Notes under the pieces: model-generated
Seen by the model: only the letters and a program-made list of their open reading frames with translations
The model's database searches: none
What the model was told of the DNA's origin: nothing
Source of the DNA: a virus
Virus record (IMG/VR): IMGVR_UViG_3300029915_000057
Span: 1-44,098 of that record
Direction: 5' to 3' (one strand)
Length of the DNA: 44,098 nt
Shown here: positions 1 to 44,098 of the stretch, piece after piece
Position numbering within the stretch: the first letter of the stretch is position 1
Layout of the letters: every line of letters starts with the position of its first letter
Position numbers and translations under genes: made by a program

Positions 1-27
1 CGCCTCGTGGGGATCCGTCAGGCTTAG
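1..27 (+). CDS. C-terminal tail of an upstream gene (partial)
   Basis: Frame 1 runs from the window edge to a TAG at 25-27, giving only eight residues ending in RQA. The stop codon sits in the loop of a small inverted repeat (CAGGC 19-23 / GCCTG 28-32), which resembles the hairpin placed just after the capsid gene further on. Too little is visible to name the protein. The remaining bases up to 92 hold no gene; a weak AAGGA near 78-82 may serve the next start. Confidence 0.3.
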   Translation, partial: RLVGIRQA

Positions 28-92
28 GCCTGGCGATCCTCGCGACGCCACAACCCAACAACCCAAGCAAAATAGGCAAGGACCCCTAAGCG

Positions 93-962
93 ATGTCCAA
101 CATCACCTTCAACCCCGTTGTGACGACCGTCGCTGCGGGGACCTTCAACATCACCTCTTCGGGCTACATCCAAGGCAGCGCCATGGGTGACCCGTCGAGC
201 CGCAACTGGCTCAGCGGCGGGTTGCTCGGACCCAACGAGACCCTCCCCATGTGGGGCGGCGTTGGCATCTCCGAGACCACGGCCCCGGTCGCCTCCAGCG
301 GCAATATCCCTGTTCCGAACCTCGGCGGCTACGTCACCCGTGCGACCATCATCGGTTCGGCGGGCACCGCTGGCGCCCTCACCGGCTTCTCGGTGTTCGA
401 CCAAGACCATGCCATGGTCAACACCCCGCAGTCTCCGGTCCCGCTGGCCGGCAATGGAATGCTGGTCAACTTCTACCGCTTCGGTTCCAACGCCCGCATC
501 CCACTGGCCATCGACCCGTCGCTGATCACCCTGGACGGCAACATCATCACCCAGCTCGTCAGCTGGGACTTTGCCCTGCAGCGCCTGGTTCCCTACGTGG
601 CGGCCTATCCGGCCAACGTCATCACGGGGTCGACCTGGTCCGGCGGTCAAGTCACCTTCACCACCACGACCAACCATGGTGTGGCCGTTGGCGACGACTT
701 CACCATCACCGGCTCGGTCCCTGCGGCTTACAACGGCACCTACACGGCGATCGCCGGCACGGCAACCAACTCCCTGGTCGCGGCGCTGACGGCCAACCCT
801 GGGTCGATCGTGACCGAAGGCACCCTGGTCGCGGGCGGTGGCGCTGTTAACTGTCGGGTCTTGGACGTCCAGTCCACCAATAACATGACGGTCAGCTACG
901 ACCCGGTGACCGGCTTTGCCACCTGGAACCGCAACGGGGCCTGTGCCCTGGTGCTGATCTAA
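93..962 (+). CDS. probable virion (head decoration/cement) protein with inserted Ig/FCCH-like domain
   Basis: This 289-residue protein lies directly upstream of the major capsid gene, the usual place for a capsid decoration or cement protein. It has no signal peptide or membrane segment and is rich in Gly, Thr and Val, as expected for a beta-rich virion protein. Residues about 176-250 form a module with the pattern TxxNHGxxxGDxFTITGxxPxxYNGTY. The same kind of module occurs in the sheath-like and gpJ-like proteins of this window; such modules are often annotated as Ig-like or ubiquitin-activating E1 FCCH domains. The flanking sequence reads as one protein, so the module looks inserted. The decoration role is inferred from position; minor capsid protein is the alternative. 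Confidence 0.6.
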   Translation: MSNITFNPVVTTVAAGTFNITSSGYIQGSAMGDPSSRNWLSGGLLGPNETLPMWGGVGISETTAPVASSGNIPVPNLGGYVTRATIIGSAGTAGALTGFSVFDQDHAMVNTPQSPVPLAGNGMLVNFYRFGSNARIPLAIDPSLITLDGNIITQLVSWDFALQRLVPYVAAYPANVITGSTWSGGQVTFTTTTNHGVAVGDDFTITGSVPAAYNGTYTAIAGTATNSLVAALTANPGSIVTEGTLVAGGGAVNCRVLDVQSTNNMTVSYDPVTGFATWNRNGACALVLI

Positions 963-1013
963 CCGCAACCCATCAACGCTCGCCATTGGCGGCACTGAAA
1001 AGGACATCATCCA

Positions 1014-2036
1014 ATGGCGAATATCGCCTCGTCTTTCACCATCGTCAACCCCAGCTACATCGAGCCGGGGATCCTGCTGCCCTACACCCAAGCCTCCGGG
1101 GCCTTTGACCTCCTGGCCGGTGGCGAGCCGCTCACGCGCCTGAGCGACGGCGACCTCTACGCCTACATCAAGCGCATGGACCTCCGCACAAAGGTCGCCG
1201 CTGGCGCTAGCGCCTACAACGCGCTGCCGTCCATCGCGACGACCCTCAGCATGATCAGCACCCCGTCCTACCTTCTGCGGGTGCGGGGCGAGTATGACCA
1301 CCACGATACGGCGGCCATGAGCCGTTGGGGCGTCAGCATCGTCGAGGCGCAACGCCTGGGCATGCGTCAGGGCCACTTCCAACTGGCCCGCACGGCTCTG
1401 CTCTACGGCATGAACCCGGCCAACGGCGAAGGGATCGTCAACACCCCCGGCGCCACAGCCCTGAACCTGCCGAACGACTCCAACGGCAACAACACCGTCG
1501 TCACCTACGACAACGGTCAGATGGCCACCTTCCTGCTGACTCAGATCAGCGCGCTGAAGACCCGCACCAACCAACTGGGCATCGGCCGGAAGTTCGTCAT
1601 CCTCGGCCCGCAGCGTGTCCTTGGTGCGTTCGAATACCAGAACATCGTGCAGCTGGTCCAGTTCCAGCGTGAAGGCGCTGGCACCTTGCCGACTGCCGGA
1701 GTGGTCAAGGACGTTCTGGCCATGAACGACGATGAGATCGTCTGGGTCTACGATGACACCCTCATCGGAAAAGGCGCGGGTGGCACCGACGCGGTCATCA
1801 TCAACATGCCCGAGGTCGAGAAGCCAAAGGGCGGACGGATCAACACCAACGAGTTCGCCCAACTCGCTCCCGGCATCGATGCCTGCGCTCTGATGTATGC
1901 GGACATGGCGGCTCCTCGTGAGATCCCCACCCCGCTGCCCGGTGGCGCCATCGACGTTCTCAGTGAGTGGCGCATCACGTCGGGCTGGGGAATTCGACCT
2001 GAAACAGTGACGATCGTGAGCATGACCTATTCCTAG
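1014..2036 (+). CDS. major capsid protein, DUF2184-like
   Basis: A 340-residue protein with the size, position and layout of an HK97-fold major capsid protein. It has a short N-terminal arm, a helical segment (YDHHDTAAMSRWGVSIVEAQ), an alpha/beta core with a nucleotide-free fold, and a C-terminal receptor-like strand ending WGIRPETVTIVSMTYS. The features fit the DUF2184 family as I remember it. AAAAGGA lies just before the ATG. The gene is followed by a very stable hairpin at 2047-2068, typical after highly expressed capsid genes. No scaffold or protease gene is seen between it and the previous gene. Family assignment is from memory of the pattern, not from a search. Confidence 0.75.
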   Translation: MANIASSFTIVNPSYIEPGILLPYTQASGAFDLLAGGEPLTRLSDGDLYAYIKRMDLRTKVAAGASAYNALPSIATTLSMISTPSYLLRVRGEYDHHDTAAMSRWGVSIVEAQRLGMRQGHFQLARTALLYGMNPANGEGIVNTPGATALNLPNDSNGNNTVVTYDNGQMATFLLTQISALKTRTNQLGIGRKFVILGPQRVLGAFEYQNIVQLVQFQREGAGTLPTAGVVKDVLAMNDDEIVWVYDDTLIGKGAGGTDAVIINMPEVEKPKGGRINTNEFAQLAPGIDACALMYADMAAPREIPTPLPGGAIDVLSEWRITSGWGIRPETVTIVSMTYS

Positions 2037-2046
2037 TCTGCAACCC

Positions 2047-2068
2047 GGACCCCTCTTCGGAGGGGTCC
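2047..2068 (+). terminator. UUCG-capped hairpin after the capsid gene
   Basis: A perfect 9-bp stem (GGACCCCTC / GAGGGGTCC) closes a TTCG tetraloop with a C-G closing pair, an exceptionally stable loop type. It starts 10 bases after the capsid stop codon. No clear T-run follows, so it may act as a partial terminator or as a 3' stabiliser of capsid mRNA rather than as a full stop. Confidence 0.65.
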
Positions 2069-2106
2069 TCACTTCAACCAATCATGGACAAGGGAGAAAC
2101 TTCGCC

Positions 2107-2619
2107 ATGAAGATGTATATCGCCAACTGCACGCCGCAGGTTCAGGACTTTCACTACCGCCTGCCCGAGAACGCCAAGCTACTCAAGCAGACCATCCCTC
2201 TCGGCCAACAGATCCAGATCCCTGGCGACCTGACCCAGTTCGACATCGACGCCATCATCGAACAGCACAGCCGCTACGGCATGGTCCGCGTCGGCGAGAT
2301 CGACCGCACCAAGGCGTTCATCGGCGTCTGCTACGATATTGACCGCAAGGTCGACATGGACCGGGTGCGCAATGCCATCGAGCACAACTACGAGGTTCTT
2401 GAAGAGCGCGGAAAGATCATTCGCCAAGAGGCGGCGGTGGCCGTCAACAACTCGATCGAGGAGCAGACAGGCGGCGGCCTGAACGCTCTCGAGGCGAGGA
2501 TCGAGGAAGTCGGCAAGGACGCCACCATGGACGAGACGATCCGTGTGACGCGACACGAGGACCCGACCCCCAAGGGCACCACTGGCCGCCGTCCGTCGCG
2601 TACTCGCAGAGCGGCCTAA
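2107..2619 (+). CDS. head-region protein of unknown function
   Basis: 170 residues, placed between the capsid gene and the connector candidates. The N-terminal half (residues 1-100) looks globular. Residues about 100-155 are charged and helix-forming (VRNAIEHNYEVLEERGKI), and the tail is basic and disordered (GRRPSRTRRAA). A strong AAGGGAGAA lies before the ATG. The stop overlaps the next ATG by one base (TAATG), so the two genes are probably translationally coupled. I do not recognise the family; its position suggests a head or head-tail joining role. Confidence 0.6.
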   Translation: MKMYIANCTPQVQDFHYRLPENAKLLKQTIPLGQQIQIPGDLTQFDIDAIIEQHSRYGMVRVGEIDRTKAFIGVCYDIDRKVDMDRVRNAIEHNYEVLEERGKIIRQEAAVAVNNSIEEQTGGGLNALEARIEEVGKDATMDETIRVTRHEDPTPKGTTGRRPSRTRRAA

Positions 2620-3077
2620 TGATCCCAACCCTGGCCGGGTTCATCGCTTGGTTGTACCCGGCCATGGGCGTGACAACCGCGCAACTGCCGACCAACTCGC
2701 CGTTCATCGGCTACGCCTACAACGTGGCCATCACCTTGGTCAACCCCTACTTGCAGCAGGTTCCTACCCCGGCCCCAAACCAGGGCCTGATCTACATGCT
2801 GGCAGTCTACAACCTTGGCGCCAGCAACCTGCTCAACTGGTGCCCGGACACACCGCCGTCCACCTTCTTCGCTGACGCCCGCAAGGGCTACGGCATCAAC
2901 TCCTTCGTCGCGGGCGTGGTCACCGCGTCCAGTGACGAAGGAACCAGCAACTCCTTGACCACGCCGGAGTGGGCCAGCAACTTGACCATCGCCAACCTTC
3001 AACAGCTGAAGGACCCGTTTGGCCGTCAATACCTCGCGTTTGCCGCCGATTACGGGTCGCTTTGGGGAATCAGTTGA
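2619..3077 (+). CDS. putative head-tail connector protein
   Basis: 152 residues, starting with the ATG that overlaps the previous stop and ending in a TGATG overlap with the next gene. The sequence is rich in Asn, Leu and aromatic residues (PFIGYAYNVAITLVNPYLQ) and finishes FAADYGSLWGIS. It has no export signal. Being between capsid and tail genes it is likely a head-completion or adaptor protein, but I see no diagnostic motif and the role is positional inference. Confidence 0.55.
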   Translation: MIPTLAGFIAWLYPAMGVTTAQLPTNSPFIGYAYNVAITLVNPYLQQVPTPAPNQGLIYMLAVYNLGASNLLNWCPDTPPSTFFADARKGYGINSFVAGVVTASSDEGTSNSLTTPEWASNLTIANLQQLKDPFGRQYLAFAADYGSLWGIS

Positions 3078-3628
3078 TGCCGACGCTGACCCTCGGCGTG
3101 ATCGAAATACCCTACGAACAGAAGGCTGAAGATGTCCAGCACAAAATCCCCCGGCCACACATCACCAAAAAGGGAAAGCTCAGCAAAGTCTCAGCTCGAG
3201 CTGCCGCCAGAGCCTACCAAAGTCCGTGGCGCCACGGCGAAAGCGGCGGCCAAGACACGGGCACCGTCGCAGAGTTTCTCGAGGCTCGCTACGGCGTCAT
3301 GGCGACGTTTTACGAACTTCATGAAGATGAGATAGCGCAGGCCCTGGCGGAAACCTACAACAAAAAGGTTGAAATGCTGCTCTCGGGCGCACCGGCTGAA
3401 CAAGTTCTGGAGCAGCCCTTCATCGATCCGATCGCGGTCCTCTTCAACCAGTTCATCGACAACCGGGAGATGGACGGCAGACTCGGCGTCCCGACGAAGG
3501 CCTCGCTCGAGGGAAAGAGCTCAAGGTTCAAAGCCGGTCGTGGCCCGAAGCCTCGTGTTTCTTTTTATGACACCGGTAATTTTGAGGGAAGCATGAGGGC
3601 CTGGATAGACGATGCCAACGGTAGCTGA
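3077..3628 (+). CDS. putative head-tail joining protein
   Basis: 183 residues from the ATG at 3077, chosen because it overlaps the preceding TGA (TGATG); the open frame extends further upstream but only inside the previous gene. The N-terminal part is basic (PRPHITKKGKLSKVSARAAA), and a helical segment follows (EFLEARYGVMATFYELHEDE). The C-terminus (RVSFYDTGNFEGSMRAWID) resembles ends of tail-completion or neck proteins. It overlaps the next gene by 17 bases. Not assigned to a family. Confidence 0.55.
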   Translation: MPTLTLGVIEIPYEQKAEDVQHKIPRPHITKKGKLSKVSARAAARAYQSPWRHGESGGQDTGTVAEFLEARYGVMATFYELHEDEIAQALAETYNKKVEMLLSGAPAEQVLEQPFIDPIAVLFNQFIDNREMDGRLGVPTKASLEGKSSRFKAGRGPKPRVSFYDTGNFEGSMRAWIDDANGS

Positions 3629-4610
3629 GACCCAGAACGCCAAAGGCCGTCTTGCCGCACCCTTGGCCGCTGGCGTCGATGAGATAAGCCAGTCCCAGAC
3701 TATTACCTTCACGCTCTACCGCCGCCTCGTCCTGCCAATGGACGGCTTCATCTTCTGGGTCAAGGCTGACTTACTCGGCCCATCGGCCACCGTCGATACC
3801 ACCGCGATCGACGGCTTCTACGTCAACCAAGGCCAACGGATCACCACCCCGGCTCAAACGCTAACCGTCGCTGGATCGTTCCATTACGCCAGCACCCAGA
3901 CCCAGCAACAAGATGAGAACTACGTCAACAACCGGGTGATCTTTACCGCATTGAGCGAGGTCCACGACTTTAATGACGTTGATCCCACTACAATGTATAT
4001 CGGCACATTCGATGAGATCCGCTTCGCCTTTTCCCAGCGGTCCTCATTCTACAAGCAAGCCGATCTTTACCATTACACTGGTGACGCAGTTTACTCAATC
4101 CTGGAATCCCAGATCATCGATGATCTCGCAGGCTTCGATCCCTTCAACGTCGTCACAAGCAACTCCCTCCCGGCATGGCTTACACTGAACAGCATCTGCC
4201 CGGTGTTCCCGAGTTACTTGGTGCCGGACAATCAGACACCGCCGTATGTGTCCATTCACATAGCGCAGACAGAGGCGATCCAGGCGACGCCGCTGTTTGA
4301 TAACTTCGGCTCCCAATACCAGCTAGCCAAGGACAACGTCACCGCGACGGTCTATGGCCTGCGAAACTTCAACGCCCAAGACTTCTACAAGGGCGTGCTG
4401 GACTACATCGGGCCTGACGGCCAGGTCCTGGGCCTGATGAATATGCCGATCATCCAGGACGAAAAGACCGCTCAGGTCGAGCTCACGGCCTTGGCCATGA
4501 AGAAAACCATCAAGTTCGAGGTCAGCTACTACCAAGCCCGGATGCGCGACGTCGCGGTCCAATACATTCTCCACTGTGTCCCCAAATTCGTCATAGAAGG
4601 TCTTGTCTGA
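3612..4610 (+). CDS. virion protein, probable tail-completion or neck component
   Basis: 332 residues without signal peptide or membrane segment. The sequence is strand-rich with many aromatic residues (QTITFTLYRRLVLPMDGFIF) and ends VQYILHCVPKFVIEGLV. It lies between the putative connector and the sheath gene, which fits a neck or tail-terminator role. The start is the ATG at 3612, overlapping the previous gene. I recognise this as a conserved kind of structural gene in phages with this gene order but cannot name the domain. Confidence 0.6.
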   Translation: MPTVAETQNAKGRLAAPLAAGVDEISQSQTITFTLYRRLVLPMDGFIFWVKADLLGPSATVDTTAIDGFYVNQGQRITTPAQTLTVAGSFHYASTQTQQQDENYVNNRVIFTALSEVHDFNDVDPTTMYIGTFDEIRFAFSQRSSFYKQADLYHYTGDAVYSILESQIIDDLAGFDPFNVVTSNSLPAWLTLNSICPVFPSYLVPDNQTPPYVSIHIAQTEAIQATPLFDNFGSQYQLAKDNVTATVYGLRNFNAQDFYKGVLDYIGPDGQVLGLMNMPIIQDEKTAQVELTALAMKKTIKFEVSYYQARMRDVAVQYILHCVPKFVIEGLV

Positions 4611-4611
4611 C

Positions 4612-5001
4612 ATGCCCCAAACCCCCCTCAACCAGAACACCCAAACCTTTGGGACGACGACCCTGGTCAACCAGAAGGCCGACGCGGCTGGCCTGCTGCT
4701 CTCCACCCAAGGTGGCGCCAAGTCGGCCCTCAATGTGACGGCTGCGTCGGTCATCAAGGCCAGCCCTGGCCGTGTCGCCAAGCTCGTCATCGTCGCCCCC
4801 GGCTCTGGCTCTGGCTCCTTCACCCTGAACGATTGCCTCACGACTGGCGCGGCAGCGGCCTCGAATGAGGTGTTCACCATCGGCTACGCAGCCGCTGCGG
4901 TTGGCGCCGTCTATAACCTGGACTTCCCGTTCCAGGTCGGCATCGTCCTGTCCGCCGTCCCGGGAGCTGGCAGCCCGGTCGTGGCGATCAGCTACACCTA
5001 A
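4612..5001 (+). CDS. small structural protein upstream of sheath
   Basis: 129 residues from the ATG at 4612 (MPQTPLNQNTQTFG). A TTG at 4603 is also in frame, but the AGAAGG at 4595-4600 is spaced correctly only for the ATG. Composition is Ala/Gly/Ser/Val-rich with few charges, like a jelly-roll or decoration-type virion subunit (VAKLVIVAPGSGSGSFTLND). Position just before the sheath suggests a head-surface or tail accessory protein. The function is not known to me. Confidence 0.6.
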   Translation: MPQTPLNQNTQTFGTTTLVNQKADAAGLLLSTQGGAKSALNVTAASVIKASPGRVAKLVIVAPGSGSGSFTLNDCLTTGAAAASNEVFTIGYAAAAVGAVYNLDFPFQVGIVLSAVPGAGSPVVAISYT

Positions 5002-5034
5002 GCCGAACCCACAAACTCCACGAGGTAAGGCCAG

Positions 5035-6435
5035 ATGGTCAATCGCATAGTCACGGTAAACGTGGCGACGCAAGTCGCCCCCACCCCGTCCACGCTTCAG
5101 CAAACTGGGGCGTTGATCTCTCAGGGCGGAACGACGACTGCCGTCAACACCCTGAGCTTCCTGACGCAGTTGTCCGATCTGACGGCGCTCTTGGTGACGC
5201 CCAAGGCCATCACATCGATGGTCTGGGCCGGCAACGTGGTGACGGTCACCACGACCGTCGCCCATGGCTTGACGAATGCCGGGGTCTTCACTCTGGCCAT
5301 CGCCGGAGTCACGCCTGCAGCCTACAACGGCACCTTCTCCTGTACGGTGACCGGCACCACGACCTTTACCTACCCCTTGACTCCGAACCCCGGCGCTGTG
5401 ACTGTCCAGGGAACATGGCAACCGCAGAGCGCCATCGAAGTCAGACAGATGGCGACGACCTTCTTCGCCCAGGGCTCCTCGGTTGGCGTCTATGTCCTAG
5501 AGTTCGGCATCGGGACGTCGGCGGCGGGCGTCACGGCCTTGACCTCCTTCATAACGGCCAACCCCAACACGATTTACTCCTACCTGACGCCGCGCAGTTG
5601 GGGGAGCGAGACGACCTACCCGACATTCCTGGCCAACTACACCAGCCCAACGGCCAAGACCTACTTCTTCACGACTGTCACATCGGCCAACTACACAAAC
5701 TTCTCAGGCATCGATCCAAAGTGCCTGTTCCTATTGGTGGAAGCCCCGGCTGTTCCTCCTCTGGACAATGCGGCCAGCACAGAGTTTACAACCGCATCGG
5801 CCTTTCATGTCCCGCTGGCCTATGCTCCAAGCTCGGCCCAACAAGTCACACCAACGGCCTACAGCTTCCTGTATGGCGTCACCCCATGGCCCCCGGCCAA
5901 TAACAACTCGACGCTGGCCAACTACTCCTCTCTCGACATCAACTACGTGGCGACAGGGGCAGAAGGCGGCCTGAGTACCTCAGTGCTGTACTATGGTAAG
6001 CTGAACGACGGCAACGACTTCACCTACTGGTATTCGGTCGACTGGGTCCAGATCAATTGCGACACGGCGATCTCTAACGCCATCATCAACGGGTCCAACA
6101 ACCCGCAGGCTCCTCTCTACTACAATCAGGCCGGCATCAACGTCCTGCAATCGGTTGTGGTGGCGACCATGAAGTCTGCAATCGGCAATGGGCTCGCCCT
6201 CGGCACCCTCACACAAACCACGCTCCCGGCTGCCCAGTTCACGGCCAACCTGGAACAGGGAATGTATGAGGGACAGGTCGTGGTGAACGCAGAGCCGTTC
6301 CTGGCCTACTCCAACGAGAACCCCGGAGACTATGCAATCGGGAACTACGCTGGCTTGAGCGTGGCCTACACGCCTGCTCGCGGCTTCCTGACCATCGTCT
6401 TCAACATCACTGTCAGCAACTTTGTGGCGATATAA
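5035..6435 (+). CDS. contractile tail sheath protein, DUF3383-like, with inserted Ig/FCCH-like domain
   Basis: 466 residues. The N-terminus (MVNRIVTVNVATQVAPTPST) and core (LDINYVATGAEGGLSTSV, then a C-terminal domain ending ARGFLTIVFNITVSNFVAI) fit the DUF3383 group of myovirus sheath proteins. The next gene has tail-tube features, giving the classic sheath-tube-chaperone-tape order. Residues about 58-131 hold a module with VAHGL, GVTPAAYNGTF and FTYPLTPNPG, matching the module in the 93-962 protein. It would decorate the outside of the tail. The ATG follows GAGGTAAGG. This gene is the main evidence for a contractile tail. Confidence 0.72.
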   Translation: MVNRIVTVNVATQVAPTPSTLQQTGALISQGGTTTAVNTLSFLTQLSDLTALLVTPKAITSMVWAGNVVTVTTTVAHGLTNAGVFTLAIAGVTPAAYNGTFSCTVTGTTTFTYPLTPNPGAVTVQGTWQPQSAIEVRQMATTFFAQGSSVGVYVLEFGIGTSAAGVTALTSFITANPNTIYSYLTPRSWGSETTYPTFLANYTSPTAKTYFFTTVTSANYTNFSGIDPKCLFLLVEAPAVPPLDNAASTEFTTASAFHVPLAYAPSSAQQVTPTAYSFLYGVTPWPPANNNSTLANYSSLDINYVATGAEGGLSTSVLYYGKLNDGNDFTYWYSVDWVQINCDTAISNAIINGSNNPQAPLYYNQAGINVLQSVVVATMKSAIGNGLALGTLTQTTLPAAQFTANLEQGMYEGQVVVNAEPFLAYSNENPGDYAIGNYAGLSVAYTPARGFLTIVFNITVSNFVAI

Positions 6436-6438
6436 AAC

Positions 6439-6882
6439 ATGGCAAATCAACTCGTCAATCAAGGCACGCTGAACCGGCTCCGAGCGTCGGTTGTGGTGGC
6501 CAATTTCCCTCAGTTGAACATCACCTCATCGTTTCTCGGCAAGGAGGGCATCCGGCTCTCCTTGGACGGTGAGAGCACCATCTACATTCCAACCATGACC
6601 GGTGCGGTCACCAGTCCAGAACCTTACCAGATGGCCTCTGTGACGGCTCACTTGCTCAAGACCCAAAACCTTGCGTCGGTCTACAAGGGGCAAGTGGAAA
6701 GCGCCTCCCTGATCGGCGACCTCACGGTTGTCCCGGACGCCTCGACCTTGCCGTCCTATCCCATTATCAACTGCTCAATCGCCTCCGTCCAGGAGCTCAA
6801 CTTCAGCGGCGACGACGCTGGCTGGGTGGTGATGCTGCGCGGGTACTACCTCATCAACTCCTCACTCTTCGCTTCAACTTAG
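6439..6882 (+). CDS. tail tube protein
   Basis: 147 residues starting just three bases after the sheath stop. The size and beta-rich sequence (IRLSLDGESTIYIPTMTGAV, then a loop and VQELNFSGDDAGWVVMLRGY) fit the tube subunit that polymerises around the tape measure protein. Gene order, sheath then tube then chaperone, supports the call more strongly than any motif. No export signal is present. Confidence 0.7.
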   Translation: MANQLVNQGTLNRLRASVVVANFPQLNITSSFLGKEGIRLSLDGESTIYIPTMTGAVTSPEPYQMASVTAHLLKTQNLASVYKGQVESASLIGDLTVVPDASTLPSYPIINCSIASVQELNFSGDDAGWVVMLRGYYLINSSLFAST

Positions 6883-6915
6883 GAACTGCCTGAACCACAA
6901 TAGGGAGAAACTGTT

Positions 6916-7491
6916 GTGAAAATCGACCGCCGCCTCAATCTGGTCATCCCGATTGAGAGGGAAGATGAACCGACCATCTACGTCCACTCAATGCCCCTCA
7001 GCCGCGAGGTATTCGAACGTTACTTTCTGGTCATAAGCAAGGCGTTCAGCGCCATCTATGCGGAAGGTCTCAGCATCATCGCAGGCCCACGGATAGCGGC
7101 TATGCTGATCCGAAAGATCGCGGAGGATGCGGGCGTCCTAGACGACGTGACTCAGGGTCTCCTGATGGAGATCAAACGCCTGACCAATGTGATGGCCTTG
7201 ACGCCCGAAGGTTGGACCATGACTCCTCTGCAGAATGCGGAGGACCGTGGTCTCCTTGACGAGGATGAGGTATCGGAGGTCGAGGGCGTCATTTGTTTTT
7301 TTATGCTCGCCTCGGCGATGCACAAGAAGGCGGAGCTGAGGGGGATATTGGAGAAAGCCGCTTCGCTGTGGGGAGCGGAGCTCTCCTCTTTGAGTGCTAT
7401 GGAGCACGTCAAATCCTTGCCGACATTGACGCCCGCCGCTGTCCATGGCAAGAGGGTAAAAGTGTCCTCCACGACCTCCTCACCTGGGTGA
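6916..7491 (+). CDS. tail assembly chaperone, short form
   Basis: 191 residues from a GTG with AGGGAGA upstream. It lies between tube and tape-measure genes, the position of lambda G/T- and P2 E/E'-type chaperones, which bind the tape measure during tail assembly. The protein is mostly helical. In-frame codons 7291-7305 read ATT TGT TTT TTT ATG, giving a T7 heptamer at 7296-7302 where a -1 slip would open a second frame to 7607. The last residues (VSSTTSSPG) look non-coding in character, which suggests that the 7441-7491 region is mainly read in the other frame. Confidence 0.65.
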   Translation: MKIDRRLNLVIPIEREDEPTIYVHSMPLSREVFERYFLVISKAFSAIYAEGLSIIAGPRIAAMLIRKIAEDAGVLDDVTQGLLMEIKRLTNVMALTPEGWTMTPLQNAEDRGLLDEDEVSEVEGVICFFMLASAMHKKAELRGILEKAASLWGAELSSLSAMEHVKSLPTLTPAAVHGKRVKVSSTTSSPG

Positions 7492-7607
7492 TGGAAGACG
7501 GCTTCTACGAGATGTTTCATGAGGCATTCGAGGCGGCCAAGAAGCCCTATCTGACAGACGCAGAAGCCTACCGCCAACGCCACTTGATCGAGGCCACGAG
7601 GAGGTAA
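6916..7607 (+). CDS. tail assembly chaperone, -1 frameshift fusion
   Basis: A -1 slip on TTTTTTT at 7296-7302 would join 129 residues of the short form to 101 residues from the overlapping frame, making a 230-residue fusion that ends FEAAKKPYLTDAEAYRQRHL and then IEATRR. The downstream part shows strong third-position C/G bias after 7441 and looks like real protein (LHDLLTWVMEDGFYEMFHEA). A later site (GTAAAAG at 7456-7462) is an alternative junction. It is also possible that a short coupled gene starts at the ATG overlapping the 7489-7491 TGA, but no ribosome-binding site precedes it. Confidence 0.6.
7296..7302 (+). promoter_or_regulatory. candidate -1 slippery heptamer T_TTT_TTT
   Basis: Seven T in zero frame T/TTT/TTT satisfy the X_XXY_YYZ rule. 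Two consecutive TTT codons, preceded by ATT and TGT, stand out because Phe is usually TTC in this GC-rich genome. Confidence 0.6.
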
Positions 7608-7610
7608 CCG

Positions 7611-9440
7611 ATGGCCACTAAACCGATCATCCAGATTGACGTCAATGACGACAAGTTCAAGGACTTTCAGAAAGCGTTTGATCGCTACCGCAAGCAGCTG
7701 ACCAGCATGCCCAAATCTTGGGCGGAGACAGGCAAGCTGACGGGCGAGGCCGCTGAGTTTGTCGCCGGCATGACGGCGGCCATGAAGTCTCAGAACGACT
7801 TGTTGGCTAAAAGGTCCAAGGACCCGGCCTTCAAGAAGGCACAAGAGAACCACAAGGTCGAGCTGAAGCGCGAAAAGGCCATCCGTGAGGAGACCGAGCG
7901 CCGTCAAAAAGCCACCAAGAAGATGGCTGAAGACACCAAGGCCATCGCTAAGTCGGTCGTCGAGGCCACGAGCGGCCTTCTCAAGTGGGTTGGGGTCGGT
8001 GGCATCCTCGGAACGCTCGTGGGCCTCGGCGGCTCGCTCTTCGGCCTCCGCGACCTAGCGGAAGGCGCTTACGACCTCAAGAAGACCTCGTCCGGCTTTG
8101 GCATCAATCCCGGACAGCTGCAAGCGTCCCGCATTGCCTTTGGTCAATACACCAATCCAGAGGCAAATCTTGCCGGACTGACTGGAGCCCAAACAGATCC
8201 CTCAAAGGCCTGGATCTTTGGCGCCATGGGCGTCAACCGCAACCAAGACGTCCTGCAGATGCAGGAGGACTTCTTCGAGAAGACCGTAGCGCTGATGCGC
8301 CGCACCCCTCTCGGCGCCATTCACCCGATTGCTGAGGCACGTGGCCTCTACGAGGCGGGCTACACCGACCAAGACCTGCGCCAGATGCATGGCCTCAGCG
8401 CCGGAGATCTGGCTCAGCATAAGGTCGACTTCGCTAAGTCTGCCCGCGTCTTGCAGCTCACCAACGACACTGCGGCAGGCTTCGCTCATTTTGCCGTGAC
8501 TTTGAAGATGGCTGAGGCGACTGTCGAAGACGCCTTTATGAACCGCCTCAAGAAGATGGCCCCTGCCCTGGACAGCATCACCGGCACACTGACCGCTGCC
8601 CTTGTCAAGCTCATAAACTCCAAGGGCTTCGGCAACCTGGTCGATGAGTTGGTCGTCGGCATCGAGAACTTGTCAAAGTGGCTGGCCGGTCCGACATTCC
8701 AGAGCGACGTAGAGACCTTCGTCAAGGACTTCGGCCTGATCTGCCAGAAGATAGCTGATGGCTTGATATATCTCGGAGTCATTCCCGACAATCGTCCAGT
8801 CGCCAAACCGGGGTCTGGTGTTGATAACCCAAACCCTTTCGCCCCACGAAACATAGCCAGACTTCAACGCAGCTGGCACGATACAACATCAGCCGTTGGG
8901 GGATTCTTTGGGGGCATCAAGGCTCCAGACGTAAGCGGCGGCCTTGGGGTTGGCATAGGCAATCCAGCCATGATGATCCCCCTTCTCGGTCTTGGAGGCA
9001 CAGCCGCTCTCTGGGCGGAGAGCGCGGGAGGGAAGATCAACGCTTTCTTGCATGACAAGGGCATGGGAGCTCGTGGCATGGCTCAATGGCGCGGGCAGCG
9101 CATCCTTGATTTCAGGGCTCACGAAGGCGTTGACCCGCTCAATGCGACGCAAGCGCAACAATATGACTTCATCGCCTATGAGTTGTCCCACAAGTACAAG
9201 TCAGTGGCAATGGCGATGGCCAAGGCAAAGAATGAGATTGAGCGCGCCCGCATCTTCATCCATGGTTACGAAGCTCCTAAAGCGCGTGGAGAGGCCCACG
9301 ACCTGATGCTCGCCAAGATGTACATGGCCAATGGCTTCCACACCCCTTCGCGCCACCATCATGGCACCCACATCAAGATCACCAACCAAACGGGTGGCAG
9401 CGCACAAGCCACTGTTGCTCCTCTAGCTGTCGGAGGCTAG
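7611..9440 (+). CDS. tail tape measure protein with C-terminal tail lysozyme domain
   Basis: 609 residues. Residues 1-120 are charged and coiled-coil-like. A glycine-rich hydrophobic stretch follows (about 125-150, WVGVGGILGTLVGLGGSLFG), then helical sequence. Residues about 465-570 match the phage tail lysozyme pattern (Phage_lysozyme2): ALWAESAGGK with putative catalytic Glu470, then GMAQWRGQR, QQYDFIAYEL and FIHGYEAPK. The C-terminus carries a SRHHHGTH cluster. The protein sets tail length and would cut peptidoglycan when DNA is injected. At 609 residues it predicts a short tail of the order of 90 nm by the usual length rule. It follows the chaperone with a GAGG ribosome-binding site. Confidence 0.8.
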   Translation: MATKPIIQIDVNDDKFKDFQKAFDRYRKQLTSMPKSWAETGKLTGEAAEFVAGMTAAMKSQNDLLAKRSKDPAFKKAQENHKVELKREKAIREETERRQKATKKMAEDTKAIAKSVVEATSGLLKWVGVGGILGTLVGLGGSLFGLRDLAEGAYDLKKTSSGFGINPGQLQASRIAFGQYTNPEANLAGLTGAQTDPSKAWIFGAMGVNRNQDVLQMQEDFFEKTVALMRRTPLGAIHPIAEARGLYEAGYTDQDLRQMHGLSAGDLAQHKVDFAKSARVLQLTNDTAAGFAHFAVTLKMAEATVEDAFMNRLKKMAPALDSITGTLTAALVKLINSKGFGNLVDELVVGIENLSKWLAGPTFQSDVETFVKDFGLICQKIADGLIYLGVIPDNRPVAKPGSGVDNPNPFAPRNIARLQRSWHDTTSAVGGFFGGIKAPDVSGGLGVGIGNPAMMIPLLGLGGTAALWAESAGGKINAFLHDKGMGARGMAQWRGQRILDFRAHEGVDPLNATQAQQYDFIAYELSHKYKSVAMAMAKAKNEIERARIFIHGYEAPKARGEAHDLMLAKMYMANGFHTPSRHHHGTHIKITNQTGGSAQATVAPLAVGG

Positions 9441-9441
9441 T

Positions 9442-10242
9442 TTGGCTGACTCCTCCGGCATTGCGCAGTTTCAGCGCAGCTTTCAGATCTCGCCCATCAT
9501 CCTGGTCGGCGGCATCGCTGGGTCGCTGCCCGGCAGCAGCCTGCCGATATACTCTCTGACCGAGTCGAGCATCTTCCCGACTGGCGCTCTGTCGCAGGCG
9601 GACACTTCGGCCCAGAGCGACTACGATTGGTTCGCCTTCTATGAGCCGATGCCAGGCAGCACCCTGATCGAGAATGAAGTCGCCACCTACCCATTCGCCA
9701 ACCAGACCATCGCAGCCAATGCCATCATAACGCAGCCGCTGCGCATCTCTCTGAAGATGATCTGCCCGGTCCGCGACTCCTATGCCGCCAAGCTGACGAC
9801 TTTTACGGCGATGCAGAATGCCCTGGCCCAGCACATTCAACTCGGCGGCGTGTTCAACGTGGCCACGCCTGCCTATCTCTATACCAACTGCCTGTTGGTG
9901 ACTCTGCGCGACATCTCCGGTGGAGAGACCAAGCAGACCCAGATGGAATATCAGTGGGACTTTATGCAGCCCCTGCTGACCCAAGACCAAGCGACCCAGA
10001 CCTATAACGGGGCCATGAACAAATTCTCAACCGGCGTGGCCCTAACGGGTGATCCTCCGGCGACTTCTGGCGGGCCGCCTAACGTAGGCAGCACTACCTC
10101 TGTGGCAGCCCCCTCCGTCGTCCCTGCAGCCCAACCCTTGGTCGGCGCGTCCTTGTCCTCGGCCACGCAGCCCTTCAGCTCCTCTGCGTTTGCCTCTGGA
10201 GCCTCAGCCTTCAATCCCATCCTGAAGCTCCCTGGAACATGA
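9442..10242 (+). CDS. tail/baseplate protein downstream of tape measure
   Basis: 266 residues from a TTG start with GGAGG ten bases upstream; there is no ATG near. Residues 1-190 look like a compact beta-rich domain (FQRSFQISPIILVGGIAGSL; MEYQWDFMQPLLTQDQATQT). The last 75 residues are a low-complexity Ser/Ala/Pro tail (SVVPAAQPLVGASLSS). It occupies the slot of the Dit-like or LysM-type tail protein between tape measure and hub. Its last stop overlaps the next ATG (ATGA). The family is not recognised. Confidence 0.6.
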   Translation: MADSSGIAQFQRSFQISPIILVGGIAGSLPGSSLPIYSLTESSIFPTGALSQADTSAQSDYDWFAFYEPMPGSTLIENEVATYPFANQTIAANAIITQPLRISLKMICPVRDSYAAKLTTFTAMQNALAQHIQLGGVFNVATPAYLYTNCLLVTLRDISGGETKQTQMEYQWDFMQPLLTQDQATQTYNGAMNKFSTGVALTGDPPATSGGPPNVGSTTSVAAPSVVPAAQPLVGASLSSATQPFSSSAFASGASAFNPILKLPGT

Positions 10243-10511
10243 CGACCTTTGTCGACTTCGTCCCGAGCCAACAGGCTCCATTCCAGTTCCAGGCCACGTT
10301 CGACACCAACCTGTATACGGTGTACTGCACCTGGAACATGTCTGGCCAGCGCTATTACGTGAATGTCTATGACCTGGGCAATAATTTGGTCGCTTGTCTG
10401 CCGCAGGTCGGCTCGCCGCAAGGTTACGACATAAACATCTTGGCCGGTTACTTCACGACCTCGACCTTAGTCTGGAGACCGGCGAACAATCAGTTTGAGA
10501 TCAGCCCCTAG
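10239..10511 (+). CDS. baseplate plug protein, DUF6983 / Pam3 gp18-like
   Basis: 90 residues. The pattern QATFDTNLYTVYCTWNMSGQ, then RYYVNVYDLGNN, LPQVGSP, ILAGYFTTSTLVWR and NQFEISP is that of DUF6983 proteins, described as the plug closing the baseplate tube in cyanophage Pam3. It lies between the post-tape protein and the hub as expected, with four-base and one-base overlaps on both sides. It points to a simple myovirus baseplate. Assignment is by remembered pattern. Confidence 0.7.
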   Translation: MTTFVDFVPSQQAPFQFQATFDTNLYTVYCTWNMSGQRYYVNVYDLGNNLVACLPQVGSPQGYDINILAGYFTTSTLVWRPANNQFEISP

Positions 10512-11500
10512 TGCGTTACTACAACCTATCAATACTGGACCCAAACACAGACGAGGTCAAGGCTCAATACACCTCAGTCGTGAATGGCGCGTCCATACCC
10601 AGTGCCCTGCAAGTCGAGTTCGACATACCTGTCACCTATTTCTCTCAGCCAATCAGCCAAGCCCTGATCCGCGTTCATGGCATTGGCATCGACGCCATTA
10701 AGCAAGGTTCTAACTTCAATAAGATGAACTGCGTCTTCTACGGCGGCATGAAGAAGGGCCTTCCGCTCGCCAACCCTACGCAGTCCGGCCTACTGGTGTC
10801 TGGGACGATCTTCCAGTGCTTTGGCAACTGGGTCGGGACCGATCAGGTCCTGAACATCATCTTGACGTCAAACGGAGGGACAGACGACCAACCAAAGAAC
10901 ATCGTGTTCAATTGGCTGGCGGGCGAACCGATGGCAAATCCCATCAGCAATGCCTTGACGACCGCCTTTCCCGAGTATGGCACGCCGCAAATAAGCATCA
11001 GCGACAAGTTGGTGCGGCAGACCGATGAGCCCGCGTTCAATTCAACTCTGGCTGAGTTTGCCCGACACATTAACGAAGACTCAAAGGCCATCATCACCGA
11101 CGCCAACTACTCCGGCGTCCAGATGTATCTGAACCAGAACAATCAGTTCGTCGTCTATGATAGCCTGGCAACATCGGCCACGCCTGGAGGCTCGACGCTT
11201 TCTTCTCCTAAGGTGATTGCCTTCACCGACCTGATCGGCCAACCAACGTGGTTCGCCCCCAATCAGATCACGTTTGACTGCGTGTTGCGCGCCGATATTG
11301 GCATTGGCGACTTCATCCAGATGCCCAAGACACCGACCACCGTCTTGGCACAGGCACACCCTGAAGCCCAAGACACTTCGATCTTTCAGGGCACGTTTCA
11401 GATCAGTTTCATGCGCCACATCGGGAACTACCGCCAACCGTCTGGTGACTCCTGGGTGACGACCTTCCAGGCCTTCCAGACTGGAACATCAACGTCATGA
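10511..11500 (+). CDS. baseplate hub protein
   Basis: 329 residues from a GTG that overlaps the previous TAG. Size and position between the plug and the spike fit a T4 gp27-like or Pam3-type hub that joins tube and spike. The sequence has the alternating strand pattern of such hubs (RYYNLSILDPNTDEVKAQYT; GTFQISFMRHIGNYRQPSGD) and no export signal. It overlaps the next ATG by four bases (ATGA). The hub role rests mostly on gene order. Confidence 0.65.
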   Translation: MRYYNLSILDPNTDEVKAQYTSVVNGASIPSALQVEFDIPVTYFSQPISQALIRVHGIGIDAIKQGSNFNKMNCVFYGGMKKGLPLANPTQSGLLVSGTIFQCFGNWVGTDQVLNIILTSNGGTDDQPKNIVFNWLAGEPMANPISNALTTAFPEYGTPQISISDKLVRQTDEPAFNSTLAEFARHINEDSKAIITDANYSGVQMYLNQNNQFVVYDSLATSATPGGSTLSSPKVIAFTDLIGQPTWFAPNQITFDCVLRADIGIGDFIQMPKTPTTVLAQAHPEAQDTSIFQGTFQISFMRHIGNYRQPSGDSWVTTFQAFQTGTSTS

Positions 11501-12069
11501 CCCTCGCCCTCAAGGTCCCTCTAGCCCAAACCCTAGACAACTGGCACGACAAGAAGACCAACGCAGCCTTCAACCTGCAAGGCAAGTCATTGCCGGCAAC
11601 GGTTGCAGCGATCGACGGATCAATTGTGACGGTCAACTTTGAGGTCACTTCGCCCTTCACGTTGCCGCAAGTCAAGTGTCCGTTGTTCGGGCCGGAATAT
11701 ATCCGCTACCCTGTTCGTGTTGGAGACAAAGGCTTCGTGGTCGCTGCCGATGCGCGCCTCGGAGGGGTCAGCGGTCTTGGCGGCGGGACCGCTGACCTTT
11801 CCCAGCCCTCCAACCTTGGGGCCTTGGTGTTCTTTCCGATTGGCAATGCCAAGTTCTACCCCGTCGATGCCACGGCCCTGGTCCTTTATTCTGTCCGCGC
11901 CTCTTGCTCAATGACCATCGCCCCGTCTGGAGTCAGCATCACGGGCACCGCCGCGTCGCTTGAGTCTGATGGAAACGTCGTCGGCAACAATGGAGCATCC
12001 GGATCCTTTGCCACCGGCACAGGCCAGATGATCACCGTCCAAGATGGCATAATAACCAATATTTACTAG
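11497..12069 (+). CDS. baseplate spike protein, gpV/gp138-like
   Basis: 190 residues. The N-terminal OB-like region (LPATVAAIDGSIVTVNFEVT, then VGDKGFVVAADARLGG) is typical of gpV- or Gp138-type spike proteins. A Gly/Thr/Ser-rich C-terminal stretch (about 130-190) resembles a repeat-built needle (SGVSITGTAASLESDGNVVG). The trimer would form the tip that pierces the outer membrane. No HxH iron-binding tip motif is visible. The protein follows the hub and precedes wedge genes. Confidence 0.68.
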   Translation: MTLALKVPLAQTLDNWHDKKTNAAFNLQGKSLPATVAAIDGSIVTVNFEVTSPFTLPQVKCPLFGPEYIRYPVRVGDKGFVVAADARLGGVSGLGGGTADLSQPSNLGALVFFPIGNAKFYPVDATALVLYSVRASCSMTIAPSGVSITGTAASLESDGNVVGNNGASGSFATGTGQMITVQDGIITNIY

Positions 12070-12082
12070 GGAGCCGCATCCC

Positions 12083-12472
12083 ATGTCTGTAGCCCAAGGG
12101 TCGACGATCTTTAACACTCAGGTGATTGACACGATCACGGCCCAAGTCAATGCCGCTCAGTCCTGTGCAGAGCTCCAAGCCTTGATCACCAGCCGCATGG
12201 ACAGCCTGATCGCCACTAAGCTTGGCATCAACGACCAGATCGCGCTCCTTGCGCCACTGGTGTCCTTGGTCACGGCCCCGACCAACCCGGCAGAGGTCTT
12301 GACCTGGATCACGAACTTCATCACGGGCTTTTTGGAGCCTTACATCCTCCCCTACAACAACTACTCATTGCAGCTCATTCAGTTCGAGGCGCAGGTGACG
12401 ACCTTGGTGGCGGCGATGACAGCGAAGGCCAATTCCTTTGAGCACTGCACCGTCACGATCCCGGTGTTTTGA
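12083..12472 (+). CDS. small baseplate-region protein
   Basis: 129 residues with AGGGAG ahead of the ATG. It is mainly helical and hydrophobic (IALLAPLVSLVTAPTNPAEV; YNNYSLQLIQFEAQVTTLVA) but the segments are interrupted by Pro and polar residues, so membrane insertion is unlikely. It sits between the spike and gp25-like genes. I do not recognise it; a baseplate accessory or chaperone role is a guess from position. Confidence 0.55.
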   Translation: MSVAQGSTIFNTQVIDTITAQVNAAQSCAELQALITSRMDSLIATKLGINDQIALLAPLVSLVTAPTNPAEVLTWITNFITGFLEPYILPYNNYSLQLIQFEAQVTTLVAAMTAKANSFEHCTVTIPVF

Positions 12473-12835
12473 GTGAGGACCTACGGTCGCGTCTATGACG
12501 AGTATGACAACCCGAGCTGGGTCGAGGTCGTCACAGACAACAATGGCGCAAATGACTTCGTCTTCTTGACAACCTTGATCCAGTGCCTGCTGCTGAATCT
12601 TGGCGAGTCTCCATTCTACGCTAACTATGGCATCCCAGGTCAACAGTCTGTGATCCAACAGATCTTTCCGGACTACTACGTCGTCCAGACCCAGACGCAG
12701 TTCGCTCCTTTCTTCGCGGCCTTGATAATCAATAAGTTGGCCCTTCGCGACGCAGAGGGTGTTCCTTATCCGGCCTACAAGGTCAATGTGACGACCAATC
12801 AAGGCGTCGGCGTGGAGGCGACAGTCCCGATATGA
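12473..12835 (+). CDS. baseplate wedge protein, gp25-like
   Basis: 120 residues from a GTG directly after the previous TGA (no gap). It shows the gp25/gpW pattern: a short helix, then FLTTLIQCLLLNLGESPFYA followed by NYGIPGQQSV, and a strand-rich C-terminus. gp25-like proteins start sheath polymerisation and form the wedge core with gpJ-like proteins, whose gene follows with an ATGA overlap. Size is normal for the family. Confidence 0.75.
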   Translation: MRTYGRVYDEYDNPSWVEVVTDNNGANDFVFLTTLIQCLLLNLGESPFYANYGIPGQQSVIQQIFPDYYVVQTQTQFAPFFAALIINKLALRDAEGVPYPAYKVNVTTNQGVGVEATVPI

Positions 12836-14256
12836 CTACTGTTCCTCTCGTCGTGGTCCCCTCTACCGGCCTCCAACCTGCCAACCCGACCGCCGTCCTC
12901 AACACCTTGATCTCGAACGTAACGGAGACCAACCCTGGCTACACAGCCAACTTGCCGGGTTCTATGATCGAGGACATCTCCTCGACAGACGTTGCTGCTA
13001 TACTCCTGATGGACGCGGCGCTGGTCGACTTGGTCAACTCTCTGACGCCTTATGCGGCCAACCCGTTCCTGCTCAATCAACTTGGGCAAATGTACGGAGT
13101 TGCCCAGGGCGTCGGAGTCAATACGAATGTATATGTTGTGTTCGAGGGGCCAGCGGGGCTCGTGATCAGCCAAGGCTTCACGGTCACCGACGGAACCTAC
13201 CAATATATCATTCAAGACGGCGGCGTGATTCAATCTGGAGGCTACTCGCAGCCGCTCTATGCCCTGGCCACCGTCTCAGGTTCTTGGGCTGTCCCGGCCA
13301 ACACCGTCAACCAACTGGTGACCTCTGTCCCTCTCGGCGACACCCTGACTGTCAACAACCCTAACCCTGGCACCCCGGCGACAGGCACGCAGACCGAAGA
13401 GCAATATCGAGCACAGGTCATCCAGTCTGGCCTCGCTTCCTCACAAGGAATGCCGCGCTATCTGAAGTCGCTGATCCAAGCCATACCGGGCGTACTACCT
13501 CAGCTGGTGTCTGTGGTGCAGATCAACGGCGGCGGCTGGGAGGTCATCGTCGGTGGCGGCGACCCCTACGCAGTGGCCTACGCCATCTACGAAGCTTTGT
13601 TTGATGTCTCTTCCTTGGTCGGCTCGACCACCTACGTCACGGGCGTGACCAACGCCAACCCTGGCGTGGTGACGACCAACCTCAACCACGGCTTCACGAC
13701 TGGGCAGAACAACGTCCACATCGCTGGCGTCAACGGAACCACGGGCGTCAACGGTGGCCCCTACACCGTAACGGCCATCACGGAAAACACCTTCAGCTTC
13801 GGGGTCAACACGACGAGTTCTGGAGCCTACACGAGCGGCGGGACCGTCACGCCAAACACCAGAACCTTGAGCATCAACATATCAGACTACCCCGACACCT
13901 ACACCATCCCCCTCGTGATACCTCCGGTTCAAACGGTCGTCATCCAGTTGACGTGGAATACAAGCTCTCCAAACTATGTGTCACCGACTGCTGTCGCTCA
14001 GCTAGGCGCCCCGGCCCTGGCTCAATATGTCAACTCCGTGGCCGTCGGCGCTCCCATGAACTTGTTCGAGCTTCAGAACGTGTTCCAGATTGCTGTCGTG
14101 AGCCTGATATCGACCCAGTTTCTGACGCGTATGGTCTTCACGGTCAGCATCAATGGTGTCGACGTCAGTCCAGAAAGTGGCACAGGCATCATTGCCGGCG
14201 ACCCAGAAAGCTACTTCTCTTGTTCGGCCAGCGGCGTGACGATAAGTCAGGGCTAA
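12832..14256 (+). CDS. baseplate wedge protein, gpJ-like, with inserted Ig/FCCH-like domain
   Basis: 474 residues. The N-terminal segment (GLQPANPTAVLNTLISNVTE; YAANPFLLNQLGQMYGV) and the TQTEEQYRAQVIQSGLASSQ to GMPRYLKSLIQAIPGV stretch are typical of baseplate J-like proteins (P2 gpJ, T4 gp6). Residues about 267-342 contain a module with LNHGFTTGQNNVHIAGV and TVTAITENTFSFGV that is related to those in the proteins at 93-962 and 5035-6435. It interrupts the gpJ sequence between the conserved middle and C-terminal parts. It forms the wedge ring with the gp25-like protein. Confidence 0.75.
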   Translation: MTTVPLVVVPSTGLQPANPTAVLNTLISNVTETNPGYTANLPGSMIEDISSTDVAAILLMDAALVDLVNSLTPYAANPFLLNQLGQMYGVAQGVGVNTNVYVVFEGPAGLVISQGFTVTDGTYQYIIQDGGVIQSGGYSQPLYALATVSGSWAVPANTVNQLVTSVPLGDTLTVNNPNPGTPATGTQTEEQYRAQVIQSGLASSQGMPRYLKSLIQAIPGVLPQLVSVVQINGGGWEVIVGGGDPYAVAYAIYEALFDVSSLVGSTTYVTGVTNANPGVVTTNLNHGFTTGQNNVHIAGVNGTTGVNGGPYTVTAITENTFSFGVNTTSSGAYTSGGTVTPNTRTLSINISDYPDTYTIPLVIPPVQTVVIQLTWNTSSPNYVSPTAVAQLGAPALAQYVNSVAVGAPMNLFELQNVFQIAVVSLISTQFLTRMVFTVSINGVDVSPESGTGIIAGDPESYFSCSASGVTISQG

Positions 14257-14260
14257 GACC

Positions 14261-14854
14261 ATGCAAATCTTTGCCAACAACGCCACTTCGGCCCTTGCTT
14301 CAGCGGTCACTGCTTCAGCCACAACCATTTTCCTTGCGGCTGGCTCCGGGGAGCTCTTCCCTAGCCCTGCCGCCAACCAATACTTTGCCTTGACTCTCAA
14401 TGACCTAGCCACCGGCCTGTTGACCGAGATCTGCTACTGCACCAGCCGCAACATTGATACTTTGACGGTCATCCGGGCGCAAGAGGGCACAACGGCCATA
14501 GCCTGGAGCGCGGGCGACCTCGCTGCAAACAAGATCACAGCCGGCACGCTGGCAAATTTCAACCAAACCATCGTCAACCCAACGCCTCTTGGCTATGGAA
14601 AGATCACCAACCTGACGGCGGCTGTTGGGTTCTCTGCCATCTCCGGGGGCATCCCGGTCGGCGCAGCCTATGCCATGGTCCAGTCTGAGGGAGCCAATGT
14701 CCGCTGGCGCGATGACGGGACAGAGCCTACCGCGCTCCTAGGCATGCCAATCTACGCAGGAGCATCGCCTCTGGTGTTCTCAAATAACCTGGCAGCCATA
14801 AAGTTCATACAGGTCGCGCCGACCGCAACCCTGGACGTGAGCTTCTACAGCTGA
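14261..14854 (+). CDS. fibre-type protein built from two reused modules
   Basis: 197 residues. The N-module (1-103, IFANNATSALASAVTASATT; VIRAQEGTTAIAWSAGDLAA) matches the start of the 16859-17779 protein. The C-module (106-197, PLGYGKITNLTAAVGF; GANVRWRDDGTEPTALLGMP; FIQVAPTATLDVSFYS) matches the end of the 17795-18181 protein. It therefore reads like a fusion of the two. It is probably a virion fibre or baseplate-fibre adaptor. There is no signal peptide. The ATG follows the gpJ stop by four bases. Confidence 0.65.
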   Translation: MQIFANNATSALASAVTASATTIFLAAGSGELFPSPAANQYFALTLNDLATGLLTEICYCTSRNIDTLTVIRAQEGTTAIAWSAGDLAANKITAGTLANFNQTIVNPTPLGYGKITNLTAAVGFSAISGGIPVGAAYAMVQSEGANVRWRDDGTEPTALLGMPIYAGASPLVFSNNLAAIKFIQVAPTATLDVSFYS

Positions 14855-15531
14855 TGTGGCCGCCGCCAGCAGCAGGTAGCTCGGTTCAAAATGTCATACC
14901 GAGTTACCTCTACGTCCAATATAACGACGACAGCGACCTTCAAGCCTTTGTCGCCTCATACAATTCCTATGCTCAGACGTATCTGAACACCTTCAATCAA
15001 CTTAACCTGCCTGTCTATACTAACGGCGGCATATCTGGGACGCTCCTCGACTGGGTCGCGACTGGGCTCTATGGTTATCCGCGCCCTGGCCTGCCGACGA
15101 CAGGCACGCCTGAAATTGGCCCATTCAATACCTACACGCTCGATGGCCTGGCCTTCAACGCCACAATTCCTCCGGTTGGGCAGACCTACTACGCCACCAC
15201 CGATGACATCTACAAGCGATGCCTGACTTGGCACTTCTACAAGGGCGACGGCAAGGTCTTCAACATAAAGTGGCTGAAGCGGCGCATCATTCGGTTCCTC
15301 TACGGCATCAATGGTTCCAGTCCCAACATCGACCAGACTTACGGCATTAGTGTTGCCTTCACAGGCGACTTTGCCATCACCATCACGGTCCCGGTCTTGC
15401 CGGCCGCGACCGTCTTCAAGGAAGCCATCAGAGCGGGCATTCTTGAGATGCCTTTTCAATTAACGACCACCGTGGTCATAGCAGCGGGCGGTGCCTTTGG
15501 CGACTTCACGTTTGGGGAAAGCCCTTTCTGA
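14854..15531 (+). CDS. baseplate protein, tail protein I / DUF2612-like
   Basis: 225 residues from an ATG overlapping the previous TGA (TGATG). It contains helical segments (LQAFVASYNSYAQTYLNTFN), the stretch DDIYKRCLTWHFYKGDGKVF and KWLKRRIIRFLYGINGSS, a pattern I associate with baseplate wedge proteins following gpJ (tail protein I or DUF2612-like). Its last 41 bases overlap the next gene. Medium confidence because the recognition is by pattern only. Confidence 0.55.
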   Translation: MWPPPAAGSSVQNVIPSYLYVQYNDDSDLQAFVASYNSYAQTYLNTFNQLNLPVYTNGGISGTLLDWVATGLYGYPRPGLPTTGTPEIGPFNTYTLDGLAFNATIPPVGQTYYATTDDIYKRCLTWHFYKGDGKVFNIKWLKRRIIRFLYGINGSSPNIDQTYGISVAFTGDFAITITVPVLPAATVFKEAIRAGILEMPFQLTTTVVIAAGGAFGDFTFGESPF

Positions 15532-16423
15532 TCTCTTTCTGATCATTCTTTGTGTCTTGATTGCCCCAACCTTGCTGGAGGGGCAATCGGTCCCGAATGG
15601 CGGCACGATCACGAATGGCCAAATTTGGACGGCGGCGCAGTGGAACGCGGCATGGGAGTCGAAGACCGACTACCCAGTCAGCGCTAGCGCCATTGGAACA
15701 GGGACTTTGGCGGCTGCCTATGGAGGCACCGGCGCCAACAGCCTCACATCTCACGCCGTTGTCCTTGGCAATGGCACCGGTGCTTTGTATCCTGTCGGTT
15801 CCTTGGGGACGTCCGGTCAATGTTTTGTAAGCAACGGAGGGAGCTCTGACCCTTCATTTCAAAGTTGTCCGGGGGGCGGGAGCGGCGTCAGCTCGATCAC
15901 CGGATCGAGCGGCGTCAGCGCCTCTGCCTCAACGGGTGCTGTGACCCTGAGTCTATCTACGATCGCTGCCGGAACCATTCTGGGGAACAACACCGGGTCC
16001 TCTGGTGTGCCTCTGGCCCTGACTGCGGCTCAGGCCGCATCCATCCTGGCTGGTACCGGATCTGGAACCCTTGCAGCCGGAAATGACACCCGGTTTGCTG
16101 GTCCGACTCAGAACTCGCAGTCGGCCTCATACACCTTGGTAATCGGAGATGCCGGTGGCCAGATCTACCACCCTTCGAGTGATACTACGGCCAGAACCTG
16201 GACAATCCCAGCGAATTCTTCCGTGGCGTTTCAAGTTGTGACCAAGATCGACCTCGTCAACGATTGTAGCGCCGGGATAGTGACCATAGCCATCACGAGC
16301 GACACGCTGGTCTACCTTCCTTCTGGGGGGACAGGCTCTAGAAGCCTAGCGCCTTGTGGCGAGGCCACCTTGACAAAGGTCGGCGCGACACGCTGGGTGA
16401 TCGCTGGGGCAGGCCTTTCCTGA
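15491..16423 (+). CDS. tail-fibre-like protein with N-terminal hydrophobic signal segment
   Basis: 310 residues from a GTG inside the end of the preceding gene. After a basic start (ATSRLGKALSD) comes a strongly hydrophobic segment (LFLIILCVLIAPTLLEGQS), then NGGTITNGQIWTAAQWNAAW and Gly/Ser/Thr-rich fibre sequence. It includes GGTGANSLTSHAVVLGNGTG and GQCFVSNGGSSDPSFQSCPG, a repeat type shared with the 18825-19859 protein. The hydrophobic segment could be a signal peptide or an anchor. No later start would keep the sequence and avoid the overlap. The C-terminus forms a small beta domain. Probably host-recognition fibre. Confidence 0.6.
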   Translation: MPLATSRLGKALSDLFLIILCVLIAPTLLEGQSVPNGGTITNGQIWTAAQWNAAWESKTDYPVSASAIGTGTLAAAYGGTGANSLTSHAVVLGNGTGALYPVGSLGTSGQCFVSNGGSSDPSFQSCPGGGSGVSSITGSSGVSASASTGAVTLSLSTIAAGTILGNNTGSSGVPLALTAAQAASILAGTGSGTLAAGNDTRFAGPTQNSQSASYTLVIGDAGGQIYHPSSDTTARTWTIPANSSVAFQVVTKIDLVNDCSAGIVTIAITSDTLVYLPSGGTGSRSLAPCGEATLTKVGATRWVIAGAGLS

Positions 16424-16857
16424 TGGCTAGGTGGGGCGTCATCGCCTTCATCGCCTGTTGTGTGACTTTTGCTCTGGCGGTCTTTTTCTCCAGGCCAGTT
16501 GACGCCCAAGCCTCGACTTGGGGAGCGATATATTCAACGTTCGCTCCTGTCGTGGCCGTGGTGACGCCAACCTCTGCCACCGGCAACAGCACAGTGACAG
16601 GGTCTGTGTCGACCAATACCGTCGTCCCTTCTGCCACTGGAGGGACCGGCACCTATAATTATCTATGGGCCTATGTGTCTGGAGATTCAGCCATCACAAT
16701 CAACTCCTCGATCTCGACCCTCGCTCAGTGGAGCGGCCATGTCAACGGCGCTATACCGACAAGAGCTGCTGTATGGTCGTTGACGGCGACAGACACGTCA
16801 GGGAACATGGGCTCTACGACCTTGAACGTGTCCGTCAACTACAACAACCCGCACTGA
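16423..16857 (+). CDS. small exported Ig-like protein
   Basis: 144 residues from the ATG at 16423, which overlaps the previous TGA; the frame is open further upstream only inside the previous gene. The first 29 residues form a clear signal peptide: basic start (MARWG), hydrophobic core (VIAFIACCVTFALAVFF) and cleavage site VDAQA. The rest looks like one Ig/PKD-type beta domain (GTGTYNYLWAYVSGDSAITI; VWSLTATDTSGNMGSTTLNV). Fibre-associated adhesion domain is the likely role. Its secretion signal is unusual for a virion protein. Confidence 0.6.
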   Translation: MARWGVIAFIACCVTFALAVFFSRPVDAQASTWGAIYSTFAPVVAVVTPTSATGNSTVTGSVSTNTVVPSATGGTGTYNYLWAYVSGDSAITINSSISTLAQWSGHVNGAIPTRAAVWSLTATDTSGNMGSTTLNVSVNYNNPH

Positions 16858-16858
16858 C

Positions 16859-17779
16859 ATGACCATCCTCTTTGCCAACAACGCCGTCTCGACGCTCGCA
16901 GGCACACTGTCTTCAGGAGCGACAACTGCCAACCTTGCCACAGGGACCGGGGCCTTGTTCCCCAATCCAACGGGCGGCGACTTCTTCGTGATGACGTTCC
17001 TGGATGCGGCTACGCAGACCACGCGTGAGATCGTCCACTGCACGGCCCGTAGCACAGACAGCCTGACCATCGTTCGGGCGCAAGAGGGAACGACCGCGTT
17101 GAGCTGGGCCGTCGGCGACATCGCGGCCAACCTGTGGACGGCGGGCCAAGCTGGAGCTTTGCAGCAAGGCAACAACGCGGCGGGTGGCGACCTGACCGGA
17201 ACCTATCCAAATCCAACAATCGCGGCTGGAGCCGTAACAAACTCAAAGCTAGCGGCCAACTCTGTCGGCTCGTCCAACATCATCAACAACTCCGTCGCTA
17301 ATGCAGACCTTGCCCAGGCTCCGGCCGAAACGCTAAAAGGCAACCTGACCGCCGGCACCGCGACCGTTCAAGATGAACCTATTGCCACCGTCATCGGAGC
17401 TCTCGGTTTTAACTCGGGCGGGTCGACTGCGATCGTTACACCCGGAGCCAGTTCATCGCCCGGCACAGTAGGCTCCTCAGGATGGTGGACAGACGCCAAT
17501 GGCCTGACGCACCAGTGGGCCTACATTCAACTTGAGGACTTTGGCGGCGGCTCAAGCGCAACGACGACCTGGACTTACCCAGTTGCTTTCACAGGCACAG
17601 GCCCAATCATAGTTCGCAGTCAGAACTGCGCGGCTCTGGCTGGCCAGCCAATCAGCCCTTCGTCGCTTGGGATCGCTGATCCAGCGACGATAGGAAAGAT
17701 CAACTCAAAGTGGCAGGTCCACAACACCAACGTGACAGGAGCCCTTTGTTGTTTCCTCTTGGAAGTCGTTGGCTTTTAG
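16859..17779 (+). CDS. tail-fibre-like protein
   Basis: 306 residues without signal peptide. Residues 1-100 (ILFANNAVSTLAGTLSSGAT; IVRAQEGTTALSWAVGDIAA) repeat the N-module of the 14261-14854 protein. The middle (NAAGGDLTGTYPNPTIAAGA; SKLAANSVGSSNIINNSVAN) is a classic phage fibre pattern. The C-terminus holds a beta domain (QWAYIQLEDFGGGSSATTTW). Probably a distal fibre or its connector. The start is the ATG just after the previous TGA. Confidence 0.68.
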   Translation: MTILFANNAVSTLAGTLSSGATTANLATGTGALFPNPTGGDFFVMTFLDAATQTTREIVHCTARSTDSLTIVRAQEGTTALSWAVGDIAANLWTAGQAGALQQGNNAAGGDLTGTYPNPTIAAGAVTNSKLAANSVGSSNIINNSVANADLAQAPAETLKGNLTAGTATVQDEPIATVIGALGFNSGGSTAIVTPGASSSPGTVGSSGWWTDANGLTHQWAYIQLEDFGGGSSATTTWTYPVAFTGTGPIIVRSQNCAALAGQPISPSSLGIADPATIGKINSKWQVHNTNVTGALCCFLLEVVGF

Positions 17780-17794
17780 AAACCGGAGATCAAA

Positions 17795-18181
17795 GTGGCA
17801 GGCTTCCCCAACTCACAGTCAAATCCTCAGGGCGCGATCCCTGTCATCCTCGTCAATACCACCTATGACTTCTACACGGCAGCAGGGTCAAGTGGCGGCG
17901 CGGCAGCCCCCTACCAAGCCACGCCCCTTGGCTATGAGCAGATCACCAACCTGTCGGCAGCTGTTGGGTTCGCTTCCGTCCCAACAGGGGCGACCTTCGC
18001 CTACGTTGAGGTTGAGGGTGCAAACGTCCGTTGGCGCGACGATGGGACCAACCCTACGGCGTCTGTTGGTATGCCTGTCTATGCTGGGTCAGCTCCGACT
18101 CTGTTCTCAGGCGATCTTGCCGCGCTCAAATTCATCCAAGTCGTGGCCACAGCAACCCTCAACGTGAGCTTTTACAAATGA
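17795..18181 (+). CDS. small fibre module protein
   Basis: 128 residues from a GTG with CCGGAGA upstream. Residues 48-128 (PLGYEQITNLSAAVGFASVP; GANVRWRDDGTNPTASVGMP; KFIQVVATATLNVSFYK) match the C-module of the 14261-14854 protein closely. The first 47 residues look like a surface-strand region (FPNSQSNPQGAIPVILVNTT). It may cap or decorate a fibre. The stop overlaps the next ATG (ATGA). Confidence 0.6.
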   Translation: MAGFPNSQSNPQGAIPVILVNTTYDFYTAAGSSGGAAAPYQATPLGYEQITNLSAAVGFASVPTGATFAYVEVEGANVRWRDDGTNPTASVGMPVYAGSAPTLFSGDLAALKFIQVVATATLNVSFYK

Positions 18182-18828
18182 TAAGGAACGCAATACTCGC
18201 TGTGGCTGGGATCGCCCTTGTGGCGAGCGGCGCGTTTGCCGCGCAACCCGTCTCCCAGCAAGACAGTGCCGGTGGAGACGCAACCGACACAGTCAACCAT
18301 GCTGTCAATGTCAACGTTGTGGCGGGTGGCGGATCAACCACCATCACCGGCCCCCTCGGTTCCAATACCATCGCGCAATCGCTCGCGGTCACGGCGTCTG
18401 ACGGGTCAATCGTCACTCTTGGCCACATATCCGATACCATCTCTACTCCCTCGCTCATGGGCTACAATCTGGGGAGCAAGACCGACCTTGATTCGATTTT
18501 GGCGTCTCTGGCGACGCCTGCTCCGACCTACCCGAATGGTTACACAAGCACCGATGGCTCGGGCAGTCTGACAGCGGGAACGACAGCGAGCTTCACGACT
18601 ATTCTGGCGTCCAGTTCCACGCGCCATGATTGCACCATCCAAAATCCGAGCACGGCTACTGAGGTCATATATATCCATTCGACCACAGCCAGCCCGACCA
18701 CGGCCAACAGCTTCACCCTCACGCCCGGATCGACGTTCAAATGCGCCGGCGGGGGGATCGTTATCACAGATGCGATCTCGGCGTCCGCCGCGACCAACCC
18801 GCATCCCTATGTTCTGGTGTCACAATGA
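18178..18828 (+). CDS. exported fibre-region protein
   Basis: 216 residues from the ATG overlapping the previous stop. A textbook signal peptide (MIRNAILAVAGIALVASGAF plus A, then AQ) is followed by a Thr/Ser/Val-rich domain (VNHAVNVNVVAGGGSTTITG) and a C-terminal beta domain with two Cys (HDCTIQNPSTATEVIYIHST; FKCAGGGIVITDAISA) that could form a disulfide in the periplasm. It lies within the fibre genes, overlaps the next ATG by four bases, and has no recognised family. Confidence 0.6.
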   Translation: MIRNAILAVAGIALVASGAFAAQPVSQQDSAGGDATDTVNHAVNVNVVAGGGSTTITGPLGSNTIAQSLAVTASDGSIVTLGHISDTISTPSLMGYNLGSKTDLDSILASLATPAPTYPNGYTSTDGSGSLTAGTTASFTTILASSSTRHDCTIQNPSTATEVIYIHSTTASPTTANSFTLTPGSTFKCAGGGIVITDAISASAATNPHPYVLVSQ

Positions 18829-19859
18829 GGCGTGCCGTTGCCGCGCTCTGCGCGTGTCTGCTGACTGCCCCGGCTTTCGCGCAGTCGATTAGTGGCCCCG
18901 GAATTGCCACGCCTGTAACCGTTGCCAATGGCGGCACAGGATCGGCCACCCTCACAAGTCATTCCGTAGTCGTCGGCGCGGGCACGTCCGCCGTCACCCT
19001 CGTCGCGCCGTCCTCAACTACGGGCTACGTCCTGACGAGCAACGGGGCTTCGGCGGACCCATCGTTTCAGGCGTCCACAGGGGGCGCGACGCTCGGAGCC
19101 AATACCTTTACCGGCCTGCAAACCATGGCGGCCGCAACAACGGCAGGCGCGGGCCTCAACCTGCCGCAAGGCACGGCCCCCACCAGCCCTAACAACGGTG
19201 ACTTCTGGACGACATCGGCAGGTGCTTATGTCCGCATCAACGGAACGACCGTGGGGCCTTTGGTGGCGTCTGGAACGGGATCGCCAACAAACTTGAACCT
19301 TGGCGCCTACGCATCGGCGACCGCTGTTCAGTTCGCGGTCGGATCCACGTTCACAGCAACGGGCGCTTACAGCTACGGTTTCACGATCCCCGGCGCTTAC
19401 ACCTACACCTTCCCGGCCAATACCGGAACGCTGGCGCAGCTTAATTTGGCCCAGAGCTTTAGCAACACGCAGACGTTTTCGACCGCCATCGCGGTATCCG
19501 GCACCGCCGCCATCCAGTTTCAGGGCGTCAAGGTTCTGCAAAATACCGTTCCGACGATCACGGCTACTTCTTGTGGGGGTGCGAGCGCAACGACCTCGAT
19601 CACGCACGCGGCCGGCAGCGTCGCATTTGACTACACCGTCTCGGGAACAATCAGTGCGTCCACTTGCACCGTCGCTTTGCCGGCCGCGACTAACGGCTGG
19701 GCTTGCGACGCTCACGATACAACCACCAATTCCGAAGTCGTCGAGGAAGCCTCGTTCACCACCGCGCAGGTAGTTTTCAACTACTACGCCAGAACTACGG
19801 GCCTTGGGACCAATCCGACGACCGGAGACGTAGTGGTTGTAAAATGCGCGGCCTTCTGA
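18825..19859 (+). CDS. exported tail-fibre-like protein
   Basis: 344 residues from the ATG at 18825 (ATGA overlap). Signal peptide MRRAVAALCACLLTAPAFA, then QS. The fibre repeat follows (VTVANGGTGSATLTSHSVVV; TGYVLTSNGASADPSFQAST), related to that of the 15491-16423 protein. The middle (NTFTGLQTMAAATTAGAGLN; GTAPTSPNNGDFWTTSAGAY) is typical fibre-tip or knob linker sequence. The C-terminus has paired Cys. Composition fits a trimeric fibre. The secretion signal conflicts with assembly in the cytoplasm, see findings. Confidence 0.65.
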   Translation: MRRAVAALCACLLTAPAFAQSISGPGIATPVTVANGGTGSATLTSHSVVVGAGTSAVTLVAPSSTTGYVLTSNGASADPSFQASTGGATLGANTFTGLQTMAAATTAGAGLNLPQGTAPTSPNNGDFWTTSAGAYVRINGTTVGPLVASGTGSPTNLNLGAYASATAVQFAVGSTFTATGAYSYGFTIPGAYTYTFPANTGTLAQLNLAQSFSNTQTFSTAIAVSGTAAIQFQGVKVLQNTVPTITATSCGGASATTSITHAAGSVAFDYTVSGTISASTCTVALPAATNGWACDAHDTTTNSEVVEEASFTTAQVVFNYYARTTGLGTNPTTGDVVVVKCAAF

Positions 19860-19861
19860 CT

Positions 19862-22312
19862 ATGCGTGCCATCATTGCCGCCATCGCCGCCCTGTTGATC
19901 GGGCTTGCGCCGGTTCACGCTTCAGCCAGTCGGTTCCGGCTAATCTACACTGGTAGCCAGGCTTTCCCGCCGATCAATCTCAACAGCGTGACCTATCCGT
20001 TCGGTGGCTACACCCCTCGGGGATTCGGCGGGGTCCACCTGAGCAATCAAGACGTTTCGTCCTACGGCGCTTTTGTCTTTGGTCTTGGCCTTCAGTCCGC
20101 AGGAGCCACGGTTCCTACCTCATGGACGATCTACCAGACGAGCGGGACATCAGGCGACTGGCAGCTAGGCCAAGGGTCGGGAACGACCATCCCAAGCACC
20201 GCAGGGGGCGCTCTGACGGTCGCTGAGGGCGCAGGAGCCTTGACGCCTACGCCCAGCGCCCAGGGCGTCACGAACCATCTTAACGGCGGCCCTTATACCT
20301 TCAGCATTGTTGCCAAGAACTCCCTCGGAATAGGAGGCACGCCGGGGACGATCACGATCACCGTTCCGGGCGGCGCGACGCCCACGCCGGTTGTCAACTA
20401 TGGCGATCTTGATGCCTCTACAGGCGTGGTTCCTACAGGGTTTTTGACCAACAATACGACGAACCCGACGATCCAGTTTTCGGTCGGAATCAACCGAACC
20501 GTGAACCTCGGAAGCGGATCCAACAAATACCTGTTCACGCAGGACTTTGACTGCTCGGGCGGCTACCCTTGCATCTTCACCTGGGCCGACACGGCTCGCC
20601 CTGGCGGCCTTCTCGCGTTTGCCCAAAGCGGGCTTATGCGAAACATCCAGATCAACAACATCATTCTGACCGGCGAACCCGCCACCGCAAACAATTTCCC
20701 CAGCGCCATTTACGGCTTTTGGACGTTCAGCAACACGAACGACTACACCAACACCAATGCCGGGATCACGATGAACAATGATGGCGTAAATTTCGCCTCA
20801 TTTCCGAACCCGACTTATCAGCAGAACGCCATCGTGGCGTCAAATGACTACCCGCGCGCCGCCGCTTCGGCACATGATACGTCCGCTACCGTCTGCCTGA
20901 CGGTCAATAGCTTTGTCGGAACCAATGTTGTTTCGGGCTTCGCGGAGGGAGGCAAGATCGGCTTCAACTGCAATCCAACCGCGCCGGTTGTGTTCAACGA
21001 CCTCTACATCAACGGTTTCGCCGGCAATGCGTTCTTCGTTTACAACGGCTGTTATCAGCTGACCCATACGATTGTCATTCAGCCAGCGCGGGTAAACAAC
21101 CAGCACCTTGACTATTTCCAGGCCGCGAATGGGGGCAATCCTCAATGCTGGATCGTCAACAAATTCATCGGCATTCAAGGCAACGGCTACGCCAATGCGC
21201 AGGGGCCGCCCTTTGCGGGCGGCAACGACAATTTTACCGGCTATATTTCGGGCGGTATTTTGCATGTCGTAACCAACACCACGGCCATCATTCCCAGCAC
21301 CCGCCTTCTTTCCGCCAGCTGGACCGGCACGGCGCAGATCGCCAAGCTGTTGTCAGGCACCGGCGGTGCGGGAACAACCGCAAGTTTCTTCGGCTTCACG
21401 CCCGCCGACGTTGGCTCTGCTGGCGCTCCGATAACTTTTGCGAGTGCGGGCATGGGCCTCGTGCAATTGAACGATCTGATCTACAGCGGCGGCGAAACCA
21501 ACGGCATGTCGTTCAACGGCGGCTTTGGTGACGTAGGAACGACGAACTACATCCAGAACGTAACGGTCGTTGAATACATCACAACGACCGCCGATGTTCC
21601 CTGGACCTACTTCAACGCGACGGTGAACAGCGCCACGAATATCACTATCACCGCCACTCCGACCCCCATCGACATCGGCTTTGGCCCCCTTGAGACGATC
21701 TACTATGCGGACGGCAGTTCAGTGGGATCGCCTACGCCGTCATGGGCCAACTGCGCGCCGCCTTCCGCAGGCCACTGTAGCGCCGTCGAAAACATGCCGA
21801 AGGTTGGCGGCGTCTATGGTTGGAACGCCAATTTCCGCTCGACACAGGACTACCCGTCCTCGGTTCCGTGGATACAGTTTACCAAAGTCGGGCAGACATC
21901 CTCCACGCCTTCATGCACCCTGCCGATCACCTACTATGGCGGGACCACGACGCTCACAAACATCTTTGGCACGGGCCGGATCGTCAACGGCACCGCATCA
22001 CCTTTCAGCAATAGTGACGGGTGCTTCAGCAGCCCCGTCAATTATCCGCCGCCAAACACGACGGTCACGAACGCCGCGAGCGCCAGCGCAAACCACGCCA
22101 ACCAGGCCACGCTGTTTGCCAACGGAGACCCGACCGCAACCATGGGCACCGCGACATGGACGGGCCTCTCTGCTGCGGGTATCGAGGCCAAGGTGCTTAT
22201 GCTGCTGACGCCGAGTGGCTCCATGCCCAAAGACGGCTCAGGCAATCCAGCCGGGGCGGTGACGGTCTGCCCGCCACCAGGGACGCCGCCCTGCACAGGA
22301 GTGTGGAAGTGA
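19862..22312 (+). CDS. large exported protein, probable beta-helix tailspike or adhesin
   Basis: 816 residues from the ATG at 19862, two bases after the previous stop; an ATG at 19844 would add six residues. A signal peptide (MRAIIAAIAALLIGLAPVHA, then SA) is followed by an Ig-like part (about 30-180, YGAFVFGLGLQSAGATVPTS; GGPYTFSIVAKNSLGIGGTP). A long segment with many Asn-turn repeats follows (IQINNIILTGEPATANNF; LYINGFAGNAFFVYNG), as in right-handed beta-helices. Many Cys occur through the body. The last 100 residues look like a separate domain. Likely receptor-binding or surface-active. Enzymatic residues were not identified. Confidence 0.58.
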   Translation: MRAIIAAIAALLIGLAPVHASASRFRLIYTGSQAFPPINLNSVTYPFGGYTPRGFGGVHLSNQDVSSYGAFVFGLGLQSAGATVPTSWTIYQTSGTSGDWQLGQGSGTTIPSTAGGALTVAEGAGALTPTPSAQGVTNHLNGGPYTFSIVAKNSLGIGGTPGTITITVPGGATPTPVVNYGDLDASTGVVPTGFLTNNTTNPTIQFSVGINRTVNLGSGSNKYLFTQDFDCSGGYPCIFTWADTARPGGLLAFAQSGLMRNIQINNIILTGEPATANNFPSAIYGFWTFSNTNDYTNTNAGITMNNDGVNFASFPNPTYQQNAIVASNDYPRAAASAHDTSATVCLTVNSFVGTNVVSGFAEGGKIGFNCNPTAPVVFNDLYINGFAGNAFFVYNGCYQLTHTIVIQPARVNNQHLDYFQAANGGNPQCWIVNKFIGIQGNGYANAQGPPFAGGNDNFTGYISGGILHVVTNTTAIIPSTRLLSASWTGTAQIAKLLSGTGGAGTTASFFGFTPADVGSAGAPITFASAGMGLVQLNDLIYSGGETNGMSFNGGFGDVGTTNYIQNVTVVEYITTTADVPWTYFNATVNSATNITITATPTPIDIGFGPLETIYYADGSSVGSPTPSWANCAPPSAGHCSAVENMPKVGGVYGWNANFRSTQDYPSSVPWIQFTKVGQTSSTPSCTLPITYYGGTTTLTNIFGTGRIVNGTASPFSNSDGCFSSPVNYPPPNTTVTNAASASANHANQATLFANGDPTATMGTATWTGLSAAGIEAKVLMLLTPSGSMPKDGSGNPAGAVTVCPPPGTPPCTGVWK

Positions 22313-22437
22313 TGCCGACCTCTGAGGAAGAGCGCAAACGCATCGAGTGGCTGGCGGAACATCCAGGCGAGCCATACCCGGAACCAGATGAGGATGGATT
22401 GGCGAACAGTGGAGGCGGAAGTCCGCCCTATTCATGA
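22312..22437 (+). CDS. 41-residue acidic small protein
   Basis: The ATG overlaps the previous TGA by one base (TGATG). The product is acidic and Pro-rich (MPTSEEERKRIEWLAEHPGE), with no membrane segment or cysteine. Translational coupling is the main evidence that it is real. Function unknown. Confidence 0.5.
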   Translation: MPTSEEERKRIEWLAEHPGEPYPEPDEDGLANSGGGSPPYS

Positions 22438-22461
22438 ATTTGAGGCACGAAGGGGCTTGAC

Positions 22462-22734
22462 TTGTCGCAGAACAGTGGGGACAGATCTTTGGCGGGCGCA
22501 TTTGCAAAGATTGACGCGCATGAGGAATTGTGCTCAGAGCGTTACAGGGGCATCGACGAGAAGCTGAAATGGATTATGACCGGACTCGGCGTCTTGTTCA
22601 TCGGCCTGCTGGGTTGGATGGCCTTCCAACTCTATCTTCTTGAGCCTTTGCGTGTGGCGGCCCAGCTTCAGAACAATCAGCCGCAGCAGGTCAACTCGAC
22701 CATCATCCACTCATCCGGAGGGACCGGGAAGTGA
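22462..22734 (+). CDS. small membrane protein of the lysis cassette (XhlA/holin-accessory-like)
   Basis: 90 residues from a TTG with AAGGGG upstream. The N-terminal helix (AKIDAHEELCSERYRGIDEK) is followed by one membrane segment (LKWIMTGLGVLFIGLLGWMA plus FQLYLL) and a polar tail. That layout resembles haemolysin XhlA-type proteins that work with holins. It overlaps the holin candidate by four bases (GTGA) and is two genes upstream of the endolysin. Confidence 0.58.
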   Translation: MSQNSGDRSLAGAFAKIDAHEELCSERYRGIDEKLKWIMTGLGVLFIGLLGWMAFQLYLLEPLRVAAQLQNNQPQQVNSTIIHSSGGTGK

Positions 22735-23081
22735 ACACGAACAAAGCCGATGCCATTGCCAAGTTCATCCCCGGCGTCCGCGTCTGGGTGATGTTCGGCA
22801 TTTTCGGCCTGGCCTTCAAGATCCTTACCATGGTTGAGGACCACGAGGACCTTCTCCAGAACACTCAGTTCATGACCATCGCCGTCCTGATCCTCGGCGG
22901 CTCGGGCCTTGGCGCGGTTGTCGCCTTCAACTTCGGTGGCACGGCCACCGGATCCAAGGTCATGGAACAGCAGAGCAACGCCGTCATCAACTCGACCCCG
23001 ATCTCTTCCGACCATCCGCAGGAGGTCACGGTGAAGTCCAGCGCGGCTGATCCAGTGATTACGAAAGAGACCGCAGCGTGA
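22731..23081 (+). CDS. putative holin
   Basis: 116 residues from a GTG overlapping the previous stop. Two hydrophobic segments are visible: about 18-36 (VWVMFGIFGLAFKILTMV) and about 47-68 (FMTIAVLILGGSGLGAVVAF). A polar, charged C-terminal tail follows. Two membrane passes, small size and direct overlap (GTGA) with the endolysin gene fit a class II holin that opens the inner membrane. No holin family motif can be claimed. Confidence 0.62.
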   Translation: MNTNKADAIAKFIPGVRVWVMFGIFGLAFKILTMVEDHEDLLQNTQFMTIAVLILGGSGLGAVVAFNFGGTATGSKVMEQQSNAVINSTPISSDHPQEVTVKSSAADPVITKETAA

Positions 23082-23596
23082 GTTCCGCCAACTGGCCCAA
23101 CTGCCTGGCCTTTACCCTTCAAGAAGAGGGCGGCTACGTCGACAACCCCCGTGATCCAGGGGGCGTGACTAATCTTGGCGTGACGATTGCCACCCTCAGC
23201 CACTACGAGGGCCACCCTGCGACACCGGAGGACGTTGCAAATCTGACTCCGGAGCAAGTCGCCCCGATCTATCACAGCCTCTACTGGAATGTGGTGCAGT
23301 GTGACGGCCTAAAGACCGGCGTCGACCTGCTGGTGTTCGACGCCTGCGTCAACTCCGGCCCGGGACGGGCCGCCAAGACGCTTCAACAGGCGGCAGGCGT
23401 GACGGCTGATGGCATCATTGGACCCGCAACCTTAGCCGCCGTCAATGCCTTGAGCGCACCAGTCCTCGTGGCGAACTTCACCTCGGCTCATGAGGCGTTC
23501 TACCGTAGCCTATCGACCTACGACACGTTTGGCAGAGGGTGGGACAACCGCGCCCAGGCCGCCGCCGCAAAAGCCCTGGAGATGGCCAATGGTTGA
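23078..23596 (+). CDS. endolysin, GH108 N-acetylmuramidase
   Basis: 172 residues from a GTG. Residues 14-36 carry the GH108 signature: EEGGY with the expected catalytic Glu17, then NPRDPGGVTNLGVT. The C-terminal half (about 80-165) matches the peptidoglycan-binding partner domain of this family (FDACVNSGPGRAAKTLQQAA; GVTADGIIGPATLAAVNAL). Full length for the family. It has no signal peptide, so it needs the holin to reach the cell wall. It overlaps the next ATG by eight bases. Confidence 0.9.
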   Translation: MSSANWPNCLAFTLQEEGGYVDNPRDPGGVTNLGVTIATLSHYEGHPATPEDVANLTPEQVAPIYHSLYWNVVQCDGLKTGVDLLVFDACVNSGPGRAAKTLQQAAGVTADGIIGPATLAAVNALSAPVLVANFTSAHEAFYRSLSTYDTFGRGWDNRAQAAAAKALEMANG

Positions 23597-23789
23597 TCTT
23601 GACAAGATCATTGATCAGGTCTTTGACGAAGACGCACACTTCACCAAGGTTGTGGATGGCAGGACCGTGCCCGCCTTTCCGCAGACCAAAGGCCAGTTTG
23701 GCTACTGGATAGGCCGCGTCTGCGCAACGCTTGATGGACCCCGCGACATCCTCGAGGTTAACAAGGCCGTCGGAGCCCGATTGGCATGA
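23589..23789 (+). CDS. small protein between endolysin and spanin genes
   Basis: 66 residues from the ATG at 23589, overlapping the endolysin end by eight bases. No membrane segment or cysteine pair. The sequence (FPQTKGQFGYWIGRVCATLD) looks globular and helical. The stop region overlaps the next ATG by four bases. Possibly a lysis regulator; no evidence beyond position. Confidence 0.5.
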   Translation: MVDLDKIIDQVFDEDAHFTKVVDGRTVPAFPQTKGQFGYWIGRVCATLDGPRDILEVNKAVGARLA

Positions 23790-24382
23790 TGGTCAAGGTC
23801 CTTCAGACCCTCATTGGCCTCTTCTGCGCGACGGCGCTCTATTGGATGGGTCTCGGCACCGGCCTGTGGTACGACCGCCGCCCTCCGGACTATCCCCAGT
23901 TTCATGTCCACGTGCTGTTCTTCCATTGGACCTGGATCGCGCCGCAGAGTCTCAAGGCTCAGTTGACCACCATCAAGGCAGCTGAGGCCAAGGCAACGGC
24001 CCATGCCAAGGTGGTTGGCGCTGAGCAGTTACAAATCAGCGCCAGTGCAGACACACGAGAGCGTGCGGCGCAGGCGAAGATCGTTTACATAACCAGGACC
24101 CTCACCAAGGAGATCCCCGTTGTTATCACTCCTCAAGTGGACCGTAACTTCCCTCTGCCTGTTGGCCTTGTGCGCCTGCACGACGCCGCAGCAGACGGCG
24201 TTGACTTGTCCGCACTTCCCCTCCCCACCGGCGTCACTAATGACAGCCCCAGTCCCATTACAGCCAGCCGCTTTGGGTCTGTCATCGTCACCAACTATGG
24301 GGAATGTCGCGCCGACGCCGAAAGGTTGACCGCGCTCCAAGGCTGGATCACCGCACAGCAACGGGCCATGAACGGTCCATAA
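23786..24382 (+). CDS. Rz-like inner-membrane spanin subunit
   Basis: 198 residues. An N-terminal membrane segment (LIGLFCATALYWMGLGTGLW, residues about 8-28) precedes a helical periplasmic part rich in Ala, Lys and Gln (LKAQLTTIKAAEAKATAHAK; ADTRERAAQAKIVYITRTLT) as in i-spanins. It directly follows the endolysin module and contains a nested Rz1-like lipoprotein gene in the +1 frame, the arrangement known from lambda Rz/Rz1. Together they would fuse inner and outer membranes at lysis. Slightly longer than lambda Rz. Confidence 0.75.
   Translation: MMVKVLQTLIGLFCATALYWMGLGTGLWYDRRPPDYPQFHVHVLFFHWTWIAPQSLKAQLTTIKAAEAKATAHAKVVGAEQLQISASADTRERAAQAKIVYITRTLTKEIPVVITPQVDRNFPLPVGLVRLHDAAADGVDLSALPLPTGVTNDSPSPITASRFGSVIVTNYGECRADAERLTALQGWITAQQRAMNGP
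24120..24329 (+). CDS. Rz1-like outer-membrane spanin lipoprotein nested in Rz
   Basis: 69 residues in the +1 frame, wholly inside the Rz-like gene. A TTG start has AAGGAG at 24107-24112, seven bases away. The N-terminus is a lipoprotein signal (LLKWTVTSLCLLALCAC) with a lipobox-like LCAC; a Cys at the -2 position is unusual. The mature part is short and Pro-rich (TTPQQTALTCPHFPSPPASL), as in Rz1 proteins. Nested position, lipobox and Pro-rich tail together support the call. Confidence 0.72.
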   Translation: MLSLLKWTVTSLCLLALCACTTPQQTALTCPHFPSPPASLMTAPVPLQPAALGLSSSPTMGNVAPTPKG

Positions 24383-24393
24383 GGGAGAATATC

Positions 24394-24879
24394 ATGCCGA
24401 CGCTTGAACAAGACGTTCAGAACTTCCTCGCTCCGGTCGAGAAGGAAGCTGTTATGTTATGGGACGACTTTCTGAAGGGGATCAATTACCTCTCCAAGGA
24501 AGCTGCCCTGATCGCCAAATGGGTGGAGGGTGTTGATCCCGGCATCCAGAAACAGATCCAAGACTTCATCACGGTCGGGGAAAACGCGGCGACCCTATTG
24601 GTCGCCAAAGGCAACCCGGCTATCGCCAACTTCATCACGACTGGCGTTGACGCGGCTGAGCAGGGCGCGGCCAACTTCATTCAGAAGGTGACAGGCAACT
24701 CGGCTCTTGGCGTGTCAGCGTCTGCTCTCGTCACGGCAGGCATCTCTGACCTTGGAGCCATTACGTCCAGTGTCGCCACTGTTGGCTTTACCCGCGCTGT
24801 TGCGGGCCTTGCTGCTGCTGCGGCCCCGCTCTCTGCCGTAGCAGCCCTGGCCCCGGCACCTTCCGCTCCCACCGGCTAG
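24394..24879 (+). CDS. late-operon helical protein of unknown function
   Basis: 161 residues from the ATG at 24394, which has AAGGGAGA upstream; the open frame begins earlier but only within the spanin gene. The protein is Ala-rich and helical (DVQNFLAPVEKEAVMLWDDF; GENAATLLVAKGNPAIANFI). The C-terminus is Ala/Pro-rich (AAAAPLSAVAALAPAPSAP). It resembles small amphipathic phage proteins with no known role. It ends four bases before the next ATG. Confidence 0.6.
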   Translation: MPTLEQDVQNFLAPVEKEAVMLWDDFLKGINYLSKEAALIAKWVEGVDPGIQKQIQDFITVGENAATLLVAKGNPAIANFITTGVDAAEQGAANFIQKVTGNSALGVSASALVTAGISDLGAITSSVATVGFTRAVAGLAAAAAPLSAVAALAPAPSAPTG

Positions 24880-24883
24880 AGCC

Positions 24884-25258
24884 ATGTGCTCTGGCATGGC
24901 GGGGGCAATCGCCCTGTCCGTGCTCTTTTTGGCCGTGAGCATTGGACTAGCCATCTTAGGCCTCCAACTCTATATCATCTCTCTCCTCAGGAGGAACAAT
25001 ATGTCTACAGCCTCTGATCGTCTAACCGCCTCTGTGGGGGCGGTCGTCGCCTCTGTGGCGGCCAACACAACGGCAACCGGCGTTGCCACGGCCGAGATTG
25101 CGTCGCTCCAGACTGGTCCGGATGAAACCGTCCTGACCAGTGCGGCCGATGCCCTCGACGCCGCCAACACTCAGCTGGCCACCAACAACGCGGCCCTCAA
25201 CCCGCCGCCCCCGGCTCCTGCCACTACGGCAGCGGATACCTCTGCCCCAACTGGCTAA
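24884..25258 (+). CDS. small protein with two possible starts (membrane-anchored or soluble)
   Basis: From the ATG at 24884 the product has 124 residues with one strong membrane segment (IALSVLFLAVSIGLAILGLQ) followed by RR. An in-frame ATG at 25001 has a near-perfect AGGAGGA at 24989-24995 and would give an 85-residue soluble protein (MSTASDRLTASVGAVVASVA) ending in a Pro/Ala tail. The second start is much better equipped for translation. Both products could be made. It is the last gene before the terminator. Function unknown. Confidence 0.6.
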   Translation: MCSGMAGAIALSVLFLAVSIGLAILGLQLYIISLLRRNNMSTASDRLTASVGAVVASVAANTTATGVATAEIASLQTGPDETVLTSAADALDAANTQLATNNAALNPPPPAPATTAADTSAPTG

Positions 25259-25285
25259 TCCCGACTCACAGTCAGGAACCATCAG

Positions 25286-25314
25286 ACCCACCGGTGCAAG
25301 CCGGTGGGTTTTTT
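25286..25314 (+). terminator. rho-independent terminator of the late operon
   Basis: A perfect 9-bp GC-rich stem (ACCCACCGG 25286-25294 / CCGGTGGGT 25301-25309) with a 6-base loop is followed by a T-run (25309-25314). It lies 28 bases after the last + strand stop and separates the two convergent gene blocks. On the - strand there is no T-run, so it should work mainly rightward. Confidence 0.88.
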
Positions 25315-25320
25315 GTTGCC

Positions 25321-25449
25321 TCACCTCGCCGCGCTCACATGACTACGGTAATGAGGGCTTGCCAGGGTAAGGGCTCCGACTGAGGCGTGTTGGACGATAG
25401 AGCAGCTTGATAGGAGGGTGAGGAGGAGAAGGGGGAGGGTGCGGGTCAT
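25321..25449 (-). CDS. 42-residue lipoprotein
   Basis: The ATG overlaps the stop of the preceding gene (ATGA at 25446-25449). The N-terminus is a lipoprotein signal (MTRTLPLLLLTLLSSCS) with the clean lipobox LSSC at Cys16, leaving a mature peptide of 27 residues (SIVQHASVGALTLASPHYRS and so on). It is the last gene of the leftward series. It could be a superinfection-exclusion lipoprotein or an additional spanin-like peptide; neither can be shown here. Confidence 0.6.
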   Translation of the reverse strand: MTRTLPLLLLTLLSSCSIVQHASVGALTLASPHYRSHVSAAR

Positions 25450-26095
25450 GGGGTGTTCATACCGTTGCCGTCATCGTCTGCCCGTCTTGACGCCTCAAGA
25501 GCGCCACGTCGGGCAGCGAAAATCAGAGAGCGCAGGTCACGATCCTCAATGAGAAGGCTGCCGCCGTCGTCATATTCGCCGAGGTCTTTCCCGACGCGCG
25601 CAAAGAACGATTCCCAATCGTGGTCTGCTTCTGGCGTGTCATCGAAGGCAGGAAGGTGACGGAGCATGGCGCAGGACGGCTCGTCGCTTTCACGACTCCC
25701 CCCCTGATCGGCTCTGAAGGGCGGGAGGGAGCGTTGGGGGCGGCGGGTTGCACCGGATAGCTCCACGGCATCCAATGTGTTGCCTTGTAAATGGACGACC
25801 AGCACCCGTATTTGCCGAAATGGTAACGCTCCTCTATTGAGTGCCATGCGAACATGCTCCCTGCTTCGGGTTTCATGTCATCGGCATAGTCTAGAAAGAA
25901 CAGAGCCTTCATGTTTTGAGGGGTGTCTTTGTCCACAAGCCTCCACCCCTCCGGTTGAGCGCGGGCGAGGGCTAGGGCGAGAGCGTCGTAAACCGACCCG
26001 CACAAGCTATCGTGGAAACCGGGCGGCACTTCGTCGTATAAGTCCTCGACGGCGATCACGACGACCTCCGTGGCATGATCCAGCAGTGCGGTCAT
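25446..26095 (-). pseudogene. frame-disrupted (or frameshift-expressed) DUF551-like protein
   Basis: From the ATG at 26095 the frame reads well through FAWHSIEERYHFGKYGCWSS to ATHWMPW, reminiscent of the THWMPLP ending of DUF551 proteins. After a G7 run (25704 to 25698 on this strand) the codon quality drops and the frame stops at 25523 with 190 residues. In the -1 frame the downstream part looks genuine (CAMLRHLPAFDDTPEADHDW; FFARVGKDLGEYDDGGSLLI) and ends at 25446. One extra G would give one 216-residue protein. AGG GGG GGA also fits a slippery G_GGG_GGA site, so programmed frameshifting is possible. Confidence 0.55.
25698..25704 (-). repeat. G7 homopolymer at a frame change
   Basis: Seven G in the coding strand lie exactly where the two good coding frames meet. 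It may be a slippage hotspot, a programmed -1 site or a base-calling error. Confidence 0.6.
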
Positions 26096-26400
26096 TGGTC
26101 TCTCCGATAGGTGACGCCCTGGTAAGTAAATTCTGCCGGGCGACGGTCGCCAACGTATTGCTCCGTCCAATCATAGGGCTCCACAGGGGTCATCCCTTCC
26201 GCTAAACAGAGAACCCTGTAGGTGGCGTAGTCTGCCTGGGCTGCACGGATTTCCAATCGTCGAGCATCACGCGAGAGTTCTGCCTGACCTTCCGGCACGC
26301 GACACAGATCACAAAGGCGATAGAAGAAAAGCGCATCGGAAAACCATCGCGCTGCCAAATCTGGCCGAACCACTGGAAGGGGAGTGGGGTTTCTCTTCAT
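26092..26400 (-). CDS. small conserved-looking phage protein
   Basis: 102 residues from the ATG at 26400 (GGAAAGG directly upstream); upstream residues in this frame lie in the preceding gene. It contains helical sequence (ARWFSDALFFYRLCDLCRVP; ARRLEIRAAQADYATYRVLC) and ends AEFTYQGVTYRRDQ. It overlaps the next gene downstream by four bases (ATGA). Not recognised. Confidence 0.55.
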   Translation of the reverse strand: MKRNPTPLPVVRPDLAARWFSDALFFYRLCDLCRVPEGQAELSRDARRLEIRAAQADYATYRVLCLAEGMTPVEPYDWTEQYVGDRRPAEFTYQGVTYRRDQ

Positions 26401-26414
26401 CCTTTCCACCCTTT

Positions 26415-26798
26415 TCACCCTTTTCCCCTGTACGCGATCAAGGCGGCGTAAGCATTCCGCATCGCTTCGTCGCCGGTCGTCGGCTTGGGGTTGATCCAAA
26501 AGGCGTTGCTCATAATGCGAACCTCCTCCTCGCTCAATCCCGGTGGATCAGGCGGTGTGGCGAGGGCTAGCCATCCGTGTTCGCGGGGCCATGCGTTGCC
26601 AAGCGTGCTCTCGAACGCGAACAGCGCGGGCTCCATGCGACGAACCGCCATCATGACGCCATCGGCTTGGTCTTTAGATATGAACCGCAGGGCCTTGTCG
26701 TGGTCATTTGTCCACCGGAAAGCGGGGTAATGGCCTATGGTGATCGTTTCGAGATATTGAGCGCCGGGGGCCTCGATCAGCCAAGCAAAGTCTGTCAT
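26415..26798 (-). CDS. small phage protein of unknown function
   Basis: 127 residues. The pattern WLIEAPGAQYLETITIGHYP, then FRWTNDHDKALRFISKDQAD and MMAVRRMEPALFAFE, is one I recognise as recurring in small phage genes that have no assigned role. It probably forms a compact alpha/beta fold. Its ATG overlaps the stop of the upstream gene (ATGA at 26795-26798). Confidence 0.65.
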   Translation of the reverse strand: MTDFAWLIEAPGAQYLETITIGHYPAFRWTNDHDKALRFISKDQADGVMMAVRRMEPALFAFESTLGNAWPREHGWLALATPPDPPGLSEEEVRIMSNAFWINPKPTTGDEAMRNAYAALIAYRGKG

Positions 26799-27352
26799 GG
26801 TTTCACCTTCACGATGTTTTCAGCCACCAACGCTGCAAGCACTGATCGCGCACCGTCGCGGTAGTTCCAGTCCATATCCATACTGTCGCCAATCGCGTCC
26901 GAGATCGTGTCAAGCAACTCCTCGCGGTCGTGTTCGGCTGGACCGGAGCGGGCTAGGGCGGCTTCTAGGGCGGCGCGGGCTTCGTCTTTCCAGTCCGACC
27001 ATTCGCCTTCGAGATACTTGCGGTCCTTCTCGCGGGACAGGTCGAGCCCGTCGCGACTGATGCAGAGCGCCCTCGCCACCGCCTCCACCAGTTTGTCCGT
27101 GACGATCAGGGGAGGGCGCACTTCGCAGTCGGCGTCGTCAGGGTCAGAGGCGGTCTTGCGGTCAAGCCATTCTTGACCGACAAGCATCGTCACTCCATCG
27201 TCCTGTGCGCGGCTGCGGTAGGCGTCCAAAGCGGCGTCGATCTCTTTGAGGTCGCGTCTGGCCTTGGCGGACTCCGAACACGTCACAACCCATCCGCGCG
27301 CATGTTTCAGCGCCTCCACCAGCTTGTCCGTGGGGTTTGTGGGGGAGGTCAT
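26795..27352 (-). CDS. hypothetical phage protein with helical repeats
   Basis: 185 residues from the ATG at 27352, chosen because it overlaps the preceding TGA (ATGA). It has two similar helical segments (DKLVEALKHARGW; DKLVEAVARALCISRDGLDL) and a C-terminal helical part (DREELLDTISDAIGDSMDMD). The DKLVEA motif occurs twice, which suggests that two related genes fused or that one was duplicated. Function unknown. Confidence 0.55.
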   Translation of the reverse strand: MTSPTNPTDKLVEALKHARGWVVTCSESAKARRDLKEIDAALDAYRSRAQDDGVTMLVGQEWLDRKTASDPDDADCEVRPPLIVTDKLVEAVARALCISRDGLDLSREKDRKYLEGEWSDWKDEARAALEAALARSGPAEHDREELLDTISDAIGDSMDMDWNYRDGARSVLAALVAENIVKVKP

Positions 27353-27591
27353 GGCTTCCACGTTAGCGCCTTCACCGCCCACATCTGGGCGCCTTGAAGT
27401 TCGGTAATGGCGATGGACGCGAGCCGCTTCGCCTCCGGCGAGGTTGTCGGCAGATTGCGGAAGGTGTCCATCTGATCGATGGCCGCAGCGTGGGTTAGCT
27501 TGCACTCGTTCACGGCGGCATCAGCCGACGGATTGAATGTAAGGCCCACGGCCTTTTGTCCGAAAGTCAGGGTTTCGCCTGTAGTGGTCAT
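27349..27591 (-). CDS. Acb2/Tad1-type cyclic-nucleotide sponge (anti-CBASS/anti-Thoeris)
   Basis: 80 residues in the size range of Acb2. The pattern TFGQKAVGLTFNPSADAAVN, then IDQMDTF and KRLASIAITELQGAQMWAVK and ALTWKP, matches the helical-hairpin domain named Acb2/Tad1 as I remember it. Acb2 oligomers bind cyclic di- and trinucleotides made by CBASS cyclases. Tad1-type proteins bind the gcADPR signal of Thoeris. Binding keeps the host effector from being activated. It overlaps neighbours by four bases and one base within a run of small genes. Recognition is by pattern; ligand is unknown. Confidence 0.65.
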   Translation of the reverse strand: MTTTGETLTFGQKAVGLTFNPSADAAVNECKLTHAAAIDQMDTFRNLPTTSPEAKRLASIAITELQGAQMWAVKALTWKP

Positions 27592-27866
27592 TATGCTGTT
27601 CCTTCTGGTGAAAGTCTGGCTTCGATGCGCGCTAGAACGTCTTTCAGCATCACCCGCACATCTAGTTTGTCGGCGTTGCTGATGTAGTTGAAACGACCCT
27701 CGGATTCATCAAGGTTGAACACGGTCAGGAAGAAGCCGACGCGCTTCTTGTCGGCGGGGCAGTCCTTGCCGTTGAAGATTTCGTCCAGACCGTGCGCCAG
27801 GCTGTTCATCAGCGCGTGATGCTCGGCAGAGATCGGCCCATGATCGGCGTGGTGCTTTTCAGCCAT
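27591..27866 (-). CDS. small phage protein, conserved type
   Basis: 91 residues from the ATG at 27866 (TGATG overlap with the upstream stop). The core ALMNSLAHGLDEIFNGKDCP, then KRVGFFLTVFNLDESEGRFN and YISNADKLDVRVMLKDVLAR, is a recurring phage small protein of unknown role as I remember it. Its stop overlaps the Acb2-like gene by one base, so the two are likely co-translated and may act in the same process. Confidence 0.68.
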   Translation of the reverse strand: MAEKHHADHGPISAEHHALMNSLAHGLDEIFNGKDCPADKKRVGFFLTVFNLDESEGRFNYISNADKLDVRVMLKDVLARIEARLSPEGTA

Positions 27867-28015
27867 CACCCCACCTCTTCCGCATGGCGTTGAGGGTTGG
27901 CCATTGGTGGCGTTTCGGGCCTGGGTTCCGGCTTGCACTCGTAGCGGTCAAGGACGTAGGGACAGTCCATGCCGTGCGGGCAAACTGCGTCGCGCTCTGG
28001 GCAGACTCGGATCAT
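27866..28015 (-). CDS. 49-residue Cys-rich small protein
   Basis: From the ATG at 28015, with a purine-rich GGGAGGGGGAGA directly upstream. Four Cys (residues 5, 12, 17, 26) in CPERDAVCPHGMDCPYVLDR YEC spacing suggest a zinc-binding knuckle. The tail is Pro-rich. A longer start at 28063 is possible. Function unknown. Confidence 0.58.
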   Translation of the reverse strand: MIRVCPERDAVCPHGMDCPYVLDRYECKPEPRPETPPMANPQRHAEEVG

Positions 28016-28104
28016 TCTCCCTCTCCCTCTCTTGCGGTGCGGGCGGTTTGGTAGGCTGTCCATGCTTTGTCGCGTGCCGCCTTATTCGCATGGCCCGCGC
28101 TCAA
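28012..28104 (-). CDS. possible 30-residue helical peptide or readthrough extension
   Basis: A TTG at 28104 opens a frame giving a helical peptide (AGHANKAARDKAWTAYQTAR and then TAREGGGE) whose TGA overlaps the next ATG (ATGA). It is in the same frame as the upstream gene, whose TAG is at 28120-28122, so it could also be a C-terminal extension reached by stop-codon readthrough. Codon quality is good. No clear ribosome-binding site. Confidence 0.38.
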   Translation of the reverse strand: MSAGHANKAARDKAWTAYQTARTAREGEGE

Positions 28105-28119
28105 CGGGCTGGGGTCCCG

Positions 28120-28662
28120 CTAATAAGCCTCCGCCGCCTCGATCCACGCCTCCCGCAACCGATCCACTTCCTCTTGTGTCATCTTGGGAGGTTCGGGCGG
28201 TAGGAAGTGGGCGCGTAGGCCAGCCACGATCCAGTTTTTGGTCATGGTCGGCACGTTTCCACGCGTTCCGACGTGCTTGCACACCGCCTCCACCGTCGCG
28301 ATGTGATGGCCAGCGGGCGTGAAGTCGGGGGATGGGGTCTCGGACGTGGCTGCTTGTGACCCGCCATCGTTTAAGCCAGCGTGAGGCGCACCTATCTGGC
28401 TCCGAGTTTCAGTCTCCCCTCCCGCTGCATCACGGGCGGCGCGGAGGTTGCTGATGATGGCCTCTTTCGTCGTTTGGCCGTAGCCGAATTTCGGCGTTCC
28501 CTCGGCCTGTTTGATCGCTTCCTCCCAAACCTCCCGCCTCGCAGCATCGAGATCGGTGGCGGGGACGTAGCGGATGGCGTTGGGGAAGCGATACCTATAT
28601 GTTTGATGCCAGAGAAGGCCGCTGGACCTCTCCATCCACACTTCCTTCGGGTGATCGGTCAT
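28120..28662 (-). CDS. hypothetical phage protein
   Basis: 180 residues, ATG overlapping the upstream TGA (ATGA). N-terminal part (SSGLLWHQTYRYRFPNAIRY; AARREVWEEAIKQAEGTPKF) is compact, the middle (about 85-115) is disordered, and the C-terminal half ends with a helix (MTQEEVDRLREAWIEAAEAY). The sequence continues in frame after its TAG stop with another good helical stretch, see the small entry at 28012-28104. Not recognised. Confidence 0.6.
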   Translation of the reverse strand: MTDHPKEVWMERSSGLLWHQTYRYRFPNAIRYVPATDLDAARREVWEEAIKQAEGTPKFGYGQTTKEAIISNLRAARDAAGGETETRSQIGAPHAGLNDGGSQAATSETPSPDFTPAGHHIATVEAVCKHVGTRGNVPTMTKNWIVAGLRAHFLPPEPPKMTQEEVDRLREAWIEAAEAY

Positions 28663-29414
28663 GCCGTTGGCTCCAGGTCTGCGTCAGACAGGGTGCACAT
28701 GCGCTTGACCAGATCGACCGCAGAGGCCTGCAGGGCGGTCGTGGTCGGTTTGAGTGCGTCCCGTGCGGCGGCCCGTGCGACGACCCGTGCGGCGGCCCGT
28801 GCGGCGTCCCATGCGACGTCCCCTGCGACGTCGCATGCGACGTCCCCTGCGACGTCCCCTGCGACGACCCGTGCGGCGGCCAATGCGGCGGCCCATGCGG
28901 CGTCCCGTGCGACGTCCCCTGCGACGTCCCCTGCGACGTCCCCTGCGGCGACCCCTGCGGCGGCCGAATCTTTGCGGATGGCCTGTAGTGTCGGCATGAG
29001 CGACGGGACTTTGGCGAAGTCGGTGATCTCGGGGAAAGCCTCAAGCGTCTCGGCTTGTTTCGTCAGTCCGGCGAGCCTAAGCCATGCGGGCGTCTGAACG
29101 CGGATAAACCAGTCTGCGGCCATGTTCGCCCGTCGCGCCTCAAGGGCTTTGCTTCCGCGTGTTCCGACGACGAGGGGGATCAGCGGCTTGAGAAGTTCGG
29201 TGCGCTCGTCGTCGGGGAGCGCATCGTTCCAACTCACCAGAAACTCCGTGATCACCGGACAGGCGCAGGCGGGATGATCCGACCATATCTCGCCCGCAAC
29301 ATAGGCGACGGCTTCCATGACGCAGGCGCCATCCGTAATCCCACGATGGCCTCCTGATTTCAGGGTTTTGATCCGCGCGAGGCGCTTGGGATCAATCGTC
29401 AGGGTCTCGGTCAT
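28659..29414 (-). CDS. protein with Ala-rich tandem-repeat domain
   Basis: 251 residues from the ATG at 29414. Residues 1-150 are a globular part (ITDGACVMEAVAYVAGEIWS; CPVITEFLVSWNDALPDDER). Residues about 152-220 are a four-residue tandem repeat (AGDVAGDVAGDV alternating with ARAAA), encoded by 12-bp DNA units. A helical C-terminus follows. Because the DNA unit is a multiple of three, unit gain or loss would keep the frame. The C-terminal overlap with the next gene is ATGA. Function unknown. Confidence 0.62.
   Translation of the reverse strand: MTETLTIDPKRLARIKTLKSGGHRGITDGACVMEAVAYVAGEIWSDHPACACPVITEFLVSWNDALPDDERTELLKPLIPLVVGTRGSKALEARRANMAADWFIRVQTPAWLRLAGLTKQAETLEAFPEITDFAKVPSLMPTLQAIRKDSAAAGVAAGDVAGDVAGDVARDAAWAAALAAARVVAGDVAGDVACDVAGDVAWDAARAAARVVARAAARDALKPTTTALQASAVDLVKRMCTLSDADLEPTA
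28757..28960 (-). repeat. 17 imperfect tandem copies of a 12-bp unit
   Basis: On the + strand the unit is CGTCCCCTGCGA with variants at four or five positions (CGGCCCGTGCGG and others). Seventeen complete units fill 204 bp and part of another follows. The run encodes the Ala-rich tetrapeptide repeat. Copy number may vary between relatives. Confidence 0.85.
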
Positions 29415-29538
29415 GGGATCTCCGGGTCTGGTGGGGTGTTGGGGGCGTTTTCGTTGGCGAGGTCCAGCAGCACATCCGCATGGCATTCGGCAAGCCGAAA
29501 TAGCAACCGCCCGTCTCTACGTAGAGCGCCGCGATCAT
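29392..29538 (-). pseudogene. remnant of a phage gene beginning MIAALYVETGG
   Basis: The ATG at 29538 overlaps the preceding TGA. The first 18 residues (MIAALYVETGGCYFGLPN) match the start of a phage protein family that I remember as continuing VDPWDE...RDARLYAGP. Here the frame then runs into AMRMCCWTSPTKTP and stops at 29392 inside the next gene. The remainder of the family is missing, so this looks like a deletion remnant. A different frame in the same stretch (29411-29506, TTG start) gives 31 good residues (FRLAECHADVLLDLANENAP) whose TGA overlaps the next ATG and may be a real small gene. Confidence 0.45.
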
Positions 29539-29729
29539 GGCGATTCCTCGGCTGGCGGCGTCCAGCCCGTATCGATCAGCGCGGCTTCAAAGGCCGAACA
29601 ATGTTGGAACAATGACCCATCTCGGCAGGCGCAGAACGCCGCATAGAGCGCGGCTCCTGGGATGCTACGGCTAACCGCGCTCGGCTCGTTGCCGCTGACA
29701 GACGGCGGGGCGAATAGGTCGGGGGCCAT
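29535..29729 (-). CDS. 64-residue small protein
   Basis: ATG at 29729, which overlaps the upstream stop by one base. It contains GAALYAAFCACRDGSLFQHC and SAFEAALIDTGWTPPAEESP, with three Cys. The DTGWTPP ending resembles short phage proteins of the small-gene regions. Its stop overlaps the following remnant gene (ATGA). Confidence 0.52.
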   Translation of the reverse strand: MAPDLFAPPSVSGNEPSAVSRSIPGAALYAAFCACRDGSLFQHCSAFEAALIDTGWTPPAEESP

Positions 29730-29965
29730 CACAAATCCTCCGTCACATCCCGCACACACTCATCGCAAAGAGCGCAGAGGTCATGGGGTTTGGCAGGAGA
29801 GCCACAGCGTTCGCATCGCGCGCCCAATCTGAACCGTTCCAGGGCCTCCCACCCGTCCACGGCGATCCGCATCCACGCCGACTTGTCCGTCGAGCGCATG
29901 GAGTCGAACTCGGGAACCATGCCGCGAACCAGGGCAAGCTGTTCACCTTGGGATAGGGCGATCAT
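29729..29965 (-). CDS. small zinc-ribbon protein
   Basis: 78 residues from the ATG at 29965 (overlap with the upstream stop). The C-terminus carries two CxxC pairs (CERCGSPAKPHDLCALCDEC), a zinc-ribbon pattern. The N-terminal half (LVRGMVPEFDSMRSTDKSAW) is helical. Such small Zn proteins often bind nucleic acid or a host partner. No specific role visible. Confidence 0.6.
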   Translation of the reverse strand: MIALSQGEQLALVRGMVPEFDSMRSTDKSAWMRIAVDGWEALERFRLGARCERCGSPAKPHDLCALCDECVRDVTEDL

Positions 29966-30153
29966 CACAACCTCAGCAACAAAGCAAGGATGAATGGGAG
30001 CAGGCCCAGGGCCAGTCCTCCGACGAAAGCGGCCCACTGACGGCGGCCTTGTGGAACGGCCCAGACGTTCACATTCCCTTTAGATAAGGGAATGTGGCGG
30101 TCGGCGGTGGCCCTTGCGCGGTTGCCGCCGTGGTCAAAAGGTGACTGGGTCAT
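29965..30153 (-). CDS. 62-residue tail-anchored membrane protein
   Basis: ATG at 30153. A polar N-terminal part of about 35 residues is followed by one C-terminal membrane segment (AAFVGGLALGLLPFILALLL). It overlaps the next small membrane protein gene by four bases, so the pair is likely made together. Confidence 0.55.
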   Translation of the reverse strand: MTQSPFDHGGNRARATADRHIPLSKGNVNVWAVPQGRRQWAAFVGGLALGLLPFILALLLRL

Positions 30154-30290
30154 TGCGCTGCCATCCACAGACGTTGGCAAAGGTTGAGGGCCAGGCGGAC
30201 GAGGCCGATGGCCAGGAGGAAGGCGTAGTAGGTGATCTTCAGGAAGACCACCACGAAGGCCAGAAGGATGATGACCCAAAAGAATGCCAT
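30150..30290 (-). CDS. 46-residue membrane peptide
   Basis: ATG at 30290, overlapping the preceding stop by one base. Almost the whole product is hydrophobic (MAFFWVIILLAFVVVFLKIT, then YYAFLLAIGLVRLALNLC), giving one long or two short membrane passes. Together with the 29965-30153 protein it forms a tiny membrane pair within the early region. Confidence 0.55.
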   Translation of the reverse strand: MAFFWVIILLAFVVVFLKITYYAFLLAIGLVRLALNLCQRLWMAAQ

Positions 30291-30715
30291 CACAGGTAAA
30301 TAACGTCTGGCGCCACAACCGGCGCGTGGATGGGGGCGACGGACCAGATCTCTTCGATCGGCATGTCGCGGTTTGCGGACCAGTCCTTGAGTTCGCCCTT
30401 TGAAAAGGCGGCCACGTGAGTCGGGGCGAACACCAATGCATCTGGGTGATCTTCCCATGCGATGGGGTCCGTGATCACTGAACTCATCTTCGGTGACCTT
30501 AGGCCAAGGGCAGCGCTGACTGCGCCGCCCTTCCAAACGTGGGTGACGCGGTAGCCAAGGGCGGCCAGGGCTGTCCGGGTCTCGGACGGCTTGGTTCCCT
30601 CCCGCATCCGGCGACCGGCCTTGGCCAGAGCGTCGTGGCAGGTTTCGTAGCTGAACCCGGTCACGTTGGCCAGAGCCGTCACGGCGCAGTCGTCTGTTTC
30701 GACGTCCCGGAGCAT
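30290..30715 (-). CDS. C39/papain-like putative cysteine peptidase
   Basis: 141 residues from the ATG at 30715 (TGATG overlap with the upstream stop). DDCAVTALANVTGFSYETCH has the nucleophile-type Cys10 followed by a helix. PTHVAAF gives His100, and Asp111 follows in KDWSANRD. That order (Cys, His, Asp) and the GRRMREGTKPSETRTALAAL stretch fit C39/papain-fold proteins found in phages. Activity is not certain and some family members are only structural homologues. Could target a host protein. Confidence 0.55.
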   Translation of the reverse strand: MLRDVETDDCAVTALANVTGFSYETCHDALAKAGRRMREGTKPSETRTALAALGYRVTHVWKGGAVSAALGLRSPKMSSVITDPIAWEDHPDALVFAPTHVAAFSKGELKDWSANRDMPIEEIWSVAPIHAPVVAPDVIYL

Positions 30716-31773
30716 CAGCCGATCCTCCGGACGGACGCCGAATTCTCGGCCACTTGCTTGTTCAGGGAGACGCGGTCGCCCGCTGCGCCCCCGGCGTCGT
30801 AGGCTCCGTGATCGCGGGGCTTGTCCTGCCGGCCAGAGCGGTAGCGGTAAGCCCGCGCGCGGCCAGCCTTGCGCGCCTTCTTGGGAGCGAGCTCCTCCAT
30901 GGCGGAGTAAACACCGCTGCGGACGGTTCCGCCCAAGCGGGACTCGATCTCCTTGTCGGTCAGGCCGAAGGAGGCCAGGATCGGCTCCGCTGCCGCCTTG
31001 GCGATCTGTTCCGCGATCTCCTTGTCGGTGATCTTGGCTTCCATCACCGCGTCGTAAACCGCTGCCCACGCCTTTGATTGAGCGTTGGCGCAGTAGTTGG
31101 CGCGGGCCGTGGTGCCGGCAGGCAGGCCACGACGGAAGTCCTCGTTGGCGCAACGCTCGGCCTCAGCGAAGTCCTCCATGACCACGGCCAAGGCGTTCGA
31201 CGAAGAGGCCCTTGCCTCCTCAGCGGCTGCTTTTTGCGCCGCCATCGCTTCGCGGTGCTGGCGGTTGATGCGCGTCTGCAACCGGGCCGCCGCGCCTTCC
31301 TTGAAGCTCATGGCCTTGCGACTCATCAGCTGCAGGTGATCGCCACCGACAAACTCGCGGGCGAGACGTTCAATTGTCGAAGTGAGATAATCGAACGTCT
31401 CGGTCACGGCAACGACGTTTTCTTCACGCCCGATCACTTCGTAGCCGACTTGCTTAGTCTTGTTGCCGCTCCAGGCGGTTTTTCTGAAGGTCATGCAGAA
31501 GTTGGTGGTGGCGACGGTGGCCATCAGGCTGCGCTGCCATTCATACATGGCCTTGCCCTTGGCCTCGCCCTTGAGGCGCTGAACCAGGGACCGGGCCGAC
31601 GTGTCGGCGGCCTCAGCCTGAGCGATCGTGATGTTGTGTTCGAGCATGATGCGCTGCGCATGGGCGGCGGCCAGCTCGATCTCGTTTTCCGTCGCGTTGG
31701 GGTCGCGGCTGAGGTTCAGCAGCTTCTTGACTTTCGCGACGAGCGCGGGGCTGATGGCGGTTTGGGTTTGCAA
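30715..31773 (-). CDS. DUF2786-domain protein
   Basis: 352 residues from a TTG, with AAGGAGAA eight bases upstream. Residues about 11-55 (VKKLLNLSRDPNATENEIEL; AAHAQRIMLEHNITIAQAE) are the DUF2786 pattern. A central alpha/beta part follows (ATVATTNFCMTFRKTAW; VIGREENVVAVTETFDYLTS), the layout usually called DUF7168, then a long helical and basic C-terminal part. It opens the replication half, is preceded by the shared leader, and its C-terminus overlaps the peptidase-like gene. Biological role unknown; a DNA- or RNA-linked one is a guess. Confidence 0.72.
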   Translation of the reverse strand: MQTQTAISPALVAKVKKLLNLSRDPNATENEIELAAAHAQRIMLEHNITIAQAEAADTSARSLVQRLKGEAKGKAMYEWQRSLMATVATTNFCMTFRKTAWSGNKTKQVGYEVIGREENVVAVTETFDYLTSTIERLAREFVGGDHLQLMSRKAMSFKEGAAARLQTRINRQHREAMAAQKAAAEEARASSSNALAVVMEDFAEAERCANEDFRRGLPAGTTARANYCANAQSKAWAAVYDAVMEAKITDKEIAEQIAKAAAEPILASFGLTDKEIESRLGGTVRSGVYSAMEELAPKKARKAGRARAYRYRSGRQDKPRDHGAYDAGGAAGDRVSLNKQVAENSASVRRIG

Positions 31774-31792
31774 TTCGGTTCTCCTTCGATGA

Positions 31793-31809
31793 CGGGCGTG
31801 ATAGGCCCG
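31793..31809 (-). promoter_or_regulatory. leader hairpin upstream of the DUF2786 gene
   Basis: On the - strand CGGGC, a 7-base loop and GCCCG form a small hairpin, then CATCGAAGGAGA supplies the ribosome-binding site. The same block occurs before the gene starting at 34401 and in altered form before the gene starting at 34058. Confidence 0.55.
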
Positions 31810-31822
31810 AACTTTCTATGGG

Positions 31823-31863
31823 CCACATCGACAAAAAAAGAAAGTGATTTTTTGTCGATGTGG
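31823..31863 (-). terminator. 16-bp perfect hairpin between helicase and DUF2786 genes
   Basis: CCACATCGACAAAAAA (31823-31838) and its exact complement TTTTTTGTCGATGTGG (31848-31863) flank a 9-base loop. The stem has an AT-rich top and GC-richer base. No T-run follows on the - strand. It may act as a terminator or as an attenuator between the two genes. It is one of few gaps near 100 bp on this strand. Confidence 0.55.
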
Positions 31864-31869
31864 CGATTT

Positions 31870-33321
31870 TTATTCCAGCCACTCCCGCCAGCCGTCTCCG
31901 TGGACGGTGGCCGATAGGTCGATTTTCTTCCGCAGGTTGGAGATGAACTTGCCCTCGATGGTCCCCGGCGCGCGCAGGTCGACATAGAGAACGGAGTCAG
32001 CGCGACCGACCTTCTGCGTGCGCTCTTCGCTCTGCGTGCGGAAGTCCAGGTTGTCGGTGTTGGAATAGTACACCACCATGGAGGCGACGGACCACTCCCG
32101 CCCCCGGCCACCGGCTGAGGCTGTAGCCACCATCCACCGGCAGGCGGCCTCCGTCTTGAAGCGGCGCTCCTCCGCTTCGCGCTCATTGACGTTGCCGCCC
32201 CAGAACTGCGCCACAGAATCTCCGCCAAATGCTTCGCGCAATTTGGCGGAGATTCTGTGGATGTCCGCCCCGTAGGCGCACCAGATGATGGCCTTGCCGT
32301 CGAAGTCGGACAACAGGTCGACGAGAGCCGCCGTCCTGTTCTCGGGTATCTCGTGCCAGTTACCCTCCTCGTCGCGCACATGGCCGCAGAGGATCTGATG
32401 CATGCGGAGTATCTGGGCAATCACCACTGTCGCGGTCACATAGCTCTCGGAAGAGGAGAGCTTTGTGGTGGCGAAGGCTTTCATCTCCGCGTAGAGTCTC
32501 TCCTGTTCCTTGGTCAGTTCGACGTCGCGGTAGGAGTACATCTTGGGCGGGAGGTCGTAGCAGTCTTCCAGTAGGCAGCGGAACACGTGCGGGGCCATCT
32601 TTGCCCGCAGGTCCTCCAGGTCCCTGAAGCCGGTGACTATCGGAACGGCGCGGCCCCCGAACACCTGCTGGCGCATGACGGCGTAGCGCGCGCGGAAGGC
32701 GTAGAAGGAGCGGTAGCCCAGGAAGCGCCAGTCCAGGAACTCGAACTGAGCGTAGAGGTCGAGGGGCGACTTTGGGTCTGGCAGGCCGGAGAGTATGCGC
32801 CGGTAGTCGGCGTGCTGTGCTACGTGGCCGTTGATGAACTTGGTGCGCTGGGAGGAGGGGTTCTTGATGATCACGCTTTCGTCGATGGCCAGCATCGAGC
32901 GTCGGAGCTTCAAGAAGGCCAAGATGACTTCCCGGGCTTCCTTGATTGAGCTCAGGGATTCGACGTTGATCAGAAGTATGCGGGGGGCGGTGGTGTCGGC
33001 TAGGAAGGCGGCCAGAGCGCGCTTCTTGGCCGCGCTTGCGCCGGACTCCCAGAGGAAGACCTTGGCCCGCCGTCGGAGGTCCACGGACAGGTGCTCTGCT
33101 ATCGCCCCCAGCCACGTGCGGTAAACGCCACCGGGGGCGACGACGCAAAGGTCCTGACATAGACCCGCCAGCTCCAGGCGACCGAAGTCGTCTAGAACGA
33201 CCTTGGTCTTTCCGGTCCGCATCGCCATGAACAAGGCGAAGGCCTCTTGCCCTTCAAGACGGGCCAGGGCCTCCGCCTGCTTCGCCCTCGGCTTGTAGGG
33301 CGGCGCGTAGGCGTCAGGCAC
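31870..33321 (-). CDS. SNF2-type DNA helicase
   Basis: 483 residues from a GTG (33321). Motif I is MAMRTGKTK (about 32-40), motif II is DESVIIKN (147-154, DEAD/DEXH type with the SNF2-like IKN), motif III is RRILSGLP, and motif VI near the C-terminus is QSEERTQKVGR. It resembles single-chain SNF2 helicases of phages that translocate on double-stranded DNA. The gene is in the replication block and its start overlaps the upstream small winged-helix gene by eight bases. A perfect 20-bp inverted repeat lies within it (32211-32260). Confidence 0.85.
   Translation of the reverse strand: MPDAYAPPYKPRAKQAEALARLEGQEAFALFMAMRTGKTKVVLDDFGRLELAGLCQDLCVVAPGGVYRTWLGAIAEHLSVDLRRRAKVFLWESGASAAKKRALAAFLADTTAPRILLINVESLSSIKEAREVILAFLKLRRSMLAIDESVIIKNPSSQRTKFINGHVAQHADYRRILSGLPDPKSPLDLYAQFEFLDWRFLGYRSFYAFRARYAVMRQQVFGGRAVPIVTGFRDLEDLRAKMAPHVFRCLLEDCYDLPPKMYSYRDVELTKEQERLYAEMKAFATTKLSSSESYVTATVVIAQILRMHQILCGHVRDEEGNWHEIPENRTAALVDLLSDFDGKAIIWCAYGADIHRISAKLREAFGGDSVAQFWGGNVNEREAEERRFKTEAACRWMVATASAGGRGREWSVASMVVYYSNTDNLDFRTQSEERTQKVGRADSVLYVDLRAPGTIEGKFISNLRKKIDLSATVHGDGWREWLE
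32211..32260. repeat. perfect 20-bp inverted repeat inside helicase gene
   Basis: CCACAGAATCTCCGCCAAAT and its exact reverse complement are separated by 10 bases. Both arms are coding (HRISAKL and AFGGDSV). A chance origin is very unlikely at this length. Confidence 0.9.
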
Positions 33322-33571
33322 TCTTCTCTATCCAGAACTCCACTGGCCGGGGGCCAGCGCGCTTGGACTTGCCGATGCGGATCGGTGAGCTCATGTGATC
33401 CAGCTTCCGCGCAATGCCGTTCATCCTATCAATGATGATGGGCCGCGCGTGCAACGGCGGCTCATCACCAAAGTAGGAATTCAGCAGTTCACGGCTGGTG
33501 ATCCTGCTGCCGTCTTCGGGCAGCAGGGCCAGCAGGCGCTTCTGGCGGTCAGTCAGTCGGAGTGAGCGCAA
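33314..33571 (-). CDS. small winged-helix-like protein
   Basis: 85 residues. LRLTDRQKRLLALLPEDGSR and ITSRELLNSYF suggest a winged-helix DNA-binding fold, followed by a basic stretch (RIGKSKRAGPRPVEFWIE). It overlaps the upstream gene by 23 bases and the helicase gene by eight. It may be a regulator or DNA-binding partner of the helicase. Confidence 0.58.
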   Translation of the reverse strand: MRSLRLTDRQKRLLALLPEDGSRITSRELLNSYFGDEPPLHARPIIIDRMNGIARKLDHMSSPIRIGKSKRAGPRPVEFWIEKSA

Positions 33572-34058
33572 AGAAGATTTCCTTGTTCTGCTTGGTCTTG
33601 ACGATCTCGAGCGGGAGGTTCTGCTTCGCCAGCTGGACCTCCTTGAAGCCCTTCAGGACCATCAGAAGCTGACCCTTCATGGTGGCCGGGTCGTAGTGGC
33701 CATAGACGGCCTCGCCCAGCGCGGTGATTGAAACCGGGTTGCCGATGTTGGCCGCGAAGTAGCGGGTCATCTTCTCGCGGTTGCTTCCGGGCCGGAGCGG
33801 CCCGAAGTCGTGGGTCATGGAGTTCCTTTCGTCTTGTTCGGCCACTGCGACGTCGTTGGCCTTGGCTTCGGGGGAAGTCGCCCCCGTTTCGTCTTTGGCG
33901 CCCCCGTAGTCGATCTCGGACCAGGTGAAGATGCCGGGGTCGTTCTCGTGCAGGTTGAAGTGGACCTGGCTCAGGGCGTTTACGACGCCCTTCTTGGCCA
34001 GCGCGCGTTGAGCGCCCTTGTAGGCGGAGCCCTTGGTGGTGTAGGTCTGAACGTTCAT
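33549..34058 (-). CDS. early-region protein, unknown
   Basis: 169 residues from the ATG at 34058, which has AAAGGAGACGCCAAC before it; the open frame extends further but only into the leader. Residues 1-60 (SAYKGAQRALAKKGVVNALS) are basic and helical. About 105-165 (NREKMTRYFAANIGNPVSIT; GHYDPATMKGQLLMVLKGFK) look like a winged-helix or DNA-binding domain. It may bind DNA next to the helicase. Confidence 0.6.
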   Translation of the reverse strand: MNVQTYTTKGSAYKGAQRALAKKGVVNALSQVHFNLHENDPGIFTWSEIDYGGAKDETGATSPEAKANDVAVAEQDERNSMTHDFGPLRPGSNREKMTRYFAANIGNPVSITALGEAVYGHYDPATMKGQLLMVLKGFKEVQLAKQNLPLEIVKTKQNKEIFFALTPTD

Positions 34059-34079
34059 GTTGGCGTCTCCTTTGATGAC

Positions 34080-34092
34080 GGGGTCAATCCCC
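34080..34092 (-). promoter_or_regulatory. leader hairpin, variant copy
   Basis: On the - strand GGGG-ATTGA-CCCC forms a short hairpin, followed by GTCATCAAAGGAGAC and the ATG at 34058. The placement and AAAGGAGAC core match the leaders at 31793 and 34420, though the stem sequence differs. Confidence 0.45.
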
Positions 34093-34161
34093 ACGCCTTC
34101 AGCCCGGCCACCGTTTCCGGCTCCGGGCTTGGGCGCGTTGAGCGCGGGGTGGTGGGTTCTG

Positions 34162-34401
34162 TCAGCGTTGAATGGTTCCGAGGTCGACCGTTTCGAAACA
34201 AGAACGGGCATTGGCCAAATGCCAGTCGGAATTGGCGTAGGTCTTCCCTTTAGGTCCGGGATTGGCCACCCAAGTTCCGCCCCAGGAGCGCCCAGGTAGT
34301 TTCGGCAACGTCAAGAGGGCCAGCAAGTAGGCGTAGCCAACAGCTGACCACGTCCCAACCGAGTGGGTGCTTCCTTTTGCGATCGCATTTGGGTCTTGCA
34401 T
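34162..34401 (-). CDS. 79-residue protein with possible membrane-like segment
   Basis: ATG at 34401 with AAAGGAGACACAAC upstream. A hydrophobic stretch (VGYAYLLALLTLPKL) is followed by WVANPGPKGKTYANSDWHLA. It has weak hydrophobicity overall, so the stretch may be buried instead of membrane-spanning. The strong leader is the best support for this gene. Family unknown. Confidence 0.55.
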   Translation of the reverse strand: MQDPNAIAKGSTHSVGTWSAVGYAYLLALLTLPKLPGRSWGGTWVANPGPKGKTYANSDWHLANARSCFETVDLGTIQR

Positions 34402-34419
34402 GTTGTGTCTCCTTTGATG

Positions 34420-34436
34420 CGGGCGTGATTGGCCCG
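34420..34436 (-). promoter_or_regulatory. leader hairpin upstream of the 34401 start
   Basis: CGGGC/GCCCG hairpin with a 7-base loop, followed by CATCAAAGGAGACACAAC. Upstream (34446-34478) lies an AT-rich stretch with AAAAAGAAAG related to that near 31833-31844. The two intergenic regions appear to be copies, possibly carrying promoters; no clear -35/-10 pair is assigned. Confidence 0.5.
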
Positions 34437-34480
34437 AGCTCTTTGTGCGCCAGTTGGTCAGAAAAAGAAAGCATTATTTT

Positions 34481-34897
34481 TCACAGCAGTGATTTTATTT
34501 CTGGCCATGGCCATTTGGCCGGGTTGCCGTTGGCCTTCAGTAGGGGAGGGGCGGCCAACAAGCCCTTCTCAGCCACGAACCGGACTTCATGCGCGGCGAA
34601 CAGCCAAAGGGACTCCCAGTCCACGGCCAGGGCTGGGTAAGGGCGGCCCTTGCGGCGCACGGCCAACAGAACCTTGCCCCCGGCCCGCTGGCGGCGCTCC
34701 GCCCAGCCTATTTGGTTAGGGCTGATGTCCACGGCCCAGGCGTCGGACTTCTTGAGCTCAATCCATCCCTCACGGCCCTCGCCCGCGTAGTTGAGGTCAG
34801 GGATGCCCAGTCCGGTGCCTCCGGTCTCGATCCGCTGGAAGTGGAAGTTGGGCAGGTGAGTCTGGAACAGGCCTGCCAGTCCGCCGTCGGTGGTCAT
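34481..34897 (-). CDS. PD-(D/E)XK-type nuclease, VRR-NUC-like
   Basis: 138 residues. GTGLGIPDLNYAGEGREGWI followed by ELKK gives the PD...ELK core of a PD-(D/E)XK nuclease, in the size range of VRR-NUC domains. QIGWAERRQRAGGKVLLAVR continues that fold. Such proteins in phages often act as Holliday-junction or flap endonucleases. ATG at 34897 overlaps the polymerase stop (ATGA). The AT-rich gap to 34402 lies after it. Confidence 0.7.
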   Translation of the reverse strand: MTTDGGLAGLFQTHLPNFHFQRIETGGTGLGIPDLNYAGEGREGWIELKKSDAWAVDISPNQIGWAERRQRAGGKVLLAVRRKGRPYPALAVDWESLWLFAAHEVRFVAEKGLLAAPPLLKANGNPAKWPWPEIKSLL

Positions 34898-37752
34898 GGG
34901 AGATTGCCAAGAAAGCGAACGGCTTTCACGTCCACCATCCGAAAACTAGCAGGACACGGCCCTTTTATAGCAAACAGGGACTTTCCGGCCTTCCCTTCAA
35001 GTATCTTCGGCGCCAGCCGTTCGTATTGAAAGCGATTGACCTTACAGAAGATCTCCCCGGTGTCGTCCTCAAAGAACAAGTTTATTGACTGGTCCGGTCC
35101 GGTTACTCGCTTCCCTCCGCGTTTCTGAACATTCACCTCTTCGTTTTCTGCTCTGGGGCTGACTTTCTTGAGTAAGCCGATTATCACCACATCGCCCCTG
35201 ATGCCCGGTTGCACGTCGACGATGGGCGTTGGTTCGGTGTAGATGTTGATGGCCGCTAGGTCCGGGTGAAGTGCCTTCACCGCGTCGGCGATTGGGAAGA
35301 GTGAGTCCACTTCAGTCTTGGCGTTCGCCAGCTGCTTGGCCAGGGCCGGACGCAATGGGAGGCCGGTACGGCGGCTCTCCATCACCTCCCTCACCTTGGC
35401 GGGTCCTATGCCCTTAATCGCTGTCAGAGGCCCAACGAGAATCTTTCGTCCGTCCCGCTCGCCAACCGTCCACCGATATTCGCTGCGTTCAGGATCGACC
35501 GGCACGTAGTCGATGCCTTCCGCCGCCATCTCTCTGAGCATTGCAAGCTGCTTCCCAGGATCAGATTCAGCATCCAGCGTAGCTGCCGCAAACTCCACCG
35601 GCCAGTGTGCTTTCAAATAACAACACCAATACGAAATTATACCATAAGCAACAGAGTGACTTTTATTAAAAGCCCATGAACCCATAGAGTCGATCTGTTT
35701 CCAGATGGCCGTTGCTTGTTCTTTACTCAAACCATTGGCCTGAGCGCCTTCCATGAACTGCTCCTCGAACCGCCCAAAGGCCTCGTCCCCTGAGCTATTG
35801 GACATCAACTTGCGGATCTTGGCCGTGTCGGCCCATGAGAAGTTTCCGATCTCGCGCGTTATGCGCATGACGGTTTCCTGATAGACCACCACGCCGAAGG
35901 TCTCTTTGGTGAGCTCGGTGAGCAGGGGATGGATGTCGTTGACGTTGACCTCCCCCTGCTTGCCCCGCACCCAAGCTCCTGCGCCGCCACTGGCCAACGG
36001 CCCAGGACGACACAGGGCGGACATGGCGATGACGTCGTCAAGGTGGGTGAACTGGATCTGGCTGCTCAGGGACCGAAGCGACGTCCCAGTGAACTGAAAG
36101 ATGCCGCTGTAATAGCGCTTGTTGAGGACCTCGAACGCCAGAGGGTCGTCCAAGGGAATGCCATCAAACCACGAGGACCCAATAGGCACGCCGATGAGTT
36201 CCTGCAGCCGCTCGAAGATGCTGAGCTGGGTCAGGCCCAAGGCGTCGATCTTGAGCAGGTTCAGCGCCTCGGCATCTTTCTTATCGCACCAAGCGGCGCG
36301 GGTGCGGGCGTCCATGGCGACGTATTCCGTGATCGGCTCGTCGGTCAGCAGCAACCCGGCTGCGTGCTGAGACGCCACGTTTGGGTGACCCTCCATGCGG
36401 GCGGATATTCCGAGTTCCGGAAACTCGCGCATGATTGTTCGCCCCGCTTCGGTCTCCATAAGGGTGTCTTCGAGGCTGTTCATCAGACGTGAGTCGCCGG
36501 AGGACCGCTCGATGATGCTGTCCGCCAGCTTGTCCGTCTTCCAGGGCGGGATGCGCAGGGCATTGCCGGCCTGCTTGAGGGCAGAACGCGCCTTGAACAT
36601 GCCGACGGTCCCGAGCCGCGCCACGCGGTCCTTGCCGTATTTCTTTTCGGCATACTCGAATACTAAGTGCCTTTTAGTGTCCGAAAAATCAACATCAATG
36701 TCAGGTGGGTCAGGCCTGTTAAAATCTAGGAACCTGGCGAAGATGAGCCCATATGGAATTGGGTCAATAGCTGTTATCGAAAGTAAATAACAGACCAAAG
36801 AACCAGCCGCAGACCCGCGTGCGGGCCCAACGACCATGTTTTTTCTTGCCCAACTGACTATATCCGACAAAACGTAGAAGTAATCCTCGAAGTCTTTACT
36901 TGCAATCATATCGAGCTCTGTCGTCAGCCGCTCAGCATAAATCGGATCAGTCAGGTCTACGCCAAGTTTTTGCGCGCCGGCAACGCACATATTTAGGAGG
37001 GTGTCTGGCCTTTCTGGCTTTATCAACTTGCCTTTTCGCATGACGGCATTGCACTGCTCCAAGGCGTGATCGCGGTTGGCGAAGGCTTGGTCGATGAACA
37101 CGGCGTCCAGGCCCATGACGTCCGTGAACCACTCACGGAGCTCCGCGTCCGTCATGACGTGCTGCGGGTAGCTCTGCGTGCTGGCCCGCCAGCCAAGGGC
37201 GACGCGGTAGAGTTCTAGGTCGCTCTCGTTGGGGTAGGTGTTGCAGCTGGAGGCGATGAAACGGTAGCCTTGCTCCTTGGCCTGCCGAATGAGGCCCTTT
37301 GGCGTGGCCGGGGAAAGGGCGATGAAGAAGTCAGGGCCGCAGTCGGGGGCCGGTGGAAGGTGGTTGAGCTGGACCCTTTCCCCCGCTATAGCAATCAGAC
37401 CGTCCAAATTGACGGCCTGATGGTAAGTGAGGGAGGGGTCCTTCCCCGGATTGCGCGTAGAGCGGTAAATTATGTCGTGGAGCGGACGCAAGGCGTCCTT
37501 GGCTAAGAAGGCCCACCAATCTGGGGACGGCTTCTTCTCGCCCAGCGCCGGGACGCAGGCGACTTCGCAACCGTAAGCAGGCCTGATTCCGGCCTGCTTA
37601 CAAGCCTTAGTCCATCTGACGAACCCAAACGTGCTCATGCGGTCTGTGATCGGTGCCACCGGCCAGCCGCATTCCTTGACCCGGTCCATGACGTCCGGCA
37701 GGTGGCCGATGGCGTGGCGGAAGCTGTAGCCTGTGTGGAGTCGCGCTGTCAC
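34894..37752 (-). CDS. DnaE-type DNA polymerase III alpha subunit with degenerate PHP domain
   Basis: 952 residues from a GTG that overlaps the previous TGA (GTGA). The catalytic motif DIDVDF (Asp351, Asp353) and the third Asp (KIDALGL, Asp503) are present, with VVGPARGSAAGSLVCYLL before. Residues 1-230 correspond to the PHP domain, but the metal-binding motifs are changed: LHTGYS instead of LHxHSxYS, ITDR instead of TDH, and no TNDxHY motif. A separate exonuclease gene sits two genes upstream. The C-terminus (about 830-950) contains an OB-like region (VQPGIRGDVVIIGLLKKVSP). It is probably the replicative polymerase of this phage. Confidence 0.9.
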   Translation of the reverse strand: MTARLHTGYSFRHAIGHLPDVMDRVKECGWPVAPITDRMSTFGFVRWTKACKQAGIRPAYGCEVACVPALGEKKPSPDWWAFLAKDALRPLHDIIYRSTRNPGKDPSLTYHQAVNLDGLIAIAGERVQLNHLPPAPDCGPDFFIALSPATPKGLIRQAKEQGYRFIASSCNTYPNESDLELYRVALGWRASTQSYPQHVMTDAELREWFTDVMGLDAVFIDQAFANRDHALEQCNAVMRKGKLIKPERPDTLLNMCVAGAQKLGVDLTDPIYAERLTTELDMIASKDFEDYFYVLSDIVSWARKNMVVGPARGSAAGSLVCYLLSITAIDPIPYGLIFARFLDFNRPDPPDIDVDFSDTKRHLVFEYAEKKYGKDRVARLGTVGMFKARSALKQAGNALRIPPWKTDKLADSIIERSSGDSRLMNSLEDTLMETEAGRTIMREFPELGISARMEGHPNVASQHAAGLLLTDEPITEYVAMDARTRAAWCDKKDAEALNLLKIDALGLTQLSIFERLQELIGVPIGSSWFDGIPLDDPLAFEVLNKRYYSGIFQFTGTSLRSLSSQIQFTHLDDVIAMSALCRPGPLASGGAGAWVRGKQGEVNVNDIHPLLTELTKETFGVVVYQETVMRITREIGNFSWADTAKIRKLMSNSSGDEAFGRFEEQFMEGAQANGLSKEQATAIWKQIDSMGSWAFNKSHSVAYGIISYWCCYLKAHWPVEFAAATLDAESDPGKQLAMLREMAAEGIDYVPVDPERSEYRWTVGERDGRKILVGPLTAIKGIGPAKVREVMESRRTGLPLRPALAKQLANAKTEVDSLFPIADAVKALHPDLAAINIYTEPTPIVDVQPGIRGDVVIIGLLKKVSPRAENEEVNVQKRGGKRVTGPDQSINLFFEDDTGEIFCKVNRFQYERLAPKILEGKAGKSLFAIKGPCPASFRMVDVKAVRFLGNLP

Positions 37753-38549
37753 GTCGACCTCGCCTTGTTCCAGGGAATGCGACCTTTGCGTCTTTCATAG
37801 TCCCTCAGCTCAGCAGCCGTCTTTGGTCTTTGTTTTCGAGCGGCAACGGCTTTTAACTGAGCTTGGGTTTTTGCATTCTCGATCAGGCCCTTATTCCAAG
37901 GAGTTCTGCCCTTCATTGCTTCTGATATATTGCTTCTTTGTTCTGCCGTCCTTCTGTTTCCCAGAGAGTTCCCGGGCTTGCCTGTCATCCTTTCATGATA
38001 AGCCTTCTCCGCTTTAGTCTTTTCTCGTCCTCTTTTCGCTTCGTAAGCCGCCTTCTGTTTCTCTGTCAATCCTCTAAGCCGCCTAAAATTTAAAGCCAAG
38101 ATTCCCGCCTCTGTAAGAGGGACTTTGCTGCCTTTATTCCAGGGCGTCCGTCCGATTCCCGCCTTCCTGACGGCCTCTATGACATGAGGAAGTTGCGGCA
38201 ACCCTTTTCTCGGGGACGGCCTTCCTTTCGCTGCTTTGCTTAGTTTGGCCCTGACCTCTTCTGTATGCTCAACGCGACCAGCAATCAAAGAGCAATTATA
38301 AGACGGGCGAAACGCAGTGAAGCATATCTGCTCGTAAAGTAAAAGGTCCTTCTCTCGGCAAATTATGAGCACCGACAAGCTTGTTTTCCCTTCGTTCTTG
38401 TCGTATGCCCTTTGCAACTTTACATTCCCGTGGCGTCCGCGCTTCAATGCCGGAGTGTGTTGCCGATCAAACCTTGTCTCGATGTTCTTGCTGGAGCCTA
38501 TGTAGCAGTTTCCGCTTGGAAATGACATCTTGTAAACTCCGCAAGTCAC
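37749..38549 (-). CDS. GIY-YIG homing endonuclease
   Basis: 266 residues from a GTG, one base after the exonuclease stop. GVYKMSFPSGNCYIGSS is the GIY-YIG motif with Tyr6, then IETRFDRQHTPAL and LLYEQ with the expected Glu. Behind the catalytic part, GRTPWNKG and related NUMOD-type motifs repeat three times (about 133, 218, 257) as DNA-binding beads. Base composition is more AT-rich than in the neighbours. It is a free-standing mobile gene placed between exonuclease and polymerase. Confidence 0.85.
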   Translation of the reverse strand: MTCGVYKMSFPSGNCYIGSSKNIETRFDRQHTPALKRGRHGNVKLQRAYDKNEGKTSLSVLIICREKDLLLYEQICFTAFRPSYNCSLIAGRVEHTEEVRAKLSKAAKGRPSPRKGLPQLPHVIEAVRKAGIGRTPWNKGSKVPLTEAGILALNFRRLRGLTEKQKAAYEAKRGREKTKAEKAYHERMTGKPGNSLGNRRTAEQRSNISEAMKGRTPWNKGLIENAKTQAQLKAVAARKQRPKTAAELRDYERRKGRIPWNKARST

Positions 38550-38550
38550 T

Positions 38551-39087
38551 TCAAATGTCCCCGCGCCGAAACAATTCCTTGCAAATTTCCACCAAGGCCA
38601 TCACGTCGTTCTTGGCCCGGTGAGCCGCTGGGAATCCTTCCCCAAATAGCTCCGTATGCAAAGCGGTAAGACTCAGTCTGTGGCCCTTCATATGTATGGT
38701 CTGCTCCACAGTGCATAGCCGCCGCTTTGGCCAGATGAGGGGGACGCCAACGCGCTTAAAGCAAAGTGACGTAACTTCAACGTCAAATGATGCATTGTGG
38801 GCAAGAACAGCCGGGGCCGCTTCAATCGCCGCCTTGATCGTTGGTGCCACTTCCAGCATGGAAGGCGCGGTTTCTAGGTCTTCGTTCGTCAGGCCGGTGA
38901 TGCGTGTGATCTCCTCCGAGATCGGTCGCCGGGGTTTGACGAGCGTGTCGACTTCGGATGAAACCTCGCCGGTCTCTAGATCCACCAAGCATCCATAGAA
39001 CTCGATCATGTCCGGAAGCAGTTCGTCCTTGACTGTTGCGTTCTCTATCAGGCCGGACGTTTCCAGGTCGAACACGAAAATCTTCAT
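38551..39087 (-). CDS. DnaQ-type 3'-5' exonuclease
   Basis: 178 residues. ExoI: FDLETSG with Asp7 and Glu9. ExoII: LAHNASFD with Asp102. ExoIII: HRAKNDVMAL with His156 and Asp161, the DEDDh arrangement. TRITGLTNEDL is the usual linker motif. It probably supplies proofreading to the DnaE-type polymerase whose PHP domain lacks the metal motifs. The start overlaps the upstream HNH gene stop by four bases (ATGA). Confidence 0.88.
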   Translation of the reverse strand: MKIFVFDLETSGLIENATVKDELLPDMIEFYGCLVDLETGEVSSEVDTLVKPRRPISEEITRITGLTNEDLETAPSMLEVAPTIKAAIEAAPAVLAHNASFDVEVTSLCFKRVGVPLIWPKRRLCTVEQTIHMKGHRLSLTALHTELFGEGFPAAHRAKNDVMALVEICKELFRRGDI

Positions 39088-39605
39088 GCCTTACGCTCTC
39101 GTCGGGCGGCTCTGGAAGCGTTCGCTTTTGCTATTGATTCAGGCCTTTGTTTTCTTCCAAGCATCGGATGGCCGCCATTTTTGAATTGATTCTTTGCCCT
39201 TCTTTTGACAAAAGCGGCGCGGGCTTCCGGCGTCATGCTGTCCCAAAACCTCTTGACGCCCTTGGCCCCGGCTTTCGATGCTTCCAAGCAAAGCATCCTG
39301 GCCCTTGGGTGTCTTTCCATAAAATCACGTCGGTTGTCTTTTTTAGTTCCGGGCACGAGATGTTCCCAATTTATGCATCCTCTGATATCACAAGTGTGTC
39401 TGAGGATTTTTCCGACGGGGATTGGTCCGATGAACTCTTCATAAGAAGCGTGATGCGCCGCCACAGAAACTCGGTTCCACTCGGCTGTGCCATATTTTTC
39501 GGGACGACCCCTCCAAATCCAACAGCCATTTTTGTCTATGGCAATTCTCTTGAGGAGATACTCTTTCCTTGTCGGCTCCTTTGTCTTTGGGTGAAGACCC
39601 TCCAT
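39084..39605 (-). CDS. HNH homing endonuclease
   Basis: 173 residues from the ATG at 39605 with AAGGA upstream; the frame is open further but upstream residues do not look like protein. GKILRHTCDIRGCINWEHLV followed by PGTKKDNRRD is the HNH pattern with two Cys. The region is more AT-rich than surrounding genes, as for the GIY-YIG gene nearby. Basic C-terminal helix (KNQFKNGGHPMLGRKQRPES). Probably cuts an intron-less allele in related phages. Confidence 0.8.
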   Translation of the reverse strand: MEGLHPKTKEPTRKEYLLKRIAIDKNGCWIWRGRPEKYGTAEWNRVSVAAHHASYEEFIGPIPVGKILRHTCDIRGCINWEHLVPGTKKDNRRDFMERHPRARMLCLEASKAGAKGVKRFWDSMTPEARAAFVKRRAKNQFKNGGHPMLGRKQRPESIAKANASRAARRERKA

Positions 39606-39675
39606 CAAGCTTCCTTCCAAGGTCAATCTTTGATACCGACTTAAAAGGCCAAAAAGTTGCCCTTGGAAAGGAATT

Positions 39676-39912
39676 TCACGCGCGGAAAGACCGATCCGGG
39701 GAGAAGTTGCTCCGCTGCCTGAGGTTGACCTGCTCCAGCCGTTCAACCTCAGCGGCCAGCCGGGCCGCATCTTTGGTTGTCGATCGCGCCGCCAGCCACC
39801 AGTCTTGCCATTGGCTCGGGGCGATGCCCGGTGGTCGTTGGATTGAGACGCCCTCAAGGGTGACGGCGTCTCGGTCGATGTCAATCCTGAACAGGGGCCG
39901 TTCGTTGTTCAT
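39676..39912 (-). CDS. 78-residue small protein
   Basis: ATG at 39912, overlapping the Nmad1-like gene by 32 bases. FRIDIDRDAVTLEGVSIQRP is followed by QWQDWWLAARSTTKDAARLA and a coiled-coil-like helix (AEVERLEQVNLRQRSNFS). There is a 70-bp gap before the HNH gene. The function is unknown. Confidence 0.55.
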   Translation of the reverse strand: MNNERPLFRIDIDRDAVTLEGVSIQRPPGIAPSQWQDWWLAARSTTKDAARLAAEVERLEQVNLRQRSNFSPDRSFRA

Positions 39913-40189
39913 CTAAGCTCTCCAACATTGATGCATAAACCATGATGTCGTGAATCGAGTCCTGGTGGCCGCCCTTGGCGAAGTTGTTGGCGTAGCGGCT
40001 CATCTTCATCGTGATCAGGAGGAAGATGGAGAATCTGTTGTGGTCTGACGGCGTTTTGAGAACGACCCCGTCAGGGAATAAGGCTTCCATGACGGAGCCG
40101 TGCGAAATGTAGCTATCGCCATAGGCCGCGTTGCGTTCGGCGAAGGTCTTTGCTCCGGCCTGGAGGATGGCGTCCGGGCGGTCGGTCAC
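39881..40189 (-). CDS. nucleotide-modification-associated (Nmad1/DUF1599-like) protein
   Basis: 102 residues from a GTG overlapping the upstream stop (GTGA). TFAERNAAYGDSYISHGSVM followed by FSIFLLITMKMSRYANN and HQDSIHDIMVYASMLESL matches the PF07659 pattern (DUF1599, nucleotide modification associated domain 1) as I remember it. In other phages such genes travel with DNA-base modification genes. Its chemistry is unproved. Confidence 0.6.
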   Translation of the reverse strand: MTDRPDAILQAGAKTFAERNAAYGDSYISHGSVMEALFPDGVVLKTPSDHNRFSIFLLITMKMSRYANNFAKGGHQDSIHDIMVYASMLESLDEQRTAPVQD

Positions 40190-40593
40190 AGCTTCACCTC
40201 CACAACCTTGTAGCCGCCCTTCTGGGCGCGGGAAACCATATCGGCGGTGCCGTCGCCGCCCGGAAATGCCAGGACGAGGTCCGGCTTGCCGTCGTCGAGC
40301 ATGAACTGGTTCCTTATCGGGCCAGCGGCCCTGCCGTGCCGTTCCCAGTTCGCCTTGTAGGTCTTGTTCGGCAGGCGCTTCGCCATGACCCATTCCAACG
40401 CGCAACGGTCCGCGCCCCGCGCCCCGCCTTGGATGAGGAATGTGATTGGCGGAGCGAAGTCGTCTAGGACGCGGCAAAGGGTGTCTTTCTGGGCCTTTGC
40501 GTGAGCGCGGGCGGCCTCCACAAGGTGCGGCGGTGCGCCCCTAGGGATAACGACTTCTCCCCACGTCCGCCCTCCGCAGACCAGCACCTTCAT
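40186..40593 (-). CDS. YspA/SLOG-family (DUF2493-like) protein
   Basis: 135 residues. MKVLVCGGRTW is a Rossmann-type start. IQGGARGADRCALEWVMAKR and KANWERHGRAAGPIRNQFML are signatures of the SLOG/YspA (DUF2493) family, which is thought to bind nucleotide or ADP-ribose-type ligands. The start overlaps the HAD gene stop (ATGA). Role in a phage is unknown; signal-nucleotide sensing or salvage is possible. Confidence 0.78.
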   Translation of the reverse strand: MKVLVCGGRTWGEVVIPRGAPPHLVEAARAHAKAQKDTLCRVLDDFAPPITFLIQGGARGADRCALEWVMAKRLPNKTYKANWERHGRAAGPIRNQFMLDDGKPDLVLAFPGGDGTADMVSRAQKGGYKVVEVKL

Positions 40594-41045
40594 GCCGGCG
40601 TCCTCCGGCCAAAGACCTGCAGCACCGGCACACCGATGGACTGAAACGCGGCAGTGACGTCGTCGCGGTCTTCGAGAACGAACGCCACATTGGTGCGGAC
40701 CCCTTCGTCCGTGCCAAAGCGAGCCCTGGCGAGCTCCAGCTTAACTTCTGGCGCTGGCCGGAAGTCCAGGTCTTCGCGCATCAGCAGCTCATGAACAAAC
40801 ACATTGTGCTTGATGAACCACACCATCGTGAGATTGCGCCACTTTGCGGGCCGCGCCGTGAAGCCGATGACGTGCATGCCGGAGCCGGCAAGGCGGTTGA
40901 TCATGTTGACGATGTGAGTGAACGGGGCGTCGTTGATGCTGGCTTCGTGATAGGAGTCCCAAGGCTCGACGCCGATCATGTGGTCGCGGGGATAGGCATC
41001 CGCCATGGTGTGGTCGATGTCGACGAGGATGAAGTCGTGGCTCAT
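40590..41045 (-). CDS. HAD-superfamily phosphatase (polynucleotide 3'-phosphatase-like)
   Basis: 151 residues from the ATG at 41045 (ATGA overlap with thyX). LVDIDHTMAD gives the DxDxT-type loop with Asp8 and Asp10, GFTARP is motif II, and FVLEDRDDV matches the acidic motif. It resembles the C-terminal phosphatase part of T4 Pnkp-type enzymes without the kinase domain. It could trim DNA or RNA 3' ends or act on nucleotides. Confidence 0.7.
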   Translation of the reverse strand: MSHDFILVDIDHTMADAYPRDHMIGVEPWDSYHEASINDAPFTHIVNMINRLAGSGMHVIGFTARPAKWRNLTMVWFIKHNVFVHELLMREDLDFRPAPEVKLELARARFGTDEGVRTNVAFVLEDRDDVTAAFQSIGVPVLQVFGRRTPA

Positions 41046-41806
41046 TTGAGCAGGTCCGCCGCCTTGGCCAGGGTACCGGCGTCGCCCTGATACATAGCAC
41101 CCGGCTTCTGCCGGAGGGCCAGGGCGACTTCCTCGATCATCCGGATCGCCTTGGCGTTCTTGGCCTCGAAGAACTTCGAGGCCCACGGCCAGACGTTGAG
41201 CGTCTCCTGCTTCATCTGCTGGACGATGCTGACGTAGGGGCCTTGCACCCGGAGACTCTCCCGCGCCCTGATCATCTCGACGAGCGACCGGAAGTTGTAT
41301 TTGGCGATCAGGTTGCAGTGCACCCCCATGGGCAGCACGTCGCGCGCGTCTTCGAGGCTGGCACCGGACGTGATGAGGTCTGTGTATTCCATTATCGCCG
41401 TCCGCATTGCGCGGTCAAAGGCTTCCGGGTGCTTCACCGTCGGTGGGACGTCCCAAGTCACGTCGGTGAGGTCGGTCACGCGCTGGGAGCTCATGGCGAA
41501 GGACGCGCGCTTCTCGACTTCGGGACCGAAGGAGACATCGCGCGACCGCGTAACTTGTTGCGCTGTCGCGCGACTGAGGTTACTTATCGCAAACACCAGG
41601 TCGAGCATCTCCCAGCTGCTTGCGATGGTTGTCGCCATGTAGTCCAGCTCCGGCAGGATGTCGCTCATCGGCTTCTGCATGAAGGACTGGAGGCCGTCCG
41701 GCGTCAGGCTGAGGCGCGTGTTCTTTGTGTAGGCCAGAAGCTTGGCTGCGTAGTGTGGGTCCGGGTGGCCGTGGCCGGTGTAGCTGATTAGGTTGACGGT
41801 GGGCAT
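41042..41806 (-). CDS. thyX: flavin-dependent thymidylate synthase ThyX
   Basis: 254 residues from the ATG at 41806, which has AAAGGAGAC upstream. RATAQQVTRSRDVSF (R87, R89, S92) corresponds to the ThyX motif RHRxxS, and SSQRVTD to the SxRY part, here separated by an extra stretch of about 11 residues. EDARDVLPMGVHCNLIAKYN followed by FRSLVEMIRAR is the family's second conserved region. It makes dTMP from dUMP using FAD and folate. The insertion and the R/V change in the motif are a little unusual. Confidence 0.75.
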   Translation of the reverse strand: MPTVNLISYTGHGHPDPHYAAKLLAYTKNTRLSLTPDGLQSFMQKPMSDILPELDYMATTIASSWEMLDLVFAISNLSRATAQQVTRSRDVSFGPEVEKRASFAMSSQRVTDLTDVTWDVPPTVKHPEAFDRAMRTAIMEYTDLITSGASLEDARDVLPMGVHCNLIAKYNFRSLVEMIRARESLRVQGPYVSIVQQMKQETLNVWPWASKFFEAKNAKAIRMIEEVALALRQKPGAMYQGDAGTLAKAADLLK

Positions 41807-41810
41807 TGGG

Positions 41811-42050
41811 TCAGTCTCCTTTGATGAGAGTTGCGCGGCCTGCGTCGGTGATCTGCCAGAGCACGAAGTAACCGTCCTTGCCCTTGCGCTCGACAAAGCC
41901 CCTCTTCTCCCAGTGAGCCATGCAGGCCCCCATGTTGGTGTCGCGATACTTGTCGCGCAGGACCTCGGATGACACCGGGTCCTTCAGACGGGAAAGGTAC
42001 GCCAGTACCGCGTCACGCCTGAATGGCTTCGCTCCCCCTGCGTGGGTCAT
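41811..42050 (-). CDS. small winged-helix protein
   Basis: 79 residues from the ATG at 42050 (overlap with upstream stop). FRRDAVLAYLSRLKDPVSSE, then VLRDKYRDTNMGACMAHWEK and RGFVERKGKDGYFVLWQITD, is a winged-helix pattern with a two-strand wing. It could regulate the thyX segment or bind DNA in replication. Confidence 0.62.
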   Translation of the reverse strand: MTHAGGAKPFRRDAVLAYLSRLKDPVSSEVLRDKYRDTNMGACMAHWEKRGFVERKGKDGYFVLWQITDAGRATLIKGD

Positions 42051-42973
42051 CGGGACTTGCTCCGCGCATAAGCGTCCTTCTTGCCAATCCATTGGTCTAT
42101 CCGCCTGATGTCAGGGACCAGGTCGTCGAGGAGGAGGCCCGGACGGTGTGTTGAGAAACGTCCGAGGCTATAGATGTTGTGCTGCTCCGTCAGCCAGAAG
42201 ATGGCCTCCTTGCGCCAGTGGTCGTCGAGCGGGAGGATCTTCTGGTAGCGGCTGAGCTTTGAGGTGGTGTTGGTGACGTCGAACGGCGCTATGCCGAGAA
42301 GATGGCAGGCGGCCTCGATGACTTCCGGTTCATTGACGAAGGGCGTTGGGCATTCTATGATCATCTCGTTGCCGGTGATGGAAAGACGGCTGAAGATGAA
42401 ATTGGGGTCCGGCACCAGCAGCGACACATAGGCGTCGCAATCGGCTATCGTCGCCGTGATGTTGATGCCGGGGCGGGCGACGAAGGCGTCCGGGTTGACC
42501 TCCTTCAGGCGCGGGTATTCGAGCGTGGCCAAGACGGCGCTTAGAGGGAGGGTTGATATGATTGGGCCTTCGTGTTCGCTCTGGCACTGAATGGCATCAA
42601 GACCGTTCAATTCGTAAACGATATTGATGCCATCGGCCATCTGCTCGATCAGGTTGGTCGGGGCCATCCACCGGGTGTCGGTGACCAAGCCCTGAGTGAC
42701 GGAGCGGTCTGAACGGCGGACGGTGGTGTTCTTGTAGGAATAGGCCAGTATGTCGGCGACCGGGTTGCGCCACGGCAACGTCGCCTTTAGCATCTGGACG
42801 GAGCGGAAGGGAATGCCCAAGGTGTCTCCGACGATGCCGGACCGGAAGCGCAGGACAGCCGAATGGTTGTTCGGCAGGGACTTGGCCAGTTCGTAGACGA
42901 CGGGCTTTCGCCGTTGGAGCATGTGGGCGGCCAGCAGGCCTGCCATTCCGGCTCCGATGATTCTTACGGACAT
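42047..42973 (-). CDS. FAD-dependent oxidoreductase, UDP-galactopyranose-mutase-like
   Basis: 308 residues. VRIIGAGMAGLLAAHMLQ is a dinucleotide-binding GxGxxG motif for FAD. NIYSLGRFSTHRPGLLLDDL, then VPDIRRIDQWI, near the C-terminus resembles the UDP-galactopyranose mutase end. It is smaller than bacterial UGM. In phages such genes are thought to act in nucleotide-sugar or base chemistry, but the substrate is unknown. A gap of 128 bases separates it from the next gene upstream. Confidence 0.66.
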   Translation of the reverse strand: MSVRIIGAGMAGLLAAHMLQRRKPVVYELAKSLPNNHSAVLRFRSGIVGDTLGIPFRSVQMLKATLPWRNPVADILAYSYKNTTVRRSDRSVTQGLVTDTRWMAPTNLIEQMADGINIVYELNGLDAIQCQSEHEGPIISTLPLSAVLATLEYPRLKEVNPDAFVARPGINITATIADCDAYVSLLVPDPNFIFSRLSITGNEMIIECPTPFVNEPEVIEAACHLLGIAPFDVTNTTSKLSRYQKILPLDDHWRKEAIFWLTEQHNIYSLGRFSTHRPGLLLDDLVPDIRRIDQWIGKKDAYARSKSR

Positions 42974-43101
42974 GGTCCCTCCCTCAGAAAATAGGCAGCG
43001 GCCCAGGGCATCACCCCCGACTTACGGCTCGTTGGACAAGGAGAAGCCCTTCAAGCACCGCTACGACATCGCCGCGCAACCCCCAACGGGGGAGGCCGGG
43101 G
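42974..43101 (-). other. gap between FAD enzyme and upstream gene
   Basis: 128 bases without a gene. On the - strand a short GC hairpin (CCCCC, loop GTTG, GGGGG region near 43080-43092) lies soon after the upstream stop; no T-run follows. I see no other clear signal. Confidence 0.35.
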
Positions 43102-43910
43102 TCACATGGCGGCTGTGTCGGGGTCCCCGGCGGGCTGCTCTTCGTCTTCCGCCGCGATCGACTTCTCGCCGGTTGCGAAGGAAAGGTTCAGGGCAGCGCC
43201 ACGGTTGTATTCGGCTTCAGTCTGGACCCAGCCGGCATCGTGCACGTCCCACGTGAACCATTCGCCGGAAGCGTTGGTGCGGAACTTGGTCTTGACGCGG
43301 TAGAGTGCCGCCCAGGACGGCGCGCGTTCACCGCCGATCGTCTTGGTCCCCATGAGAAACATCCAGGCGCGGGAGGCCGTGTGGCCTGAGCCGGACATCG
43401 GGATGACGTAGGGGAACGCTTGGTCGCCGATGATGGCGTAGCCGACGTGGTATCGAGTTTCCTTGACTTGGTGACCGTTGGGCAGGATCCACTGCATCTT
43501 GTCCGGGTTTTGCGGGTCCTGGGTTTCGACCGCGTCGGCCGGACGCTCATCGTGACGACCGGCGAAGCCACCGCCCATGGAGCGGGGTATCCACTCCACC
43601 CAGTCCTTGCTGAAGTGGCAGGGCTGGAACAGGAAGCCCTCCTCGCCGTTGATTGCCGGCAGGCCGGAGTTGCGCAGCCAGATGGCGCCAGCTTCCGCGC
43701 CTTCAACGTAGTCCGCGCCGCGCTTGTTGCACTGCGGAGACTGGGCCTGGAGGATGTAGGCCAGAGGGACGAGATGTCGTCGGCGGCCTGGGAGACGCCC
43801 TTGCCGGCATCCTCCTTGGCGCGGGCGGCGAGGAACGATGGTAGGGCGGCGGTGGGCAGTTGTTCAGGTTCCACGACCTTCAGGCCCGTGGCCTTTTTGG
43901 CGGCAGCCAT
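43102..43910 (-). pseudogene. frame-disrupted gene, early-region protein
   Basis: ATG at 43910 with AAGGAGACG upstream. The first about 45 residues (MAAAKKATGLKVVEPEQLPT; AKEDAGKGVSQAADD) are in one frame. After about 43775 the good sequence continues in another frame (VPLAYILQAQSPQCNKRG; ADYVEGAEAGAIWLRN; FQPCHFSKDWVEWIPRSMGG) through to a TGA at 43102. Adding one C near 43775-43777 would join them as ADDHLVPLAYIL and give 269 residues. This could be a base-calling error or a real deletion. I do not know the function; the second half is one I recall seeing in phage replication regions. Confidence 0.6.
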
Positions 43911-44098
43911 TAGAACGTCTCCTTCAATGGTTTCAGGTTGACGACGCGGCCGACGGCAGCGCCTAGGGCTTCAAGGGTGGTCTTGTTAGGCACCTTCTTG
44001 AGTTTCTCGATCTGCTCCTTCAGCCACGCTTGCAGCGTTTGGGCGTGAACAGACTCTTTAACGATTGCGACTGCGCCGACGGCCTCGGCGGTGGCAGC
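43910..44098 (-). CDS. C-terminal part of a gene cut by the window edge
   Basis: 62 residues visible, ending with TAA that overlaps the next ATG (TAATG). The sequence is Ala-rich and helical (AEAVGAVAIVKESVHAQTLQ; AWLKEQIEKLKKVPNKTTLE). The start lies beyond the right edge. Translational coupling to the next gene supports it. Not enough sequence to name it. Confidence 0.6.
   Translation of the reverse strand, partial: AATAEAVGAVAIVKESVHAQTLQAWLKEQIEKLKKVPNKTTLEALGAAVGRVVNLKPLKETF

Follow-up and report, generated by a model that had tools for sequence, protein, structure and literature searches.

A perfect 20-bp inverted repeat in the helicase gene of a metagenomic phage, probably a scar of template switching

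Early work on Ripley's quasipalindrome model was reportedly carried out in phage T4. The model is cited in the accessible portion of PMC6357072, where mutations at quasipalindromes are said to 'universally perfect the palindromic sequence', and the standard Escherichia coli reporter, according to the available sections of that paper and of PMC7202029, is an 18-bp quasipalindrome in a coding gene. Homogenisation of arms in coding genes of Saccharomyces cerevisiae, with arms of 7-16 bp, is described in the available part of PMC8604942, and the creation of a perfect stem by a single switch event in that of PMC8794818. Palindromes in coding sequence whose two arms each specify conserved residues, with template switching as one possible cause, appear in the excerpted text of PMC6649704, and perfect repeats are mainly intergenic, viruses included, in the excerpted text of PMC13155455. 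Among the open-licence papers listed for template switching or quasipalindromes together with phage, none was a survey of palindromes in phage coding sequence.

The window, that is, the whole stretch of DNA analysed here, comprises 44,098 bases and is an IMG/VR-type virus record, a metagenome-derived contig carrying the contractile-tail genes for tail sheath and baseplate wedge. With named phages it shares protein similarity only, at <60% identity, and no DNA similarity. A terminator-like hairpin followed by a T-run (25275-25320) marks the junction of its plus-strand left half and minus-strand right half. The helicase (Table 1) matches the Pfam families SNF2-rel_dom and Helicase_C, the latter over residues 331-440, and also PHROG 62, DNA helicase; of the solved sequences, 1z63, a snf2/rad54-family helicase, matches it best.

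Table 1. Positions of the repeats, hairpin and genes discussed for the window
Feature	Position	Strand	Sequence	Basis or remark
SNF2-type helicase CDS, 483 aa, containing the main repeat	31870-33321	minus		ORF, Pfam, PHROG
Main repeat, 5' arm (mRNA)	32241-32260	minus	ATTTGGCGGAGATTCTGTGG	most of codons 354-361 (IHRISAKL)
Main repeat, loop, 10 bases	32231-32240	minus	GCTTCGCGCA	
Main repeat, 3' arm (mRNA)	32211-32230	minus	CCACAGAATCTCCGCCAAAT	most of codons 364-371 (AFGGDSVA)
Second repeat, arm in conserved, repeated leader/promoter-like element	31822-31838	.		probable template arm
Second repeat, arm in ~16 extra bases between helicase stop and element	31848-31864	.		probable inverted copy
Imperfect hairpin, 16/20 paired, loop 7, in next gene (30715-31773)	31359-31405	minus		possible older event of the same kind
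DNA polymerase gene	34894-37752			named in the hot-spot reading
Separately encoded DNA polymerase exonuclease subunit	38551-39087			named in the hot-spot reading

A perfect 20-bp inverted repeat, placed near the C-terminal lobe and judged far beyond chance in the preliminary description, was borne out, at precisely the coordinates given there. The arms of this main repeat are complementary at 20/20 positions, and the residues that it encodes, 354-371, lie inside the Helicase_C match. It is the longest perfect inverted repeat in the window (loop 3-60) and the only coding one there of >11 bp. Base composition predicts 4.6e-6 repeats with arms of at least 20 in the window (loops 3-60). With the protein fixed and codons drawn by phage usage, a mean of 10.6 of the 20 positions are paired and the probability of 20/20 is 4.8e-8; with residues drawn from the family profile, the mean falls to 6.2/20 and the probability to 3.7e-11. 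The maximum reached in 200,000 simulated synonymous recodings of the site was 19 paired positions, never 20. The arms pair codon to codon, first positions with third and second with second. In the predicted model of the helicase (mean pLDDT 86.3), part of helix 352-365 comes from the 5' arm; the 3' arm supplies its end, a loop and the start of strand 370-373.

Both arms encode residues that are family-like by sequence, with family-profile scores of 1.71 and 1.79 bits that are ordinary for the helicase gene. The suspicion that AFGGDSV had been altered relative to homologues was not upheld, the 3' arm having the score of 1.79 bits and relatives reading YGDDSVA or FGPDSVA. The residue count at the site is the same in relatives L016 (64% protein identity) and L017 and L018 (59%), and since the alignment is free of gaps, nothing has been inserted there. 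A codon alignment of 32 relatives was reduced to 31 by exclusion of the frameshifted L026, and in these 31 the site is paired at 2-10 of 20 positions (17 comparable positions in L019), so that the main repeat is private to this lineage. The nearest relative, L016, is paired at 10/20, versus the 10.6 predicted from amino acids alone. No relative with >64% protein identity was found, so an imperfect ancestor of the main repeat was not seen.

In 171 homologous helicase loci, a count that includes duplicates, no perfect repeat is longer than one of 12 bp with a 15-base loop in L026 (~50% identity), which overlaps the site in another pairing register. The gene that carries it (L026:5001-6445) is a related helicase gene frameshifted near residue 105. 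Over 165 non-redundant genes, repeats of at least 8 bp were not concentrated at the site (4/70, versus 2.6 expected), ruling out a hairpin there common to the family, and those of at least 10 bp numbered 1/6 at the site versus 0.23 expected. Across 175 loci, which total 1.53 Mb with duplicates counted, a single perfect repeat of at least 17 bp with a loop of no more than 20 was found outside L014 and L015, themselves stretches of the window; it measures 23 bp. It lies, with a 10-base loop, at L164:1956-2011, on an Eggerthellaceae genome contig.

Comparison with relatives had been expected to tell which arm of the main repeat is ancestral. With relatives of at most 64% protein identity the comparison gave two answers, the codons making the 3' arm the copy and the amino acids the 5' arm. 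Codon adaptation in the 3' arm is the lowest among all 8-codon windows of the helicase gene (fraction 0.002), and GC3 there is 0.38 versus 0.84; for these reasons codon evidence suggests that this arm was copied from the 5' arm, whose codon adaptation is ordinary (fraction 0.197). The reverse is suggested by three other signals. The amino-acid identity of the 5' arm to nine close relatives is 0.28 (0.43 among the relatives themselves), and that of the 3' arm 0.51 (0.58 among themselves). For six of the nine, nucleotide identity of the 5' arm falls in the lowest 11.3% of windows. Among 5,804 antisense 6-mers from 14 phage genes, the fit of the real peptide was matched by none for the 3' arm and by five for the 5' arm. 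Given this absence and the lower identity of the 5' arm, a single blind 20-base copy is an unlikely source of the 3' arm, and simple blind copying of one arm onto the other is not favoured for it. The simplest reconciliation would be that the arms of a pre-existing quasipalindrome were homogenised over several steps or in both directions.

Just past the helicase stop codon and before the gene that follows, ~350 bp from the main repeat, there is a second perfect inverted repeat (31822-31864), of 17 bp with a loop of 9. It overlaps a 61-base element (31793-31853) that is repeated at 34420-34480 (75%) and is recognisable after the L016 helicase, less clearly after that of L018; the element-borne arm falls within the shared part. 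By direct count on the sequences, the CTTTC/TTTTC box stands 25 nt from the stop codon here, compared with 9 nt in both the 34420 copy and L016, which miss the ~16 bases holding the stop-proximal arm. This outer arm therefore falls in added sequence and has the look of an inverted copy, which is what a template switch leaves behind. As a canonical terminator on the helicase strand the repeat was rejected, the T-run being inside the stem; on the plus strand, GATTTTTATT comes directly after the stem.

The 61-base element itself precedes two minus-strand genes and comprises a T-rich tract, a TGGC...ATA-like stretch and a CGGGC-N7-GCCCG leader hairpin ahead of the ribosome-binding site. A T-rich stretch like the element's also follows the L016 helicase. 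The element looks like a phage promoter with its leader; a simple sigma-70 scan did not call it.

Hairpins with at least 16/20 paired positions number 8 in the window, where 20 Markov sequences averaged 0.65, and their density is 0.181 per kb, against 0.039 per kb across 80 loci from related phages. Half of the eight lie at 31.3-33.5 kb, and two belong to a 12-base tandem array. That array (28757-28965, ~17 copies) is inside a minus-strand gene (28659-29486) and encodes a stretch rich in AGDVAGDVARDAA-like repeats. For the imperfect hairpin in the gene next to the helicase, one arm is conserved and the other not in the sole homologue (L017, 44%), and with this single homologue the polarity is weak. 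The conserved arm is the lower-coordinate one in both this hairpin and the second repeat; for the main repeat, amino-acid evidence makes the lower-coordinate arm the conserved one and codon evidence does not. GC skew, considered for a shared replication-origin signal, showed nothing sharp at 31-33 kb. That the interval 31.3-33.5 kb is a hot spot where the phage's own replication machinery repeatedly makes or perfects hairpins by strand-biased template switching, even in the helicase gene, is a doubtful extension of these counts, in which the DNA polymerase and its exonuclease subunit would be the genes concerned. Beside the polymerase gene, two endonuclease-like genes (37749-38549 and 39084-39884; homing endonuclease family PHROG 314 and HNH endonuclease) flank the exonuclease-subunit gene, and their GC3, 0.53 and 0.54, is below that of the other genes measured.

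Template switching, one of the origins proposed in the preliminary description, is the best supported of its suggestions. The main repeat is likely to be a mutational scar, a quasipalindrome made perfect by short-range template switching, as argued by the improbable 20/20 pairing, the absence of an indel, the perfect form being absent from relatives, the family-like protein and the adjacent 17-bp repeat with one arm conserved and the other in extra sequence. Two stretches of the helicase gene would already have paired imperfectly; the polymerase replicating the phage would then have changed template over a stretch of up to ~20 bases, and with the nascent strand folded back or crossed to the sister strand, one arm would have been copied as its own reverse complement before return to the original template. 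Damage to the protein would have been avoided for three reasons: the arms pair codon to codon, much of this pairing suits the protein, and only events that leave it functional would survive. The low codon adaptation and GC3 of the 3' arm, which a copy would show, and the imperfect hairpin in the gene next to the helicase also speak for this reading; the conflicting polarity signals, the failure to find a relative above 64% protein identity and a pairing in L016 that does not exceed the amino-acid prediction speak against it. The switch itself, whether there was one event or several, and the template arm of the main repeat are what we infer; the best reading of the region is that template switching occurred in it at least twice within ~450 bp.

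The main rival to template switching is a selected RNA hairpin, in which the 20-22 bp stem would be an RNase III-like cleavage site, a brake on ribosome or polymerase, or a stability element tuning helicase expression. The coding-strand 80-nt fold at the main repeat is very stable (-45.7 kcal/mol, z = -6.9, with 0/200 shuffles equally stable), and dual selection would give both the family-like residues in two perfectly paired arms and their unusual codons (AGA, AAA, TTG; GCA, TTT, GGA, GAT, TCT). Against it stand the 12-bp maximum among the homologous loci and the lack of enrichment at the site, a local fold energy that shows no consistent departure in 15 relatives (fractions 0.05 to 0.82), the absence of any Rfam RNA family in the window at gathering thresholds and of a T-run downstream of the stem. 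The structured mRNA element once suggested is, as a conserved feature, unsupported despite the stable predicted fold, since relatives lack the hairpin; a selected RNA role is possible, conservation gives it no support, and overall it is unlikely.

Considerably less probable is that one arm is an artefact of assembly or amplification, made by fold-back chimerism in the metagenome library. The record is metagenome-derived, and inverted chimeras are known from strand-displacement amplification (available part of PMC9484634), but both arms are in frame with family-like residues and no indel, the gene continues on either side, and a spurious arm would not be expected to read FGGDSV, a fit that none of the antisense 6-mers equalled. 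It is very improbable that chance and codon choice sufficed, with ordinary substitutions completing the pairing in a protein nearly self-complementary here: the protein alone does favour pairing, as the mean under synonymous recoding shows, yet the probability of the full pairing at the site is that given above and another perfect repeat occurs within 450 bp. An inserted mobile element, palindromic like REP or the Rickettsia palindromic element, would accord with the position within a gene whose reading frame is kept; this reading has practically no chance of being correct, being ruled out by the gap-free alignment with relatives, which shows no extra residues. The arm, moreover, matches only itself on both strands of the record, and its exact 18-base core had zero matches in viral_contigs.

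The main repeat is real and improbable, and its cause is probably ordinary; what is unusual about it is its length and the presence of a second perfect repeat nearby. Read as the product of template switching, it is a clean, long palindrome in a phage replication gene with no visible damage to the protein, and the second repeat is an adjacent example whose template arm can be named. Mutation rather than function can be the source of hairpins in phage genes, which calls for caution before strong coding hairpins are called regulatory RNA. If the cluster is a real hot spot, it would serve as a naturally occurring assay of how a phage replisome switches template.

In the quasipalindrome mutations of E. 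coli (lacZ reporters, the thyA hot spot and the Ripley model), as far as the accessible text of the sources goes, a short-spaced inverted repeat is likewise made perfect. There, the event was observed in the laboratory, whereas here the imperfect ancestor is out of view and the signals of direction conflict. The coding genes of S. cerevisiae, in the available part of PMC8604942, likewise acquired perfect repeats via template switching with few amino-acid changes; in that system the arms measure 7-16 bp and the parental state is known, compared with 20 bp and no close relative for the phage. The mitochondrial coding palindromes of Nematomorpha, according to the excerpted text of PMC6649704, reach up to 284 bp, are many per genome and in some cases are common to species, unlike the single 20-bp coding repeat of the phage, which is absent from its relatives. 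As in those palindromes, conserved residues are encoded in both arms, and under the scheme given in that text the main repeat is of phase 2, the second codon positions being paired with each other.
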